From NCBI RefSeq assembly GCF_000970325.1, contig NZ_CP009518.1, forward strand, positions 1,674,001 to 1,738,000: DNA of 64,000 nucleotides, written 5' to 3'. Positions within the stretch are counted from its first letter, which is position 1, and each line of letters opens with the position of its first letter. The notes under the pieces were generated by a model, which worked only from the letters and a program-made list of their open reading frames with translations, was not told where the DNA came from and did not search any database. Shown here one piece after another: positions 1 to 64,000 of this stretch. Position numbers and translations under genes: made by a program. This DNA comes from Methanococcoides methylutens MM1. Lineage in GTDB: Archaea > Halobacteriota > Methanosarcinia > Methanosarcinales > Methanosarcinaceae.

Positions 1-1
1 C

Positions 2-229
2 GATGAGGAAGAAAGGGACAAAAGGCTTAGTGATCTTGCAGACTACCAGATCAATTCCAAACTGGTGGATGTTGCAAAGCACAATGTGATCGTCATGCAC
101 TGCCTGCCTGCACACAGGGGCGAAGAGATCTCAGCAGAGGTCATGGAAGGACCACATTCCGTTGTGTTCGACCAGGCAGAGAACCGTCTTCACGCACAGA
201 AGGCCCTTATTCTGAAACTGATGGCATAA
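2..229 (+). CDS. argF: Ornithine carbamoyltransferase, C-terminal end (5' cut by window)
   Basis: The last 75 codons of a gene that begins before the window. OTCase transfers carbamoyl phosphate to ornithine to give citrulline in cytoplasmic arginine synthesis. The readable part holds the ornithine-binding [11 protein letters not shown] motif, whose Cys is the family's catalytic residue, followed by the usual [17 protein letters not shown] tail helix. The reading frame is open from base 2 to the TAA at 227-229. The aspartate carbamoyltransferase alternative is unlikely because that family has a different motif at this place. Confidence 0.93.
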
Positions 230-346
230 GATGCCATCCACCTTCTTTTTTATGCCTTCAAAAGGCCTGATACAATTTTAACGCCGTTATCCATTTTAAG
301 GCCACGATACGTTTTGCATGTCCGTCGCTAATTAAAGGTGGGTTAG

Positions 347-355
347 GCTATATAC
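347..355 (+). promoter_or_regulatory. Box A (TATA) promoter for the candidate small RNA
   Basis: GCTATATAC reads as an archaeal TATA element. Archaeal transcription usually starts 22-27 bases further on, which here is about 375-380, exactly where the first hairpin of the candidate RNA begins. No gene starts nearby to use this promoter otherwise. Identified by eye only. Confidence 0.45.
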
Positions 356-374
356 GAACGAAGACAACCTATGT

Positions 375-497
375 ATTAGATCAAGAGTTCCTGTTTCTTC
401 TACTCTTGATCGACTCCTTTAGATACTTTTTTTGAAGACCGGGATCTTCAAAACAACCTCCAAAACTCCTTTGAAAGGGGCCATTGGCCCTTTTTAA
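375..497 (+). ncRNA. Candidate small RNA of three successive hairpins
   Basis: This non-coding stretch holds three consecutive strong inverted repeats: 379-388 pairs perfectly with 402-411 (10 bp), 430-438 with 445-453 (9 bp, 6-base loop) and 474-482 with 486-494 (terminator-like, followed by T residues). A TATA element lies about 25 bases upstream. CCTTT at 468-472 can also pair with AAAGG at 474-478, which would compete with the last hairpin as an antiterminator would. The next gene (648) has its own promoter-like TATA at about 602-612, so an independent RNA is more likely than a leader. I do not recognise a known RNA family. Confidence 0.5.
474..495 (+). terminator. Hairpin plus T-run ending the candidate small RNA
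   Basis: AAAGGGGCC, loop ATT, GGCCCTTTT with one G-U pair, running into TTTTT at 491-495. The shape is that of an intrinsic terminator on the + strand. Confidence 0.55.
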
Positions 498-647
498 CAT
501 TAAATGTATCCATTAATCTATTCATTACTTCTTCCATCCATTTGCAAGCGTTTTTGGATATAATAATAATGTTAACGCTGAGAACTTTCCAAAGAAAGCA
601 TAATATATATTAAGCATAAAGGTAATATGAGTGAAATGGTGATAGAT

Positions 648-842
648 ATGTGGACATTCTCAAAATTAAGTAAAGAAAATATGGACGCAATTGGTGCAGC
701 AGAAGAAAAACTTGGTGTAACCCTTATTGCTTTTTCAGAAGAGGGTACTAAATATGCAGATCTTGGCGACGATGCTGTCAAAGAAGTAAAGGCACTTGAA
801 GAGAAATTAGGACTTTCCCTTGTAGCTCTTGAGACAAACTAA
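648..842 (+). CDS. Small conserved-looking protein, function unknown
   Basis: A 64-residue acidic cytoplasmic protein with no signal peptide or membrane segment. It has two short similar stretches, AAEEKLGVTLIAF and ALEEKLGLSLVAL, suggesting a two-fold repeat of a helix plus a strand. I do not recognise the family. The start was placed at 648 (MWTFSKL) because GGTGA at 638-642 lies five bases before it. An in-frame ATG at 627 has a poorer ribosome site. A TATA-like AATATATATTAAG sits at about 602-612. A hairpin and T-rich terminator follow the stop. Confidence 0.7.
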   Translation: MWTFSKLSKENMDAIGAAEEKLGVTLIAFSEEGTKYADLGDDAVKEVKALEEKLGLSLVALETN

Positions 843-848
843 AATCGG

Positions 849-892
849 ATGTAACACCTTACACCCCTCTCATTCCTTTTTTCTTTTTTCCT
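849..892 (+). terminator. Probable terminator after the small protein gene
   Basis: A weak hairpin (TGTAA CACC TTACA) followed by a long pyrimidine tract with repeated T-runs at about 875-892. Confidence 0.4.
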
Positions 893-996
893 CTATTATC
901 ATTTTATCTCCATTTCCACATGACCTGACCACATCAATCGAACCCCGGAACCACAACGCTTAATAATGAAAAACACTACTATTGGCTAGCCAAGGT

Positions 997-1081
997 GCGA
1001 GGGTTGCCCAGCCAGGCCAAAGGCGATAGGTTCAGGGCCTATTCTCGTAGGAGTTCGAGGGTTCGAATCCCTTCCCTCGCA
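997..1081 (+). tRNA. tRNA-Leu (anticodon CAG)
   Basis: An 85-base tRNA with a 7-bp acceptor stem GCGAGGG/CCCTCGC and discriminator A at 1081 (CCA not encoded). The anticodon stem is ATAGG/CCTAT with loop TTCAGGG, giving anticodon CAG at 1033-1035, which reads the leucine codon CUG. A long variable arm, typical of leucine tRNA, precedes the T arm with loop TTCGAAT. A TATA-like CTTAATAATG lies at 959-968, and T-rich sequence follows the gene. No intron is seen. Confidence 0.95.
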
Positions 1082-1378
1082 TCCATTCTTTTCTTTCATG
1101 AAAAAGTGCTTTGTGCATGATAATGCATTTGTGATAGTATCCAGTAATGGAATCAGTGATACCAGGAAGTTCACTGCAGAGCACATGGGATGATCGTTCA
1201 GTAATTTTATAAATCAGGGACTTGCCGGTTTATCAGCATAGTTCTTACATTTTCTTTTAATTCCATCATTATCAATGTTCTGCCATTTGCTATTTTTATT
1301 CTAAATGGATGGTTTCTTTTTAATAAGAGAAAATACAGACATCCGTATGGTAAAGGGTCTGTTCGTGGGGGACAAGAT

Positions 1379-3796
1379 ATGAATCGTAAAGCAAAGAGCT
1401 TACTGTATGTTCTTTTTATTTCATTATTAGCTTTGACTTTATCTGTGTCAGTGGCTTCTCCAGAAGGAAGTGTAACACTATATGATGGAAATGCCCTTGA
1501 ATTTAAGACACCTCCTGATGTTGTAGCTTATGCCAATACTTTGTATTCTGAACCTCCAAACGAATTTAAGATCACAACAAGTGGGAATATTTGGCAATAT
1601 AAGCACTGGATCGCATTGACGGATCAGGGTGACTGGATCGAAGCAAAGACCGGTATTGAAACGACCACAGTAGGAGTACAGTTCTGGGGAGATATTAATG
1701 GTGGCTGGGCACGTGTTCTTGTTGATGGTGAAAAAGTATGGAGCGGGGATACCTATGGTGGTGATTCTAAGTTCCCGGAAGGTAAATTCATAAAATACCT
1801 GGAGATATCCGGCCTGGACAAAGGTTTCCATACCATAAGAGTAGAGAACATGGGTGTCAGTAGTAAGGGTGGCGGAGATGATGTGATCGTCTATTTCTTT
1901 TCTCTTATGGAACCATCTGTAGTAGAACCTGAACCAACTCCTACTCCGGAACCAACACAGGTTTCTGAGAAAGAGCTTGTTGCATACTATCCTTTTGATG
2001 GTAATGTTAAGGATTATTCCGGTAACGATAACCATGCTTTCAACGATGGTGCTACCTTTGTATCCGGAGCAAGGGAGCAGGCATTGAGTTTTGACGGCAA
2101 AGGTGATTATGTGCGTTCACCGGTCAACATAGATACGGATAACATGCCACAGATGACCATGATAGCATGGGCAAAAGCCGATGAGGTCAGGGGAACCGTC
2201 ATATCTCACGATGATGGCAACTATGACCGAACGATAGCTATAGATGATAGTGGCGACGGAGTTGGATGGTCGGCCTTCAGTGGTTCCGGTGGTGTTCTGG
2301 GATCATATCCTGTTACAACTGATGAGTGGGTTTTCCTTGCAGCGGTTTATGACCAGGACGCTGAAACAGTGACACTGTACGTAAATGACAAGGTGTACGA
2401 AGAAAAGGGGAAAATTGGCAGTGGCCGGGATTATACCATTATTGGTTCCAATCCTGAATCCGGGTTGCATTTCTCAGGTGATATTGATGAGATGAGGATA
2501 TACAATTACGCTCTTTCACAAAGTGAGATCAATTCCCTCCGTAAGGAGGTAACACCCCCTGCTCCTGAACCAATTCCTGTAGATGAGAAAGAACTTGTTG
2601 CATACTATCCTCTTGATGGCAATGTTAAGGACCATTCCGGTAACGACAACCATGGGTTCAACGATGGTGCTACCTTTGTATCCGGAGCAAGGGAGCAGGC
2701 ATTAAGTTTTGATGGAAAAGATGATTATCTTCGTTCACAGGTTAACATTAATCCGGATAATATGCCACAAATGACCATGGTTGCATGGGCCAAAGCCGAT
2801 GAGGTCAGGGGAACGGTTATCTCTCACGATGATGGCAGCTATGATCGGACAATAAGCATCGATGATAGTGGTGATGGAGTCGGCTGGTCAGCCTTTGGTG
2901 GTTCCGGCGGCATTCTGGGATCCTATCCAGTCACATCTGGAGAATGGACTTTCCTTGCAGCAGTCTATGACCAGGATGCTGAAACGGTAACACTGTACGT
3001 TAATGACAAGGTGTACGAAGAGAAAGGCAAAATTGGTAGTGGACAGGACTATACCATTATTGGTTCTAATCCGGAATCCGGTTTGCATTTCTCAGGTGAT
3101 ATCGATGAGGTAAGGATCTACAATTATGCCCTTTCGCAAAGTGAGATCGATTCCCTCCGTAAGGAAGTAGCAATTACAATTCCAGAACAAATCATCACTC
3201 AGGAACCTATAGCTGATGGATTCAACGGTTTAATTTTCGAATCCCGTAGCAAGGCAAACGGAAGCATCGTACAGATCCCCCTAACATTGAATGGAATAGG
3301 AGAAAATATCGGAAATATTGATATGACTCTGAGATATAATTCCTCTGTTCTTGCAGCTACTGAAGTTGTTAAAGGCAGTTTGACAAGCAATTCACTGCTG
3401 AATTACAATATCGTAGACAGTGCGATCAAGATCAATATTGATGATAAGGATGGATTCTCAGGTGATGGATCTGTTGCTTACGTGAGATTCAATGTGGTCG
3501 GAACTGAAGGCTCATACACTTCACTTGATATTACATCCCTATCTGCAAACAGGGTCGATCAGACTCCTTTCAATATTGCTACAAAAGATGGGATGTTCAA
3601 AGTGATCAGCCTGGAGGAAAGCAAAGGAGATGCTGTTGGTGATGGTGGTGAACTTACAGCTCTGGATGCATTATATGCACTCCAGATGTCTGTGAGAATG
3701 ATACCAGAGGATCTTGCTATGGATATGGATGGGGATGGAAGTGTAACATCAAATGACGCAAGGCTGATACTGAAAAGTTCCGTAAAATCAGACTGA
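1379..3796 (+). CDS. Secreted surface protein: two LamG domains, cohesin and dockerin
   Basis: An 805-residue exported protein. After a signal peptide (about 1-27) comes a beta-rich region (30-185) that may bind sugar. It is followed by two LamG/concanavalin-like domains (about 197-402 and 403-595, nearly identical and joined by Pro-rich linkers), a cohesin-like domain (about 617-745, VQIPLTLN ... IDMTLRYNSSVL) and a C-terminal dockerin (about 750-805). The second dockerin calcium loop, DMDGDGSVTSND, is canonical. The first, DAVGDGGELTALD, is one residue too long and lacks the third-position acid. GGGGGA stands seven bases before the start. Cohesins bind dockerins, so it could join the two proteins encoded on the opposite strand just downstream. 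Its ligand is unknown. Confidence 0.85.
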   Translation: MNRKAKSLLYVLFISLLALTLSVSVASPEGSVTLYDGNALEFKTPPDVVAYANTLYSEPPNEFKITTSGNIWQYKHWIALTDQGDWIEAKTGIETTTVGVQFWGDINGGWARVLVDGEKVWSGDTYGGDSKFPEGKFIKYLEISGLDKGFHTIRVENMGVSSKGGGDDVIVYFFSLMEPSVVEPEPTPTPEPTQVSEKELVAYYPFDGNVKDYSGNDNHAFNDGATFVSGAREQALSFDGKGDYVRSPVNIDTDNMPQMTMIAWAKADEVRGTVISHDDGNYDRTIAIDDSGDGVGWSAFSGSGGVLGSYPVTTDEWVFLAAVYDQDAETVTLYVNDKVYEEKGKIGSGRDYTIIGSNPESGLHFSGDIDEMRIYNYALSQSEINSLRKEVTPPAPEPIPVDEKELVAYYPLDGNVKDHSGNDNHGFNDGATFVSGAREQALSFDGKDDYLRSQVNINPDNMPQMTMVAWAKADEVRGTVISHDDGSYDRTISIDDSGDGVGWSAFGGSGGILGSYPVTSGEWTFLAAVYDQDAETVTLYVNDKVYEEKGKIGSGQDYTIIGSNPESGLHFSGDIDEVRIYNYALSQSEIDSLRKEVAITIPEQIITQEPIADGFNGLIFESRSKANGSIVQIPLTLNGIGENIGNIDMTLRYNSSVLAATEVVKGSLTSNSLLNYNIVDSAIKINIDDKDGFSGDGSVAYVRFNVVGTEGSYTSLDITSLSANRVDQTPFNIATKDGMFKVISLEESKGDAVGDGGELTALDALYALQMSVRMIPEDLAMDMDGDGSVTSNDARLILKSSVKSD
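1967..3165 (+). repeat. Tandem 618-bp duplication encoding the LamG domains
   Basis: The sequence starting GAGAAAGAGCTTGTTGCA at 1967 recurs at 2585 (GAGAAAGAACTTGTTGCA) and stays very similar to about 3165. The period is 618 bases, or 206 codons, so the frame is kept. Differences are mostly silent or conservative, pointing to a recent duplication or ongoing gene conversion. Confidence 0.85.
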
Positions 3797-3846
3797 AGAA
3801 TCATATCAAAAAGAGATCAAAAAAGAAAAGAAAAGAAAAGAAGGAA

Positions 3847-3884
3847 AGTGGCTTTGAAAAAGAAAAATGCCACCTGATATTTTT
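3847..3884. terminator. Terminator-like hairpin between convergent genes
   Basis: GTGGC at 3848-3852 pairs with GCCAC at 3869-3873, with an A-rich loop, and a T-run follows at 3879-3883. It is preceded by an unusual run of AAAAG repeats (about 3817-3840). It lies between the stops of two convergent genes and could serve both strands. Confidence 0.4.
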
Positions 3885-3895
3885 AGATATGTAGC

Positions 3896-4435
3896 TTATG
3901 ACCTTCTGAAAAGCATTGTGAGGAAAATCACAAAAGCAGCCATCCAGAGTTCAAACCCCGGAAGTCCTTTCTGTTCCACCGTCATGGTACCATCACTGGT
4001 ACCGACCTGAATATCGATGTACGTATTGACATCATTGGCCTGCGCACTTGTAAATGTCAGGGAACTGCTGCCAGCTTCCTCGCCCATCACATCGAAGGAC
4101 ATGACCACAAGTTCACCATCACCATTTATGCCATCCACATCCACAATTGAAATTATGATGGTACCTTCTGTTTCTGTATTGGCCTGTAACATACCGTTCG
4201 TCAGATCACCTTTTTCCACAGAACTGAAAGAGAGGACTTCAGGATCATATGTCACGACCAGATCCATGCTTCCAACATCTGCCCCGTTGGACATCATGAT
4301 TGGAACTTCAACCGAGGAACCTACTGAGGTTGTGGTGTCCGGAATATCCAGATCGATCATTTGTCCCATTGCGTTCTGGGAGAATATCAATAACAAGGAC
4401 AGAACTGCAATTGTCAAAAAACGCTTTTGTATCAT
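3896..4435 (-). CDS. Membrane-anchored cohesin protein with PGF-type C-terminal sorting signal
   Basis: A 179-residue exported protein made of a signal peptide (about 1-24), one cohesin-like domain (about 30-150, with VEVPIMMSN, GSMDLVVTYDPEVL and VDVDGINGDGELV) and a C-terminal tail. The tail has LPGFE followed by a hydrophobic stretch and RRS. This tripartite end matches the archaeosortase-processed PGF-CTERM pattern, which attaches proteins to lipid at the cell surface. It has no dockerin. Its start overlaps the stop of the upstream gene by four bases, so both are in one operon. I infer an anchor for dockerin-bearing partners. Confidence 0.82.
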   Translation of the reverse strand: MIQKRFLTIAVLSLLLIFSQNAMGQMIDLDIPDTTTSVGSSVEVPIMMSNGADVGSMDLVVTYDPEVLSFSSVEKGDLTNGMLQANTETEGTIIISIVDVDGINGDGELVVMSFDVMGEEAGSSSLTFTSAQANDVNTYIDIQVGTSDGTMTVEQKGLPGFELWMAAFVIFLTMLFRRS

Positions 4436-6249
4436 TTTAGCACCCCACTTTCCATTCTAAAACTACCTGACATACGTACAGAAGATTTCATGATCTCAAG
4501 AGAATCAAATGCAGCTACACTACCATCACCATCAATATCTGCGACGAGATCTTCAGGGATCGTGCCTATGGACATCTGCAAAGCCATTAGTGCATCCACA
4601 CTGGTTATCATACCATCCCTGTTACAATCGCCCATCACAGAACCGATGTCGAACATTCCATCAATGGTAGTAATGGAAACCGGATCCCCATCAACAGTCT
4701 TAGCACTAACACTCTCTATAACAAGTTCACTACCTGTAGCTGCTTTAGTGGTTGTAGACGTTATAGCCATTCGTTCAAATCCCGGATCAACGGAAATAGC
4801 AGTCCTGCCATCTTTACTGATAGTAGCACTTGAAGTATCAGTATCAATTATCTCAAAAATGACATTCACGAACGAGCCAGAACCACTGACACCAGCCATA
4901 TCAATGAAACCTATCCTGACAGTGCCATCCACGATATTGGATTGTACGATCGAATCCTCTGTTAGTGACCCTTTCCGTACTTCAGTTGCTCTCAGCACAC
5001 TGGAATCATAGGTCAGTACCAGATCCATACTGCCAACATTGTCTGCATTGTTCAGAGTAACGGGAATCTGAACTGTACCCGAAGGTGCTCTTGCAGAACC
5101 AAATACCATAGTCGGTCCCACAGCTTCGACACTCATGAAACTGTAGGAAGCCAGCTCATATACTTCAGATGTAGCTGCTGTTGTTGAAAGCATGAAGATC
5201 TCATAGTCGCCTCCAACATCTGACTGATAAGCTATTTTGGAACCATCATAATTGATTGATGGTAAACCATCTTCAACGCTATTATCTGTAAGTTGTAATA
5301 ATCCGCTACCATCGTAGTTAATTATATAGATCTCCCTTTCACTATCTCTTTCTCCACCCACAAAAGCTATTTTAGAACCATCGCCACTGATGCAAGGATT
5401 GCGTACGTAAATGGAATTGTCTGTAAGCTGCCGAAGTCCCGTACCATCACTGTTTATGACAAACAAACGCATGGAACGATCTCCTTCAACATATTCTTCT
5501 GAAATAAAAGCAATCCTTGAACCGTCATCACTTATGGAGGGTTCTGAGTCATAAACATCATTATCGGTCAAAGCAACGGGTCTTGAACCACCAGTATTTG
5601 ATACATAAATCTCACGTTCATTAAGGGAGAACTCAAGCCTTGATTCACCTGTTCTGCCTACAAAGACAACAGTATCACTGCCAATCACAGGAAGATAATC
5701 AACAAGATCATTGTCAGTGAGCTGCCTCTGCCCGCTTCCGTCTGTATTCATGACAAAGATCTCCTCACTTTCCTCCACAGCGGGATCAAAAGATTGATAC
5801 ACTATACTTGAAGCATCGGAATTAATTACCGGGGAAAGATCATCGATACCATGAAGAGTATATGTCAGTTGTCTTAACCCACTTCCATCAGGATTCATGC
5901 TAAATATCTCCCAATCACCGTCCAACATTGACTGGAAAACGATCTTAGAACCATCCCCGCTTATGGAAGGAAGATCTTCTTCTACAACATTGCTGGTCAG
6001 CCTTTCAACACTTGATGTCCTCACATCAATAAGCAGGATCTCTTTATCCCATTTAGTTATCTCATTCCCATCCACATCTTCAACAAAAACAACAATATTC
6101 CCACTGTTGTCTATAGACGGATAAAGATCATCAACTGTATTACTTGTCAACTGTGTCTGCGTCCAGTCAGCAGCAGATACCCCCGTTATGGAAAATGCCA
6201 TGATAACTGTTAGAACAGATATGGCAATACCCATTTTTCCCAACTTCAT
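4432..6249 (-). CDS. Secreted beta-propeller (TolB-like) protein with cohesin and dockerin
   Basis: A 605-residue exported protein. A signal peptide (about 1-27) is followed by about seven PD40/TolB-type repeats (to about residue 360; recurring patterns such as PSISGDGSKIVF and GLRQLTDN) that should fold as a beta-propeller. Then come a cohesin (about 378-535) and a C-terminal dockerin (about 540-590) with two canonical calcium loops, DCNRDGMITSVD and DIDGDGSVAAFD. The start at 6249 follows GGTGG by four bases; an ATG at 6261 is also possible. TATAAAATAATG on the minus strand near 6276-6287 is a good promoter. The stop overlaps the next gene (ATGA), an anchored cohesin. Confidence 0.86.
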   Translation of the reverse strand: MKLGKMGIAISVLTVIMAFSITGVSAADWTQTQLTSNTVDDLYPSIDNSGNIVVFVEDVDGNEITKWDKEILLIDVRTSSVERLTSNVVEEDLPSISGDGSKIVFQSMLDGDWEIFSMNPDGSGLRQLTYTLHGIDDLSPVINSDASSIVYQSFDPAVEESEEIFVMNTDGSGQRQLTDNDLVDYLPVIGSDTVVFVGRTGESRLEFSLNEREIYVSNTGGSRPVALTDNDVYDSEPSISDDGSRIAFISEEYVEGDRSMRLFVINSDGTGLRQLTDNSIYVRNPCISGDGSKIAFVGGERDSEREIYIINYDGSGLLQLTDNSVEDGLPSINYDGSKIAYQSDVGGDYEIFMLSTTAATSEVYELASYSFMSVEAVGPTMVFGSARAPSGTVQIPVTLNNADNVGSMDLVLTYDSSVLRATEVRKGSLTEDSIVQSNIVDGTVRIGFIDMAGVSGSGSFVNVIFEIIDTDTSSATISKDGRTAISVDPGFERMAITSTTTKAATGSELVIESVSAKTVDGDPVSITTIDGMFDIGSVMGDCNRDGMITSVDALMALQMSIGTIPEDLVADIDGDGSVAAFDSLEIMKSSVRMSGSFRMESGVLK

Positions 6250-6261
6250 TTTACCACCCAT

Positions 6262-6600
6262 ACTTGTCTTATTAACATTATTTTATAGCGTTCAACGTAC
6301 TCATATTCTGATACATATAGCCTGAAAGCTGGATACCCCAGACGTCGGCGACAGGATACTGTGCAAAAGGATCGTCATTAACCCCGCTCCCAACAACAAA
6401 GCATTGTCATTATCCAAATGAACTATGAAATTTATCCATTCACTGCAAGCAGAAAACAATAGCATGGATTATTTAACATGCTTTGTCCCCACATGTTTTC
6501 TACCTGTAAGCGAAAAGATAGTTCATATAAATCTTTCAGGACAATTGCATTAAAGCTTGCGGTGTTCATAATGCACTCCCTAAACAGGAGGGAAGTTCGC
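6262..6600. other. Intergenic region holding divergent promoters
   Basis: The left end carries the minus-strand promoter of the beta-propeller gene (about 6276-6287). A + strand TATA-like TCATATAAATC at 6523-6533 could drive the short reading frame at 6601 and the acetyltransferase gene. An 85-codon minus-strand frame here has no ribosome site or recognisable content. I see no other feature. Confidence 0.5.
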
Positions 6601-6645
6601 ATGAATCTCATTGAAGAGACTAATAGATATCCAGATATCAAATAA
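6601..6645 (+). other. 14-codon reading frame with a strong ribosome site (leader peptide or gene remnant)
   Basis: AGGAGGGA at 6586-6593 followed by an ATG at 6601 opens a frame for MNLIEETNRYPDIK and a TAA at 6643-6645. The ribosome site is stronger than that of most genes in the window. It lies between a TATA element and the acetyltransferase gene, so it may be a translated leader, or the beginning of a gene whose body has been lost. Nothing in the sequence distinguishes these. Confidence 0.35.
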
Positions 6646-6689
6646 AAGATATCATAACATTGAATTGTTTTAACGTGGAAGGTTAACAA

Positions 6690-7280
6690 ATGAAACTAGA
6701 GTGGAGTAAAGATAACATTGTTATCAGCTATTGCAAAGAAGCAGACCTGAAAGAGATAGCAGCAATGCTTTCAAAGGAAAGTGTCTGCAAGTACATGTTC
6801 TTCGGACCAAACACAGAAGAAACTACGTTTGCATATTTCTCACCATTCATAAGTTCAATAAATAGTGATCTGAAAGAAGAGAAGATACCAGATTTCAGTG
6901 TGTTCACGATCAGGGAAAAAGATTCCGGCAATTTCATAGGCCAATGTGCCCTGTTCCCGATAGAGTTCACCAACGGGAACTATCTCATCGGATACCAGAT
7001 CGATGATACCCAATGGAGAAAAGGGTATGGAAGTGCTGCCTGTGAGTTCCTGGTCTATTACGCTTTTACTGTGCTTGATGCGTTCCGACTCACCGGAGAT
7101 TGTGCAGAAGGAAATGTAGCTTCTGAGAAGACCATGACCAGGTCCGGTTTTCAGTCAGAAGGGAGACAGAAAAGATACTGGCTTCATAATGGTAAATGGT
7201 ATGATAAACTCCTTTTTGGTTTGTTGAAGGAGGATGTTCCTGAGAAGAGACTGGAAGCATTGAGAGAGATCTATGGGTGA
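6690..7280 (+). CDS. GNAT-family N-acetyltransferase (RimJ/RimL-like)
   Basis: A 196-residue cytoplasmic enzyme expected to move an acetyl group from acetyl-CoA to an amine. The acetyl-CoA binding motif is QWRKGYGSAACEFL (about 109-122), followed by the usual strand and NVASEKTMTRSGF, which corresponds to the N-x-x-S-x-x-x-x-x-x-x-G-F signature of the RimJ/RimL branch. The substrate cannot be told: protein N-termini, small molecules and antibiotics are all used in this family. GGAAGG about eight bases upstream is the ribosome site. It appears to be transcribed alone. Confidence 0.85.
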   Translation: MKLEWSKDNIVISYCKEADLKEIAAMLSKESVCKYMFFGPNTEETTFAYFSPFISSINSDLKEEKIPDFSVFTIREKDSGNFIGQCALFPIEFTNGNYLIGYQIDDTQWRKGYGSAACEFLVYYAFTVLDAFRLTGDCAEGNVASEKTMTRSGFQSEGRQKRYWLHNGKWYDKLLFGLLKEDVPEKRLEALREIYG

Positions 7281-7377
7281 AATGCGACACCTAAATTATA
7301 AAACATAGCATGTTGCCTTCGTTTTTAAATAACTAGTCTGCAAGAATATATATAGTATTTTTACATTTTTCTGTTGT

Positions 7378-9132
7378 ATGAAAATCTTTAATTTAATATT
7401 TATATTGATATTAATTGCAGGATTAACGGGAACTGGATCAGCTAATTATTCTGTTTCAGCTGCTGATAATCCAGAAGCACTCGTTATTGAGATCGCACAA
7501 CAACTAGAAACCACAATGAACGAAGATGGAATATGGTATGAAGGAGCAGACGATCGTCTTGGACTCCTATATATAATCTCGAACCGTCATGAGTTCAAGG
7601 ATGAAATGAGATCTCTGGATTACTGGTCCATGGAAGACCATTTAATAATAGGAGAATTCCCAGGACAGGTTGTATCAAGTTCTGCCGAGATCACAGCACC
7701 GGGACCAGACGGGAAAACTATCTACGTAATTGTAGACGGTTACAACCTCCCGACAGAAGAGATCCGGCCAGTCTCTGAATGGGTATTCAATGAACTTGTA
7801 AGACTTTCTTTGGAAAGTGGAGCTATCGGAGAAGACAGTGCTCTAAATGATGAAACTTACTCATCAGAAGCTGATGACATATCAGAAGCTCCTACATACG
7901 AGGAAGATGATATTGTTGACGTTCCTGATCCTGTGGAAACCACAGACTATGAAATCGTTGATGATACCCCTACAGAAGAAGATGTACCTCCGGAACCTGT
8001 GGATGAGACAGAACTCGACATTGCTGATATCGAATATTTCCTGGATATACTTGAAGAAGAGAATGAGATCGAGGTCAAAGGTACAGTCGAGACTGATGAG
8101 ATATCAAAAGAAGATGTACTGCAATATCAGGAAATAATGGTCAATTATGTACTTGACGAAGAATTCATGGATGAAATTGACTCCTATAGCATAGGTGTTA
8201 ATACATTGAGAATGGGATTCGAATATGAAGGAAACCTCCACTCCTCGGGAATTGATATATCTGAGGAACAGGAACCTGAGATGAACAGAGATCTCATAAG
8301 GGCAACATTTGAAGATGATTTTTCGATTGGTGAGGACGGAGAAGTATCCCTTATACGTGATGAAAGATATTCCGGAGAAGATAAAGTAGCATCAAAAGTA
8401 AATGAAATACTCGAGAAGGGAAAACTTTCAAAGGCGGATAAGGACTTTATAAATAATGTTAAAACTGGACACCAGGCTGCTTCTTTCTTTTCAGATGATT
8501 ACAAAGATACCGGGTTTGCCAAAACGATAGATAAAGTTGACAAACTGAACAGTGTAGCTGAAACGATCGAGGAATCTAAGCAGGTCTATGACAATACTAA
8601 AAAACTGAGCCAGCTAAAGGGAGCAGGTGGCACAACTGCAAAGGCGATCTATACCGTTTCAAAGGTAGGACAGAAAGTCGGAGAAAAGGTCCCTATTGTA
8701 GGAAGTCTCATAAAGACAGGTTCTGAGATAGTTGAAAAGACTGTTATGCTTATGCCAGAAATCGATGATGCAGTTTCCAACAGTGATTTCAGACAGGGAA
8801 GGATAACAAGTGGAGGGCATGGGTCAAAAACTCCACAGGCATTCCTCCATAATTATGGGGAAAGGACCGAAACCAGTAATGGTGTCGATTATAAATTCAA
8901 ATACAAGGATGAGAACGGAAAAGATGAGACCATTTCTCCCACCTTCTGGGTCAAGTCTACTATAAAAGGCAAGACATATTACATACCCACCGACGAATGG
9001 GAAAATCCAATTGCTGATGTGGCTATCATGGATACTGATTCCTGGAAGCCATGGACATGGGACAACTGTCAGGTTGTGAAGTTTTCCAATCCTTCTGTTG
9101 TGTATAATGACGGAGAGGTGTATGACTTATGA
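7378..9132 (+). CDS. Large secreted acidic protein, function unknown
   Basis: A 584-residue exported protein with a signal peptide (about 1-28). It has an N-terminal globular region (about 30-150), a linker very rich in Asp, Glu, Pro and Thr (about 155-225), a second acidic region (to about 345), an Ala/Lys-rich region of predicted helices (350-480) and a C-terminal beta-rich part with many aromatic residues. I recognise no family. There is no ribosome site; TATATATAG at 7347-7355 lies about 24-31 bases before the ATG, so the mRNA is probably leaderless. The stop overlaps the next gene by four bases, implying joint action. Confidence 0.75.
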   Translation: MKIFNLIFILILIAGLTGTGSANYSVSAADNPEALVIEIAQQLETTMNEDGIWYEGADDRLGLLYIISNRHEFKDEMRSLDYWSMEDHLIIGEFPGQVVSSSAEITAPGPDGKTIYVIVDGYNLPTEEIRPVSEWVFNELVRLSLESGAIGEDSALNDETYSSEADDISEAPTYEEDDIVDVPDPVETTDYEIVDDTPTEEDVPPEPVDETELDIADIEYFLDILEEENEIEVKGTVETDEISKEDVLQYQEIMVNYVLDEEFMDEIDSYSIGVNTLRMGFEYEGNLHSSGIDISEEQEPEMNRDLIRATFEDDFSIGEDGEVSLIRDERYSGEDKVASKVNEILEKGKLSKADKDFINNVKTGHQAASFFSDDYKDTGFAKTIDKVDKLNSVAETIEESKQVYDNTKKLSQLKGAGGTTAKAIYTVSKVGQKVGEKVPIVGSLIKTGSEIVEKTVMLMPEIDDAVSNSDFRQGRITSGGHGSKTPQAFLHNYGERTETSNGVDYKFKYKDENGKDETISPTFWVKSTIKGKTYYIPTDEWENPIADVAIMDTDSWKPWTWDNCQVVKFSNPSVVYNDGEVYDL

Positions 9133-9596
9133 TTAAGAAAATAATTGCAGGCGTATTTATCCTGTTCATACTGCTTCTTTTTATGGGAGGAGATGATGGC
9201 GGAAATACGCCTACTGATATTGACATAACCGAATGGAAACCTGTTATGGAAGGAACTGACAGAGAATACCAGGCCCAGAGCATGGGAATCTATGAAACCC
9301 TTGCATTCAGTGGTTTTGAAAAAGCAAGTGTAAAAGTAACCGATGAATATGTGCTTATGGCCTATGAACAACCGCCGGTACATTCTGAAGTGGATGCTCT
9401 GCTATCCTGGTTCTATATGATGGGAGCAGCAGCAGAACTGGCACCTCATACGGAACAGACAATCATTCGAATGTACTCAGATGATGTGGCTCTCTACGAG
9501 ATAGAAGCATATACATCAGATGTGCAAGAGATCCTTGATTATGAAATGGAACTCGATGAATTCCGTTCAAGGGTTACTGTCAGAGCCCTTATGTGA
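9129..9596 (+). CDS. Small exported or membrane-anchored protein, partner of the upstream gene
   Basis: A 155-residue protein with an N-terminal hydrophobic segment (about 3-20, IIAGVFILFILLLFMGG) that is either an uncleaved anchor or a signal peptide. It is followed by an acidic soluble domain. No Cys is present, so it is not a lipoprotein. Its ATG overlaps the stop of the 584-residue secreted protein (ATGA), so the two are translated together. I do not recognise the family. Both probably act outside the membrane. Confidence 0.72.
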   Translation: MIKKIIAGVFILFILLLFMGGDDGGNTPTDIDITEWKPVMEGTDREYQAQSMGIYETLAFSGFEKASVKVTDEYVLMAYEQPPVHSEVDALLSWFYMMGAAAELAPHTEQTIIRMYSDDVALYEIEAYTSDVQEILDYEMELDEFRSRVTVRALM

Positions 9597-9726
9597 GGAA
9601 AACAGAGGTAATAGCTGGAAATTACTTGAAAGCTATAGTTTATGGCTCTGACAAGATCATTTATTGCAGAGCTGTAAACCATCAAAAAGTAAGTGGAAAG
9701 GCCTTGATATAAAGGCTTCATGGGAT

Positions 9727-9750
9727 GCTAAAGATGTCTTTCTCTTTAGC
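9727..9750 (+). terminator. Hairpin downstream of the secreted protein pair
   Basis: GCTAAAGA at 9727-9734 pairs perfectly with TCTTTAGC at 9743-9750 around an 8-base loop; CCTTTT follows a few bases on. It lies about 130 bases after the stop at 9596. The 9597-9931 gap holds no other clear feature besides the promoter of the next gene. Confidence 0.4.
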
Positions 9751-9931
9751 AATTCCTTTTCAACCAATATTATAAATGATTCTGATCTTTATTTGAAAGC
9801 TCACGGATGCCATTTGCCTGACAAAACATAGGTCCTGTTTATATCGAACTCTTTATATCACGTGAACTTCCAATAATTATCAGGGAGTTAAAAATAAAAG
9901 CTTTCAATCAACACAAAGGGGAGTATTAAAA

Positions 9932-10531
9932 TTGGTTTCATCCACAATTATCATTATTCTTTGCCTTGTGGCTTTTGCAGTTATTCACAGCATCACAGCA
10001 AGCCTGCCTTTTAAAAAAATGGTAGTGAATGCACTGGGTTCAAAGGTAGAGACATTCTACCTACCGGTATACAGCCTGATCGCAGTGATAACGATACTTC
10101 CGGTGGTCTATCTGCTCTATCTGAACCCGGGACGTGTCCTCTACATAGTCCCATCCCCCTGGCGCTGGGTCATGGTATCCGGACAATTGATCGCTGCACT
10201 GGCAGCGCCAATGGCCTTCCGTGATTCACCCCAGAGGTTCAAGTTGCATTTACAGCTCTCCAGACCGGAGACCCCTGAATCAGAACCACTGAACATCAAA
10301 GGAATTTTCCGTTGGATAAGAGACCCGTTCCTGGCCTCTGGGCTGGTCATTATCTGGCTTACCCCCTTTATGACCGTCAACCTGCTCATCGTCTATATTA
10401 TAACTACTATATACTTCTACATAGGATCTGTCCATGTGGAAAAAAGACTGGTTTCACAGTTTGGTGATGAATACCTGGAGTACAAGAAGAAGGTTCACAG
10501 GTTCATTCCTTTGATAAAAGGACACTACTGA
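9932..10531 (+). CDS. Integral membrane methyltransferase-like protein (NnrU/ICMT family)
   Basis: A 199-residue protein with about five membrane segments. The C-terminal half (GIFRWIRDPFLASGL ... VEKRLVSQFGDEYLEYKKKVHRFIP) has the layout of the NnrU / isoprenylcysteine carboxyl methyltransferase-like family: an R-x-P-type motif, two membrane helices, then E-x-x-L-x-x-x-F-G-x-x-Y-x-x-Y. Members of this fold use S-adenosylmethionine at the membrane face. The substrate here is unknown. The start codon is TTG, preceded by GGGGAG at a spacing of eight. It stands alone. Confidence 0.75.
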   Translation: MVSSTIIIILCLVAFAVIHSITASLPFKKMVVNALGSKVETFYLPVYSLIAVITILPVVYLLYLNPGRVLYIVPSPWRWVMVSGQLIAALAAPMAFRDSPQRFKLHLQLSRPETPESEPLNIKGIFRWIRDPFLASGLVIIWLTPFMTVNLLIVYIITTIYFYIGSVHVEKRLVSQFGDEYLEYKKKVHRFIPLIKGHY

Positions 10532-10947
10532 AAAAGATCCAAAATCCGAATCATTTCTTTTTTATTCATAGAAATGCGTTGAATTGATCAGTTTCTTGCA
10601 TTCAGCATAAGCTATGTCCCTTATGAGTTCACCAACAAATAATATTGACATCTTCCAATAATTATATATTAAATCGAACACATTTTTTTAGCGGGGAATG
10701 CAATTCGGGGTATTGCGGATCTTCTCATAAATGCAATATTGACATCCATTTTATGCTGGAATTAACCAGAAGCCAATGCTGAAATCAGGATTTAGATAAG
10801 CAATGCAGAAGATCGTTATCTGACAAAGCGGTTTTGAGGACCACTTCTGCTATTACCAACTATTGCACCCGGTAACGAGACTAAATGGTAACTTCAATGA
10901 TCAAACAAGACCAAATATCTCATAGATCACCAAGGGAGTGAAAATAA
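10532..10947 (+). other. 416-base gap: terminator-like T-run, promoter and long leader
   Basis: A T-run near 10554-10561 may end the upstream transcript. ATTATATATTAAA at about 10662-10674 is a good TATA element. Transcription from it would give a leader of roughly 250 bases before the gene at 10948, unusually long for this window, with a small hairpin GCAAT/ATTGC at about 10699-10715. I see no open frame of interest in it. Confidence 0.35.
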
Positions 10948-11289
10948 ATGGACAAGATGAAGAAAATGGGGCTGTTGGGTGCAACAGCCTTGATCGGTGC
11001 AGGACTGGCAGCATTATCCGAAGAGAAGATCAAGGAATTCGTCAGGGAAAAGATCGAAGCAGGACAAATGACCAAAGAGGAAGGAAAACTCCTTGTTGAA
11101 GAGCTTGTGGATGAGACCAAAAAGCAAAGGCTCAACCTGGAGAAGAACATTATCGAGAAGCTCCATGGCACTATCCAGATGGCTGATAAGGAACTGGAGA
11201 ACCTTTCCGACAAGATCGATGAGATGAAGATCAAGGAACTTGAATGCGAACTTGAGAAGATGAAAAGTCTGAGGAAAGCTAAAGACTGA
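10948..11289 (+). CDS. Phasin-like coiled-coil protein
   Basis: A 113-residue, mostly helical, Lys/Glu-rich protein. After a short hydrophobic Gly/Ala start (MGLLGATALIGAGLAAL), it contains KIKEFVREKIEAGQMTKEEGKLLVEELV. This resembles the conserved part of proteins annotated as polyhydroxyalkanoate-synthesis regulator phasins, followed by a long amphipathic coiled coil. Granule binding is not shown; in archaea these are usually just conserved helical proteins. GGGAGTG is the ribosome site. A good terminator follows the stop. Confidence 0.65.
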   Translation: MDKMKKMGLLGATALIGAGLAALSEEKIKEFVREKIEAGQMTKEEGKLLVEELVDETKKQRLNLEKNIIEKLHGTIQMADKELENLSDKIDEMKIKELECELEKMKSLRKAKD

Positions 11290-11320
11290 TATTCTTGCTG
11301 CTGACAATTTATTGCAATAT

Positions 11321-11355
11321 AATGGCTGCAGGCCATTTGATTTTTCTTTTTTGAT
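11321..11355 (+). terminator. Intrinsic terminator
   Basis: AATGGC (11321-11326), loop TGCAG, GCCATT (11332-11337), then TGATTTTTCTTTTTT. A perfect 6-bp stem followed by T-runs, 31 bases after the stop of the phasin-like gene. Confidence 0.65.
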
Positions 11356-11413
11356 CTGTTTGTTTCAAGATCAAACTTTGCATAATATCTATTTCAAAAA
11401 CCGGAGGTAAACA

Positions 11414-11989
11414 ATGAAAGTTGTAGCATTCAATGGTAGTCCCAGAAAAGAAGGAAATACTTCACGCCTTATTGCCCATGTGATGGAAGTTCTTGAGAAG
11501 GAAGGAATCAAGACAGAAGTTGTCCAGCTTGGCGGCAATTCAATTCATGGATGTACTGCATGCATGAAGTGCTTTGACAAAAAAGACAATCGCTGTGTCA
11601 TTGAGAAAGACATCATCAATGAATGTATAGAAAAGATGATGGAAGCCGATGGAATCATCATTGCCACACCTACATATTTTGCAGACCTGAGTCCGGAAAC
11701 AAAGGCACTCATCGACAGGGCCGGATTTGTGGGTAAAGCAAACGGGGAACTTTTCAAAAGGAAGGTAGGAGCAGCTGTTGTTGCTGTAAGAAGAGCAGGA
11801 GCGATCCATGCTTTTGATTCGATCAATCATTTCTTCACCATCTCTGAGATGATCATTCCGGGTTCAAGTTACTGGAACGTTGGAATAGGACTTATGCCTG
11901 GAGATGTAGACTCCGATGGCGAAGGAATGCAGACAATGGAAACCCTTGGCCAGAACATGGCCTGGCTTATGGAAAAGATCAGGGACTGA
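11414..11989 (+). CDS. NAD(P)H-dependent FMN reductase / iron-sulfur flavoprotein family
   Basis: A 191-residue flavodoxin-fold protein. The N-terminal phosphate-binding loop is [14 protein letters not shown] (about 5-18). C-T-A-C-x-x-C (about 47-53) matches the Cys cluster of the archaeal iron-sulfur flavoprotein branch, although the Cys spacing is compact. [19 protein letters not shown] (about 84-102) is the FMN-contact region. It probably passes electrons between a pyridine nucleotide or ferredoxin and an unknown acceptor in the cytoplasm. GGAGG lies about seven bases before the ATG. It appears to be a single-gene unit. Confidence 0.85.
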
Positions 11990-12246
11990 GATCCGGAAGA
12001 GACTCAGTAAAGGTAGTTCTATCAGGGGAAACACCCCCCCTTCATCTTTTTGTTATTGTGTTCATTTTCTATCCACAGTCATCATGTTTATATGATACTA
12101 AATATATAAAACAAACATTATATTCCAAATAGATAGGAAGTAGAACGGGGTACTTGCAATCGCTATAATTTATCGTTTAAATTTTGGCCATACAGGAAAT
12201 TTGCAGCGTATTCTGTTGATGTATTTTAAAACAGGAGGAAAATATT

Positions 12247-13983
12247 ATGGGATGGGTTGATGTTGTCGCTGGTGTTTGTACAGGCGGCCTCTATACAATT
12301 GGAAAATCGATTTATCAGGCAGGCAATGCTGCTGAGTCTGCCGGGGATGCGGCAGAACAGGCAGGAATGGCTATCGCGGTCATTGGTTCAACTATCGAAG
12401 CCGTTGGAGAACAGCTCGAATCAACTCTTAAGGAAGCAGAAGAGCTGCTGGTGATCACAAGAATGACCCCAAGGGACGAGGATGATCTCTGGGACGAGGA
12501 AAAAGAAAGGCTTAGCGCACTCCGACAGGAAGAAACACGCCTTTTGAACAAGCTTTCCGAAATGGGAGTAGAGGACGTTACCGATTTCAGTTTTGATTTC
12601 TGGGACATGGTCTCTGACATGCAAAATGTGATTAAGAAATTCCGGATAATGGCAAGACTTGCTGCTGTCAGGAAAGAGATCCACGATATCTTCTACCAGG
12701 AACCGGGCGTCCTTTCAAATACGATCTACAATGCCAAGGAATCACTTGAGCGGTTCAATACCATTGAGCAGCCAATGATCGAGGACATACTGGATTCCCT
12801 TGATGACAATCTAGAGGTCAGCGAGGAGGTCCTTCAGGAAGTCAAGAAGCTCTTCGTCACTAAAAAGAAGGTTCCGATCGCCATCGCAGACCTTAGCCCG
12901 GAGATACAGGGCCATCTGGAGATGCTCCAAAAGGATAAACTGTATTACCAGGGCCTGATCGCAAGAAAGGACACGCTAACTGCCCAGCTTGCAAATGTCA
13001 TCGAGCAGTTCCCGGAGAAGAAGTTCGATATAAACATGGGAGCCGTAGGTATTGCCGGAGCACACCTAGATGTAGGGGATATCGTACATGGAGGATCACA
13101 TGTCGGAAACCTCGGAGATATCGTGGCGGAAAAGCCCTACAAGGATGACATCGTCAGGGAAGAAGGCCGAACAGATATTGAAAGACCGGGTACCAATATC
13201 AGGCACGAAAGAATAACTGACAACGGTTTTATCGAAAAGGAAGAGCCTCACACAGCCAGGATCGAAAGGGCAGATGCTGCTATCAGGCATGAAAAGATAA
13301 CTGACGATCACTTCATCAACAAGGCTGAGAGCGAGATCGGAACAGACATTGACAGGGAGATCGCGAGAGAGGCAGCCGTTGAGGAACGGGAGATGCGTTC
13401 AGCACCATCAACATATAAGCCGACGGCAGCACCAACAGCAGCATCAGAAGCACCAAAGGCTGGCATGGCAACAATGTCAAACCTCAACATGGCCCTTGCC
13501 AAAGCTCCCAAACATTCCATGCTCACAATGCAGCCCCATGGTGCTAAGATCTCCGCATCCCTGAGCACCAAGTTCGATGGATACCAGAGGAACTACGACC
13601 TGCTCAAGGCCCAGAAGACCTTCTACTACAGGCAGTCCCTGAAGATGGAAAAGAAGTATGAAATGCTGGCGAACAAGTGGGTGGAAGAGCCCGGGATCAT
13701 CCCGAAGACACTGGATGAGCTTCACGGAGTACTGAAGAATGTCAGGACAGAAGAGCAGCCACGCATCGATGAGCTCCTCGACAACCTGAACGCGAACCTG
13801 ACCGAGACCCAGGAGACCATTTCGAAAGCAAATGACACCATGGATTCCGTACAGAACGCCCTGTCCTTCCTGGACATGGATACGGGAAAGATCAAGCTGG
13901 GTGTTATGGTGATCGGCGGGCTGGTCGTGCTCAACCTGTTCGTTGGACTGATCGTGCTTATCAGGATGGCACTGGGATACTGA
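12247..13983 (+). CDS. Tail-anchored coiled-coil protein with an internal duplication, function unknown
   Basis: A 578-residue protein with no signal peptide, a Gly/Ala-rich N-terminus and long helical stretches. A 50-residue unit occurs twice: EPGVLSNTI...EQPMIEDILDSLDDNL (about 152-190) and EPGIIPKTL...EQPRIDELLDNLNANL (about 481-520). Between them is a charged linker with another repeat (IRHERITDNGFI, IRHEKITDDHFI, about 318-360) and an Ala/Pro-rich segment. One membrane helix (about 549-573) closes the protein, so it is probably anchored by its tail with the bulk in the cytoplasm. AGGAGG is the ribosome site. I recognise no family. Confidence 0.75.
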   Translation: MGWVDVVAGVCTGGLYTIGKSIYQAGNAAESAGDAAEQAGMAIAVIGSTIEAVGEQLESTLKEAEELLVITRMTPRDEDDLWDEEKERLSALRQEETRLLNKLSEMGVEDVTDFSFDFWDMVSDMQNVIKKFRIMARLAAVRKEIHDIFYQEPGVLSNTIYNAKESLERFNTIEQPMIEDILDSLDDNLEVSEEVLQEVKKLFVTKKKVPIAIADLSPEIQGHLEMLQKDKLYYQGLIARKDTLTAQLANVIEQFPEKKFDINMGAVGIAGAHLDVGDIVHGGSHVGNLGDIVAEKPYKDDIVREEGRTDIERPGTNIRHERITDNGFIEKEEPHTARIERADAAIRHEKITDDHFINKAESEIGTDIDREIAREAAVEEREMRSAPSTYKPTAAPTAASEAPKAGMATMSNLNMALAKAPKHSMLTMQPHGAKISASLSTKFDGYQRNYDLLKAQKTFYYRQSLKMEKKYEMLANKWVEEPGIIPKTLDELHGVLKNVRTEEQPRIDELLDNLNANLTETQETISKANDTMDSVQNALSFLDMDTGKIKLGVMVIGGLVVLNLFVGLIVLIRMALGY

Positions 13984-14207
13984 GAAGCTCTGGTTTGAAC
14001 TTGTTTCGACCCTGAAAAAGCGATCGGATGGCATCTGGCCATCCGGATTCTCTTTTTACATTCGCATTTGTTGAGCTTACTAATGAAGCGTACCACCAGC
14101 CCGAACGAACGTTTTATATAAAATTCATTGCTCTTATTTCATGGAGCCCGCAACAGGGATCATTAAAATCACTCCGCATTTTCAAAAAACCATCGCCGTG
14201 AGCACCT

Positions 14208-14858
14208 ATGACCATCGAAGAGAACACAAAGGCAATACTTGAAGAGCTTGGAGAAGTAAAACTTGTCAGCGTCACCAAGACGGTTGACACAGACAGGATC
14301 AACCAATCCATCAAAGCAGGAGCCACCATCATAGGCGAGAACAGGGTCCAGGAATTCGATGAAAAATGCGATTGCATCCCGCCCTGCGAAAAGCACCTCA
14401 TCGGACACCTGCAGACGAACAAGGTCAGGCGAGCAGTTGAACTCTTTGATGTGATCCAGTCGGTCGACTCCCTGAAGGTGGCAGAAGAGATCGACAAAAG
14501 AGCTGGAGAGATCGGCAAGGTCCAGAAAGTATTCCTTCAGGTCAACATCGGCAACGAGCCACAAAAATACGGCTTCGGGACCGACGAGATCGCAGATGCA
14601 ATAAAAGACATCCGGATACTCAGCAATATTCACGTAATAGGACTCATGTGCATCCCCCCGTATGTATCCGCTGAAGAAGCCCGTCCATATTTCAGGAAGA
14701 TGAAGTCTATTTTTGATGAGTTGAAGCAGGAGAATCAGGGCAATATCGCCATCCAGGAGCTGTCCATGGGAATGTCCGGTGACTATAAGGTTGCCATCGA
14801 GGAAGGTGCTACGATGGTGAGGATCGGGTCGGGGATTTTTGGGAAAAGGGATTATTGA
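14208..14858 (+). CDS. PLP homeostasis protein (YggS/PROSC family)
   Basis: A 216-residue cytoplasmic PLP-binding protein of the YggS family, which keeps free pyridoxal phosphate in balance and has no known catalytic activity. The PLP lysine is in VSVTKTV (about 24). Further family signatures are GENRVQE, HLIGHLQTNK, SMGMSGDYKVAIEEGATMVRIGSGIFG. It is somewhat shorter than bacterial members (about 230) at the N-terminus, as archaeal ones usually are. The ribosome site is weak; TTATATAAAA at 14113-14122 is a candidate promoter. Confidence 0.93.
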   Translation: MTIEENTKAILEELGEVKLVSVTKTVDTDRINQSIKAGATIIGENRVQEFDEKCDCIPPCEKHLIGHLQTNKVRRAVELFDVIQSVDSLKVAEEIDKRAGEIGKVQKVFLQVNIGNEPQKYGFGTDEIADAIKDIRILSNIHVIGLMCIPPYVSAEEARPYFRKMKSIFDELKQENQGNIAIQELSMGMSGDYKVAIEEGATMVRIGSGIFGKRDY

Positions 14859-15006
14859 AGGTTAGATTAGTCATATCTATCAATAATTAAAGTGATGTCT
14901 GAAGGGTTCGAATCTTATAACCCGTATGATTTTCGGGGGATATAGGTAAGTGTAAAAAACCGAACTCTCATAAATTTATATACAAGAAATATTAAGTCAA
15001 GGTATG

Positions 15007-15041
15007 TAAAAAAAAAATAAATGAAAGGCTTATTCAGCCTT
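15007..15041 (-). terminator. Intrinsic terminator overlapping the stop of the duplicated lipoprotein gene
   Basis: On the minus strand AAGGCT, loop of five, AGCCTT (15041 down to 15025) is followed by a run of about ten T residues (the A-run at 15008-15017 on the + strand). The hairpin begins inside the last codons of the gene. Confidence 0.65.
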
Positions 15042-15810
15042 CGAGTGAAATTAAGATAGTTTCGTAATCTCTATCTATGCTTGTCTGGAGATCATCTAGA
15101 ATTTTTTTGTCTTCGTATGTATCGACACCCATGTCCTTTAACGCCATTTCATTTCCTTCTATAAATTCTTTAAAGCTTACCAGATGTGGTTCTACTCGAT
15201 TCATTTCATCGATATACTCATTTCCAACATCTATCAAATGATCGTATTCTTCATCACTGATATATCCATCAGATTCTGCCATTGACAAGGCATCATTCCA
15301 ATTATCGGTGCAACTTTCAATATTGCTTAAATCTTCTTCATATGTTGCCAAATGTTGTTCATATTCATCGGCAATATAATCTGTTTCTTGGTTGGTAGAC
15401 GTTTTCATAACTTCGTAATTCTCATCCATTTCGGTTTGGAAATCGACTAAAGCCTTTTTGTCTTCGTAAGTGTCCACACCCATGTCTTTTAGTGCATTTT
15501 CATTTTCTTCAATAAATGCTTTAAAGCTATCAATATGAGGGTTTACACGGTTCATTTCTGTGGAATACTCATTTCTAATATCTATCAAATGATCGTATTC
15601 TTCATCCCCGATAGATCCATCAGATTCTGCCATTGACAAGGCATCATTCCAGTTGTCTATGGCATCATCCAAGGATACAACATCTTCTTCAAAAGTGCTT
15701 ACATGTTGGTCATATTCCTCGGAAATATAATCTGTTTCTTGGCTAGCACATCCACTAACTATTAATGCAAACGCCATTAGTATTGATATAATTATATATT
15801 TAGTAGTCAT
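15034..15810 (-). CDS. Lipoprotein made of two tandem ~115-residue repeats
   Basis: A 258-residue exported lipoprotein. The signal ends in a lipobox, ALIVSGC (Cys about 21). The mature part is two copies of one acidic helical unit: QETDYISEEYDQHVSTFEED and QETDYIADEYEQHLATYEED open the copies, NWNDALSMAESDG is identical in both, and LKDMGVDTYEDKK closes both. I do not recognise the family. A GTGAT element precedes the ATG. It sits between the YggS gene and an AT-rich region and seems to be transcribed alone. Confidence 0.8.
   Translation of the reverse strand: MTTKYIIISILMAFALIVSGCASQETDYISEEYDQHVSTFEEDVVSLDDAIDNWNDALSMAESDGSIGDEEYDHLIDIRNEYSTEMNRVNPHIDSFKAFIEENENALKDMGVDTYEDKKALVDFQTEMDENYEVMKTSTNQETDYIADEYEQHLATYEEDLSNIESCTDNWNDALSMAESDGYISDEEYDHLIDVGNEYIDEMNRVEPHLVSFKEFIEGNEMALKDMGVDTYEDKKILDDLQTSIDRDYETILISLEG
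15060..15740 (-). repeat. Tandem duplication inside the lipoprotein gene
   Basis: Two copies of about 345 bases lie head to tail (roughly 15060-15395 and 15400-15740). Some stretches are identical in DNA, for example the block encoding NWNDALSMAESDG near 15270-15305 and 15630-15665, which implies recent duplication. Confidence 0.75.
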
Positions 15811-16112
15811 ATAATATCACACGCCCTTAATAAATACTTATATTATAATTTTCTAAACATCATAGAAATCCACTACCATAGTATAAAATTTCTAATTCAA
15901 AAATTATAAGCTTATAATACTAATAAATATATTTATACTTTGTTTCTATTTGCAAATATTAACTAAATAACAATAAAAAATATATAGTGTATAATAATTG
16001 TCTGTTTTGCATTAAACAGAATGTGAATTATAGAAAAATAGTATAAAGAGAATATACATCAATATGTTACACGAAAAATAATGAGTGAAATATTCTTTTC
16101 TTTTAAAACAAA
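15811..16112. other. Very AT-rich intergenic region
   Basis: About 300 bases that are strikingly AT-rich, with many TATA-like strings and no credible reading frame. It carries the minus-strand promoter of the lipoprotein gene on its left side. Its composition, next to a gene fragment at 16113, suggests decayed or transferred DNA, but nothing identifiable remains. Confidence 0.45.
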
Positions 16113-16391
16113 TTATAGTAGTCTTTCAACAGCGGGAGTTTTCCAATCAATCTTCTTCCCTTCCCTTATCCTTTGCTTGTTAGCCTGAAACATACTCCTC
16201 CCTACTCCACATATTTCAGCTTCCTTCTGTGGCATCTCAAGAACCTTCCTCTTTTTCCCTCCCACATCAACAAATAGCTGAGCTTGCTTCACATCCAATT
16301 CCTGTTCATCAATATTGTTCGCTTCTTTCCCAATGTAAACAACACCATCAGCATGAACATGTTTTCTTTCAAGAACTCCAACCACCACCAA
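16113..16391 (-). pseudogene. Orphan reading frame, possibly the C-terminal remnant of a larger gene
   Basis: An open frame of 92 codons starting with TTG and ending at 16113; a stop lies three codons upstream of the TTG and no ribosome site precedes it. The protein is basic and not repetitive. Its end, KEAEICGVGRSMFQANKQRIREGKK, looks like the helix-turn-helix-like tail found at the end of some larger nucleic-acid enzymes (I recall a similar layout in certain Cas1-like proteins, unverified). The absence of a start signal and the AT-rich surroundings suggest a fragment. A small real gene cannot be excluded. Confidence 0.4.
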
Positions 16392-16421
16392 AAAACAAAA
16401 TCAAAAGCTTTATCTACATTA

Positions 16422-16435
16422 TGCATTATAATGCA
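16422..16435. promoter_or_regulatory. Perfect 14-base palindrome upstream of the UPF0251 gene
   Basis: TGCATTATAATGCA is a perfect palindrome five bases before the ATG at 16441 and just after a TATA-like CTTTATCTA (about 16406-16414). The gene lacks a ribosome site and is probably leaderless, so the palindrome lies between TATA box and transcription start, a classic operator position. The encoded protein has a DNA-binding fold, so autoregulation is a natural inference. Confidence 0.5.
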
Positions 16436-16440
16436 AAACT

Positions 16441-16956
16441 ATGGGACGCCCGAGAAAAAGGAGAATGGTAGATTTCGAGCACAATGTCAGACATTTCAAG
16501 CCTTCAGGCACCCGCCTGAATGAGCTGGAAGAGGTCAACATTACCATTGATGAACTGGAATCATTGAGACTCAGCTATCTTGAAAAGATGAAGCAGGATG
16601 CTGCAGCAGAGAAAATGCAGATCCACCAGTCCACCTTCCAGAGGACGCTCCAGAGAACGGTGCAAAAGATAGCGGATGCATTGGTACATGGAAAATCAAT
16701 ACGAGTAGAAGGAGGAGATTATACAATGCCAGGAAAGGACGGAACCGGGCCAATGGGCCAGGGACCAGTCGGAGGTCAGAATCAGGGCCAGGGCCGTGGA
16801 CAGAGAGGATTCCGCGGAGGTAAAGGTGCAGGAACCGCCGGACCCGGAGGAGAATGTGTGTGTCCGAACTGTGGACATGAGCAGGCTCACCAGGCTGGAG
16901 TTCCATGCCCTCAGGTAAAATGTCCTGAATGCGGGACAGCCATGGTCAGGAAATGA
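16441..16956 (+). CDS. UPF0251 (DUF134) DNA-binding protein fused to a Gly-rich zinc-ribbon domain
   Basis: A 171-residue protein. Residues 1-95 are a UPF0251/DUF134 helix-turn-helix domain (start MGRPRKRRMV, then ITIDELESLRL and AAEKMQIHQSTFQRTLQRTVQKIADAL). Residues 96-130 begin MPGKDGTGPMGQGP and are Gly/Gln/Arg-rich, like the start of DUF5320 proteins. Residues 137-171 form a zinc ribbon (CPNCG ... CPECG). The two halves are usually separate neighbouring genes. The in-frame ATG at 16726 (residue 96) has its own strong ribosome site, so the second half may also be made alone. A radical SAM gene follows 26 bases later. Confidence 0.83.
   Translation: MGRPRKRRMVDFEHNVRHFKPSGTRLNELEEVNITIDELESLRLSYLEKMKQDAAAEKMQIHQSTFQRTLQRTVQKIADALVHGKSIRVEGGDYTMPGKDGTGPMGQGPVGGQNQGQGRGQRGFRGGKGAGTAGPGGECVCPNCGHEQAHQAGVPCPQVKCPECGTAMVRK
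16711..16717 (+). promoter_or_regulatory. Internal ribosome site inside the UPF0251 fusion gene
   Basis: GGAGGAG lies eight bases before the in-frame ATG at 16726, where the Gly-rich zinc-ribbon half begins. This is as strong as any ribosome site in the window and sits inside a coding region. It would give a second product of 76 residues (16726-16956). Confidence 0.55.
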
Positions 16957-16982
16957 ACAACTAATTTGTCAGAGTGATGTAA

Positions 16983-17963
16983 ATGAAATCAAGGATCATC
17001 TATGGACCGATCCTCTCAAGGAGACTCGGGAGATCGCTTGGAATTGATGTCATCAAGAAGGGTGAACACAGGAAGAACTGCAACTTCGACTGCGTCTACT
17101 GCCAGCTTGGGCATGTGGACTGGAAGATATCGGATCCCTCGGAAGTTGCAGACCCGGTCACCACCGAAGAAGTGATCGATGGCATCACCAACTATCACAA
17201 AAAAGTGGATGACCTTGATTACATCACGTTCTCAGGAACATGTGAACCCACACTGAACCTTCAGATCGGGGACATGATCGATCGCATAAGGGAGATCAGT
17301 GATATTCCGATCTGTGTGATCACCAACTCATCCCTCGTGGGAAGGGAAGACGTCAGGAAGAATCTTTCAAAAGCAGACCTCGTGGTCGCTACCCTGGTCT
17401 CAGGGAATGAAAATACCTTCCGGGCCATCCACAGGCCTGCGGAAGGGATCGAGCTTCAGGATATCATCGAAGGACTTCGGGAACTGCAGAAGATGAACGG
17501 AGCAAAGCTCTCCATCGAGGTCATGCTTCTGGACTCCAACAACGATTATCCTGTCAATTCCAGCGATGCGGAGGTCGAAAAGCTCATCGAGGTCCTAAAG
17601 TACATCGATCCGGATGAGATCGAAGTGCTCACCACCAGCCGACCTCCGGCTGAGAAATTTATCGTGCCTGTGCCTGAAACAAGGCTCAAGGAGATCGCAC
17701 AGAAGTTCGACGAGGAGCTTGGAAGGGAAAGGGTCAGGCTCGTGCTTCAGGGCCTCAAGAGAAAGCGGTCGAACATAAAGCACGAGAACCTTGTGGACGA
17801 GGTCTATGACCTGATACTCCGCAGGCCCTGTACCTTTGAGCAGATAGTCCAATCACTGGATATCGATAAGGAGGAGCTCAACCCGATAATCGAGGGCCTT
17901 GTCGGGGAAAAGAAGATCACCGAGATCATAGCTGAGAACGGGACCTACTATCGCCCTACATAA
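16983..17963 (+). CDS. Radical SAM protein (COG0731-like) with C-terminal winged helix
   Basis: A 326-residue cytoplasmic enzyme. The radical SAM cluster motif is CNFDCVYC (about 33-40, C-x3-C-x2-C), followed by FSGTCEPTL, which corresponds to the GGEP-like SAM-binding region. The last 60-70 residues look like a winged helix (DLILRRPCTFEQIVQSLDI ... GTYYRP). The family is close to the TYW1-like COG0731 group; the substrate is unknown. GTGATG is the ribosome site. It lies 26 bases after the UPF0251 fusion gene on the same strand, so cotranscription is likely and the regulator may control it. Confidence 0.82.
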   Translation: MKSRIIYGPILSRRLGRSLGIDVIKKGEHRKNCNFDCVYCQLGHVDWKISDPSEVADPVTTEEVIDGITNYHKKVDDLDYITFSGTCEPTLNLQIGDMIDRIREISDIPICVITNSSLVGREDVRKNLSKADLVVATLVSGNENTFRAIHRPAEGIELQDIIEGLRELQKMNGAKLSIEVMLLDSNNDYPVNSSDAEVEKLIEVLKYIDPDEIEVLTTSRPPAEKFIVPVPETRLKEIAQKFDEELGRERVRLVLQGLKRKRSNIKHENLVDEVYDLILRRPCTFEQIVQSLDIDKEELNPIIEGLVGEKKITEIIAENGTYYRPT

Positions 17964-18126
17964 CTTTTTCAGTTTTTTACAATTATTCGGGAGATATGTG
18001 TTCCTCCGGGTAAATTGCACTCATCACACTCCATGCAATGAACCTCTTAGTCACAGAGTCTCCCGTCCATTACAAGATTATTATACAGTTTAGCGTAATT
18101 AAAAACGCAAAAAGAGGTGCTTTAAT

Positions 18127-18459
18127 TTGAAAATTGGAATCATCAGATGTCAGCAAACCGAAGATATGTGTCCGGGAACCATGGATTTTAAAGTAATAAG
18201 AGAAAAGAAATGTGCTTTTGAAGGCATTGAAGAAGATATTGAAATAATAGGAATGGTATCCTGCGGAGGATGTCCCGGTAAAAAAGCAATAATCAGAGCC
18301 AGAGACATGGTTAAAAGAGGCGCTGATACAGTAGTGCTTGCATCCTGTATTACCAGAGGGAACCCTATTGGAATTCCATGCCCACATGCAACAATAATCG
18401 AGGAATCCATAAAAAGACAAGTTGGTGAAGATGTCCAGATGATCAATTACACGCATTGA
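18127..18459 (+). CDS. CGGC domain protein
   Basis: A 110-residue cytoplasmic protein of the CGGC family, named after the conserved Cys-Gly-Gly-Cys. It has MKIGIIRCQQTEDMCPG at the start, CGGCPGKKAI at about 46-55, then SCITRGNPIGIPCPH. The Cys arrangement suggests metal binding; the role is not established. The start codon is TTG with GAGGTG at 18112-18117. It is a single gene, with a T-rich terminator-like stretch before it belonging to the radical SAM gene. Confidence 0.85.
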   Translation: MKIGIIRCQQTEDMCPGTMDFKVIREKKCAFEGIEEDIEIIGMVSCGGCPGKKAIIRARDMVKRGADTVVLASCITRGNPIGIPCPHATIIEESIKRQVGEDVQMINYTH

Positions 18460-18616
18460 ACTTTAAGGATAAACGTAGTTCTACCGACATTATTAATCAT
18501 TTCATCATATGTGAAGCTCACACGATATTTCTGCATACGAACTTTGCTGCAATCCATAGGACTAAATAGCCCGGCATACCACAAATAAAACAGAAATAAC
18601 TAAGCAGGTGAGACAC

Positions 18617-19132
18617 ATGCTATTAAAATTCAAGGACAAGGAACCGATCGTTGCTGAAACTGCTTTCATTGCAGATTCCGCAGACATCATCGGAGACGTG
18701 GTCGTAGGCGAGAACTCAAGCATCTGGTTCAATGCAGTCCTCCGGGCAGACATGGACAGAATAAAGATCGGAGACCGCACAAGCATCCAGGACAATTCAG
18801 TTATCCACACCGATCCCTCAACTCCAACCGAGATAGGGGATGATGTGACAGTAGGCCACGGGGCAGTCCTGCACAGCTGCAGGATCGGGAACAACGTCCT
18901 CATAGGAATGAACTCCACAGTGCTTGACGGGGTCGAGATCGGAGAGAATTCCATCGTTGGTGCCAATGCGCTCGTTCCGCCGGGAAAGAAATTCCCACCT
19001 AACAGCGTCATCACAGGAGTGCCCGGGAAGGTCAGAAGGGAAGCCACACCTGAGGATGCTGCCATGATCAGGGAAAATGCAGCAGAATATGTGGAACTGG
19101 CAGCTGAATATAAGAAGCAGCAGAAAAGCTGA
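18617..19132 (+). CDS. Gamma-class carbonic anhydrase family protein (left-handed beta helix)
   Basis: A 171-residue hexapeptide-repeat protein. The left-handed beta-helix repeats run through most of it (for example IGDVVVGENSSIWFNAVLRADMD). The three metal-site histidines of the family fit NSVIHTD (about 71) and VGHGAVLHSC (about 88 and 93). It may hydrate CO2, but many close relatives (YrdA-like) have no proven activity, and the acidic loop of the methanogen enzyme Cam is not evident. The start at 18617 has AGGTGA four bases upstream; an in-frame GTG at 18608 overlaps that ribosome site and is less likely. Confidence 0.85.
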   Translation: MLLKFKDKEPIVAETAFIADSADIIGDVVVGENSSIWFNAVLRADMDRIKIGDRTSIQDNSVIHTDPSTPTEIGDDVTVGHGAVLHSCRIGNNVLIGMNSTVLDGVEIGENSIVGANALVPPGKKFPPNSVITGVPGKVRREATPEDAAMIRENAAEYVELAAEYKKQQKS

Positions 19133-19177
19133 TCGATCATCACATCTCCGTTAATTGATCAAAAGGATTGAAGTCCT

Positions 19178-19981
19178 ATGGAACAACAGCTAAAAGAAGC
19201 CCTTCTGGAAAAATGCAGGGAAATGGAGATCCCCCTTGTCGGGGTGGCCAACGTAGAACGCTGGGAAGAGCCACTATTCCAGCCATGGATACCTGAAGAG
19301 TTCCACCCCCGGTTCATCTACCCGGAAGCAAAGTCTGCGATAGTCATCGGACTTCCTGTCACTCTCCCGATACTGGAGACCTCACCTTCTATATATTACA
19401 GGGAGCTCTACAGGACGGTGAACAGCCTGCTGGACCAATATACCTACCGGCTTTCCAACTTCCTTACTGAGAAAGGGCACCCATCCATCTTCGTTCCAAG
19501 AGACGGATACGGCTCCACCAAAGTGCTTCTGGATAATCCCGTAGCCTTCTTTTCACACCGGCATGCTGCATTCCTTGCCGGGCTAGGAAACTTCGGTGTC
19601 AACAACACGATACTTACCCCGGAATACGGACCAAGGGTACGCTTTGCCACAATCCTCACAAGTGCTGAGCTCGAACCTGATGCCATCATGGAAGAGCAGT
19701 TGTGCAACCATTGCATGCGTTGTGTCAGGATGTGTCCATCCAATGCACTTGTGGAAAAGGACTATCCGGAAGGGATCACCGACAAGAAAGCCTGTGCATC
19801 GTTTAGTGATGAGCTGAACAAACGATATATTTCACCCTGCGGGATATGCATAAAGGTCTGCCCGATAGGGGAGGACCGCAGGATCTACGGAAGGGAAAAT
19901 GCTTCGATTTATGAAAAGAAGGATGAGTTCAGGAAATATCACAAAGCATGGGATCACGTCCGTTCTTATGGTGGAAAATGA
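19178..19981 (+). CDS. Two-cluster ferredoxin-type protein, QueG-like
   Basis: A 267-residue cytoplasmic Fe-S protein related in layout to epoxyqueuosine reductase (QueG) but lacking its C-terminal HEAT repeats. The N-terminal half has the family's GVANVERWEE and SAIVIGLPV stretches and FLAGLGNFGVNNTILTPEYGPRVRFATILT. Residues 175-235 carry two 4Fe-4S motifs, CNHCMRCVRMCP and CGICIKVCP. Archaea do not make queuosine by the bacterial route, so the true acceptor is unknown. It lies 45 bases after the carbonic anhydrase gene and may be cotranscribed. Confidence 0.8.
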   Translation: MEQQLKEALLEKCREMEIPLVGVANVERWEEPLFQPWIPEEFHPRFIYPEAKSAIVIGLPVTLPILETSPSIYYRELYRTVNSLLDQYTYRLSNFLTEKGHPSIFVPRDGYGSTKVLLDNPVAFFSHRHAAFLAGLGNFGVNNTILTPEYGPRVRFATILTSAELEPDAIMEEQLCNHCMRCVRMCPSNALVEKDYPEGITDKKACASFSDELNKRYISPCGICIKVCPIGEDRRIYGRENASIYEKKDEFRKYHKAWDHVRSYGGK

Positions 19982-20033
19982 ACGGAAACTAAAGGCTCAG
20001 TTGAAAAATGAAAAATAAAAAATGAAAAAAGGA

Positions 20034-20333
20034 TCAAAGGACATCCTTTAAAGCAGCTGCAGAGGTATAGACACTGCCAACACCACATATGTAATGGGTG
20101 ACCTTTACTGCCTGCATGACCTCTTCTTTTGTGGCTCCTGCTTCCATTGCCTGTATTGCAAGGGAAGTTACTCCGTTCACTGCGCCTTTTGATGCATCAA
20201 GTGCCATTGCCATAAGGAGCTTGTATTTTAGTGGGATGCCATCTTCCTCGAAGGAAGTTACACGTGTATCTTCAAGAAGCTGGAAAAAGTCTGCATCGGA
20301 ATCGATAATTACCTGAAGTGGATTTTCTGACAT
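20034..20333 (-). CDS. Carboxymuconolactone decarboxylase-family protein without the CxxC pair
   Basis: A 99-residue AhpD-like helical protein. The conserved block KYKLLMAMALDASKGAVNGVTSLAIQAMEAGATKEEVMQAVKVTHYICG matches the family, but the redox C-x-x-C-H motif is replaced by DASKGAVNGV, so it cannot act as a thiol peroxidase partner in the usual way. AGGTGATC precedes the ATG. It converges with the preceding Fe-S protein gene and diverges from the M23 gene. Confidence 0.8.
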   Translation of the reverse strand: MSENPLQVIIDSDADFFQLLEDTRVTSFEEDGIPLKYKLLMAMALDASKGAVNGVTSLAIQAMEAGATKEEVMQAVKVTHYICGVGSVYTSAAALKDVL

Positions 20334-20372
20334 ATTCTGATCACCTTTATTTTAAGACTGACAGGAATATAT

Positions 20373-20948
20373 ATGAATTTGTTCATAATCAAATGGATGA
20401 GAGCATTCCCCTTACCTGAAAAGACAGAGAAACTCCTCCGGGAAAACGGAGAAAGCGGCTCCTTCTGGGAAGACAGAAAGGACCGCCACCACTGCGGGAT
20501 CGACCTTTATGCACCCGAGGGTGAACCTGTTATTGCGATCGAGGACGGGGAAGTTATCGACGTCGATATAATGACATCTCCTGAAATGATCTCTTACTGG
20601 AATGAAACATATCATATTATAATCAGGAATCATTCAGGACTTTTTTGCAAATATGGTGAGCTTGGTTCCCCAAATGTAAAGACAGGAGATATTGTTGAAG
20701 CCGGACAGGTGATCGGTCATGTCGGTACTGTGCTGAACAACAAAAAGATAGATGGCAATGCTCCCGAATACATACAAAAGCTGAAAGACAATAATCCCAG
20801 CATGCTCCACTTTGAACTCTGGGAAGGCGAGCCTGTAGTAGAAGGCAGGAATTATCTCGGAGGGAACTGGTTTGGAGATGAACTACCGGAAAAGCTCCTT
20901 GATCCTACTGAATATCTCAGGTCAATCAAGTCGAATGAAAATAAATAA
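20373..20948 (+). CDS. M23-type (LytM) metallopeptidase-like protein
   Basis: A 191-residue protein with the M23/LytM fold. The metal ligands appear as H-x-x-x-D in HCGIDLYAPEG (about 41-51) and the final His in MLHFELW. The third ligand, normally from H-x-H, is H-F-E here, so activity is uncertain. The sequence GEPVIAIEDGEVI ... KTGDIVEAGQVIGHVGT is typical. No clear signal peptide is present, although the start MNLFIIKW is hydrophobic. Methanogens lack murein, so a pseudo-peptidase or other peptide substrate is likely. AGGAA lies five bases before the ATG. Confidence 0.8.
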   Translation: MNLFIIKWMRAFPLPEKTEKLLRENGESGSFWEDRKDRHHCGIDLYAPEGEPVIAIEDGEVIDVDIMTSPEMISYWNETYHIIIRNHSGLFCKYGELGSPNVKTGDIVEAGQVIGHVGTVLNNKKIDGNAPEYIQKLKDNNPSMLHFELWEGEPVVEGRNYLGGNWFGDELPEKLLDPTEYLRSIKSNENK

Positions 20949-20954
20949 AAAAGA

Positions 20955-22478
20955 TCACAGGACCCTGACCGTAAGATCAAGGGCCTGCTCATATCCTGTG
21001 AGGTTCATCCCCGGTTGCATGTATACGGCAGAAACATTCTGCTCGCCTGCTGCAACCGCTTCGATCTCCCATTCATGCTGTCCATAAAGGGAGCCTTCTG
21101 ATTGCGGGATGAACTCATCCCCTCTTACCTGGAGACCGTCCGTCAGGGTCATGTTCCAGGCATAGGTATCGGCTCTGGATTCGAACATTCTGATAAGCAT
21201 CCAGTCGCCTTCTTTTATCTCAATGGCATCTCCGAAATAGTACCTATCCACAATGAATGCCGGATATAGCTCATTATCGCCTTCCACGATCAGGGTCATC
21301 TCGAAATCATCAGGAACATCGGACTCGCCGTTCCAGGAAGTGTATTCCACCATGATGGATTTTTCACCTGTGGACAGGGTCTCAAAGGTCCAGCCATAGG
21401 CAGAATCATCATCTACAGGGCTGTATACTGAGTAATATCCATAGCCGTCTTCCTTTATGGACAGGTCATCGCTGTCTGAAAGATACCAATAGCCATCCGA
21501 TGGTGCATCAAGGTCGATACGTACAATGCTTCCGGCTTTTACAGATACTGTGCTACCACTATCCTCTTCCGTGAAGATATAGTCCGCAGGCATCTTCTCG
21601 ATCTCAGGGAAAGCGAACTGGTCCTCTTCCGCCGGGGCCATTCCGATGGAAATTGCAGCTATTACCACACCGACAAGCATCACCGGTAGAAGGTAGCGTT
21701 TCACGGACCTCTTTGTTGAATCGCTGGCGTTGTCATAGTAGCGCCCTTTGAGCATCATCAAAAGGACAGCGAAAAGACATCCCAGGAAGAACCAGAGAGC
21801 AATGTTATCGGAAAAGTTCGAAAAGAATCCATGAACGCTGTCCATTAGCTGGGGAGCAGCTTCCTCAGGAACTGCTTTTGCAACTTCTTCCACAGCTTCA
21901 TCAGCAGCAAGCTGTGGAGCCATCTCCGCAGGTGCTTCACGCATGATCTCCCCTTCTTCCATGGCGGCATCCATCATGACAGATTCTGCAAACATACCTC
22001 CATTTTGCATACCAACATCAACCGGTCTTGACAGGTACTGAAGCCCTGCAGCACCAAGGAATGCAGCACCGATAACACCAATGTACTGCTGTAACATGCT
22101 GATTATGGAAGCCCTGTTGACATTCATGCTTCCCGGAGCTACAACGATCAGTTTCTGCACCGGCTCGTAGATCTTGACCTCACGGCCCTTCTCACTCCAC
22201 TTGATCCTGTGCACCTTGATAAGGTCAGCTTCCAGCAAACTGTCAATGTTGTACTTGATGGTTGTAATGGAAAGACCTAGCTTTTTAGAAATATCCGTTG
22301 CAGACATCGGCTCTTCGGAAAGAAGGTCCAGGATCTTCAGGGACTTCTCATTGGAAAGCGTCTGTGTGATCTTCTTTGAATCCTCGTTGAGCGGAAGTAC
22401 AACTACATTGTCCGAACTGTCCTGATCAGTATCCTCAGGTTCACCCTTGTTCTTTTTATCAACATCATTAGCGGCCAT
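20955..22478 (-). CDS. Membrane one-component regulator: winged helix, two membrane helices, chagasin-like outer domains
   Basis: A 507-residue protein. Residues 40-115 form an ArsR-type winged helix (SLKILDLLSEEPMSATDISKKLGLSITTIKYNIDSLLEADLI). Hydrophobic segments lie at about 130-150, 228-246 and 268-285. The C-terminal half, predicted outside the cell, has two similar beta domains (about 305-400 and 405-507); the second has GSLYGQHEWEIEAVAAGEQ, like the I42/chagasin fold of protease inhibitors. It reads as a sensor outside with a DNA-binding head inside. The upstream gene, 20 bases away, encodes a soluble relative of the winged helix. The signal and targets are unknown. Confidence 0.78.
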   Translation of the reverse strand: MAANDVDKKNKGEPEDTDQDSSDNVVVLPLNEDSKKITQTLSNEKSLKILDLLSEEPMSATDISKKLGLSITTIKYNIDSLLEADLIKVHRIKWSEKGREVKIYEPVQKLIVVAPGSMNVNRASIISMLQQYIGVIGAAFLGAAGLQYLSRPVDVGMQNGGMFAESVMMDAAMEEGEIMREAPAEMAPQLAADEAVEEVAKAVPEEAAPQLMDSVHGFFSNFSDNIALWFFLGCLFAVLLMMLKGRYYDNASDSTKRSVKRYLLPVMLVGVVIAAISIGMAPAEEDQFAFPEIEKMPADYIFTEEDSGSTVSVKAGSIVRIDLDAPSDGYWYLSDSDDLSIKEDGYGYYSVYSPVDDDSAYGWTFETLSTGEKSIMVEYTSWNGESDVPDDFEMTLIVEGDNELYPAFIVDRYYFGDAIEIKEGDWMLIRMFESRADTYAWNMTLTDGLQVRGDEFIPQSEGSLYGQHEWEIEAVAAGEQNVSAVYMQPGMNLTGYEQALDLTVRVL

Positions 22479-22498
22479 GTTCGCACCAGAAGGTTGAT

Positions 22499-22828
22499 TT
22501 ATACAACCATGTTTTTGTCTTCAGAAGAGAATGCAACGACCTTTTTGGCAGGGCCGTAGATATTCTCATCCCTCTCCAGACCGGAAGATCTGCTCTTTAT
22601 TTCCACAAGATCGGAATCCATCAGGGCCCTGACCTTGTCTTCAACTTCCACAAAAGGAAGACCTGTCCTTTGGGAGATCTCACTGACAGAAAGCGGATCT
22701 TCAGAAAGCACCTCCAGTATCCTGAAGGAACCCTCTTTTGAAAGCACTTCAGTTACAGTCCTGGACCCTTCCGAAATTGGAAGGATCAGGAACTTATCAA
22801 CATTTACAGTATCCGACGCACATCCCAT
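22499..22828 (-). CDS. Small winged-helix regulator, paralogue of the membrane regulator head
   Basis: A 109-residue cytoplasmic protein: FLILPISEGSRTVTEVLSKEGSFRILEVLSEDPLSVSEISQRTGLPFVEVEDKVRALMDSDLVEIK. It is clearly related to the N-terminal 115 residues of the next gene (VVVLPLNEDSKKITQTLSNEKSLKILDLLSEEPMS) but has no membrane part. The start at 22828 follows GGGGA by eight bases; a TTG at 22852 is less likely. The two genes form an operon. It could form heterodimers with the membrane protein, or compete for its sites. Confidence 0.8.
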   Translation of the reverse strand: MGCASDTVNVDKFLILPISEGSRTVTEVLSKEGSFRILEVLSEDPLSVSEISQRTGLPFVEVEDKVRALMDSDLVEIKSRSSGLERDENIYGPAKKVVAFSSEDKNMVV

Positions 22829-22900
22829 AACTATAGTCCCCTTTTTACTCAATTGTAACTATCTATCATCAAATTATCAAATATTCTGATCAACAGACCA

Positions 22901-23428
22901 TCAGATCATTACCACATGAACATCGAGGTCATATATTCCCGGTTCAGAAGGTACCTCATGTGAAGTCGTAGTGTAGTAATCACCGTTTGAAAGGCTTCCA
23001 TCGCCATCCACATCCACGTGTACTGAAAGTGAATATGTCATCCTTTCATCAAGCTCAGGATGATAGATCATGTATTCCACCGGCTGAATGTCACCAGCGT
23101 CCATGGAAACATCATCAATGGTGTCTTCTGAAATAACAACAGATGCAACATCCTGAAGACTTACATCCTCAACTTCCAGATAGATAGTAGCATTGGAGAA
23201 AGACTCCACGGGTTCGTCAAAGATTATCAGTCCCTGGACACCGTTTTCTCCCAGTGCTAGGTCTCCATTATCTTCATCTGCTTCGTGATCGTTCACTTCA
23301 TCTACTGTCCCATCAGCCTCGCTGACATCGTCTGCCTGCCCATCTGAACCGGTTTCCGTGCAGCCCATTGAAAATGCAGCGGCCATTACCAGCAAAAGCG
23401 TCAGGCCTAATACGAAATGTTTTTTCAT
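22901..23428 (-). CDS. Lipoprotein with a YscW/YbaY-like domain
   Basis: A 175-residue exported lipoprotein. The lipobox is AFSMGC (Cys about 23), followed by an Asp/Glu-rich linker (about 25-60). The globular part, NATIYLEVEDVSLQDVASVVISEDTI ... PVEYMIYHPELDERMTYSLSVHVDVDGDG, matches the YscW/YbaY beta-sandwich family of lipoproteins, whose role outside type III secretion is unknown. The start at 23428 (MKKHF) has GAGGA nine bases upstream; an ATG at 23437 overlaps that site. It precedes the regulator pair on the same strand. Confidence 0.8.
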   Translation of the reverse strand: MKKHFVLGLTLLLVMAAAFSMGCTETGSDGQADDVSEADGTVDEVNDHEADEDNGDLALGENGVQGLIIFDEPVESFSNATIYLEVEDVSLQDVASVVISEDTIDDVSMDAGDIQPVEYMIYHPELDERMTYSLSVHVDVDGDGSLSNGDYYTTTSHEVPSEPGIYDLDVHVVMI

Positions 23429-23585
23429 TTTTGTCATTCCTCATTATTAACTAAATGAACAAATGATCCGTAGATATATATCATTTATTTAAGCTACAAA
23501 ATAATTCGTAGTCTTCTAAGACAGGAAAATTAGTAGAAAAAGGAAGTAAATCGAAGAAGAAAAAGAAAGGAAGATACAAACCAGA

Positions 23586-24383
23586 TCAGGCACTTGTTGA
23601 CTTGAAAACATCTTCCTTAAGGATTCCATAATCATCAAAACTAAAACGCATGGTCATGAAGATACCAATAGCCACCGTCATCACAGTGGAAACATAGATA
23701 CCAACCATAATAGCCATCTGGTACTTGATCGCAAGGATAGGACTGGAACCTGCAATGATCTGACCGGTCATCATTCCCGGTAGTGCAACCAGACCGATCG
23801 TTGACATACTTGCAATGGAAGGTTTCAGTGCAAGATTGAGACTTTTTCTGGCATAGGGAAGAATTGCTTCATGCTTTTTTGCACCCAGTGACAGGCTGTA
23901 CAAGTAGCGGTTCTCGTTCCTCCTGATCGTATCATAGAAATTGCTGATGCTCACAATGTTTCCCCTCAAGGAATTCCCGAGGAACATACCAAATATAGGT
24001 ATCAGGTATCTGGCATCAAAGAGATGCTCGAGGTTCACTACAAAAGTATTGAAGTAAAGTATCACCAAAAAATTACCTATTATAAATGAAGCAAGTGTTG
24101 GCAATAATAACTTCCTGAGGTCAAGACCGACATCATTTATGGTGGAATGGGTTGCTGCAAGGACCATTACCAATAGCCATAGAAGATTTACGATCGAATT
24201 ATTAAGGTCAAAGAGCACTGTAAGGAAAACTCCCACAAAAGCAAGTTGTACGATCATCCTAGAAGCCGAAACGATCGTTTCATGGATTATGCCAAGCTTA
24301 AGGTAATGGCTCACAAGAAGAGGAATCACGAGCAACAGGAAACAGGCTATAAGGGACAGGTAACCAATATCGACAGCATCCAT
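23586..24383 (-). CDS. fetB: ABC transporter permease, UPF0014/FetB family
   Basis: A 265-residue integral membrane protein with about seven helices. Family marks are SRMIVQLAFVGVFLTVLF near the N-terminus, FGMFLGNSLRGNIVSISNFYD in the middle, and SLGAKKHEAILPYARKSLNLALKPSIASMSTIGLVALPGMMTGQIIAGSSPILAIKYQ. In E. coli FetAB exports iron and protects against peroxide; the substrate here is inferred from that. Its ATG directly follows the stop of the ATPase gene (TGAATG), so the two are translated together. Confidence 0.87.
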   Translation of the reverse strand: MDAVDIGYLSLIACFLLLVIPLLVSHYLKLGIIHETIVSASRMIVQLAFVGVFLTVLFDLNNSIVNLLWLLVMVLAATHSTINDVGLDLRKLLLPTLASFIIGNFLVILYFNTFVVNLEHLFDARYLIPIFGMFLGNSLRGNIVSISNFYDTIRRNENRYLYSLSLGAKKHEAILPYARKSLNLALKPSIASMSTIGLVALPGMMTGQIIAGSSPILAIKYQMAIMVGIYVSTVMTVAIGIFMTMRFSFDDYGILKEDVFKSTSA

Positions 24384-25013
24384 TCAGACACCCACCGGTA
24401 CGACCTTTACATCTTTCTTTTCCCACACATCATCGTGGGAAATTATCACAAGTGTCCATTCCTCGCGCTCAAGGAAATAATTTGCTACCTTTTCCTTCAG
24501 AGCAGCATCAAGGGATGAAGTGATCTCATCGAGGAGGTAGATGTCCTTCCCGATCAGCACTGACATGATTATGCCTATCCTCTGCTTCTCACCCCCTGAA
24601 AGGTCCTCGAAATCCATTTCAAGAACATCTTTCTCAAATCCCAGATAGACAAGAAGCCTTCTGAGCTTGGTCCTGTCCAGTTTTCCTTCATTAAAAGAGT
24701 AGGAAAACACTTCCTCGATAAATTCGTTCACTGAACCTTCATAGATGTCAAGATCCTGGGAAACATAAGCTATCCTCTTCCTCGCATCCCAAACAGTATT
24801 GCTGTCAAGAAGATGGTTGTTAAAATAGAGTCTTCCACTTGTGGGATGAGCAAAGCCCATCGGCATCTTCAAAAGTGTGGACTTCCCTGAACCTGACCTG
24901 CCTTTAAGCAGTATACGGTCACCTTTGTTGATATCAAGATCAAAGTGAGACAGTACTTCCTTCTCACCATAACGAATAGAGATATCTTCATACTTCAAGA
25001 GTTCCTGTCTCAT
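24384..25013 (-). CDS. fetA: ABC transporter ATPase, FetA-like
   Basis: A 209-residue cytoplasmic ATP-binding subunit. It has Walker A GRSGSGKST (about 38-46), a Q-loop region at YVSQDLD, signature LSGGEKQR (about 140), Walker B IYLLDEITSSLD and the H-loop VIISHDD. It is short, as FetA proteins are. AGGTGA lies about ten bases before the ATG. It is the first gene of a two-gene operon with the UPF0014 permease, which defines it as the FetA-type pair rather than a general importer. Confidence 0.87.
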   Translation of the reverse strand: MRQELLKYEDISIRYGEKEVLSHFDLDINKGDRILLKGRSGSGKSTLLKMPMGFAHPTSGRLYFNNHLLDSNTVWDARKRIAYVSQDLDIYEGSVNEFIEEVFSYSFNEGKLDRTKLRRLLVYLGFEKDVLEMDFEDLSGGEKQRIGIIMSVLIGKDIYLLDEITSSLDAALKEKVANYFLEREEWTLVIISHDDVWEKKDVKVVPVGV

Positions 25014-25259
25014 GAGCTTTTTTTCACCTTATTATTTAGACATTTTATAGTAGGATCCATATTATTCAAATGGACAATATTTCAGATATTGTTGAAATAG
25101 TATTTAAATCCTAATGTATCTGAATCATATATGAAAGTATTTATCCAAAACGAACTTTTTTTACATATCCAATAATACCTATCTCAAATTTCATGTTATT
25201 TTAGTTGGATGAAAATTATACTCGTAACATGTGACCAAAAAGATAGCGATCTGATATAA

Positions 25260-25637
25260 ATGAAAAACCAGAAACTCAACCTGAAACTGCTGAAAAACAA
25301 ATTTGGTGTTTGCCGCCTCGAAGGAGACAGACCCATACCTGACTGGGCAGATAGTAACGACTTTTATTCCATCACCAGAACAGCAGAGGAACTATCGATA
25401 GTCTGTCCAGAGGAAAACATTCCCTCAGACATCATCTGCGAAAAGGACTGGAAATGTCTCAAGGTCGAAGGTCCTCTGGATTTCTCCCTGATCGGGATAC
25501 TGGCACGTATCAGTACTCTTCTTGCAGAGGAAAAGATCAGCATTTTTGTGATCTCCACTTATGACACCGACTACATACTTGTCAGGGAAGCCAATATACA
25601 AGCAGCAGTTGAAAAACTATCAGCAAATGGTTATTAG
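25260..25637 (+). CDS. ACT-domain protein (CASTOR-like ACT_7)
   Basis: A 125-residue cytoplasmic protein built from ACT-like halves: an N-terminal KNKFGVCRLEGD ... FYSITRTAEELSIVCPEENIP and a C-terminal KCLKVEGPLDFSLIGILARISTLLAEEKISIFVISTYDTDYILV. This is the layout of small standalone ACT proteins that bind amino acids, but the ligand is not known. No ribosome site is visible, and an upstream TATA-like TTATAC at about 25215 is rather far. It may be part of a short-leader transcript. Confidence 0.8.
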   Translation: MKNQKLNLKLLKNKFGVCRLEGDRPIPDWADSNDFYSITRTAEELSIVCPEENIPSDIICEKDWKCLKVEGPLDFSLIGILARISTLLAEEKISIFVISTYDTDYILVREANIQAAVEKLSANGY

Positions 25638-25743
25638 ATATCCGATGAAAAGGATTCCTGAAATGATCTGATTCTGACAATCTATTTCTGAAATTACTCC
25701 CCTGACGTTACATATATATCAAATCTTCTCAATACTTTTTAGT

Positions 25744-26142
25744 ATGACAAAGTGGAAGAAAGCTTCAGAGGAACTGGGGGAACTGATAGGAGAATCCGTG
25801 TCCGAGTATGAGGTTGAGTTCCGGAAGATGTTCGGAAGCCCCGTCTACTTCGTGAATGGAAACATGTTCATCGGAGTTCATGGTGACGGAATCATGCTTC
25901 GCCTGCAGGAAGAAGACCAGCAGAAGCTCTATGATGAATACGACGAAGCAGCTCCTTTTACACCAAATGGCAGGCGCATGAGGGAATATGCTCTGATACC
26001 ACCGGCGGTGTATGATGATGAGATCGAGTTTAGGAAATGGCTGGACATATCATACAGCTACGTAAGCTCCCTGCCGAAGAAAGAGAAAAAGGAAAAGAAG
26101 AAAAAGGCAGCTCCTAAGAAAACAAAGAAGAGCGAGAAATGA
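25744..26142 (+). CDS. TfoX N-terminal domain protein with a lysine-rich tail
   Basis: A 132-residue protein. Residues 1-105 match the TfoX/Sxy N-terminal domain (EVEFRKMFGSPVYFVNGNMFIGVHGDGIMLRLQEEDQQKL ... FTPNGRRMREYALIP). The last 25 residues are almost all Lys, Glu, Ala and Pro, a common extension in archaea that may bind nucleic acid. Bacterial TfoX regulates competence, but small archaeal versions have no established role. No ribosome site is present; ACATATATATC at 25710-25720 about 25 bases upstream suggests a leaderless mRNA. Confidence 0.85.
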   Translation: MTKWKKASEELGELIGESVSEYEVEFRKMFGSPVYFVNGNMFIGVHGDGIMLRLQEEDQQKLYDEYDEAAPFTPNGRRMREYALIPPAVYDDEIEFRKWLDISYSYVSSLPKKEKKEKKKKAAPKKTKKSEK

Positions 26143-26180
26143 TTCACTTATCACACCTTCTCTTTTTCAGGTGATATCAG

Positions 26181-26885
26181 ATGCTTCAAGCTCTTAGAAC
26201 TCGAAAAAGATTATCCATACTATTTTTACTGTCACTGTTAGCTGTTTCCATCTATGTAGCATCCACATATCTTATAATTGGCCCGGGATTGCCACCTGCT
26301 GAGATCATGGAGGAATGGTATCTGCCGGGTGGAGCTGGATATAATGAAGCAGATCTTTCTTTATTCCCGGCTATTTCCGAATACTCAGCATCCAGTCGCT
26401 ACTCAAATTCCACTATCATTTGTGTGTGGTATTTCGAAAAGAAATCTTCTTTTCTGGAAGGAGAGAACAATTTATCAGAATACTTAAAGGAATCCGGACA
26501 GGTAGAGATTCTAGAAATAAATATCACAAACGAACTGGATGAAGTCATCAACAGTCGCGGTAAAAATTGGCAACCTACCAATGGACCACGGGTATTTGAT
26601 GCGACCAAATACGAAGGAACAGAAACATCCGGCTACTTCATCGTCTATGAAACCCCGTTCCTTGAAACGAGCGAGAATTATTTCATAACATATTACGGTA
26701 CAAAAGACACGACCAACTTCACAGGTAAGAAAAATGATCTCTTGTATCTGATGGCCCGGTCATATTATCTCGGAGAAGGAAATGTAACATCTCTGGATTT
26801 CGAAAATAATGAGGACAGGAAAAACTCCCCCCTGCCCTCTTTAATAGACTTAATTGGTTGGTACTATTGTCCTATTGCAACCTGA
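26181..26885 (+). CDS. Membrane-anchored extracellular protein, function unknown
   Basis: A 234-residue protein with one N-terminal membrane segment (about 12-34) and an outer domain containing several N-x-S/T sites (NSTI, NITN, NFTG, NVTS) suited to archaeal N-glycosylation. There is no lipobox or sorting tail. I recognise no family. AGGTGAT is the ribosome site. It follows the TfoX-like gene by 38 bases and may be cotranscribed, although the gap contains a T-rich stretch. Confidence 0.72.
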   Translation: MLQALRTRKRLSILFLLSLLAVSIYVASTYLIIGPGLPPAEIMEEWYLPGGAGYNEADLSLFPAISEYSASSRYSNSTIICVWYFEKKSSFLEGENNLSEYLKESGQVEILEINITNELDEVINSRGKNWQPTNGPRVFDATKYEGTETSGYFIVYETPFLETSENYFITYYGTKDTTNFTGKKNDLLYLMARSYYLGEGNVTSLDFENNEDRKNSPLPSLIDLIGWYYCPIAT

Positions 26886-26976
26886 TCCTGTTTGTATCAC
26901 ATATCTTCCTTGATGTACTTGCTTCTAACATATCAAATTTCACTGGATATTAAATAGGATTATTTCAACAAAATCG

Positions 26977-26998
26977 GAATGTAATTTCTAATACATTC
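26977..26998. promoter_or_regulatory. Inverted repeat before the DUF3303 promoter
   Basis: GAATGTA (26977-26983) and TACATTC (26992-26998) form a perfect 7-bp inverted repeat with an 8-base spacer. It lies just upstream of an AT-rich TATA region (about 27002-27030), where an activator could bind. Confidence 0.35.
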
Positions 26999-27089
26999 TG
27001 AATATTTTATATCAAAATAAATATATGCAATAATGTTAGACTTTTATTGGGTTTGGGAATGGTAACATGAAATTCTCTTGCCTGAATCT

Positions 27090-27111
27090 GCTGTAAGCGG
27101 GGGCTTTCAGC
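27090..27111 (+). other. Stem-loop in the leader of the DUF3303 gene
   Basis: GCTG-T-AAGC, loop GGGG, GCTT-T-CAGC: a 9-position stem with one T-T mismatch. It overlaps the end of a nine-codon frame (27067-27096; MKFSCLNLL) and lies about 50 bases before the gene start. It could be a leader control element. Confidence 0.35.
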
Positions 27112-27160
27112 TGCGATGAATAAAATAAATTAGATTAAACAAAGGGGGAGTGTTAAAGAA

Positions 27161-27430
27161 ATGTTGTTTATTGACATAGTTTCGTGGGAACCAAAGGACC
27201 AAAATGAAATAATGAAACGTTTTGAGAACTGGGAACCTCCAGAAGGAATTGAGATTATAGGACAATGGATTGACTTGTCGAACTGTAGAACCGTTGTGGT
27301 ATATGATGCAGAAGACGCTAAAGCTTATGCTGCTGCCACGTTCCCTTGGAGAGATATCTGTTACTTCGATAGCTTTCCTGTAATGGAAGCAAGTGAACTC
27401 ATGGAATTCCTATCCGAGAAAATGAAATAA
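27161..27430 (+). CDS. DUF3303 family small protein
   Basis: An 89-residue cytoplasmic protein of the DUF3303 family: MLFIDIVSWEPKDQNEIMKRF ... GIEIIGQWIDLSNCRTVVVYDAEDAKAYAAATFPWRDICYFDSFPVMEASELMEFL. The fold is a small alpha-beta dimeric barrel-like domain; no function is known. GGGGGAGTG is the ribosome site. The mRNA leader seems long (over 100 bases) and contains a hairpin and a very short reading frame. Confidence 0.85.
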   Translation: MLFIDIVSWEPKDQNEIMKRFENWEPPEGIEIIGQWIDLSNCRTVVVYDAEDAKAYAAATFPWRDICYFDSFPVMEASELMEFLSEKMK

Positions 27431-27699
27431 CTTTTCGACATGATGATGATTTAAATTGGTTCGATAATCAACAGGTTGTTGGTTCATCGAAATTCTCTTT
27501 TTCCCATATTGTACAATCTCTGGACTGCAAATATCCAGATAGAAACCCTCTCATAATTAGTGTCTACTGGGCAAATGATTTTAATTAGTGTCGATTGAAG
27601 TTGTTGAGCATTTGAGAGATGCCTTATAGAGATGGAGAGTGTTGAACAAACTCAACAATCACGACGAGTTCATATAAATACAGATAACAGTTGATGAAC

Positions 27700-27737
27700 A
27701 AAAAAAGTAGATTTATGGGATGGTAAATCCCATAAAT
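27700..27737 (-). terminator. Intrinsic terminator of the flavin/Fe-S oxidoreductase gene
   Basis: On the minus strand ATTTATGGGAT, loop of five, ATCCCATAAAT (27737 down to 27711) forms a perfect 11-bp stem. A run of seven T residues lies shortly after (A-run at 27700-27706 on the + strand). The rest of the 27431-27700 gap shows nothing but short repeats. Confidence 0.7.
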
Positions 27738-27756
27738 AAGCAAATGCCTAAAGCCC

Positions 27757-30700
27757 TCAGAATTCAGTTTTTATATACTCGATCATCCTCGGCGTCAGAA
27801 GCGGAATGATCTGCGGAAGCATGTTAGGCATCAGATTCTCCATTGACTTTGGCATGAGGTCAGGCATCTGCTCTCTCAGGTCGTCAGACATCTGTACACG
27901 CCTGCCAACGGCTTCGAGCATGTCAGGCATGACCTTTGGCATTATGCCTGGCAGGAGCATGGGCATCATGACCGGCATCATTGGCTTCATCATGAGATCC
28001 ATTCCCGGCACATACTTGACCATCTTCATCATACCACGCAGTGGAGCAGGCATTGCAGCCATCATCTGTGGGAGGAGTTCCACCATCAGATCGGTCATGT
28101 TCTCAGGCTTGAGCAGGTGGATCATCTGGTCGAATGTGATCCATGCTGTGAGCGCAGCGTTCGTAGTATCAGGGATATCGTATCCCATACTGCGTGCAAC
28201 TGTTGCTGAAAGGTCCTGTACATCCACCGGACTGCCACTCTTCTCTGCAGCGATCCTCAGCTGTACCTGACAGCACGGACATGCAGCGACCATGATGTCA
28301 GCACCGATATCCTCGGCTTCCTTAAGCCTCATGTTACCGACAACTCCGGCAACATCCGGATCTGCGACCAGTGTAAGAACTGAACCACAGCAGTGACCTT
28401 CTGCCCTGTTGTGCTCCATTTCACGCAGCTCGACACCCGGAACAGCCTTGATCAGGTCCCTTGGTGGCTCGTAGATACCACCAGCACGACCCATGTGACA
28501 GGCATCGTGGACAGTAACTACCCTGTCAAGAGGTTCGACGAACTTCTCGGAGAGAACGTCGAGCTTGTCCTGAAGGACCTGTGAGTAGTGCTTTGCCTCG
28601 AAGTCGTATTCGATTCCGAGCTTCTCAGCCCACTGGCGGTAGAATGTATCCCATACCAGCCAGCATGCAGGACAGGATGTGATTACTGTCTTAACGCCCT
28701 TCTTCCTCATGTTCTCGATGTTCATCCTCATGATCTTCTCGAAAACATCCCACTTACCTGCAGCAAGCATCGGGATACCACAGCAGGATTCTTCCTTACC
28801 AAGGTAGGTGATCTCCATACCGGCATCTGTCAGCAGACGTACTGATGCTTCAGCGATGTCCTTCTCGACAAAGGAAGCTGTACAGCCTGCGAAGTAAGCA
28901 TATTCAGCCTTGTCCTTGATCTTTGGCTTGAGGTCCTCAGGCATCCATTCTTCCCTGTTCTTGAGATACTCTCCCCAGATGTTCCTTTCCTTGAGCAGGC
29001 TGGAAGCCATGATCTCGAACGGCGGGATGGTCATCATGCCACGTTCCACGACCAGTTCTTCCCTCATTGTCATCCATGAATCGTTGATCGGAAGGTCAAG
29101 CTGGCATCTGTGGTCACAGAGTTCACAGGTAGTGCAGGCAAGGAAAGTGTCCACCTGTTCCTGTGTCATCTTGTCCCTGCCGGCAAGGTATTCCTTGATA
29201 AAGAACCACTTACCTCTCGGGGACTGGGATTCCCAACCGCGACCGTAGTACTGGTCACACTCTTCCACACAGTAACCACACTGTGCACAGGTGTATGCAT
29301 GGGATACGATGTCTGCAGGGATATCCTTCTGCTTCCTGAATGTCTCCTCCCCAACACCACTTCTGTTTCCGACGAATCTCATGATCGGCTCGAATGCCTT
29401 GGACATTGAGATACCGGCCTTGAGAATTCCTTTACCTGAGATGGTCTCAGGGTTCATGATGTCATCAGGATCGACCTGCTGCTTCAGGGCAAGCATCTTC
29501 TTCAGGCGGTCTCCGTAGACCTTCTCGGCCTCCTTTGCGAAGTAGAGACCTGAAGCATATATCCTTCCGCCATTCTCCTCGGCGATCTTGATGATGCTGA
29601 TACCAAGTGTGAATGCAAGGTTGAACTTGAAGGATCTCTCGGAGTGAGGGATGAAACAGAGGAGGATCACGTTTCCGTTCTTCTCCACCATACCTTCTAT
29701 TAGTACAGGGAGATCGACCTTAGCTTTGATCTCATTGAAGACCTTGCCTACCTTATCCACAGGGACAATGATCTCCGCAGGAATGAACGAAGGACCAAGC
29801 CTCTTGACCTTCATGGACCGGAACCACTCACCAGCTTCATGTTTGGATATCTCTTCAGAAAGGATCTTGCCACCATTGCTGGTTATGATATTCTCAAGGG
29901 CACTAACATCCCTTGACTCTGGATAAATGAAGTTACAAATATATGACTTAGGCAATTCCGGACGGTCCTCGACTACCGGTTCACCATGGTGGGTTGAAAA
30001 TGGCATTTCATTTTTCATGCCTGCCCAATCGGGATTTATAAATGATATTGACCAGAGTGGCACTTTTTCTGCAGCTACTGCCTGAAGGGCCTTCTGCAGG
30101 GATTCTGAATCAGCAAATTCTGCTGAGATGGATGCTGTGTCTTCCAGATTGCGGATCTTTAAGGTTATCTGTGTGATGATACCAACAGTACCCATGCTTC
30201 CGATGAGGCTGTCCATTTCACTGCCTGTGAAATCCCTGACCTCGCCATTTGGAAGTACTGCTCTTGCAGATACCATGGTGTCCTGGGACCAGCCGTATTC
30301 ATAGCTTCCATATCCGATGCCGTTCTGCACAAGCCAGCCACCTACTGTTGCTGCAGGGGCACTTGAAGGCATGGCACAAACAGAAAGGTCTTTCTCGTTC
30401 AGCTTTCTCTCAAGACGCTCCCACACGATACCTGCTCCGACTGTAACGGTCATGTTCTCAGCATCGATGGATATGATATCATTCAACAGGTTAACATCTG
30501 CAATGATACCGCCTTTTGTAGGAATCACACCACCGTAACCGGATGATGCTCCAGCACGGGGAACAACAGGAATAGAATGTTTGCGGGCAAAGGCCATGAG
30601 CTTGACAATATCATCCTCTGTGCGAAGTTTTACTATCGCTGCAGGGTCGGTGTTTCCTAACATCATCTTTGCCATTGATGGGAGTGCTCCGACATCATGA

Positions 30701-30804
30701 CAGTAGAAGTGTCTTTCACGTTTGCTGAAATTCACCCGGTCGCCAAATATGCCACCGAGTTCTTCCTCCTGGGAGGAGGTGAGGTTTGCTGTGTTTTTTG
30801 CCAT
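27757..30804 (-). CDS. Flavin/Fe-S oxidoreductase: FAD-linked oxidase, ferredoxin and two CCG domains, Met/Pro tail
   Basis: A 1015-residue fusion. Residues 40-230 are a PCMH-type FAD-binding domain (VVPRAGASSGYGGV, SSAPAATVGGWLVQNG), then the GlcD/D-lactate-dehydrogenase C-terminal domain (to about 465). Residues 510-590 hold two 4Fe-4S motifs (CAQCGYCVEECD, CTTCELCDHRC). Two CCG domains of the HdrD/GlpC type follow (SCCGIPM, HCCGSVL). The last 110 residues are rich in Met and Pro (MMPVMMPMLLPGIMPKVMP). It should oxidise a 2-hydroxyacid-like substrate and pass electrons through Fe-S centres. The start at 30804 has GGGGGA upstream; a TTG at 30840 places that site inside the gene. A membrane Fe-S protein is upstream on the same strand. 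Confidence 0.85.
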   Translation of the reverse strand: MAKNTANLTSSQEEELGGIFGDRVNFSKRERHFYCHDVGALPSMAKMMLGNTDPAAIVKLRTEDDIVKLMAFARKHSIPVVPRAGASSGYGGVIPTKGGIIADVNLLNDIISIDAENMTVTVGAGIVWERLERKLNEKDLSVCAMPSSAPAATVGGWLVQNGIGYGSYEYGWSQDTMVSARAVLPNGEVRDFTGSEMDSLIGSMGTVGIITQITLKIRNLEDTASISAEFADSESLQKALQAVAAEKVPLWSISFINPDWAGMKNEMPFSTHHGEPVVEDRPELPKSYICNFIYPESRDVSALENIITSNGGKILSEEISKHEAGEWFRSMKVKRLGPSFIPAEIIVPVDKVGKVFNEIKAKVDLPVLIEGMVEKNGNVILLCFIPHSERSFKFNLAFTLGISIIKIAEENGGRIYASGLYFAKEAEKVYGDRLKKMLALKQQVDPDDIMNPETISGKGILKAGISMSKAFEPIMRFVGNRSGVGEETFRKQKDIPADIVSHAYTCAQCGYCVEECDQYYGRGWESQSPRGKWFFIKEYLAGRDKMTQEQVDTFLACTTCELCDHRCQLDLPINDSWMTMREELVVERGMMTIPPFEIMASSLLKERNIWGEYLKNREEWMPEDLKPKIKDKAEYAYFAGCTASFVEKDIAEASVRLLTDAGMEITYLGKEESCCGIPMLAAGKWDVFEKIMRMNIENMRKKGVKTVITSCPACWLVWDTFYRQWAEKLGIEYDFEAKHYSQVLQDKLDVLSEKFVEPLDRVVTVHDACHMGRAGGIYEPPRDLIKAVPGVELREMEHNRAEGHCCGSVLTLVADPDVAGVVGNMRLKEAEDIGADIMVAACPCCQVQLRIAAEKSGSPVDVQDLSATVARSMGYDIPDTTNAALTAWITFDQMIHLLKPENMTDLMVELLPQMMAAMPAPLRGMMKMVKYVPGMDLMMKPMMPVMMPMLLPGIMPKVMPDMLEAVGRRVQMSDDLREQMPDLMPKSMENLMPNMLPQIIPLLTPRMIEYIKTEF

Positions 30805-30912
30805 ACGATCTTCCCCCTTAATACTTGGGTCGTTTTTCAATATAAACTTTTAAGTTATTTTTTGAGATTAATCCAATTTAAAAAAGAAAAATTGGAAAAT
30901 ATGTTCTTCATT

Positions 30913-31551
30913 TTAGAATGACAATGAGTCCTTCGGACATTTGTCAACACATTTTCCGCACTTGATACAATCCGGGTTGTTGCCAATATCACGAACTTTG
31001 AGTTCCATCGGGCAGACCTTCTCACAGAGCTTGCAGTCAACACATGTGTCATGGTCCATCTGAAGCTGGTACTTGTTACCGCCGATGAATCTCTGCATTG
31101 TTCCCATCGGACAGACATTACACCAGGATCTTGTATTGAACTGGGCTCCGAGCATTGTACCGATGATGGTTGTCATAAGACACATCGAGACAAAGATGGT
31201 ACCAATGAGATCAAAGGTGTTCTGTGCAGCAAATGTGACCGAGATACGGTAAATCATTAGAGTTATCATTGCTGTGAAGACAGGAATCCTGAGCCACATG
31301 CTTGACAGGATCTTCGGGATCTTCCTTTTCTTTGAGATCTTGATTATGCCGTAATCGAAGTAGCTGCCACGTGGACAGAGGTTTCCACAGAACCAGCGAC
31401 CTCTGAAGATACTGCTTATGAACAGTGTGCCCATGACAACGAGCATGAAGTAACCAAGGATCGGATACCAGAGACCTCCAAGGGAGACTATGATGACCAT
31501 TGAGCCAAGATATGGCTTGATCTTATCGAGATATGGTTTTGTGTTAAACAT
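30913..31551 (-). CDS. Membrane ferredoxin, NapH/MauN-like
   Basis: A 212-residue integral membrane protein with about four helices. The characteristic C-G-N-L-C-P-R-G (about 55-62) and C-N-V-C-P-M-G (about 145) motifs lie near the membrane, and two 4Fe-4S ferredoxin motifs (CVDCKLCEKVCP, CIKCGKCVDKCP) close the protein. This architecture carries electrons across or along the membrane to a quinone-like carrier, which would be methanophenazine here. Its ATG directly follows the stop of the upstream regulator. About 110 bases separate it from the flavin/Fe-S oxidoreductase. Confidence 0.85.
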   Translation of the reverse strand: MFNTKPYLDKIKPYLGSMVIIVSLGGLWYPILGYFMLVVMGTLFISSIFRGRWFCGNLCPRGSYFDYGIIKISKKRKIPKILSSMWLRIPVFTAMITLMIYRISVTFAAQNTFDLIGTIFVSMCLMTTIIGTMLGAQFNTRSWCNVCPMGTMQRFIGGNKYQLQMDHDTCVDCKLCEKVCPMELKVRDIGNNPDCIKCGKCVDKCPKDSLSF

Positions 31552-31899
31552 TTACCAGTCCTCCAGTTCCTGTTCGACCTTTGCAACCCATTTGCTGACA
31601 ATGCCCATTATCAGCTCTTTGATCTCTGCTTTGTTGTTGATCCTGTAAATGAATGAATATCCGCCTCCGTCAAGGTTGGTCTGTGATTTTGTTAGTATGC
31701 CTTTCTCATGCAGTTTTTTGACAGATCTCTGGACAGTTGAAAGGTCCAGTTCTGTCAGGTTTGCTATCTGCTCTGTTTTGCTCCAAATATCAGGCTCTTC
31801 AAAGAAGTACTCCAGCACTTTCATGTCAGCCCGTGTCAGGTTCAGAGCACATTTGATAACATCTTTAATTTTGAATTCCTTACATGCGAAGTCTATCAT
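31552..31899 (-). CDS. Winged-helix transcription regulator (TrmB/MarR-like)
   Basis: A 115-residue cytoplasmic DNA-binding protein: LTRADMKVLEYFFEEPDIWSKTEQIANLTELDLSTVQRSVKKLHEKGILTKSQ is a winged helix, with the wing in GGGYSFIYRIN and a C-terminal helix that may dimerise. A Cys near each end of the first helix (AC-KEF, KC-ALN) might sense redox state. It is the first gene of the operon with the membrane ferredoxin (zero spacing), so it probably regulates the operon and perhaps the divergent iorAB genes. Confidence 0.8.
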   Translation of the reverse strand: MIDFACKEFKIKDVIKCALNLTRADMKVLEYFFEEPDIWSKTEQIANLTELDLSTVQRSVKKLHEKGILTKSQTNLDGGGYSFIYRINNKAEIKELIMGIVSKWVAKVEQELEDW

Positions 31900-32070
31900 C
31901 GAATCACCGTCATTATTTGTCAGTACTGCTACATTATCGCAGTTGTATATAAACGTGGTTAAGTACTGGAAAAAGAAGGATGGTTTTGGCAGTACCGCGG
32001 ATAACTGTGTGAATTTGGCATTAATATAATGTATAACAAAAAAAATAGAAGATATGAAAATATGCTCGAT

Positions 32071-32079
32071 TTATAAATA
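32071..32079 (+). promoter_or_regulatory. Box A of the iorAB operon
   Basis: TTATAAATA at 32071-32079 is a strong archaeal TATA element. Transcription from about 32100 would give a 90-base leader before iorA. The 31900-32190 gap also carries the minus-strand promoter of the regulator gene. Confidence 0.5.
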
Positions 32080-32190
32080 ATACATATACACCAACGTACA
32101 ACAACCGACATTAAAAAAAACAATCGCCTGCCGGATTTAACCTACATATTTATCAATGATGGACTATTATCAAAACGGCAGGAGATTAAC

Positions 32191-33996
32191 ATGAGCACAC
32201 GCGAGTATATGCTTGGAAACGTGGCGATCGCACGCGGTATCGTGGAAGGAGGAGGTAAAGTTATCTCCGGGTATCCCGGTACACCTTCTTCTGAGATCGT
32301 TGATACGTTATCTGCAATGAAAGAACGTGATTTCTACGTTGAATGGTCAGTTAATGAAAAAGTTGCTATGGAGGTTGCTGCAGGAGCTGCCATGACAGGC
32401 GTGCGTTCTGTGGTAACAATGAAACACGTCGGTCTCAACGTTGCAGCAGACCCACTTATGACACTTGCATACATGGGTGTAAAGGGTGGAATGATCATCA
32501 TTGTCGCTGATGATCCTGCATGTCATTCATCACAGAATGAACAGGACACACGCAAGTATTCCGAATTCTCACTTATGCCATGTCTTGACCCTTCCACACC
32601 ACAGGAAGCAAAGGACATGATCCCATACGCTTTCGAGCTTTCCGAAAAGTTCGAAATTCCGGTGATCTTCAGGCCAACAACAAGGATATCACACGGTAAG
32701 TCCGAGATCGAACTTGGAGCTATCACCGATCACAAGGCCGAAGCAAAGTTCGAGAAGGACACATCACGCTGGGTAATGGTACCTGCCAATGCAGTAATTC
32801 GTCACCCACACCTCCTTGGAATACAGGAAGGCATCATGGAAGAGCTTGAGAACTCACCATGGAACGAGCTTACCATCAACGAGAACTCAAAGATCGGTGT
32901 CATCGCATCCGGTCTTGCTTCAGTATATGCTAAGGAAGCAATGGAAAACCTTGGTCTCGAAGCATCATTCCTGAAGATCGGAGCATACCCTGTTCCTGAA
33001 GGTCTTATCAAGAAGATGTACGAGCAGTGTGACACCGTGCTTGTCATTGAAGAGCTTGAACCGATAGTCGAAGACCGCTGCAAGGTCATCGCAAAGGACA
33101 TCGAAAGCCCTGTGAAGATCCTCGGCAAAACAGGCGGATACGTCCCAAGGATCAGCGAGCTCAATACCGATAAATGCACAAAGGCAATTGGAGATGCATT
33201 CGGTATCGAAGTCGATGTACCGGAAATAGCTGAACCAGAACTTGAACTTCCACCTAGGCCACCAGCACTCTGTGCAGGATGTTCACACCGTGCTACCTAC
33301 CATGCAATGCTGAAGGTCTTCGGCAAGAGAGCTGTGTTCCCAAGTGACATCGGATGTTACACACTCGGTGTACAGAACGGAACCGTCGATACAACACTCT
33401 GTATGGGTGGAAGCATCACCGTCGCATCAGGTATCTACGATGCAGGTGAGAAGCAGCCGATCTGCTGTTCCATTGGTGACTCCACATTCTTCCACACAGG
33501 TATCAACGGACTTCTCAACGCTGTCTACAACAAGTCCAACATCACAATCACCATTCTTGACAACCGTATCACCGCAATGACAGGCCACCAGCCAAACCCC
33601 GGGATGGGACTCACATCCACAGGTGAGCCTACAAAGGAGATCGACATGGAACTCCTTTGCCGCGGACTCGGTGCTGAGTTCGTGGAAACCGTTGACCCAT
33701 ACGATGTCAAGGCAACCGAAGAAGTGTTCAAGCGTGCAAAGGACTTCGAAGGTCCTGCTGTGGTCATCACCAGGCAGGCATGTGTCATCCACGCTCGCAG
33801 AGCAGGTGTCAGGCGCATTCCTTTCCAGGTCGATACGGAGAAATGTATCGGATGCAGAATGTGCGTCAACCTCGGATGTCCTGCAATCGAGTTCGATAAG
33901 GAAACAAAGAAAGCACATATCAATGCAATGTGCACAGGCTGTGGACTCTGCAGTGCGACCTGCAAGTTCGATGCTATCGTGGAGGTGCAGAAATGA
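32191..33996 (+). CDS. iorA: Indolepyruvate ferredoxin oxidoreductase, alpha subunit
   Basis: A 601-residue subunit of the oxygen-sensitive enzyme that oxidises aryl pyruvates with CoA to aryl-acetyl-CoA, reducing ferredoxin; in methanogens it can run in reverse or use imported aryl acids. The N-terminal pyrimidine-binding domain has GNVAIARGIVEGGGKVISGYPGTPSSEI. The TPP-binding domain has CAGCSHRATYHAM and SIGDSTFFHTGINGLLNAVYN. Two 4Fe-4S motifs close it (CIGCRMCVNLGCP, CTGCGLCSATCKF). AGGAGA is the ribosome site. The stop overlaps iorB. Confidence 0.95.
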   Translation: MSTREYMLGNVAIARGIVEGGGKVISGYPGTPSSEIVDTLSAMKERDFYVEWSVNEKVAMEVAAGAAMTGVRSVVTMKHVGLNVAADPLMTLAYMGVKGGMIIIVADDPACHSSQNEQDTRKYSEFSLMPCLDPSTPQEAKDMIPYAFELSEKFEIPVIFRPTTRISHGKSEIELGAITDHKAEAKFEKDTSRWVMVPANAVIRHPHLLGIQEGIMEELENSPWNELTINENSKIGVIASGLASVYAKEAMENLGLEASFLKIGAYPVPEGLIKKMYEQCDTVLVIEELEPIVEDRCKVIAKDIESPVKILGKTGGYVPRISELNTDKCTKAIGDAFGIEVDVPEIAEPELELPPRPPALCAGCSHRATYHAMLKVFGKRAVFPSDIGCYTLGVQNGTVDTTLCMGGSITVASGIYDAGEKQPICCSIGDSTFFHTGINGLLNAVYNKSNITITILDNRITAMTGHQPNPGMGLTSTGEPTKEIDMELLCRGLGAEFVETVDPYDVKATEEVFKRAKDFEGPAVVITRQACVIHARRAGVRRIPFQVDTEKCIGCRMCVNLGCPAIEFDKETKKAHINAMCTGCGLCSATCKFDAIVEVQK

Positions 33997-34583
33997 GCAG
34001 TAAAGCTTCTGAGTTCGATCTTGTGATCTCAGGTGTCGGCGGGCAGGGAACCATCCTTGCATCTGACATCATCGGCAGGTCAGCGGTCCTTGAAGGAAAA
34101 GGCGTAAGAGCAGCAGAGACACACGGAATGGCACAGCGTGGCGGTTCAGTGGTCAACCACGTCCGTATCGGATGCGAGCTTGGATCCATGATCCCTCTCA
34201 AGGGAGCAGATTGCCTACTGGCACTTGAGCCAGTAGAAGCCCTCCGTTACATCGAGTTCCTCGCAGATGACGGTGTCATCATCATGAACACCGAATCAGT
34301 CTACCCGGTCACTGTCACAACAGGAAAGGCACCATACCCATCCGTTGACAGCATCGTGGAAAAGCTGAAGGAAACACACCGTGTCATCGCTTTCAATGCA
34401 ACCGAGATGGCAGCAAAGGCCGGAAGCAGGCAGGCAATGAACGTCGTGCTTGTGGGAGCAGTTTCCAACTTCCTCCCGGTCAAGACTGAAACCCTTCTTG
34501 AGCGCGTTAAGGAAATGGTCCCTCCAAAGACCATTGACACCAACGTAAAGGCTTTCGAGACAGGAAGAAGCATGGTCGAATAA
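33993..34583 (+). CDS. iorB: Indolepyruvate ferredoxin oxidoreductase, beta subunit
   Basis: A 196-residue gamma/beta-type domain subunit of the enzyme: DLVISGVGGQGTILASDIIG at the N-terminus, then AAETHGMAQRGGSVVNHVRIG, which are the marks of the 2-oxoacid oxidoreductase gamma domain. The start at 33993 overlaps the iorA stop (ATGA) and has GGAGGTG upstream inside iorA. An upstream in-frame ATG at 33930 lies within iorA coding sequence and is not the start. Confidence 0.95.
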   Translation: MSSKASEFDLVISGVGGQGTILASDIIGRSAVLEGKGVRAAETHGMAQRGGSVVNHVRIGCELGSMIPLKGADCLLALEPVEALRYIEFLADDGVIIMNTESVYPVTVTTGKAPYPSVDSIVEKLKETHRVIAFNATEMAAKAGSRQAMNVVLVGAVSNFLPVKTETLLERVKEMVPPKTIDTNVKAFETGRSMVE

Positions 34584-34623
34584 GACCATACTTCAATTTC
34601 TTTTCTTTTTGATCTGACCAGAG

Positions 34624-35463
34624 ATGTACACCATCAGCACAGAGGATTTCGACCTGGACTATACGCTTGACTGCGGCCAGGTGTTCCGCTGGGACAAGGA
34701 CGTTGACTGGTGGACAGGCGTGGTCAACAATGCCGTTGCCCGCATAAGCCAGAACCCAAAGACAGGTGAACTTCTGGTCGATTCATCCCTCGATGAAGAT
34801 TTCTTTTATCAGTATTTCCGACTCGACGACGACCTGCCCGCGATATTCGAGCAGATCAACAAAGACGAGCACATGGATATTGCCATCAACAAGTATCGCG
34901 GATTACGCCTGATACGCCAGGAACCCTGGGAATGCCTTATCTCCTACATGCTCGCCACCGCATCCAATATCCCCAGGATCAAGAAGAACATATCCATGCT
35001 TTCAGCAATGTTCGGGGAAGAACTGGAAGACGGCCTTTACAGCTTCCCGAAAGCAGAAGACCTCGCATCCACCTGCTGCGATGATCTCTGCGAATGCAAA
35101 ATGGGATTCAGGACAGCCAGAATAATCAAGGCAGCAAACGCAGTTGTCACCGGGGATATCGTCCTTGACGAACTCTTCAGACTTGACTACCAAGACGCAA
35201 AAAAGGAACTGATGTCACTGGAGGGTATCGGTGAGAAGGTCGCTGACTGCATCGTGCTGTTCGCATTTGATAAGATGGAAGGCTTCCCTGTGGATACCCA
35301 CGTGGAGAAGATCGTCAGGACGTACTATGGCGACGATCCGTTCTTTGAAGGGAAGGCTACCAAGACTAAGATCGGAAACTGGGGCAGGCACTATTTCGGG
35401 AAATATTGTGGGTATGCACAGCAATATTTATTTTATCAGAAGCGGCTTGAAGGGCTTATCTAA
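34624..35463 (+). CDS. ogg: 8-oxoguanine DNA glycosylase (OGG1-type)
   Basis: A 279-residue DNA repair enzyme of the HhH-GPD superfamily that removes 8-oxoguanine and cleaves the abasic site. The N-terminal domain has DYTLDCGQVFRWDKD. The hairpin and catalytic region is SLEGIGEKVADCIVLFAFDKMEGFPVDTHVEKI, with the catalytic Lys in GEKVADC and the Asp in PVDTH. The length and arrangement fit the OGG1 branch (including the N-terminal domain), not the short Ogg2. It lies 40 bases after iorB and may be cotranscribed. Confidence 0.93.
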   Translation: MYTISTEDFDLDYTLDCGQVFRWDKDVDWWTGVVNNAVARISQNPKTGELLVDSSLDEDFFYQYFRLDDDLPAIFEQINKDEHMDIAINKYRGLRLIRQEPWECLISYMLATASNIPRIKKNISMLSAMFGEELEDGLYSFPKAEDLASTCCDDLCECKMGFRTARIIKAANAVVTGDIVLDELFRLDYQDAKKELMSLEGIGEKVADCIVLFAFDKMEGFPVDTHVEKIVRTYYGDDPFFEGKATKTKIGNWGRHYFGKYCGYAQQYLFYQKRLEGLI

Positions 35464-35556
35464 TTCTACTCAGCATATTATTCCGCATACTGCGATATTG
35501 TCCTGCTCAATGACTTGAAATAATATACTTCTTGCTTCATATCTCCAATTTCATAT

Positions 35557-35949
35557 TCATAGCCTTTCATGTGGGAACATCAAAGTAAAATTGTCATCCT
35601 CGTACATTTCCATGTCCACAGTCCTCATTTTTCCATCCGGGAACTCGACATCACCGATATAACTCGATTCAACTGCATCCTCAAAACCATGGCTTAGCGT
35701 TCTCACAAGCTTAGCACAATGCCACATCAGGTCCAGGAAATTAGACATATTCACCGTCTCTCCATCCCCCTCGAGCATTCCTGCTTCCATTATTCCCATA
35801 CTCACATAACCAAAGAAGGGAGGAGCCAATCTCTTCCCATCAGGACTTAAAAGCTTATCAAGATCCATGAATTTGCCATCTCTCACTGCATCCTGAATAG
35901 TATAAACCTCTCCAGACAAGGCCTCAGCGGCTTTATTTTCATCTGACAT
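35557..35949 (-). CDS. Acidic protein of unknown function
   Basis: A 130-residue cytoplasmic protein, acidic, with no membrane part and no familiar motif. It has a His/Cys pair in WHCAKLVRTLSHGF. The start at 35949 (MSDENKAAEAL) has GAGGAG eight bases upstream; the ATG at 35955 is too close to that site. It lies 25 bases after the flavoprotein gene on the same strand and is probably the last gene of that operon, which suggests a redox-linked role, but this is inference from position only. Confidence 0.7.
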   Translation of the reverse strand: MSDENKAAEALSGEVYTIQDAVRDGKFMDLDKLLSPDGKRLAPPFFGYVSMGIMEAGMLEGDGETVNMSNFLDLMWHCAKLVRTLSHGFEDAVESSYIGDVEFPDGKMRTVDMEMYEDDNFTLMFPHERL

Positions 35950-35974
35950 TTTCATTTCTCCTCATACTTTTTTA

Positions 35975-36631
35975 TCATTCTTTTGACTTCAGATATTCTG
36001 CAATATTCTTACCCAGTTCTTTTGCTGCAGCGACAGCTTCAGGCTGGTCTTCGAATCTGTTTATCCCTACGGACGCTTTGGTTGCATCCGGACCGAACAT
36101 CATTTTGATGCCGCTCATTTCACAATCATCTCCAAATTTGCATCTCACACAGGGGTTATTGCCAAGGATCCTCACAGAACCTACTGCCTCCATACCTTCT
36201 TCCATGAAGTAATATGATATCGCATTGATTCCATTTTCACCTGCTTGTGGCATCATATCAAAGTCCTTAGGGATCGCACTTGTGACTATAGCACCGCCTG
36301 GTTTTCCCTTCATAAATCCATATCTATGACGAAGTGGGTAGAGCCTTTCAATGAATGCCTTTGTACGTGAGTCAAGAGAAGAATAAGGAGTAAAGCCTGC
36401 AATAATAAGAGCATCTGCTTCTTTAGCTTTTTCTGCCAGAGCAATGCCATCGTCTTTAATTACACAGACATTAGTTTTTACACAGCCCAGACAAGCCTTG
36501 CAGGGAGCAACGGTATAATCAATAAGCTTGACAAATTCGTAATCCATGCCTGTTGCTTCAAGGGCTGTTTTCAGAGCACGATCAGCATTACTGTCTTTGA
36601 TAGGGGAACCTGATACACCAAGAATTTTCAT
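35975..36631 (-). CDS. Iron-sulfur flavoprotein-like FMN reductase
   Basis: A 218-residue flavodoxin-fold protein. The phosphate loop is VSGSPIKDSNADRAL; the Cys cluster is CKACLGCVKTNVC (about 44-56), close to the C-x2-C-x2-C-x(4-7)-C of archaeal iron-sulfur flavoproteins. Extra Cys residues occur at CVRCKFGDDC (about 162-171), so a second metal site is possible. It likely shuttles electrons in oxidative-stress or redox pathways. GGAGTGG is the ribosome site, and an inverted repeat lies 16-34 bases upstream of the ATG. Confidence 0.83.
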   Translation of the reverse strand: MKILGVSGSPIKDSNADRALKTALEATGMDYEFVKLIDYTVAPCKACLGCVKTNVCVIKDDGIALAEKAKEADALIIAGFTPYSSLDSRTKAFIERLYPLRHRYGFMKGKPGGAIVTSAIPKDFDMMPQAGENGINAISYYFMEEGMEAVGSVRILGNNPCVRCKFGDDCEMSGIKMMFGPDATKASVGINRFEDQPEAVAAAKELGKNIAEYLKSKE

Positions 36632-36646
36632 TATAATCCACTCCTA

Positions 36647-36665
36647 TTAACAATCGGCTTGTTAA
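36647..36665. promoter_or_regulatory. Inverted repeat upstream of the flavoprotein gene
   Basis: TTAACAA (36647-36653) and TTGTTAA (36659-36665) are perfect 7-bp arms with a 5-base spacer, 16-34 bases before the minus-strand ATG at 36631. The position is that of an operator. Confidence 0.45.
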
Positions 36666-36699
36666 CGCCTTAAGTATTGTGTACAAAAGGGTGTGGGTA

Positions 36700-36939
36700 T
36701 TACAACCCTGCCCTTTCAACGAGAGTATCAGCGATCTGCTTTGCACTTTCAATTGGGAAGTCCTCTGCTGTAAGAAGTGCACCTGCTTCTCCGGCGGTTA
36801 TTTCGACATCTTCTGCCTTACATTTAGTGTCTGCACCATCAGGCATTGCTGCAAGAAGGTCTTCGGGTGTGTTTATAGGGAATGTTGCATTTGCAAGTGC
36901 GCCAACGATCTGGGAATGGATTTCTTCTTTTACGCTCAT
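36700..36939 (-). CDS. MTH865 family protein
   Basis: A 79-residue small cytoplasmic protein of the MTH865 family, which has a known EF-hand-like fold but no known function: [76 protein letters not shown] is unmistakable. The single Cys in the middle (TKCKAED) is a family feature. GGAG precedes the ATG. It lies upstream of the flavoprotein gene on the same strand and divergent to a regulator. Confidence 0.92.
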
Positions 36940-37073
36940 ATTTTAGTCTCCTTTATAGGTTTTGTGTGGCTGGATTTTTTTTTGGAAGATTTGAGCCACA
37001 ATTAATAATTGAAAGGTTATTCATATATACTTAATCGGTACTGCAGTGTACTTAGTGCATTCGAGTAACTCCT

Positions 37074-37883
37074 ATGACTTTTAAAGTTCTGCCAGAAACC
37101 TTTATAACTCATGCGCAGAAATTCCATATTATGTACGAAGATTGTGAATCAGAACTCGGAGATATCAGGGATAAGCTCGATGAGATCCATAGGGATATCA
37201 GGACATTTACCGAAGATTCCAACAGAGAACATCTCGAATCCATTCTGGCTTTTGTCAGAGATGATTATTCCAATGTTCTGGAAAAGCATCTGGTTGACGA
37301 TCTAAAAAAAGGACTTTCAAAGAATATGGTCAAGAAATGTGACAGGCTTGACCAATGCAGACCTATTTTCACAGATATTTTGCAGAAGAATGCAGCTCTT
37401 ATCAAGCAATCTTCTGTTGACAGTGAAATTATTGATAAAAAACGCGTAGATATCAAGAACTTAAGAAAAGGTATGCCCTACGATAAATGTGACATCTGCT
37501 TCGCCGAGGCAACCGACCTTTTTGAAAAACAGGTCAGTCTCATGCAGTCCCTGAGGATTTATGAGACAAAGAAGGACAAGAAGCAGGACATATCACTTGT
37601 CCCGGCACAAACTATGATCGATGAGGTGCTCGACCCCTTGTGCCACACAAAGCGTTTCGAAATATTAAAAGCAATTTCTGGCCAGTCAATGAGCTTCTCT
37701 GCCCTTTCCAAGCTTACAGATCTTCGCGGAGGAAACCTATTGTTCCACCTGCAAAAGCTCTCGGATAGCGGGATGATCATTCAGCAACATGAGAGAGGCG
37801 ATTACATGATCACGAGCAAAGGGTTCAAGGTAATGGAAAGTGTCAGTGAGATGTATTCTGCACTTATTCCTGAAGAAAATTAA
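37074..37883 (+). CDS. ArsR-like winged-helix regulator with a long Cys-bearing N-terminal domain
   Basis: A 269-residue protein. Residues 1-180 are helical and contain several Cys (CDRLDQC, YDKCDICFAEA), suitable for metal or redox sensing. Residues 185-265 form a winged helix: DPLCHTKRFEILKAISGQSMSFSALSKLTDLRGGNLLFHLQKLSDSGMIIQQ. It is divergent from MTH865 and the flavoprotein operon with 134 bases between, so it probably controls them. No ribosome site is seen; TCATATATAC at about 37021-37030 could be its TATA box. Confidence 0.8.
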   Translation: MTFKVLPETFITHAQKFHIMYEDCESELGDIRDKLDEIHRDIRTFTEDSNREHLESILAFVRDDYSNVLEKHLVDDLKKGLSKNMVKKCDRLDQCRPIFTDILQKNAALIKQSSVDSEIIDKKRVDIKNLRKGMPYDKCDICFAEATDLFEKQVSLMQSLRIYETKKDKKQDISLVPAQTMIDEVLDPLCHTKRFEILKAISGQSMSFSALSKLTDLRGGNLLFHLQKLSDSGMIIQQHERGDYMITSKGFKVMESVSEMYSALIPEEN

Positions 37884-38104
37884 GCGTTCTGGAACAACTT
37901 AGATGGGAAAGGCCAAGGAAAGCATGCAAGTTTAAAGAAAAGTTAAAGCCATTTATCTAACAGGTAATTAACAGGTGGCAGAATTAATCAAACCGCCTAT
38001 TGATATTGTTTTCATACATTAAATGTGCCAACACCAACTTTTAATCTTAATAAAGCATTGATACATATTGTATTTCATTATTTTTTAAAGTTCATTGCTA
38101 GGAG

Positions 38105-38266
38105 ATGTTATGTGTGCCAAGAAATATGTGTACATGGAAAAAAGAAGACATCAGAGAAAGGGAAGATGAATTCAAAGAACGTATTATAGATGCAAAATTC
38201 TATTGCAAAAACTGTGGAAGAGTATCAAATGATATGAAGTACATTTGCAGACCGGGGAAACTATGA
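38105..38266 (+). CDS. Small zinc-ribbon protein, 50-53 residues
   Basis: A short frame encoding 53 residues with NMCTWKKEDIREREDEFKERI and a C-terminal C-x2-C ... C pattern (FYCKNCGRVSNDMKYICRP) typical of a small metal-binding protein. A similar arrangement (MCTW, then CxxCGR) occurs in small methanogen proteins as I recall them. AGGAG at 38100-38104 fits best with a GTG start at 38114 (spacing nine); the ATG at 38105 is adjacent to it and the ATG at 38126 is far away. The gap around it has no other gene. A hairpin CACATT/AATGTG follows the stop. Confidence 0.6.
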   Translation: MLCVPRNMCTWKKEDIREREDEFKERIIDAKFYCKNCGRVSNDMKYICRPGKL

Positions 38267-38327
38267 AGCGATCCCGGGCCACATTATCAATGTGATCTTA
38301 GTTTCCTGAGAGGTAGTTTCCATAAGT

Positions 38328-38558
38328 TTATCCGTCATTTCCAATAGCTTCTGCAGGACATGAGTCCATGGCATATTCGCAATGCTTCTTTTCAGTATCA
38401 TTCTCCGGCTGTTTATATACGTAAGAATGTGAGAAGTTTTCGTTCATTTTGAAATTCTCCGGAGCTTCATCGATACATCTCTGACAAGCGATACACTGAT
38501 CATCTACGTAAAAAGATCCTTCCACATTTTCAGCTACTTTGTTATTTACATCTGCCAC
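38328..38558 (-). CDS. Single-cluster ferredoxin
   Basis: A 76-residue ferredoxin of the 4Fe-4S (or 3Fe-4S) single-cluster type with C-I-A-C-Q-R-C (about 21-27) and the distant Cys in MDSCPAEAI (about 68). The third position of the usual C-x2-C-x2-C is present, and a further Cys (KHCEY) may form a disulfide. The start is placed at GTG 38558 (VADVNNKV) because AGGGGGG lies seven bases upstream; the longer frame from 38615 begins inside a promoter. It is transcribed alone. Confidence 0.85.
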   Translation of the reverse strand: MADVNNKVAENVEGSFYVDDQCIACQRCIDEAPENFKMNENFSHSYVYKQPENDTEKKHCEYAMDSCPAEAIGNDG

Positions 38559-38588
38559 GAATAAGCCCCCCTGATAAGTATTTATAAC

Positions 38589-38609
38589 AGCCCTCAATTT
38601 TTGAGGGCT
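38589..38609. promoter_or_regulatory. Perfect 9-bp inverted repeat at the ferredoxin promoter
   Basis: AGCCCTCAA-TTT-TTGAGGGCT. On the minus strand a TATA-like AAGTATATGC is centred near 38615, so the repeat covers the region of the predicted transcription start, 31-51 bases before the GTG. It suits a repressor operator, or a hairpin at the 5' end of the mRNA. Confidence 0.5.
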
Positions 38610-38694
38610 TTGCATATACTTATTGATCTTCAGTCATTTATAGCACTCGCTTACTGGGTGAAATCCAAAATAAACGAGATTTGTCAGATGACTC

Positions 38695-40035
38695 TCAGAG
38701 CCATCCGTTGAGGAAACTTCGCAATCCCTCATCCTTCAGATCAAGGATCTGCTCGCCCTCAAGAACAGTGAATCCTTCTTTTACACTCTTTGAGATGTGC
38801 TTCCCAAGAGAACATCCTGCAACCTCGGATTCAAGCAATTCGACCGCATCGATATATTTGCGCGGGATCTCGGCAACATAGAAACCATCCCGAATTGTCA
38901 GCGAATAGGCATCCGGGTTGTCCACATATTTTGACCTGAACGCTTCGGCATGAGCTCGTACCCATACAGGTGGACCCCTGTGCCTTTTCACATCAGGCAG
39001 CGTCTTTGAGATCAGCTCAAGGAACACGACCGAATCCTCACCGCTCCACTTGCCTGCTTTCAGGACAGTGAATTCGTTCTTCTCAAGCAGTGGTACGATA
39101 GAGTGTTCCATCTTGGCGAACTGAGGGTAGAAGATGTCATCCACCACATCCGGCGTCTTGAAAACGATGGCTACCAGTGATGTACCACGCAGGTCCATCC
39201 TGTCCAGCAGCTCAGCATCGGATAGTGGAGGTTCCTGAGAAGCGAAGAACATGCTTTCATCGGAATCCTCAAGGAAGCTTCTGGAAGCATCGATGAATGT
39301 GCAGAACTTATCCAGTGAGAGTGCTGCAGCTACATTCCTTCTGGGGTCTGTGGGGTCGATAACAACAAGAGGGTCCTCGAACTTCTGGGCACCATGCTCT
39401 ATAAGGTCAAGAAGCAGACCCGGACGCCACTCAGAAGCAGCCTCCAGCACTTTTTCGAAAGAACCGTAGTTGATCACCAGAAGCTCTGTGAGATAACCTG
39501 AAAAACCTTCGGTCTTAAGCTCGGAGCCATAGACACCGGTGCCTTTCATGAACTGCTTGAGCAGCAGGACATCATCCTCGCGACCACTGAGATTTGCCTT
39601 GATGAACTCGTTGTGGAAAGGTGTCCTGTCCACTGCGGAAAGGATGCACTCTGCACTGGAAACGCTGTAACATGGAACAAGGTCGACATCAAAACCACCG
39701 TACTTCATCTTGACATAGGGATGCTCGGCATAGTGTTCGTCCCACTCCTGTGCCTCTTTTGCTATCTGGCGGCCAACTGAGAGACCGTAGCTTTCAAGGT
39801 CCTCGCGGCTTGTGTCATCAGGGAACATGATGAATATATCGAGATCGTGGGTTCCGGATATCCAGGTGCCCCGGGCAGCCGAGCCTACAAGCTGGGTCTT
39901 CACACCCATCAGGCCGACCTTGAAGGTGATGCTATCGATCTTGTACATCAGCTCATTGGCCACTTTGGTCAGGTACTCCCTTTCTTCATCTGATGGCTTG
40001 ATCTTGTCCAGGATTCTCTTTTTGATATCTTCCAT
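38695..40035 (-). CDS. cca: Archaeal CCA-adding enzyme (tRNA nucleotidyltransferase)
   Basis: A 446-residue class I CCA-adding enzyme that completes the 3' CCA of tRNA, needed since the tRNA gene here lacks CCA. The nucleotidyltransferase motif is GSAARGTWISGTHDLDIFIMFP (about 50-72) with catalytic Asp residues in DLD and a third in GFDVDLVP. FSGYLTELLVINYG is the central domain mark. The length equals that of the family. The start at 40035 was chosen over a GTG at 40041. Confidence 0.95.
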   Translation of the reverse strand: MEDIKKRILDKIKPSDEEREYLTKVANELMYKIDSITFKVGLMGVKTQLVGSAARGTWISGTHDLDIFIMFPDDTSREDLESYGLSVGRQIAKEAQEWDEHYAEHPYVKMKYGGFDVDLVPCYSVSSAECILSAVDRTPFHNEFIKANLSGREDDVLLLKQFMKGTGVYGSELKTEGFSGYLTELLVINYGSFEKVLEAASEWRPGLLLDLIEHGAQKFEDPLVVIDPTDPRRNVAAALSLDKFCTFIDASRSFLEDSDESMFFASQEPPLSDAELLDRMDLRGTSLVAIVFKTPDVVDDIFYPQFAKMEHSIVPLLEKNEFTVLKAGKWSGEDSVVFLELISKTLPDVKRHRGPPVWVRAHAEAFRSKYVDNPDAYSLTIRDGFYVAEIPRKYIDAVELLESEVAGCSLGKHISKSVKEGFTVLEGEQILDLKDEGLRSFLNGWL

Positions 40036-40212
40036 GTTCACTCTCTCGATGGTAGTTCTTGTAGGTACTACTCCTCAAAGGTATAAAACCATTTGAGATT
40101 CAAACTTATTGGTCTTTACAAGTACTGTATTCGGATATAATTTTAAATACACATTTTTAAATTTAAAGTTATTAAATTTACATAAAATCAAAGAGAAAAA
40201 ATTAAGTATATG

Positions 40213-40235
40213 AAATCCTTACCAGCGAAGGATTT
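40213..40235. promoter_or_regulatory. Perfect 8-bp inverted repeat upstream of the MATE gene
   Basis: AAATCCTT-ACCAGCG-AAGGATTT lies right after a TATA-like AAGTATATG (40204-40212), about 90 bases before the MATE start. This position overlaps the expected transcription start. The rest of the 40036-40323 gap is AT-rich promoter DNA. Confidence 0.45.
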
Positions 40236-40323
40236 GAGATATTGAACATTTTCGATGAAACTTGTGCTATTTGTAAAAGTATCATGAAAATCAAGTCGCC
40301 GAAATTTATCAATAGGTGAAAAC

Positions 40324-41670
40324 GTGAACGAAACTATAGAATCAATCAAAAGAATTAACTTGCGTTTATTCTTAGCGCTCCTTTTGACCGGCTTGATACC
40401 AACAGTATACACGACTGTACGTATATTTTTCCTTGGAAATCTCCCGAATGATTGGGGAATAAATATCGCCTCACAGCTCATGTGGGTCAATCTTCTCTAC
40501 GAAATATTACAGGAATCCCTGATTTTACCACTTTATTTCATACTTGGAAAAGCAATATCGAATACTAACGAGTTCACAAACCGCCTAAAGGGTAGCATGA
40601 TAGTGGTATTCTCGATATACACCGCCCTTTCAGTGCTTATATCCATATTCGCAGAGCCGATGGTGGTGGCAATGGCACAAACCCCCGAGTTGGTGAATGC
40701 TACAGTCTCATACATACGTCTGGAAACGATAGCATATATCTTCTTGACAATGTGGAAGTTCATAATGCTCATACTTCTTCTAATAGGAAGAGACAAACTA
40801 ATCTACATCGTGCTCGCAGTCCAAATGATCCTCACTATGCTATTGGATACATTGTTCATTTCAGAACTTGATTTTTCTCTGAACCTTGGAGTAAATGGTA
40901 TCGCAATAACCAACATAATAGTAAACATAATCCTCCTGGCAGTCTTTTTGATCCTGCTCAAGAACAATGAGAATATAGACATATTCCAGAAAAGCAGAAT
41001 CAGTTTTAGCTGGCTCAAACAATGGAAGGTAATTGCAGGTTATTCCGGTCTTGAGACGTTGGTACGAAATATAGCATTCATGTTTATGGTAGTGAGGATG
41101 GTAAATATCATCAGTGAACCAGGAACATTCTGGGTCACTAATAGCTTCATCTGGGGATGGTTACTGCTTCCGGTGCTACAACTGAGTGAACTGATAAAAA
41201 GTGATTGTTCTAAAAGCGAGGAGAATATTACCAGGAATTTCAGAGGATATATGGGAATCACAACCATAATAATTGCAGCATGGTTGGTGACAATACCACT
41301 ATGGGAACCGTTCATCAAGAATGTAATGAATATGGGAAATTATGAAGTGGTATTCCACCTTGTATTAATATCACTACCATTCTACATCATATTCGCATAC
41401 AACAACCTCATTGATTCAATATTTTATGGAATCGGGAAAACGGAATACATGTTGTTCCAATCCGTTTTAGTGAACACTATATTCTACGGTGCTCTTTTCA
41501 TTCTTTTCCAGATGGGAATATACAAACCCACATTGGAATTGATCACATTGATGTTCGCAGCAGGAATAGCAGCAGACTCAATACTCACATTTGTGATGTA
41601 CGGGTACCTATCTAAGAAAGGTAAAATCGTTCATAAATATGGGCTGGAGGGTTCGAGGGTCACAAATTAA
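40324..41670 (+). CDS. MATE-family multidrug/metabolite exporter
   Basis: A 448-residue membrane protein with about 12 helices. NDWGINIASQLMWVNLLYEILQESLILPLYFILGKAI and the mirrored second half (SFIWGWLLLPVLQLSELIKSD) fit the MATE fold. MATE proteins exchange cations for drugs or metabolites; the substrate here is unknown, and members this diverged in archaea are often called MATE-like. The start is GTG with AGGTGA five bases before it. It is monocistronic; a palindrome sits at its promoter. Confidence 0.75.
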   Translation: MNETIESIKRINLRLFLALLLTGLIPTVYTTVRIFFLGNLPNDWGINIASQLMWVNLLYEILQESLILPLYFILGKAISNTNEFTNRLKGSMIVVFSIYTALSVLISIFAEPMVVAMAQTPELVNATVSYIRLETIAYIFLTMWKFIMLILLLIGRDKLIYIVLAVQMILTMLLDTLFISELDFSLNLGVNGIAITNIIVNIILLAVFLILLKNNENIDIFQKSRISFSWLKQWKVIAGYSGLETLVRNIAFMFMVVRMVNIISEPGTFWVTNSFIWGWLLLPVLQLSELIKSDCSKSEENITRNFRGYMGITTIIIAAWLVTIPLWEPFIKNVMNMGNYEVVFHLVLISLPFYIIFAYNNLIDSIFYGIGKTEYMLFQSVLVNTIFYGALFILFQMGIYKPTLELITLMFAAGIAADSILTFVMYGYLSKKGKIVHKYGLEGSRVTN

Positions 41671-41865
41671 TCGAGATAATTTACTCCGAAGATAGCATTG
41701 TATACCGAATCTACAAAAACAGATAACCATTTATACAGTTTGAAACTATATTTCACTGTACTTCCAAAGCAAAAATACCATTCGGAAGGCTCAAGGGGAA
41801 GGGAATTATCGGGGAGCCTGTGCCGAAATGGAACTACAGAAAATCACTACGGAGGAGTCTCTAAA

Positions 41866-42396
41866 ATGATAAGTGAAAAGATGACAGATGCGCTTAACAC
41901 GCAGATCAATAAGGAAATGTATTCCGCATATCTTTACATGGCAATGTCAGCTTACAGCTCTAACATCGGGCTTAACGGATTTGCGAACTGGTTCATGGTC
42001 CAGTACCAGGAAGAGATGCTACACGCCATGAAGCTCTACAACTATGTTAGCGATCAGGGAGCACCTATCAAACTCATGCAGATCGACGAACCACCACAGG
42101 AGTTCGGCACTGCACTGGACATGCTCTATGCAACCCTTGAACATGAGCAGTTCATCACAAAGTCCATCAACGACCTCGTGGACCTTGCTATAGAAGAAAA
42201 GGACCATGCAACCCACATCTTCCTCCAGTGGTACATCACCGAGCAGATCGAGGAAGAGGGCAATGACAATGAGATCATCGACAAGCTCAAACTTGCAGGC
42301 GAGGAAGGTAACGGCCTGTTCATTATCGACAAGGAACTCTCAGCAAGGGTATTCAACCCGCCTGCAACAGTAACCGACTGGACACAGATCAGGTGA
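41866..42396 (+). CDS. ftnA: Ferritin
   Basis: A 176-residue ferritin that oxidises and stores iron in a 24-mer cage. Ferroxidase ligands are visible: Glu in NKEMYSAYLYMAM (about 17), E-E-M-L-H (about 50-53), Glu in EHEQFITKSI (about 94) and Gln in LQWYITEQIEEE (about 127). The start at 41866 has GGAGGAG eight bases upstream; the longer frame from 41698 has no such support. The stop shares the ribosome site (AGGTGA) of the next gene. Confidence 0.95.
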   Translation: MISEKMTDALNTQINKEMYSAYLYMAMSAYSSNIGLNGFANWFMVQYQEEMLHAMKLYNYVSDQGAPIKLMQIDEPPQEFGTALDMLYATLEHEQFITKSINDLVDLAIEEKDHATHIFLQWYITEQIEEEGNDNEIIDKLKLAGEEGNGLFIIDKELSARVFNPPATVTDWTQIR

Positions 42397-42401
42397 TATC
42401 A

Positions 42402-42761
42402 ATGACAGGAAACACAGAAGAAGTAAAGCAGGTAAAAGGCTCCATGCCAAAAGCCATCAAGATGGCAAAGGAAATGGACGATGACTTCGGCCAGGGACTT
42501 GCAGGGTTCTACAAAGCCATCTGGAAGGACAGGGAAGACGGGCTTTCAATGAAGAACAAGCACCTCATGGTTTTCGCCATAGCATGTTCAAAGAACAACA
42601 CCAATAGTGCCAAGAAGATCCTCGTGAAACTCAAGAAGCACGGTGCTACAAGGGCAGAGGTTCTGGACGCAATGATGATGGCAGCATGGACCGGGGGCAT
42701 CCAGAACTTTACTGACATCAGCACTGATGTGCTGCCTGAGATGGATAAACTTGGTTATTAA
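42402..42761 (+). CDS. Carboxymuconolactone decarboxylase-family (AhpD-like) protein
   Basis: A 119-residue helical protein: GLAGFYKAIWKDREDGLSMKNKHLMVFAIACSKNNTNSAKKILVKLKKHGATRAEVLDAMMMAAWTGG is the family block. Only the first Cys of the usual C-x-x-C is kept (ACSKNNTN), so a standard thiol relay is unlikely. It lies five bases after the ferritin stop, using a ribosome site (AGGTGA) that contains that stop, so the two are co-translated. A role in peroxide handling beside iron storage is plausible but unproved. Confidence 0.83.
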   Translation: MTGNTEEVKQVKGSMPKAIKMAKEMDDDFGQGLAGFYKAIWKDREDGLSMKNKHLMVFAIACSKNNTNSAKKILVKLKKHGATRAEVLDAMMMAAWTGGIQNFTDISTDVLPEMDKLGY

Positions 42762-42793
42762 GACCTGAGAAAGGGTCTTAACTTCTTTTTTAT
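42758..42793 (+). terminator. Intrinsic terminator of the ferritin operon
   Basis: TTAAGACC (42758-42765), loop of eight, GGTCTTAA (42774-42781) is a perfect 8-bp stem beginning at the stop codon, followed by CTTCTTTTTTA. Confidence 0.75.
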
Positions 42794-42837
42794 CGGATCG
42801 ATCTCAACCTGCCTTTTCCTTATAGCTAATTACACAT

Positions 42838-42906
42838 CCGGACCGGGAGGTAGCATTCCCCCGTACTGTCAGTGAGGTGTTGAGCATAGCTCATCACCTC
42901 GGTCCG
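42838..42906. ncRNA. Candidate structured RNA between convergent genes
   Basis: CGGACCG (42839-42845) pairs with CGGTCCG (42900-42906), closing a region that contains a long hairpin, GAGGTGTTGAGC (42874-42885), loop ATA, GCTCATCACCTC (42889-42900; one mismatch, outermost pair shared with the closing stem). A smaller GGGA/TCCC hairpin (42845-42860) sits beside it, so a three-way junction is possible. A TATA-like TTATAGC lies at 42820-42826 on the + strand. It follows the terminator of the ferritin operon, so it is not that operon's tail. On the other strand it would be the 3' end of the ahbC mRNA. No known family is recognised. Confidence 0.45.
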
Positions 42907-42928
42907 CGCTCCAGAAGCGAGATCTGGC

Positions 42929-44128
42929 TTAGTCGTCGTAATAACCGATCTCTTCCTTTGTCAGGTAACATGCAGGGTCATCTGCCCAGACATTGCCGTA
43001 CACAGCCTCAGCCCGTACACGGAAATTGCCGTTGCAGACATCGAACCACTTGCACTTTGCACACCTGTCGGCATTTTCCTTGATGAGAGGCTTCCTGTCC
43101 TTAAGACCTGACATAAGCTCATCGTCAAGGTCTGTCCAGATCTCACTGAACTTCCTTTCCTTCACATTGCCGAAGGTGTAGTGTCTCCAGAACTGGTCAG
43201 GGTGTACTGAACCATCCCATGAAACACAGCCAAAGCCGATGCCTGTGGAATTACCACGGTTCATCTGCAGAAGCTCGTAAACCTCATCTGCACGCTCAGG
43301 GTTCTCCTCTGCCAGCCTCATGTAGATGTACGGACCGTCACAGTGGTTGTCCACTGTCAGGACCTCAACAGGCAATCCCTTGTCATGAAGCTGCTTTGTG
43401 CGGTCCATGATCAGGTCCACCGTCTTGCGGCTGTCTTCCAGTGAGAGGTCATCATCGATGATCTTGGTACCCCTTCCGGCATAGACCAGATGATAGAAAC
43501 AGATGCGAGGGATGTTCTCTTCCTCGAGCATATCGAATATCGCAGGAATGTCAGCTACATTCTGCTTGTTAATGGTAAAACGCAGTCCCACCTTGATGCC
43601 TTCTCTCTGGCAGTTGCGAAGACCAGCCATTGCAGCATCGAAAGCACCTTTCATGCCACGAAACTTATCGTTGGTCTCACGCACACCATCAATGGAAATA
43701 CCCACATAGGAAAGACCGATCTTCTTGAGCGTCTTTGCCATTTCCTCGTCGATAAGAGTACCATTGGTGGAGATCACCGCACGCAGTCCTTTGGAGATCG
43801 CGTATTCGGCAAGCTCAGGAAGATCCTTGCGCATCAGCGGTTCGCCTCCTGAGAAAAGGACCACCGGTGAACCGAACTCTGCAAGGTCATTGATCAGTTC
43901 CTTGCCCTGCTCGGTGGTAAGTTCGTCCTTGTAATCAATGTCCTTTGATTGTGCATAGCAGTGAACACAGCGAAGGTTGCAGCGCCTGGTCACGTTCCAG
44001 ACAACAACAGGCTTCTTGTCCTTTGCGAATTGCAGCAGGTGTGAAGGAAGTCGTTTTGAATCACGCCCGTAACGAAGGGCGTCTGATGGTTCAACGGTCC
44101 CGCAATAGAGTTTTGAGATTCCTATCAT
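42929..44128 (-). CDS. ahbC: 12,18-didecarboxysiroheme deacetylase (radical SAM)
   Basis: A 399-residue radical SAM enzyme of the alternative heme pathway, which removes acetate side chains from didecarboxysiroheme to give Fe-coproporphyrin III. The N-terminus MIGISKLYCGTVEPSDALRYGR is typical of AhbC. The cluster motif is CNLRCVHCYAQS, followed by LFSGGEPLMR. The C-terminal SPASM-like Cys are in CAKCKWFDVCNGNFRVRAEA. The family's length is about 390-400. GGAGG is the ribosome site. It is the last gene of a cobA-hemD-ahbC operon. Confidence 0.9.
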   Translation of the reverse strand: MIGISKLYCGTVEPSDALRYGRDSKRLPSHLLQFAKDKKPVVVWNVTRRCNLRCVHCYAQSKDIDYKDELTTEQGKELINDLAEFGSPVVLFSGGEPLMRKDLPELAEYAISKGLRAVISTNGTLIDEEMAKTLKKIGLSYVGISIDGVRETNDKFRGMKGAFDAAMAGLRNCQREGIKVGLRFTINKQNVADIPAIFDMLEEENIPRICFYHLVYAGRGTKIIDDDLSLEDSRKTVDLIMDRTKQLHDKGLPVEVLTVDNHCDGPYIYMRLAEENPERADEVYELLQMNRGNSTGIGFGCVSWDGSVHPDQFWRHYTFGNVKERKFSEIWTDLDDELMSGLKDRKPLIKENADRCAKCKWFDVCNGNFRVRAEAVYGNVWADDPACYLTKEEIGYYDD

Positions 44129-44199
44129 TGTGATCCTCCTGCAATATTAGTCAATTGATTAAATTATTTGATTTCCGTTTTTCGTTTTAAAGATTTCAG

Positions 44200-45003
44200 T
44201 TAGTTGTTCTCAAGTGCTTCCTTAGCAACCCTGAGAATTTCCTTGAAAGTGTATTCATCAGGTGTGACGTTCACTTCAACCCCATGTTCCTTCAGGGTAT
44301 TGGCGGTTGGAATGCCGATGGCAGCCACAAGTGAATCTGCAAGGACTTCCCTGATCTCCTCGCCTGCTCCCATTGATCCTGCCTGATCGAAGAAACTGCG
44401 TACCATCATGGAGCTTGTAAATGCAAAGACATCGATCTCCCTGTTGAGGCTTCTGGTAATAAGCTCCTCCTGAAGTGGTCCCTTTGGCATGGTCAGGGTA
44501 TAGACCTTTGTCTCAAGCACGTTAGCACCGCAATCCCTGAGGCCGGTGATCAGCAGTGTTGAACCGTAAGCACTCCTTGCAGTATCGATGTTCTTGCCTT
44601 TCACATCAGGACAGAGGTATTCCACCAATCCTTCCGAGCTGTAGACTCCAGGCATGCCCAGAACATCCACACCAAGCTTTTCCAGCTGTTTGCGGGTGGT
44701 CGGGCCGATTGCGATCACTTTGGTCTCGTTGAGAGCTTCGATGAATTCATCACGCCTGTCCTCCGGGATCTTGTCCAGAGTGAAATCAATGCCATTGGCA
44801 CTTGTAAATATCACATAATCGGACCTGCGTGAGAATACATTCTCTGTGAACTCGTCGAAGTACTCATCCTTCATGGCCTCAAGCTCGATCATGGGAACGG
44901 CCACTACGTCGAAACCAAAGGATTCCGCAAGTTTTCGGGAACCTGACACATATCCCTGAGGTCTCATGATTGCAATTACAGGCTTACGATCAGTTGCATC
45001 CAT
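44200..45003 (-). CDS. hemD: Uroporphyrinogen-III synthase
   Basis: A 267-residue enzyme that cyclises hydroxymethylbilane into uroporphyrinogen III, the precursor of siroheme, F430, B12 and heme. The weakly conserved family is recognised by VIAIMRPQGYVSGSRKLAESFGFDVVAVPMIEL, DYVIFTSANGIDF, KVIAIGPTTRKQLEKLGV and DVFAFTSSMMVRSFFDQAG. Its position between cobA and ahbC supports this. It starts 80 bases after the cobA stop, and the ahbC start lies 71 bases beyond its own stop. Confidence 0.93.
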   Translation of the reverse strand: MDATDRKPVIAIMRPQGYVSGSRKLAESFGFDVVAVPMIELEAMKDEYFDEFTENVFSRRSDYVIFTSANGIDFTLDKIPEDRRDEFIEALNETKVIAIGPTTRKQLEKLGVDVLGMPGVYSSEGLVEYLCPDVKGKNIDTARSAYGSTLLITGLRDCGANVLETKVYTLTMPKGPLQEELITRSLNREIDVFAFTSSMMVRSFFDQAGSMGAGEEIREVLADSLVAAIGIPTANTLKEHGVEVNVTPDEYTFKEILRVAKEALENN

Positions 45004-45083
45004 ATGAACATCTCTTAATTATCAAATATAAATTATCGAATATCACTTAAAATTTTACTATCGAGTAGCAATTTGCGAACTCT

Positions 45084-45836
45084 TCAGATCATGGAACCGA
45101 GTATCTCATGCAGCTTGACAACGTCACCAATTACGGTAAGTGCCGGTGCCTTTACATTCTGCTCCTTTGAGATCTGTGCGATGGTACCGACAGTACCGAC
45201 TGTCACGCGCTGGTCAGGCCGTGTTCCTCTTTCCACCATTGCAACAGGTGTCTCCGGGTCCTTTCCGAATTTCATGAGCTCGTTCATGTTGCGCTCAAGC
45301 ATCTTGACGCCCATGAAGATAACAATTGTGCCGCCAAAAGCTGCAAGTGTCTCCCAGTCAAGGGCTGTCTCTTCCTTGGTCGGGTCCTCATGTCCTGTGA
45401 TGAAGGTCACCATTGAAGCATGGTCCCTGTGGGTTACCGGAATGCCTGCATAGGCTGTGGCTGCAAGTGCGGATGTGATACCAGGTACTACTTCGAACTC
45501 AATGCCTGCTTTGACAAGTTCCTCGGCCTCTTCTCCACCACGACCGAACATGTACGGGTCGCCGCCCTTAAGACGAAGCACATTCTTGCCTTCCTTTGCC
45601 TTCTCAACGATCACATCGTTGATCTCGCTCTGGGTTAGTGTATGATCACCTGCATGTTTGCCGGCATCTATCTTTTCAGCTTCTTCAGGCATGGTATCCA
45701 GGATCTGTTTTCCAGGAAGCTGGTCATAAACGATGACATCAGCTGTGTCCATAAGTCTGCGTGCCTTCAGGGTCATCAGTTCAGGGTCACCGGGACCTGA
45801 GCCTACAAGATATACTTTTCCGTATTTTTGAGCCAT
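45084..45836 (-). CDS. cobA: Uroporphyrinogen-III C-methyltransferase (SUMT)
   Basis: A 250-residue SAM-dependent enzyme that doubly methylates uroporphyrinogen III to precorrin-2, the branch point to siroheme, cobalamin and F430. Family marks: KVYLVGSGPGDPELMTLKA at the start, YDQLPG, RLKGGDPYMFGRGGEEAEEL, VVPGITSALAATAYAGIPVTHRDHAS, and GTRPDQRVTVGT. The start at 45836 (MAQKYGK) matches the family; the frame also runs to a TTG at 45854. It is the first gene of the cobA-hemD-ahbC operon. A separate siroheme-type oxidase/ferrochelatase is not in this window. Confidence 0.95.
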   Translation of the reverse strand: MAQKYGKVYLVGSGPGDPELMTLKARRLMDTADVIVYDQLPGKQILDTMPEEAEKIDAGKHAGDHTLTQSEINDVIVEKAKEGKNVLRLKGGDPYMFGRGGEEAEELVKAGIEFEVVPGITSALAATAYAGIPVTHRDHASMVTFITGHEDPTKEETALDWETLAAFGGTIVIFMGVKMLERNMNELMKFGKDPETPVAMVERGTRPDQRVTVGTVGTIAQISKEQNVKAPALTVIGDVVKLHEILGSMI

Positions 45837-46035
45837 ATTACCAGATATCCTCAATTTCTATTTTCTGATGGTAAGAACTTGATACAATAAATAGATTGAT
45901 ACTATATTCTAAGGGGTGGCAACGAAACATTAAGAACAAAAGCCCTTCAGCATTTGCAAGTATTAAGATCTGAAGAAAAAAGGCCGGAGAAAGAAAACAG
46001 GAAGTTACCCAAAAAAACGGGCAACATGAAAGCGA

Positions 46036-46434
46036 TCAGTCCTTCTCCAAAATATAAAGAAGCATTTCCTTGTTAAGCTTGCTTTCGCGTGAAAGTCTCT
46101 CAGCGACCTCCTCGTCTGCGATACCTTCAGATTTCATCTCCTTTATCCTCTCAATGACAGCAGGAGAGATACTGTAGTACTCATTGATGTCCTTCCTGTG
46201 ACCCCATACATCGCCTTCAACAAGTCTTATACCCTGCATATCCAGGAACATTTCTATGGATTTGGACACGGTACGGCGATATGATGTCGGGATCTGGATG
46301 ACCTCCACGTCCTTGCACCTTTTTATAAGGGTGAAAATATCCTCGTTGGATGGCCTGAATGCAAGATGGATAACTTGTTCGCCAGCGTCTAGATTTGGAA
46401 TTTCGTCTCTTTTACTTACGACTCTGATTTTCAT
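46036..46434 (-). CDS. DUF1699 family protein
   Basis: A 132-residue cytoplasmic protein of the DUF1699 family, found mainly in methanogens: MKIRVVSKRDEIPNLDAGEQVIHLAFRPSNEDIFTLIKRCKDVEVIQIPTSYRRTVSKSIEMFLDMQGIRLVEGDVWGHRKD. The C-terminal helices could bind DNA or RNA (a helix-turn-helix-like ISPAVIERIKEMKSEGIADEEVAERL), but no function is known. GGGGTG is the ribosome site. It seems to be transcribed alone; the 45837-46035 stretch beside it is empty. Confidence 0.87.
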   Translation of the reverse strand: MKIRVVSKRDEIPNLDAGEQVIHLAFRPSNEDIFTLIKRCKDVEVIQIPTSYRRTVSKSIEMFLDMQGIRLVEGDVWGHRKDINEYYSISPAVIERIKEMKSEGIADEEVAERLSRESKLNKEMLLYILEKD

Positions 46435-46537
46435 ATAAGCACCCCATTATATTCAAACTGTTAGAAATAACTTAGTAAATTAATTGTTGGGGCTTACCTA
46501 TTAAATAATTAACGATTGAAAAGTTATTTAGGAACTT

Positions 46538-47818
46538 TCAATCGTTGAGCCTGAGCTTTACTGAATCAGCATGAGCCTGCAGCCCTTCCTTTTCAGCAAG
46601 AGCAATGATGGTTTCACCAATTGAACCAAGACCTTCCTTTGTGATCTTCTGTATGGTGGAATACTTCAGGAAGTGGTGGATGTTAAGACCGGAGTAAAGC
46701 TTTGGATAACCGGCTGTCGGGAGCACGTGGTTCGTGCCTGATGCATAATCACCTGCTGCCACCGGAGCATAATTGCCTACAAAGATGGAACCCGCGTTCT
46801 CGATCATCTCAAGGACTGAATCATCATCCTTCACCATGATCTCAAGGTGCTCAGGTGCAAAGTCATTGGAAATTGCAATGCATTCATCCATTGTATCGGT
46901 CACGATGATCGCCGCATTCTCAAGGGAAGAATCAACGATCTCCTTACGTACAGCAGCATCAGCCTGCTTTTTAACCTCAGCGTTCGTCTGCTCTGCCAGT
47001 TCAGCAGAAGTTGTCACAAGAACTGAAACAGACTTCGGATCGTGCTCTGCCTGTGCAAGGATATCGGATGCGATCATACCAGCATCTGCAGAATCGTCTG
47101 CAATGATAAGTACCTCGCTTGGCCCTGCAGGGAAATCGATCTCTGCTTTATCCCTCACCATCATCTTGGCAACGGTAACAAAGACATTTCCGGGACCTAC
47201 TATCTTGGCGACCTTCAATACGGATTCCGTACCATAGGCCATTGCTGCGATGGCCTGGACACCGCCAAGCTTGTAAATGTGATCTGCACCTGCGACCTTG
47301 CCTGCTGCAAGTGTAAGCGGGTTCACCTTTCCATCAGGTCCGGGTGGTGTGCACATTACAACGCTCTTGACACCTGCCACCTTTGCAGGAATGATCGTCA
47401 TGAGCGCAGTTGAAGGATAGGAAGCCCTGCCTCCCGGCACATAGGCACCAACAGATGCAAGAGGTGTTGCCATCTGGCCAAGTTTGATACCAGGAGTAGG
47501 TTCGATGAACCATGTCTTCTCCGGAAGTTGTGCTGCATGGAAGTTCCTGATATTCTCTGCTGCGATCTCGAGGTGTCTGATAAGCTCAGCATCAACAAGA
47601 CCCATTGCCTCTTCCATCTCCTCAGGAGTAACTTCAATGGCCTGGATATCTGCTTTGTCAAACTTCTTTGTGTATTCACGCAGTCCGTCGTCACCTTTTT
47701 CCTGCACGTCATGGAGTATTGCTGAAACGGTCTCAGATACGTCCATCAGCTCTCCTGTGCGGTCAAGAAGCTTATCCAGCTCTTCTTCGGTGACATCGGA
47801 TAGGTGTTTGTACAGCAT
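46538..47818 (-). CDS. hisD: Histidinol dehydrogenase
   Basis: A 426-residue Zn-dependent enzyme making the last two oxidation steps of histidine synthesis (histidinol to histidine, using NAD). Family motifs: [28 protein letters not shown]-type NAD contacts, [30 protein letters not shown], and the metal ligands in AQAEHDP and FAPEHLEIM, with the last His in [12 protein letters not shown]. Length and order match the family. It has a GAGATGATC-type ribosome site and stands alone, not in a his operon. Confidence 0.96.
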
Positions 47819-47911
47819 ATGATCATCTCATTATTGGGGTAAAACAGGACAGGAAATACACCACATATTGCAGTTTGTAGTAAGTCCGCCCCGCATTGAA
47901 TTGGAAAAACA

Positions 47912-50131
47912 TTACTGGAAATCACTGAATGTTTTCTGCTCTTTGTCCAGTAATGTATCTAGAGTATTTGAATTTATAGGTGTGCTCTTACCGACTTTAT
48001 CCTTAACACGAACACCGATGTTCGAAAGGATATTCGCAGCCACCTTCGGCCCGACCAGTTTAGATAGCACAGAATATTCTGCCTTCTTGAGCTCTGCCAG
48101 TGACACGAATCCGGCCTCATAGAGCTTACGTGCACGCACACGTCCGACACCCCTGATGCTGACAAGCTGCATGAGCTCAGGACTGGCACCGTAATGTATC
48201 CTCTTCTCAAGGCCGTGGGCATGGGAAGAATGTTCAACCTTCAGAAGTTCTGCCAGCTTCGTGGTCGCATGCATCAGCCACTCAGCAGTATCCGCAAGAG
48301 CATGGATATCACCCTCACCAACATTGAAGTGCTGAGTGATATCGTCTGCAGGGATCTCGCGGATCCACTCATCCAGCAGCATTGCGGTCTTCACCTCTCC
48401 CAGGAACCACTCATAATCGATAGCCTTGAACTCATTCGGGATCTCGATGAAATCATCACTATGTGACATCACGAAATCATTGACCCTTGCATAATCAGCG
48501 CTTCGCATGTACAACTGCCTCATATCCGGTGTACTGCATACAAGGTGAAGCAGCGTCATATCGTTCACATTAACAGCCTTTTTCAGCCCGTCCACGATCT
48601 TTGCCCCTGACATCGGATCGATATAGAGCATGGAAACAAGTTTCCCAAGCTGGGTCGAGCTTAGGGAGATCGGGTCATGAGATTCATCCTTTACGACCAT
48701 TTCGTGTTCTGCCAGGTACTCGATACAATCGTCAATGACCTCCTCAAGGCTCCATGTATCCTGCTGGAAAGCAAAGAACGTCGAACCCATGAACTCCATC
48801 ATCTGCTTCCTGTCAGATGCAAATCCGTTCACAATTGTCGAAAGAACGTGTGTCCTCAGTGCATTTTCAGTTCCAAGTTTTGACCATATATCCTCTGCAT
48901 CAGCTTCAACATAGTTCTCCAGCAACTGCTCGAATTCCGCATATTCCTTAGCAAGCAGCACAGATTCTCCATAAGGATCGAGATGGGGACGCCCTGCCCT
49001 TCCTGCCATCTGCTTGTATTCGAGCACAGGTATCGGCTGCATCCCGAAATTCGCATCGAACCTGCGGTAGTTCCTGACGATCACCCTCCTTGCAGGAAGG
49101 TTCAGCCCCGCTGCCAGCGTAGGAGTACTAGAGATCACCTTGATAAGGTTCTGCCTGAAGCCGTCTTCCACAATCTTCCTATGAGATGAGTTAAGTCCTG
49201 CGTGATGGAAAGCAACGCCTTTACGTATACAATTTGCAAGCACCTTTGCCGTATCGGTCTCACCTGTGGATTCCACCTCTTCTGCCATCACTGCCAGTTT
49301 CCCGAGAATCTCGCGGTCAAGCAACTTCACGACCTTGTTAGACGAAGTCTTTGCAAATCCCGTACAATTTCTGCGGCTGCTCTCAAAGACAAGGCATTGG
49401 CCACCTTCGCTGATCGTGTCAAGCACAAGGTTTGTGGCATTATCCTTGTCCCGCCGCTCTATTTTCTTCTGCTTTCCCAAAAAGTTGATAGCCTCACCAA
49501 AGAAAACGCCCTCATGCAGGTCGGTAGGCCTCCACTCGCTTAAGACAAGAGATGCCTCCAGCCAATCTGCCATCTCCCGGGCATTGCCTACTGTGGCAGA
49601 AAGTGCAATTATCTGGCAATCCGGATTCAGGCGCATAAGTTTTGTTATGGTGACCTCAAGTGTAGGACCCCTGTTCTTGGAATCCAGCAGGTGTACCTCG
49701 TCCACAACGATAGTTGTGATCTCTTCCATCCATGAGGTCCCGTTACGGAGCAGGGAATCGGTCTTTTCCGAGGTTGCGACAATGATGTCGTTCGCTCCCA
49801 GCCATTCATCCCTTGAATCAAAATCCCCTGTGGATATGCCGACCTTTATACCAAAAGGTGCAAGTTCCCTGAAGCGGTCGAACTTCTCAGAAGCAAGTGC
49901 CCGAAGCGGAACTATGTAGAGTGCTTTCCCACCGTTGCGTATAGCTTTCAGCATTGCAAGCTCTGCAAGGAGTGTCTTCCCTGAAGCTGTGGGTATCGCA
50001 GCAAGAAGGTTCTTTCCTTCAAGAAGACCGTTATCAACAGCTTCAGCCTGTGGAGGATACAACTCCTTGATGCCTGAATCTTCGTAAAAACGGATGATAT
50101 CTTCGGGAATGTCAAGCTCTTTTATCAGCAT
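47912..50131 (-). CDS. hel308: ATP-dependent DNA helicase Hel308
   Basis: A 739-residue superfamily 2 helicase that unwinds forked DNA at stalled replication forks, moving 3'-5'. Motifs in order: Q-motif PPQAEAV, Walker [14 protein letters not shown] (about 45-57), DEVH (about 145-148), [15 protein letters not shown] (motif VI, about 382), then the winged helix, ratchet domain and a C-terminal helix-hairpin-helix ([18 protein letters not shown]). The size is as expected. GTGATG is the ribosome site. Confidence 0.96.
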
Positions 50132-50247
50132 GGGAATTTCACATCACTTTACAGCGATTGCTCATGTATCGTATAAGTTAATTTCGTAGGATCGGTGACT
50201 GGCATCTGTTACAAAAGACTAAATAATCCAGGGTTCTACACCTTTTG

Positions 50248-50859
50248 ATGTATGTCGAACAGATCATTTCCCGGCTTAAAGAACTGTATCCTGAAGGCTA
50301 TTTACAAGTAAACCGTGACCCTTTCTATCTTCTGATCTCCACGGTACTATCCCAGCGTACCCGGGATGAGGTTACAATACCTACAAGCCAGAGGCTCTTT
50401 TCTGTTCTTGACACACCTGAGAAGATGGCAACTGCAGACGTGGATGAAATTCAGGAACTCATTAGGGATGTCGGGTTCTACAAGGTCAAATCACAGCGCC
50501 TGATCGATATCTCCCGCATGCTTCTGGATGAATACGAAGGGATCGTTCCGGATGATATCAACGAGCTTGTAAAGCTTCCGGGAGTCGGGAGAAAGACAGC
50601 AAATTGCGTACTGAGCTATGCTTTTGACAAAGATGTCATTGCCGTGGATACCCATGTACATCGCATATCCAACAGGATGGGACTCGTTGAAACAGATACT
50701 CCGGAAGAAACAGAGATCGAGCTTGAAAAAGTGGTCCCGAAGGATATGTGGAAAGAGATCAACGGCCTGATGGTCCTATTCGGGAAGAGCATCTGTAAGC
50801 CGGTATCACCGAAGTGTGACAAATGTATTATGAACGATATTTGTCCGAAGCTTATCTGA
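50248..50859 (+). CDS. nth: Endonuclease III (DNA glycosylase/AP lyase)
   Basis: A 203-residue repair enzyme that removes oxidised pyrimidines. Catalytic features: helix-hairpin-helix LPGVGRKTANCVLSYAF with Lys about 120, DVIAVDTHVHRISNR with Asp about 138, and the Fe-S loop C-x6-C-x2-C-x5-C (CKPVSPKCDKCIMNDIC) at the end. There is no ribosome site. An ACTAAATAA element at about 50217-50225, some 25 bases before the ATG, suggests a leaderless mRNA. It is divergent to hel308. Confidence 0.95.
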   Translation: MYVEQIISRLKELYPEGYLQVNRDPFYLLISTVLSQRTRDEVTIPTSQRLFSVLDTPEKMATADVDEIQELIRDVGFYKVKSQRLIDISRMLLDEYEGIVPDDINELVKLPGVGRKTANCVLSYAFDKDVIAVDTHVHRISNRMGLVETDTPEETEIELEKVVPKDMWKEINGLMVLFGKSICKPVSPKCDKCIMNDICPKLI

Positions 50860-50953
50860 AGAGCAGATATTGAAAAGAGATGTTTCTGCAATACGGATTC
50901 AAAACTAAGAAAAAAGAAAGTAAGGAACACGGCCGTTAAGCCGCTTTCCGGAA

Positions 50954-52258
50954 TTAATCGTTGCTAAGCTGGCCACTGAAGTACTTGTCGTATGAGTACA
51001 TATCGAAGTGACCGTGTCCGCTAAGACAGAACAAAATGGTCTTCTCTTCGCCGGTCTGCTTGCACTTGAGTGCTTCATCGATAGCGCATTTGATAGCGTG
51101 TGTGGACTCCGGTGCAGGTGGAATACCTTCACTGCGGGCGAACATGACACCTGCTTCGAATACCTCTACCTGGTGATAGCATGTTGCTTCCATGAGATTG
51201 TCTGCGGTCAGCTGGCTGATGATCGGTGAACAGCCGTGATACCTCAAACCGCCTGCGTGGATGGCAGGTGGAATGAAATCATAGCCCAGTGAGTACATCT
51301 TAAGGAGTGGTGTCAGTTTTGCCATGTCACCATAGTCATACTCGAACTTACCGTCACACAGTGTTGGACATGCGGAAGGCTCGACTGCGATGATACGTGG
51401 ATCATGGGTACCTTCGATCTTGTCCCTCATGTATGGAAGGCTGATACCTGCAAGGTTACTTCCGCCACCACAGCATCCGATAACGATATCCGGGTAGTCC
51501 TCGACCTTATCGAGCTGCTTCTGGGCTTCAATACCGATAACAGTCTGATGGAGCATGACGTGGTTGAGCACACTGCCAAGAGCATATTTGGTGTTATCGT
51601 GCTTTACAGCATCCTCTACAGCTTCTCCGATGGCAATACCGAGACTGCCTGTGGTGTCCGGGTATTTCTCAAGCATGTGACGTCCGAACTCGGTGTCAGG
51701 GCTTGGTGAAGGTACTACATTTGCACCCCAGAGGTTGATCAGGGATTTACGGTATGGCTTCTGCTCGAAGCTGGAGCGTACCATATAGACCTTACATTCG
51801 ATATCAAAATAATTACAGCTAAGTGAAAGCGCACTTCCCCACTGACCGGCTCCGGTCTCGGTGGTTATTCTCTCAGTGCCTTCTTTCATGTTATAATAGA
51901 CCTGTGCCACAGAGGTATTTGGTTTGTGACTTCCTGCAGGGCTTACACCCTCATATTTGTAGTAGATCTTTGCAGGGGTGTCAAGCATTTTTTCAAGCCT
52001 GTGTGCACGGTACAGAGGAGCAGGTCTCCAGAGCTTATAGATCTCAAGAACCTCTTTTGGAATGTCAATGTATCTCTCACTGCTAACTTCCTGTTTGATG
52101 AGCTCCATAGGGAAAAGAGGAGCAAGAGCCTCAGGAGTCAATGGCTCATTTGTTGCAGGATCAAGTGGAGGAGCCAGTGGAGTGGGCATATCCGGGAGGA
52201 TATTATACCATTTTTTTGGCATCTCGTTTTCATCAAGTAAGATCTTAGTCTGTTCCAT
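50954..52258 (-). CDS. trpB2: Tryptophan synthase beta chain, TrpB2 type
   Basis: A 434-residue PLP enzyme that joins indole to serine. The PLP lysine is in [11 protein letters not shown] (about 107); other marks are [27 protein letters not shown] for the phosphate, and [12 protein letters not shown]. The extended N-terminus ([21 protein letters not shown]) and its length place it in the TrpB2 branch, which can act without an alpha subunit and may salvage indole. No trpA is nearby. GAGG is the ribosome site; it is transcribed alone. Confidence 0.95.
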
Positions 52259-52450
52259 AGATATTCCTCACATATAAAATGAACAAATCAGTACTATGAT
52301 GTAGACAAAACTATATTATAAATTTGTTGTGTCCTACATTGTTCATATATTTTCGAGAAATAGAACGTAATCCGGACAAAAATTTGATGAAAATTTAAAG
52401 AAGTATCTAAATTGGATCGAAAAACCTGATCTCCAAAAAGTATGGTTCGA

Positions 52451-53017
52451 TTATGGTTTGCAACCCAGTGAGATACGCTCTTCCGGAGAAAGCGACAGAT
52501 AGAAATCAATTATCTGAAAATCGTTGAATTCCCTTTCATGCAATGAGTCAAAGAACCTGTCGAGTGTGGAAATTGTCTTCTTTTCCATCGGTTTCGCTGA
52601 AGCGAGCTCTTCCGCCTCTTTTGCAAGCCCGATCTTGGTCAGGCTATTTGTAATACGCTCGATGGCCTCTTTGTCATGCTTGATGAATTCCTGCCTGATC
52701 CTGTCAAGGTCACTACTTCCCGGAGAAATAGCAAAGCCTGAATCACTGGATTTACTAAATTCCATCTCCCTGCAGTCCCTTGCAGTTATATCAGAATAAA
52801 GATTGTTATATCTGCGCGTCAGATCATTATGCTTTTCAAGATACCAGGCCCAGAACCCATTGTTCGTACTACAATCGGTCATCTCTTTATAGGTCTCTAA
52901 CTGCCTGGATTTTGCATTTTCAACAAGCCATTCTTTGCGCCATTTGTTGAACTCCTCTTTAGAACTGGAATTCAATCTGGCAACATGATGTCCTGTAAGA
53001 CTGTTCGAATCAATCAT
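52451..53017 (-). CDS. Hydrophilic protein of unknown function
   Basis: A 188-residue cytoplasmic-looking protein, highly charged, with predicted helices and a Trp-rich stretch (FNKWRKEWLV, FWAWYLEKHND). It has no membrane segment, signal or recognised motif. AGGTGG stands before the ATG. The trpB2 gene on the same strand starts about 190 bases beyond its stop, with an AT-rich gap between, so the two may not share a transcript. Confidence 0.65.
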   Translation of the reverse strand: MIDSNSLTGHHVARLNSSSKEEFNKWRKEWLVENAKSRQLETYKEMTDCSTNNGFWAWYLEKHNDLTRRYNNLYSDITARDCREMEFSKSSDSGFAISPGSSDLDRIRQEFIKHDKEAIERITNSLTKIGLAKEAEELASAKPMEKKTISTLDRFFDSLHEREFNDFQIIDFYLSLSPEERISLGCKP

Positions 53018-53104
53018 TCAATACCACCTATGTAACCACCTGCCTGAAACCTGTTACAAAGTCCTTGTTAGGCAAGTGCAATCAAACTTGAATGATACCA
53101 ACCT

Positions 53105-53263
53105 AACCGTCGTACAACGGTTTGTTTCATCCCTCTCTTGCAGCCATATCTGTGATATGGCTCACCATTAAAATATTGCCAGTCTGATATTTAACTTTAT
53201 CTCCAGTAAAGACTATAGTTATGATAATGATGATGCCGACTGAAAGCCTTTTCCCGGAAAGGC
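53105..53263. other. Intergenic region with three hairpins
   Basis: Three inverted repeats lie in a gap of 356 bases: AACCGT/ACGGTT (53105-53122), AGCCATATC-TGT-GATATGGCT (53142-53162, perfect 9-bp arms) and GCCTTT-TCCCGG-AAAGGC (53246-53263). No open frame is credible. The region separates divergent genes; the hmgA promoter, with a TATA-like element near 53300-53315, lies to its right. It may hold a small RNA or several operators. Confidence 0.4.
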
Positions 53264-53373
53264 CTACAAAAAAAGGATAATGAGTTGCATGATAGCGTTT
53301 TAATACATATCAAAATATAAATAACATCAAAACCTATGACCAATAATCCAGCATTATATGACAGGGGAATATC

Positions 53374-54618
53374 ATGGCATCAAATACCGAACCTACATTT
53401 AGCGAAGAGGAATTGCTTGAGAAGCTTGTTTCAGGAGAGATCCCTCTAAGGAAGATCGATGCATACACAGACAAAGACACCGCCATAAGGTTGAGGAAAT
53501 CTGCAATTGAGAAGCTGGAAGGTGTCGAGTTCGAACACATCCACAATTACACCATTGATGCCGAGTCAGCTACAAAACGCAACATCGAGAACATGATCGG
53601 TGTCATACAGATCCCCCTCGGTATCGCAGGCGGCATCAAAATAAATGGGGAATATGCCAACGATGAGTTCATTCTCCCCCTTGCAACCACAGAAGGTGCC
53701 CTTGTCGCCAGCACGAACCGCGGATGTTCTGCAATCACAGCATCCGGTGGAGCAAACGTCAGGATATTCCAGGACCAGATGACCCGTGCACCCGTGTTCA
53801 AGATGGATAACGTTGCACATGCAAGAAAGTTCGTTGACTGGGTAAGGAAACCTGAGACCTTCGAAGAGATGAAGGAAAAAGCAGGTGAGACCACACGCTT
53901 CGGCGAGCTCATCAGCGTTGAGCCATACGTAACAGGGAATACCGTTTTCTTAAGGTTCGCCTACGACACAAAGGACGCAATGGGAATGAACATGGTAACC
54001 ATTGCCACCGATGCAATACTTAATCTGATCTCCGATGAATTCGGAGCTTATCCGGTATCCCTTTCCGGGAACATGTGTACAGACAAGAAACCTGCAGCCA
54101 TCAATAACATTCTGGGAAGAGGGAAAACCGTTGCAGCTGACGTGACCCTACCAAAGGAAATTGTCGAAAAGAAGCTGAAGACAACTCCTGGGATGATGGA
54201 AGAGGTAAACTACAGGAAGAACCTGCTCGGATCAGCAAGAGCAGGAGCCCTTGGATACAACGCACATGCAGCCAACATCGTAGCTGCACTTTACCTCGCA
54301 TGCGGACAGGATGCGGCCCATGTTGTGGAAGGCAGTACCGCCATCACCACAATGGAAGTGAACGAATACGGCGACCTCTATTGTGCAGTTACAATGCCAT
54401 CCGTACAGGTGGGAACTGTGGGCGGAGGAACAAGTATCGGCACCCAGAGAGATTGCCTGAACCTGCTGGGAGTTGCAGGGGCCGGCGAGGTTCCGGGCGA
54501 GAACTCAAAGAAACTGGCAGAAATAGTTGCAGCAGCGGTCCTCGCAGGAGAGATCTCCCTGATAGGTGCACAGGCTGCCGGTCATCTTGCAAGAGCTCAT
54601 GCCGAGCTCGGCAGATGA
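53374..54618 (+). CDS. hmgA: 3-hydroxy-3-methylglutaryl-CoA reductase (class I)
   Basis: A 414-residue enzyme that reduces HMG-CoA to mevalonate with two NADPH, the committed step to archaeal isoprenoid lipids. Catalytic residues are visible: Glu in LATTEGALVAS, Lys in TDKKPAAINN, Asp in CGQDAAHVVEGS and His in AAGHLARAHAEL. ENMIGVIQIPLGIAGG is the class I signature. It lacks any membrane anchor, as archaeal forms do. GGGGA is the ribosome site. Confidence 0.97.
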   Translation: MASNTEPTFSEEELLEKLVSGEIPLRKIDAYTDKDTAIRLRKSAIEKLEGVEFEHIHNYTIDAESATKRNIENMIGVIQIPLGIAGGIKINGEYANDEFILPLATTEGALVASTNRGCSAITASGGANVRIFQDQMTRAPVFKMDNVAHARKFVDWVRKPETFEEMKEKAGETTRFGELISVEPYVTGNTVFLRFAYDTKDAMGMNMVTIATDAILNLISDEFGAYPVSLSGNMCTDKKPAAINNILGRGKTVAADVTLPKEIVEKKLKTTPGMMEEVNYRKNLLGSARAGALGYNAHAANIVAALYLACGQDAAHVVEGSTAITTMEVNEYGDLYCAVTMPSVQVGTVGGGTSIGTQRDCLNLLGVAGAGEVPGENSKKLAEIVAAAVLAGEISLIGAQAAGHLARAHAELGR

Positions 54619-54644
54619 TCTTTTTAAATATTGAAAAGAGTTAT

Positions 54645-54661
54645 GATCTTAATTTAAGATC
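54645..54661. terminator. Palindromic bidirectional terminator between hmgA and lig
   Basis: GATCTTAATTTAAGATC is a 17-base palindrome (8-bp arms, one-base centre) between two convergent stops, with T-rich DNA on both sides in each reading direction (TCTTTTTAAA before and TTTATTTTAATTTAAT after). Confidence 0.5.
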
Positions 54662-54687
54662 AAACTTTATTTTAATTTAATCTGGCT

Positions 54688-56373
54688 TCAACTTCTCTGC
54701 GAGAGATAAATGCTCTCAATACGCTCAAGGGTCTCGGCTTCTTCAGGAGACTTGTCGTCCCTGATATTCACAAGCCTTGGGAACCTTAGTGCGTAACCGG
54801 ATTCGTAATTGGTACTTTTCTGGATCTCCTCGAAAGCAACCTCAAAGACAACTTCGGGTTTCAATTCGATATCTCTTCCGGATTCTACGACGATCAGGTC
54901 GGACAGGAGGTCAGTAAGTTCTGCAAGCTGCTCATCTGAAAAACCAGTGGCCACTTTTCCTATAGGAAGGAAATCGCCGGTATCCGGGTCAAAGCATGCC
55001 AGCGCGTAAGAGCCGATCAGGTTTGCACGCCTTCCATAACCCCATTCAGCACCGACCACTACAAGATCTAGGGTCTCCATGATAGGCTTCTTCTTGAGCC
55101 AGTTCTTACCCCTCTTTCCAGGAGAGTATGGAGCCTCCGGATTCTTGATCATTACACCTTCGTGCCCTGCAGCCAGTGCTGCAGAGTAGATCTCGTTCAC
55201 TTTTTCCGGATCTTTGGTAAGCACCTGTTCATCGACCCTGATACCATTGGTATTTTCCACACAATCTACCAGGGCATCTCTCCTGTCGGTAAGTGGCATG
55301 TCGATCAGGACCTCATCGTTAAGATAGAGAAGATCAAAAAGATTCAGTGTCAGCGGGATCTCACGGACCGTTGTCTCCACATCATACTTTCTCCTGAAAC
55401 GCTTAAGGATGTCCTGGAAAGCTCTCGGGTTACCGTGCTCATCCACTGCAACTGCCTCCCCCTCGAGAATTGCAGTATCTGCCTTTACATGATCTTTTAC
55501 GGCCTGGACGATATCAGGAAGTGAACCGGTCACGTTCTCAAGGCGCCTTGAGAAGATGTTGATATTATCCCCGTCCTTATGTATCTGGACCCTGGCACCA
55601 TCGAACTTCCATTCAACCGCCACAACACCAAGATCATTGATAGCAGTTTCAATTGTCGGGGTAACCTGAGCCAGCATCATCTTGATAGGACGGTTTAGTT
55701 CCATACCAAGTTGTGAAACAGCTTCCACACCGCCCTCTTTTGCAGCAACTGCAACAAGGCCGAGATCATTGGTAAGCATGAAACCGCGTTCGACATCCCC
55801 GGCAGGGACACCGAAAGCTTTGGCAATGGCATCCCTTACGATACCTTCACCAACACCGATACGAAGGTCCTCTATTGCCAGCCTTGCAAGATAGCGGGCC
55901 TCTTCAGGAGTTGCTGAATTGAAAAGATATTGAAGGTTCTTGATCTTGGTCGTCTGTGAACCTTTACCGGTCGTCCCTGAGATGTTGTTGAACCTCTCAA
56001 ATACTTCCATGATGGAAAGAGACGGAGTCTCATCCATAAAAGCAGAGAATGTAGCCTGGTTCCGGGTTTCCTTTTTCAGTGCTGCAATAGCAGTTTCACC
56101 GATGTCGCCGGTGTTCCTTACAAGGGTCTCTATCTCCTTGAGCGGAAGACCTGACGACCTGGAAAGAGCTGTATAAAGAAGACTTGGACCGACTCCCAGT
56201 TGTTCAGTGCTCCATGCAGGGAATACGTCACCCATGACGAAATGTGCAACAACAGGGAGCTCTTCAGCGGATACTGAGTGGAACATCTCTGAGACGATGT
56301 CGGTCATATCCAGTGAACCTGAGGTATGTTCTATTCTTTTGCACACGTCAGCAAAATCTTTGAAATCGGTCAT
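54688..56373 (-). CDS. lig: ATP-dependent DNA ligase
   Basis: A 561-residue replicative archaeal ligase joining Okazaki fragments. The nucleotidylated Lys is in [13 protein letters not shown] (motif I, about residue 252). Further marks: the N-terminal DNA-binding domain ([28 protein letters not shown]), EGEAVAVDE (motif III region), [15 protein letters not shown] (motif IV) and the OB-fold motifs WLKKKP. The length is within the family's 550-600. AAGGAAG is the ribosome site. Confidence 0.96.
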
Positions 56374-56421
56374 GCAGATAACTTCCTTTAGATAATCTCT
56401 AATAGTACCACTAAGAGAGGA

Positions 56422-57417
56422 TTATTCCCTGTAGATGGATACTACATCACTCAATATCGCACTTGCAGTCTCAATTGAACCGGCACCTCTACCGGTAACG
56501 GTTACCGTGCCTGCAAGATCGGTGTGTACTGATGCAACGTTAAGTGTCCCGCCAACTGCCAGCGGATGGGAAGCAGGCACAAGACGTGGGGATACCCGGA
56601 GACGATCCTTCTTTACCTCTCCGATCAGTTTGATAACATAGCCATCGTCGTATGCAAGAGCAAGTGATTCCGGAGTTATCTTGGTAATACCGGTCACCTC
56701 AACATCCTGGAAAGTGGCATTCTGCCCGAAGATAGAATTTGCAAGGATCACAAGCTTGCATGCAGCATCGATACCTTCCACATCGTAGGTAGGATCGGTC
56801 TCTGCGATACCCAGCTCCTTGGATTCAGCAAGCATCTGCTCATATGAAGCTTTCTCCTCCATCATACGTGTAAGGATGTAATTGCAGGTTCCGTTCAGGA
56901 TACCTTCAATGCTCTTGATCTCGTTTCCTGCGAGTGTGCTTTTAATAAGATTGATTATAGGCATTGCACCGCCAACGGTGGCCTCGAACCTGAACTTGCA
57001 ATCGGATTCTTCGGCAGCCTGCATGAGTTCCTGGTATTTTAGTGTAAGAGGTCCCTTGTTCGAGGTTACGACATCCCTGCTGTTCTCAAACGCAGCAAGC
57101 ATATTGACAAGCCCTGTTCCACCGGTCTCAATGTCGGTAGGTGTTGTCTCGATAACAACATCGTGGTCAACGTTCCTGATGACGTATTCGCCTGTGAGAT
57201 CTTCAACGGCCACAGTACCGGACTCACGTTTTCTTTCAATAGCAGCTTTCAGGTCAATGCCTTCTGTGTTGACCTCAGATCCCCTTGAATCTGATATTGC
57301 CACTACATCAATGTCAATTCCAAGAGACTTGAGCTCATCGTCCTTTTTCAGCAAGACCTCTGCAACGCCCTGACCTACTGAACCAAATCCAATAATGGAT
57401 GCGCGTACTTTTCTCAT
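56422..57417 (-). CDS. hom: Homoserine dehydrogenase
   Basis: A 331-residue enzyme that reduces aspartate semialdehyde to homoserine for threonine and methionine. N-terminal NAD(P)-binding [15 protein letters not shown]; central [41 protein letters not shown]; the catalytic Lys/Asp are near [15 protein letters not shown]. It has no C-terminal ACT domain, unlike many bacterial enzymes; a separate ACT protein is encoded just upstream. The start at 57417 has GGTGATG six bases upstream, overlapping the end of that gene; a start at 57438 lies inside it. Confidence 0.95.
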
Positions 57418-57430
57418 TGAAACATCACCT

Positions 57431-57937
57431 TTATGCAAAATCGGCCTCTATGGGCTCTACTACCAGCAGGTCTTTCTTATGTGCCACTTCCCTTAATACA
57501 GACATTGCCTCATGAAGTTCTTTCCTTCCAATAGCATCTATCTTCAGTGAAGCAGATGATTGCGTGTCAATGTGAGGCATGGAAAGACATATGTCCACTA
57601 CTTCTGCAAAGCCGGTCTTGTCAATAGTATCGATCGTATCCTGTATGTCAGTATGAACAATGTGACCTATCAGGATGACCGCACCATGTTCCATAAAGCG
57701 TTTTTCATCTACCCTGGCAACACCGATACCATTCTCTTCAAGACGTGAAATAATAAGATCGAGGTTCTCAGGTTCCACCTCGAACACTACCTGTACCGGA
57801 ATGGTACTTCTTGGAGTTCGTTCTTCATGGTGGTGTACGATGGACTTAAGGTTCCCTTTCAGCTCTGAGATCGGATTCAGAGCCAGAAGCAACTGTCCGG
57901 GAGCATCTTTCAGTTCGATATCCATTGAAACTCTCAT
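57431..57937 (-). CDS. ACT-domain regulatory protein linked to homoserine dehydrogenase
   Basis: A 168-residue protein. The N-terminal half is an ACT domain ([51 protein letters not shown]), with another ACT-like part after residue 75 or so. Such domains bind amino acids and change enzyme activity. It lies 13 bases before hom, whose enzyme lacks an ACT domain, so it probably gives the allosteric control by threonine or a relative in trans. GAGGAAAGG is the ribosome site. Confidence 0.87.
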
Positions 57938-58044
57938 GCCTTTCCTCTTAGTTATTCTTCATATAAATGTATTGATAAGAAAGCATAGATTAAGAAAAAT
58001 AAAGAGAACTGATCAGGGGAACATACTAAAACACAACATCACAA

Positions 58045-58908
58045 TTATCGATGCTCGTCGGGAATTATGATGATATTTCCCCTACCTTTCTTGAACTTCT
58101 CCACTAGCCCCCGGTTCTCAAGGTCTGAAACGATAAGACTGACCTTTGCTTCGGAATAGCTGAGTTTCGAACGCAGATCCTTCTGGGTGATCCTGCCACC
58201 ACTAGACCTGATAATGTCAAGTACTTCCTGCAAATCAGAAGGCAACGGGACCTTCCCCTCCACTTCATCATCTTCATCGGCCTCAGGCTCGTCGATTGCT
58301 TTGGGTTCCTCAGATACAACGACAGTTTCAGGTGATGCTACCTCTGACACATCTCCTGCAACAGGAGCTATTTGTATCCCTTCATCGGCCTCTTTCTTCT
58401 TTTTCTTCCCTGAGAACAGATAGAATCCGGTTCCTACTAGAATAAGGATCAAAGCACCCGCGATGTAGATCAAAGTACGATCATCTGATTCACCTTCAAT
58501 TGCTTCTGCATCTTCTTCCAGTGAAGCACTGATATTCAAAAGATCAGGGTCCTCTGAAAGATCGCTTTCATATGAAGGAAGAAGGATAAGGTCTATAATA
58601 TAGTCGCCATCATCGGTGATGGTTATGGTTTCCTGCGTGGAAGCTGTGAGCGTATTGTTCTCGTAATAAGTTGCTGTGATCAGGTATTCACCCGGAGCAA
58701 GATTCATGGAGTACACACCATATTTCGCCACTATGGACTGTGGTGGCGTGGTGTTCACTTCAATGATCACATTCTCCATCAGCTGGAAAGTGTCCCACTC
58801 ATAGATAGCACCATGAATAGTAGCTGTTTCTTCAGCACTTACCGGAACTGCTGAAAATAGGCATGTTAAGACACATATACTGAGAACAAATAGACTACTG
58901 ATCTTCAC
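58045..58908 (-). CDS. Membrane one-component regulator: outer Ig-like domain, one membrane helix, inner MarR-type winged helix
   Basis: A 287-residue protein. A signal peptide (about 1-25) precedes an outer beta-sandwich of the carboxypeptidase-regulatory type (TIHGAIYEWDTFQLMENVIIEVNT ... VYSMNLAPGEYLITATYYENN). A membrane helix (about 145-165) with KKKKK on the inner side follows, then an acidic linker and a winged helix (about 215-287: LQEVLDIIRSSGGRITQKDLRSKLSYSEAKVSLIVSDLENRGLVEKFKKG). It can sense an outside or membrane signal and act on DNA. The GTG start has no ribosome site; a TATA-like ACTATTATAG near 58937 suggests a leaderless mRNA. Confidence 0.83.
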   Translation of the reverse strand: MKISSLFVLSICVLTCLFSAVPVSAEETATIHGAIYEWDTFQLMENVIIEVNTTPPQSIVAKYGVYSMNLAPGEYLITATYYENNTLTASTQETITITDDGDYIIDLILLPSYESDLSEDPDLLNISASLEEDAEAIEGESDDRTLIYIAGALILILVGTGFYLFSGKKKKKEADEGIQIAPVAGDVSEVASPETVVVSEEPKAIDEPEADEDDEVEGKVPLPSDLQEVLDIIRSSGGRITQKDLRSKLSYSEAKVSLIVSDLENRGLVEKFKKGRGNIIIIPDEHR

Positions 58909-59276
58909 AGTGCAATATTATGAGAGATAACTATAATAGTTTGTTGTTACTCTCGAAGCCATTTATCAGTACTTTTGACCAGCAATACCAGATGACCTAA
59001 TGTAAGTCACATATTGTAAGCAACCATGACAGAGGAAAATGCAAAAATTTACAGAAAAATCAGACATTAAAGTTTTAATTAAAAATAAAAAGCACATCAA
59101 AGCTTCTTTTTTAGAAATATACAACCATAAAGTTTTATTGTATTTTTAATGTATTTTAAACTTCCCGGTGCCCATGAATGTTTGAGCATGAACCATCAAG
59201 TTCTAAAGTAAGTTTATATTCAAATATCCCGAATATTGCTTTGTAAGTTAATTCCATGACAATGGAGGAATCCGAA
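58909..59276. other. AT-rich gap with divergent promoters
   Basis: It holds the minus-strand promoter of the membrane regulator (near 58937) and a + strand TATA-like AGTTTATATTC at 59210-59220 for the next gene. ATATTC and GAATAT form a 6-bp inverted repeat at about 59216-59236, at the predicted start of transcription. Nothing else is evident. Confidence 0.4.
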
Positions 59277-60692
59277 ATGAAGAGAGGAACGATGAAAGGT
59301 TTTGCAATTATCGCTGCTGTGCTGATGGTGGTCAGTCTTCTGCCAATCAGTGCACTTGCAGCAAATGGGGATGGGTTTGAAACTGCTCCGGGACAAATGA
59401 AGAAGAATCTTACCGATGATGACTTCGATCCTGCACAGGACAGGGACAGGTTAAGATCAAATTTCCAGGATGCTAAGAATGACTATAATAAAGTGACAGC
59501 TGAGTTCCAGAATGTCAAGGCTCAGCAGGCAAGAGGCCAGCTTACTTCTGAGGAAATGTTGGACAAATCCAAAGTATATCTTAATGGAACTGTTGACTAT
59601 ATGGTCGAGCGTCTTAATTACATCAAAGATACCGGCGGATATTCTGAAGATGTGAACGACACCATTACCAGCTACACTGATGCTCTTAATGATACAAAAA
59701 TAGAAATTGGAGCTGCTGAAACAAGAAAGGATCTATCCGATGTTCTGAAAGATATAAGGAAGCTCTGGAAAGATGCAATAAAGGACATCAGAAGCTTCAA
59801 CGAAATGAAAGTAGGAGAACATCTTGATGACCATATTGCCAACGCCAATCGCATCTCTGAGCGTCTGCAGAACGAAATAAAAGAAATGGAGGAGAACGGC
59901 CAGAATGTCGAAGACCTTCAGGATATGCTTAAAAAATACAATGACCTGATAGCTGAAGCCGAATCACTCCAGAAAGGCGGAGATACCAAGGATGCGATCG
60001 AAGCGACCAGGGAAGCTAACGAAGTGCTCAGAGAACTCCTTCAGGAGATGAAGCAAAACAGGAAAGGATTTGTCCACATGGAAGGCGAGGGACCTCTCAA
60101 TGCAGAGGGTGACGGAACCATCGTCCTTTCCGGACAGCTTAATGTTACCATCAACGCAACAGATGCAATGCTTGTGATCAAGGACCTTAACGGAGATGCA
60201 TACATCAATGTCACCGGAGAATATGACCTGGTGAATGAAGAAAGAGCAGGGGAAGGAGATCATGCACTTGTATACCATGACTTTACCGGTGATGCTATCA
60301 TTAACGGAACCAGGCTTACCATTATGGTACGCGGAGAAGACATGACAATCTTCGCAGAGGGTTCAGGAAGTGCTTCACTCTCAGGAGAGGGAAACTATAG
60401 GATCGGTGAAGGCGACGAAGCATTTGGGTTCGCAGGAGATGCTGCAAAAGCTGAAGTAATTGACGAAGAAGACGTTGACGATGAAGAGGAAACTGAAAAT
60501 GAGATTGAGATCGAAGTGGAATTCGAAAACGGTCAGGCAAATGTCATAGTAAAAATCAATGGAACTATTGAGTACGAATTTGATTTCGACACCAATAATC
60601 AGGAAGAGATTAAGAATTACATCATGGGCAATACTTCATTAACCTATGAGCAGATCAACGACAGTATAACGTTCGAGACTGAGGAGGACTAA
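59277..60692 (+). CDS. Secreted coiled-coil and beta-rich protein, function unknown
   Basis: A 471-residue exported protein. Signal peptide about 1-28; long helical coiled coil (about 50-265); a beta-rich segment with short Gly/Asp-spaced repeats (GEGPLNAEGDGTIVLSGQLNVTINATDAMLVIKDLNGDAYINVTGEYDL, about 270-395); a highly acidic stretch (about 400-425) and a final EFENGQANVIVKINGTIEYEFDFDT domain. Several N-x-T sites suggest glycosylation. I recognise no family. GGAGG lies eight bases before the start chosen at 59277; an ATG at 59256 precedes that site. The lipoprotein gene follows after two bases. Confidence 0.75.
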   Translation: MKRGTMKGFAIIAAVLMVVSLLPISALAANGDGFETAPGQMKKNLTDDDFDPAQDRDRLRSNFQDAKNDYNKVTAEFQNVKAQQARGQLTSEEMLDKSKVYLNGTVDYMVERLNYIKDTGGYSEDVNDTITSYTDALNDTKIEIGAAETRKDLSDVLKDIRKLWKDAIKDIRSFNEMKVGEHLDDHIANANRISERLQNEIKEMEENGQNVEDLQDMLKKYNDLIAEAESLQKGGDTKDAIEATREANEVLRELLQEMKQNRKGFVHMEGEGPLNAEGDGTIVLSGQLNVTINATDAMLVIKDLNGDAYINVTGEYDLVNEERAGEGDHALVYHDFTGDAIINGTRLTIMVRGEDMTIFAEGSGSASLSGEGNYRIGEGDEAFGFAGDAAKAEVIDEEDVDDEEETENEIEIEVEFENGQANVIVKINGTIEYEFDFDTNNQEEIKNYIMGNTSLTYEQINDSITFETEED

Positions 60693-60694
60693 TC

Positions 60695-60952
60695 TTGGTC
60701 AGCTTTAAACACATTGGAATTGTCGCCATCCTTCTGATAGGACTTGCATTCTCAGGTTGTGTGGGTGACCAGACTGCAGATGACGAAGTCGAAGTCGAGG
60801 CAGAAGCACCAACTGCTGATGAAATACTTGCAGAAGAAGGGGTCGGACTGACGGATTCAGAGATCGAGGAAATCGAAAGCGACCTTGACGAACTGGAAGC
60901 CACGCTTTCAGAGTTTGATGAGGACGAAAATCTGACCATCGAAGAGGTCTGA
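60695..60952 (+). CDS. Small acidic lipoprotein
   Basis: An 85-residue exported lipoprotein: lipobox GLAFSGC (Cys about 22), then an extremely acidic helical region rich in Glu and Asp. The start is TTG with GAGGAGG seven bases upstream, located in the last codons of the preceding gene. It is separated from that gene by two bases, so the secreted protein and this lipoprotein are made together, probably as an anchor or partner. The family is unknown. Confidence 0.75.
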   Translation: MVSFKHIGIVAILLIGLAFSGCVGDQTADDEVEVEAEAPTADEILAEEGVGLTDSEIEEIESDLDELEATLSEFDEDENLTIEEV

Positions 60953-60988
60953 ACTGCTCGCAGTTCATTCTTCTATTTTCTTTTTTTC
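60951..60988 (+). terminator. Intrinsic terminator of the secreted protein operon
   Basis: GAACTG-CTCG-CAGTTC (60951-60966), a perfect 6-bp stem overlapping the stop codon, followed by TTCTTCTATTTTCTTTTTTTC. Confidence 0.65.
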
Positions 60989-61112
60989 TTGTTTGTATTT
61001 TATCTTCTGAGATTCTGTAATGGTAGAAATAAACCGGAATATTAGATCATTCTTTAAATAAAATGGCACAATGTTTATATAGAACTACAATGCAATGGAT
61101 TACAGGGTATGT

Positions 61113-61161
61113 GTGGATATATTGAAATGGTAGTTGATCCAATCAACTAAATGAAATCCAC
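61113..61161 (+). promoter_or_regulatory. Long stem-loop in the htpX leader
   Basis: TAGTTGAT-CCA-ATCAACTA (61131-61149, perfect 8-bp arms) sits inside an outer pair GTGGAT (61113-61118)/ATCCAC (61156-61161). The TATA-like TTTATATAG (61073-61081) puts the transcript start near 61103, so the structure lies in the 5' untranslated region, ending just before the ribosome site GAGGT (61170-61174). Confidence 0.5.
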
Positions 61162-61179
61162 CCCAAAATGAGGTAGAAA

Positions 61180-62037
61180 ATGAAGAATATGTTTAAGACC
61201 ACATTATTGCTGGCATCCCTGACAGGACTTCTGGTCATCGTGGGAAATCTTGTTGGAGGGGCTACAGGTATGCTGATAGCCTTCGCTTTTGCCATTGTCC
61301 TGAACTTCGGGAGCTACTGGTACAGTGACAAGATCGTACTGAGGATGTACCATGCAAAAGAGGTCACAGAATCTGAAAGTCCGAAACTATATGAGATCGT
61401 ACGTAAACTTGCAATGCGTGCAGACCTCCCGATGCCTAAGGTTTACATTGTTGAAACATCAATGCCAAACGCATTTGCAACAGGAAGAGACCCTAAACAT
61501 GCAGCAGTTGCAGCCACAACCGGCATCCTTAACCTTCTGACACCGGAAGAGATCGAGGGTGTTCTGGCACACGAGCTTGCACACGTAAAGAACCGTGATA
61601 CGCTTATCAGTGCAGTTGCAGCGACCATTGCAGGTGTTATCACAATGATAGCAACATGGGCAAGATGGGCTGCCATCTTCGGAGGTATCGGCGGCAGGGA
61701 CGACAACGGCGCAAATAACATCGTCGGATTCATTGCACTCGCAATTGTGGCACCTCTCGCTGCAACCATAATACAGCTTGCAATTTCCCGTTCACGTGAA
61801 TTTGCAGCAGATGCAGAAGGAGCACGCATCTCACAGAAACCATGGGCACTTGCCAGCGCACTTTCTAAACTGGAATCCGGTGCACAGCACTACCAGCCGC
61901 GCAGGAACGATGTACAGCCAAATGAGAACACGGCACACATGTTCATCGTCAATCCTCTGAGAGGCAGTTCACTGATGAACCTTTTCAGGACACACCCATC
62001 CACAGAAGAAAGGATACGCAGATTGAACGCAATGTAA
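61180..62037 (+). CDS. htpX: Membrane zinc metalloprotease HtpX
   Basis: A 285-residue M48 peptidase in the membrane that degrades damaged membrane proteins. Two N-terminal helices (about 7-45), zinc motif [12 protein letters not shown] (about 129-140), two more helices (about 145-210) and the third ligand in [36 protein letters not shown] is typical. GAGGT is the ribosome site. A long stem-loop precedes it in the mRNA, which may control its expression. Confidence 0.95.
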
Positions 62038-62057
62038 GCAAGATCATAATCGAGAAA

Positions 62058-62504
62058 TTAGAAACTGAAAAGGTCTGCCTGGCCTGGATCGGTCAGGTGG
62101 ATAACTCTTATTCCGCTGCTCTCAAGTTCGTTTGAAAGCTTGTAGCGGTGACATCCTTTAGGATTTTTCTCAGCACACATCAGGACGATGCCGGAGCTGT
62201 TGCTGTTTACTTCTATTATCTTGTCGATCAGTTTTGTGAAATAGCCACGAAACTTATCAGTACGCATATAATCAGTATAGCTTTCTTCCCTCAAACCGCC
62301 AAGACCGGGACAATGGGAATAAGTGATGTTATACTTTGGCAGCACAACCTCAAGGTTCTCTTTATTGAACTCCTCACGTACCGAATGCGGATAGCTGCGA
62401 ACATCGATCAGGCAGGACAAACCATACTGCTGTAGAATCTCGATAAATTCGTCCAGGGACCTGTTACCATAGCCAATGGTGTAGCACCGGTTATCTTCAT
62501 CCAT
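62058..62504 (-). CDS. DUF488 family protein
   Basis: A 148-residue cytoplasmic protein of the DUF488 family: YTIGYGNRSLDEFIEILQQYGLSCLIDVRSYPHSVREEFNKENLEVVLPKYNITYSHCPGLGG and VLMCAEKNPKGCHRYKLSNEL. Conserved Arg, Cys, Asp and His suggest an enzyme (a DNA-modification role has been proposed for relatives), but this is not established. It converges with htpX and diverges from thyA. Confidence 0.87.
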   Translation of the reverse strand: MDEDNRCYTIGYGNRSLDEFIEILQQYGLSCLIDVRSYPHSVREEFNKENLEVVLPKYNITYSHCPGLGGLREESYTDYMRTDKFRGYFTKLIDKIIEVNSNSSGIVLMCAEKNPKGCHRYKLSNELESSGIRVIHLTDPGQADLFSF

Positions 62505-62694
62505 CGGGATGTCTGAATGGATGTGAAGTTTATTATCTTTTCTGTGATATATACCAGCAAATAATTGGCTGGTAAAAAGATAGAGGAACTATGTTTCCCA
62601 TACTTTCGATCGCCCGATTATTTTTAAATAGATAGCTATATTACATGATAATGCTTATTTCAGTACATTATAGTCATAATAGGGAGAATTTGTC

Positions 62695-63348
62695 ATGACG
62701 CAGGATGCGGCAATTGGAAGGATCATAAAAGCTCAGACCATCAGTGATGCATGGTACCGCGGACTCAATGTAATATGGAATCACGGTAAGGTCATTACGG
62801 ATGAAAGAGGAAGCCAGATACGAGAGTTCATGAACCTGATGGTCGTGATAGATGACCCGTACAGGAATGAGATCCCTGCTGATATAGCCTGGAACCAGGA
62901 AAGGCTGGAAGAATATGCAAAACAGCTTATAACAGGCGAAAATGCACAGGATTTTGAATACACATACGGACAGAGGCTTCGAAACTGGGATGATAAGACA
63001 GACCAGATTGCCTATGTCATTGAAAAACTGAAGAACAACACAACGACCCGGAGGGCTACAGCCGTCACATGGATCCCTGATGTGGATACCAAAGTTGATG
63101 AAGTACCCTGCATGATAATTGATGATTTCAAGATCAGGGATGGAAAGGTCCACCTTACAACCGTATTCCGCAGCCATGATTTTGCAGGAGCATACCCTGC
63201 CAATCTCTATGGCCTCTCCAAACTCCTGGAATACGTTGCAGACAACGTAGGACTCTCAGCCGGAACCATTACCACGGTCAGCATTTCCGCACATATCTAT
63301 GATCATGACTGGGACAAGATCGAAAAAATTGTAAAAGGGGTTCAGTAA
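62695..63348 (+). CDS. thyA: Archaeal-type thymidylate synthase
   Basis: A 217-residue enzyme converting dUMP to dTMP, of the short methanogen type that uses a tetrahydromethanopterin-like C1 donor. The catalytic Cys is in DEVPCMIIDDFKIRDGKVHLTTVFRSHDFAGAYPANLYGLSKLLEYVA, with dUMP contacts in RSHDFAGAYPAN. It is shorter than bacterial ThyA (264 or more), as expected for this branch. GGGAG is the ribosome site. The stop TAA abuts the aroA start. Confidence 0.93.
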   Translation: MTQDAAIGRIIKAQTISDAWYRGLNVIWNHGKVITDERGSQIREFMNLMVVIDDPYRNEIPADIAWNQERLEEYAKQLITGENAQDFEYTYGQRLRNWDDKTDQIAYVIEKLKNNTTTRRATAVTWIPDVDTKVDEVPCMIIDDFKIRDGKVHLTTVFRSHDFAGAYPANLYGLSKLLEYVADNVGLSAGTITTVSISAHIYDHDWDKIEKIVKGVQ

Positions 63349-64000
63349 ATGAAAGTAACAGTCGGGAAGTCAGGCGTACACGGGGAAGTGTTCGCACCAC
63401 CTTCAAAGAGCTATACACACAGGGCCATTGCCATAGCCGGTCTTTCAAAGGATTCAATAATCCACAGGCCACTCCTGTCTGCAGACACACAGTCCACCAT
63501 ACGCGCCTGTGAGATGTTTGGCGCATACATCGAAAAAGAAGGAGAAGATCTCCTGATCAGCGGTGTGGAAGGTACTCCGGAAGTTCCGGAAGATGTTATC
63601 GACGTGGCAAATTCAGGAACAACTCTCAGGTTCATGACAGCCATCTCTGCACTTACAGAAGGAACCACCGTTCTTACCGGTGATAATTCCATAAGGTCAA
63701 GACCAAACGATCCGCTCCTCAGGGTCCTTACCGACCTTGGTGTTGATGCTTATTCCACACGTAACAACGGCTGTGCACCGATCGTTGTCAACGGAGGGCT
63801 TAAAGGTGCTATAGTCAAGATCGATGGATCCATCAGTTCACAGTTCATATCCGCATTGCTTCTTGCATGCCCGCTCACAAAGAACAGCACCACGCTTTCC
63901 ATTAAAGGTGAGCTGAAATCCAAACCATATATCGATGTCACACTGGATGTCATTGAAAAAGCAGGTGTTGAGATCCTTGTTGAGGACCATAACAACCCCA
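63349..64000 (+). CDS. aroA: 3-phosphoshikimate 1-carboxyvinyltransferase (EPSP synthase), 3' cut by window
   Basis: The first 217 codons of the shikimate pathway enzyme that adds enolpyruvate from PEP to shikimate-3-phosphate. The start ATG directly follows the TAA of thyA. Family motifs: VFAPPSKSYTHRAIAIAGL (about 16-34, with the Lys of the phosphate loop), DVANSGTTLRFMTAISAL, SIRSRPNDPLLRVLTDLGV, and SSQFISALLLACPL. About half the enzyme is present. Co-translation with thyA is likely. Confidence 0.96.
   Translation, partial: MKVTVGKSGVHGEVFAPPSKSYTHRAIAIAGLSKDSIIHRPLLSADTQSTIRACEMFGAYIEKEGEDLLISGVEGTPEVPEDVIDVANSGTTLRFMTAISALTEGTTVLTGDNSIRSRPNDPLLRVLTDLGVDAYSTRNNGCAPIVVNGGLKGAIVKIDGSISSQFISALLLACPLTKNSTTLSIKGELKSKPYIDVTLDVIEKAGVEILVEDHNNP

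Follow-up and report, generated by a model that had tools for sequence, protein, structure and literature searches.

The role of cohesins and dockerins in non-cellulolytic archaea has been open since their discovery in Archaeoglobus fulgidus. In this organism two adjacent, overlapping open reading frames, AF2375 and AF2376 (O30295/O30294; 2XDH), encode a propeller-cohesin-dockerin protein and a cohesin with a PGFE tail, and binding between AfuCoh76 and AfuDoc75 is described as strong and specific (PMC9705933). For ANME and other Methanosarcinales, the passages covered of two further accounts describe an extracellular, non-cellulolytic use of cohesins and dockerins, for which they propose a connection with contact between partners and with display at the surface (Chadwick et al. 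2022, PMC9012536; PMC5244752). An archaeal cohesin-dockerin kit is already known, and the Methanococcoides locus described here adds a member to it.

The window, a stretch of 64,000 nucleotides from Methanococcoides methylutens MM1, contains three neighboring genes (P1, P2 and P3), whose reading frames lie on the strands and at the positions listed in Table 1, bearing out those proposed in an earlier sequence-only reading. That reading had placed the P3 gene at 4432-6249. The open reading frame itself reaches 6261, but an inner ATG at 6249 is preceded by GGTGG, which makes this start plausible. The ATGA stop/start overlap between P3 and P2 supports the operon proposed for these two genes. P1 lies on the opposite strand, convergent to P2-P3 and outside their operon. 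A search against viral contigs returned no matches, and hence no sign of a phage origin.

Table 1. Features of the cohesin-dockerin locus (window coordinates)
Feature	Coordinates	Strand	Description and evidence
P1	1379..3796	+	805 aa; ORF and Pfam; exported LamG-LamG-cohesin-dockerin; Methanosarcinaceae-cassette "extender"
P1 N-terminal beta-rich domain, residues ~30-178	1466..1912	+	modelled strands, low to middling confidence
P1 LamG/ConA-like domain 1, residues ~200-389	1976..2545	+	PF13385; ConA-like folds by Foldseek
P1 LamG/ConA-like domain 2, residues ~404-595	2588..3163	+	PF13385, two stretches
P1 cohesin, residues 615-743, subtype C1	3221..3607	+	PF00963; pLDDT; Foldseek; C1 clade in tree
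P1 dockerin, residues 743-805	3605..3793	+	sub-threshold Pfam; loop reading
P2	3896..4435	-	179 aa; ORF and PF00963; cohesin anchor protein
P2 PGF-CTERM-like anchor, residues ~159-179	3899..3961	-	PGFE motif, hydrophobic helix, basic tail, by eye
P2 cohesin, residues 26-154, subtype C2	3974..4360	-	PF00963; sequence match to 2XDH; tree
P2 signal peptide, residues ~1-24	4364..4435	-	hydrophobic N-terminus by sequence
ATGA stop/start overlap, P3 and P2	4432..4435	-	4 bp
P3	4432..6261	-	609 aa; ORF; exported propeller-cohesin-dockerin; likely start 6249
P3 dockerin, residues ~543-598	4468..4635	-	PF00404; two canonical Ca loops
P3 cohesin, residues 383-540, subtype C1	4642..5115	-	Pfam; pLDDT; 2XDH fold match
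Low-confidence insertion in P3 cohesin, residues 475-506	4744..4839	-	pLDDT <50
P3 beta-propeller, residues ~34-360	5182..6162	-	PD40 repeats (Pfam); Foldseek

The cohesin modules of all three proteins are genuine, as they score above the Pfam cut-off of 24.1 bits (PF00963; 45.4 bits in P1, 57.6 in P2 and 53.6 in P3) and each has a sequence match to 2XDH, the cohesin of A. fulgidus. Structure prediction with AlphaFold2 confirmed the fold for two of them. The P1 cohesin was modelled at a pLDDT of ~88-93, and 2XDH was the first-ranked Foldseek match to the P1 model (TM 0.87, 2XDH-normalised; rmsd 2.0), with several bacterial cohesins also matching this fold; the core of the P3 cohesin reached a pLDDT of ~90-95 and a TM of 0.83 (2XDH-normalised), and its insertion coincides in the 2XDH alignment with one present in the A. 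fulgidus cohesin. The P2 fold is assigned through its sequence match.

The dockerin C-terminus attributed to P3 was likewise upheld, and that of P1 is a probable, atypical dockerin. In P3 the dockerin exceeds the Pfam cut-off (25.4 versus 22.9 bits; Dockerin_1, PF00404), both of its loops are canonical, and it was in essence the sole region of the protein matched in a profile search against solved structures. The P1 dockerin falls below the same cut-off, at 13.1 bits, and was modelled at a pLDDT of ~80-87; its second calcium loop is canonical (DMDGDGSVTSND), while the first carries a one-residue insertion (GDAVGDGGELTALD) that is common to four full-length relatives. The dockerin of P3 is equally close to that of P1 and to that of AF2375 (58% identity in each case). 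The idea of a protein able both to plug in and to offer a new socket is supported.

The remaining domains differ between the two larger proteins. P3 carries a PD40 propeller (80.7 bits) with Foldseek matches to oligogalacturonate-lyase and TolB propellers, and P1 contains two Laminin_G_3 stretches (131 bits) behind an N-terminal domain for which the Pfam search returned no family. Clostridial neurotoxin binding domains also came up as fold matches of the P1 LamG region, with a weak Pfam match (PF07953) in relatives; the resemblance is that of the ConA-like lectin fold which these domains have in common, and nothing observed points to a toxin. Along its entire length P1 shares 70% identity with a homologue from another Methanococcoides. 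Membership in a cellulosome was rejected, given that P1, P2 and P3 contain single cohesins only and no catalytic family above its Pfam cut-off; among the seven cohesin matches of this genome there is no multi-cohesin protein.

P2 comprises a signal peptide, a cohesin and a tail (LPGFE, hydrophobic segment, RRS), and has no dockerin. The PGF-CTERM HMM (TIGR04126) did not recognize this tail. It aligns with the tail of AF2376, and the genome encodes an archaeosortase A (287 bits), in agreement with the proposal that P2 is a probable cell-surface anchor. The similarity to A. fulgidus, in whose compared genome the 2XDH sequence was found at 99% identity, extends to the whole proteins: P2 is 40% identical to AF2376 (185 aligned columns), and P3 is 32% identical to AF2375 (425 aligned columns) and 31% identical to an Archaeoglobi homologue (607 aligned columns, E 1e-77). 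The P3-P2 pair has an experimental precedent in A. fulgidus.

Comparison across genomes revealed that a gene order consisting of one or more X-cohesin-dockerin genes, a cohesin-anchor gene and, often, a dockerin-only gene recurs in Archaeoglobi, Methanosarcinaceae and ANME-1. An X-cohesin-dockerin gene precedes the cohesin-anchor on the same strand, with a gap of -44 to +31 nt, at 26 of the 29 anchor genes examined, a rate that is biased because anchor loci were partly picked for their cassette-like look, and a dockerin-only gene lies directly downstream of the anchor in 18/29. The search for the gene set in other Methanosarcinaceae found the cassette to be common, but recovered no full-length P3 from the 111 other genomes. 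Searching genome contigs with P3 as the query gave zero matches, and the anchor-alignment search of genome contigs recovered named records. Among 112 Methanosarcinaceae genomes, 57 encode both cohesins and dockerins, 11 cohesins only, 5 dockerins only and 39 neither, a co-occurrence above chance when genomes are counted as independent of phylogeny (Fisher p ~1.5e-14). Cohesin and dockerin subtypes co-segregate at the loci examined: the dockerin fused to a C1 cohesin is of the "DALxALQM" type, and dockerins of the "NILD" type are found only with non-C1 cohesins.

In the inferred trees P2 and P3 branch with or near Archaeoglobi homologues, unlike P1. P2 groups with Archaeoglobi anchors (support 98/91 and 98/93). 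The clade containing P1 (100/99) does not include P3, whose own placement is less firm (88/77 and 96/80 in two trees). P2 and P3 both sit on long branches (0.6-0.8), an AU test did not reject the grouping of P2 with Methanosarcinaceae anchors (p 0.185), and base composition gave no sign for or against a foreign origin of P3-P2. Horizontal transfer from Archaeoglobi was considered for the pair, which, given the AU result and the less firm position of P3, is called no more than "Archaeoglobi-like". Full-length relatives of P1 lie directly upstream of an anchor of the Methanosarcinaceae type; an anchor of this type is present in this genome at a second locus (G000:C1:1306288) and groups with theirs. 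Judging from their sequences, P2-P3 and P1 represent separate branches of a single system. The suggestion that the three genes form one unit was not sustained, as P1 is convergent, lies outside the operon and belongs by sequence to the Methanosarcinaceae cassette, whose anchor type is located elsewhere.

Together, these results suggest that P3-P2 is probably a coupled two-gene operon encoding a surface complex of the AF2375/AF2376 kind, unrelated in use to a cellulosome, in which short chains are possible and which P1 may join. After export, P2 would stay attached to the cell surface through the PGF/TM tail at its C-terminus, which archaeosortase A probably processes, and would present a single cohesin. 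P3 would be exported free, and its C-terminal dockerin would plug into the P2 cohesin with calcium. Docked in this way, P3 would display its beta-propeller and offer its own cohesin as a second socket. This socket could take another dockerin protein, either a second P3 or P1, giving rise to short chains, and longer chains may be possible. The propeller and LamG domains displayed in this manner may bind ligands, conceivably glycans or partner cells. P1 may become part of such chains, but it is no less likely to dock on the second anchor, which is encoded at the other locus.

The latter prospect leads to a competing interpretation, to which we assign somewhat less than an even chance, whereby two complexes exist side by side, with P3-P2 as an Archaeoglobi-like pair and P1 docking on the second anchor, the genes being neighbors rather than parts of one complex. 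The convergent orientation of P1, the anchor found downstream of its relatives and the separate placement of P2 and P3 in the trees all favor it. Conversely, the dockerins of P1 and P3 are as close to each other as that of P3 is to that of AF2375, making cross-binding plausible, and a second P1-like partner might be encoded immediately before the second anchor, where the sequence is masked.

Two further readings concern binding itself. It is unlikely, in our estimation, that the neighboring cohesin and dockerin modules pair within a single P3 or P1 molecule, or between two such molecules, to yield monomers or closed dimers with neither chain nor free socket. Self-pairing is geometrically conceivable, since the two modules adjoin in P1 and P3 and lie side by side at or close to the C-terminus in the 36 C1 proteins used for the tree. 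In most loci, however, an anchor gene encoding no dockerin directly follows, which would serve no purpose unless dockerins were supplied in trans, and the downstream dockerin-only genes also need a free socket. Far less probable still is that these cohesin-like and EF-hand-like folds serve adhesion or calcium-dependent stiffening in the absence of cohesin-dockerin recognition. The literature does describe archaeal cohesin and dockerin function as unclear; against this stand the reported binding of the A. fulgidus homologues and the co-segregation of cohesin and dockerin subtypes.

The gene order conserved among methanogens, ANME-1 and Archaeoglobi, in which socket-anchor, socket-and-plug and plug-only genes form an operon, provides a testable model of anchored chains displaying adhesive domains, with Methanococcoides as a test organism. 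As a tentative extension, which we regard as rather doubtful, the locus might be an outlying copy of a widespread archaeal surface-polymer kit in a genome that mixes two kit lineages and has no recognizable cap. The X-cohesin-dockerin extender, the cohesin with a membrane tail as anchor and chain start, and the small secreted dockerin-only protein as cap and chain end would, equally tentatively, be its ordered roles. It is conceivable, with no greater assurance, that Archaeoglobi, Methanosarcinaceae and ANME-1 build controlled surface chains with interchangeable propellers and lectin-like domains.

Like bacterial cellulosomes, the system described here combines a type I-like cohesin fold with an anchored cohesin protein and dockerin-bearing partners, but the window encodes no multi-cohesin scaffoldin and no recognized plant-polysaccharide enzyme domain, and an archaeal PGF/TM anchor takes the place of SLH or sortase anchoring. 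The passages covered of the ANME and Methanosarcinales accounts (PMC9012536; PMC5244752) emphasize scaffoldins with several cohesins and binding proteins that carry dockerins, whereas the window proteins are single-cohesin; those passages make no mention of the anchor, extender and cap gene order, and the same cassette is present on ANME-1 contigs. The closest parallel is the AF2375/AF2376 pair, which shares with P3-P2 its gene order and gene overlap, with the propeller-cohesin-dockerin gene followed by a same-strand cohesin with a PGFE tail, the cohesin insertion of the AF2375 type, the dockerin identity given above and whole-protein identities of ~31-40%. The Methanococcoides locus differs in adding a convergent LamG protein of another branch, in a genome that holds a second anchor elsewhere.

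An ORF check of the window recovered the three ORFs at the positions that the sequence-only reading had proposed for them, and the cohesin modules that it had assigned to their products, P1, P2 and P3, each scored far over the Pfam cut-off. Pfam searches also identified the LamG repeats of P1, and the PD40 propeller and dockerin of P3. The dockerin of P1 scores below the Pfam cut-off, and its first calcium loop contains one additional residue; since four full-length relatives in other genomes carry an identical loop, this residue is not a sequencing slip. Sequence searches returned the Archaeoglobus fulgidus cohesin 2XDH as the top solved relative for all three proteins. In AlphaFold2 models, the P1 and P3 cohesins were confidently predicted (pLDDT about 88-95) and matched the fold of 2XDH with TM values of 0.87 and 0.83, respectively, and the P3 model contains the propeller. 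For the 584-aa and 155-aa proteins encoded near P3, no Pfam or NCBIfam family scored over cut-off.

Features of the window at the P1, P2 and P3 locus
Feature	Window position	Strand	Remarks
tRNA-Leu (CAG)	996-1085	+	upstream of P1
P1, LamG-LamG-cohesin-dockerin protein (805 aa)	1379-3796	+	
P2, cohesin anchor (179 aa)	3896-4435	-	overlaps P3 by 4 bp
P3, propeller-cohesin-dockerin protein (609 aa)	4432-6261	-	overlaps P2 by 4 bp
584-aa protein gene	7378-9132	+	near P3 gene; overlaps 155-aa protein gene
155-aa protein gene	9129-9596	+	near P3 gene; overlaps 584-aa protein gene

The genome containing the window (G000; 2.39 Mb, single contig) presents seven Pfam matches for cohesin and three for dockerin, the weak dockerin of P1 being additional. 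Four of these cohesins, those of P1, P2, P3 and a protein encoded at C1:1306288, belong to the subtypes found in extenders (X-cohesin-dockerin proteins) and anchors (cohesin with a membrane tail). Another cohesin group accounts for the remaining three, and the dockerins observed in it belong to the 'NILD' type. Archaeosortase A was also found in this genome. The protein at C1:1306288 (locus L012) is an anchor of the Methanosarcinaceae family type. Directly upstream of it, a masked run of 2,685 nt (L012 4747-7431; G000:C1 about 1306746-1309430) occupies the place taken by the extender gene in relatives.

Cohesins were detected in 68 of 112 Methanosarcinaceae genomes and dockerins in 62, with strong co-occurrence. 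Around P2-like genes a recurring order was observed, in which one to three extender genes, whose X part consists of LamG, propeller, FG-GAP repeats or others, are followed by a cohesin-anchor gene (about 171-216 aa) and often by a dockerin-only gene, or cap (about 190-225 aa). Carriers of this cassette that could be named include Methanococcoides, Methanolobus, a Methanosarcinaceae MAG and Methanophagales/ANME-1. An extender lies directly upstream on the same strand for 26 of the 29 anchor genes examined, and a dockerin-only gene directly downstream for 18 of them, values that are descriptive and not unbiased rates because the loci were partly selected for their cassette appearance.

The dockerin of the cassette's third protein is surrounded by a small secreted domain that corresponds to no known Pfam family. 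Two dockerin-less paralogues of this protein are encoded in the genome containing the window (G000:C1:611952-612407, L085 5923-6411; G000:C1:515134-515622, L086 6117-6692). Both retain the N- and C-terminal halves and lack the dockerin between them, which indicates that in relatives the dockerin is nested within the domain. In two ANME-1/Methanophagales genomes (G331 and G190; L125 4931-6874 and L127 5078-5722), an extender-type and an anchor-type cohesin are fused in one reading frame, with no recognised dockerin in these frames. In Methanosarcinaceae genomes of one group (g10), loci L063-L069 encode three-cohesin, scaffoldin-like proteins that are about 640-785 aa long. At a distance of about 4.3 kb, the same strand encodes a protein of roughly 500 aa that has a single cohesin and a PGF-CTERM-like tail at its end.

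Phylogenetic trees of the cohesins resolved those of extenders and anchors into separate clades. The P1 cohesin clusters with those of LamG extenders from the same genus and family. The P2 cohesin groups with Archaeoglobi anchors (support 98/91 and 98/93), but the AU test did not reject a placement with Methanosarcinaceae anchors (p = 0.185). The P3 cohesin falls outside the clade of Methanosarcinaceae extenders (100/99) and near Archaeoglobi extenders (88/77, 96/80). A search of the remaining 111 Methanosarcinaceae genomes recovered P3 only as domain-level matches, never at full length. What the sequence-only reading had observed at this locus was right, but its three genes are better regarded as an Archaeoglobi-like pair, P3-P2, with P1 as an adjoining member of the Methanosarcinaceae cassette.

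The analysis established the identity of the modules, their homology, the gene order and, by modelling of P1 and P3, the cohesin fold; binding between the modules, a role for calcium, location at the cell surface, the length of chains and the ligands are inferred. P2 is most likely the start of the chain, at the membrane, and P3 most likely plugs into P2 and presents the next socket. P1 may either extend the P2-P3 chain or serve the anchor encoded at C1:1306288.

A phylum-wide search using 2XDH as the query yielded a genome (G216) with a 99% identical sequence, which was taken as A. fulgidus. As in P3-P2, a propeller-cohesin-dockerin ORF in this genome overlaps an adjacent cohesin ORF with a PGFE tail. 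P3 shares 32% identity with the first of these proteins (425 aligned columns) and 31% with another Archaeoglobi homologue (607 aligned columns), and P2 shares 40% identity with the PGFE-tailed protein (185 aligned columns). In the original A. fulgidus binding work, both cohesins were reportedly bound by the single dockerin, a result that provides the precedent for chain growth. The docking idea advanced from the sequence alone is well founded on the A. fulgidus precedent. Strong and specific binding between the ORF2375 dockerin and the ORF2376 cohesin is reported in PMC9705933. An archaeal cohesin-dockerin system of this type is already known in kind, and the part deserving attention is the ordered anchor/extender/cap operon.
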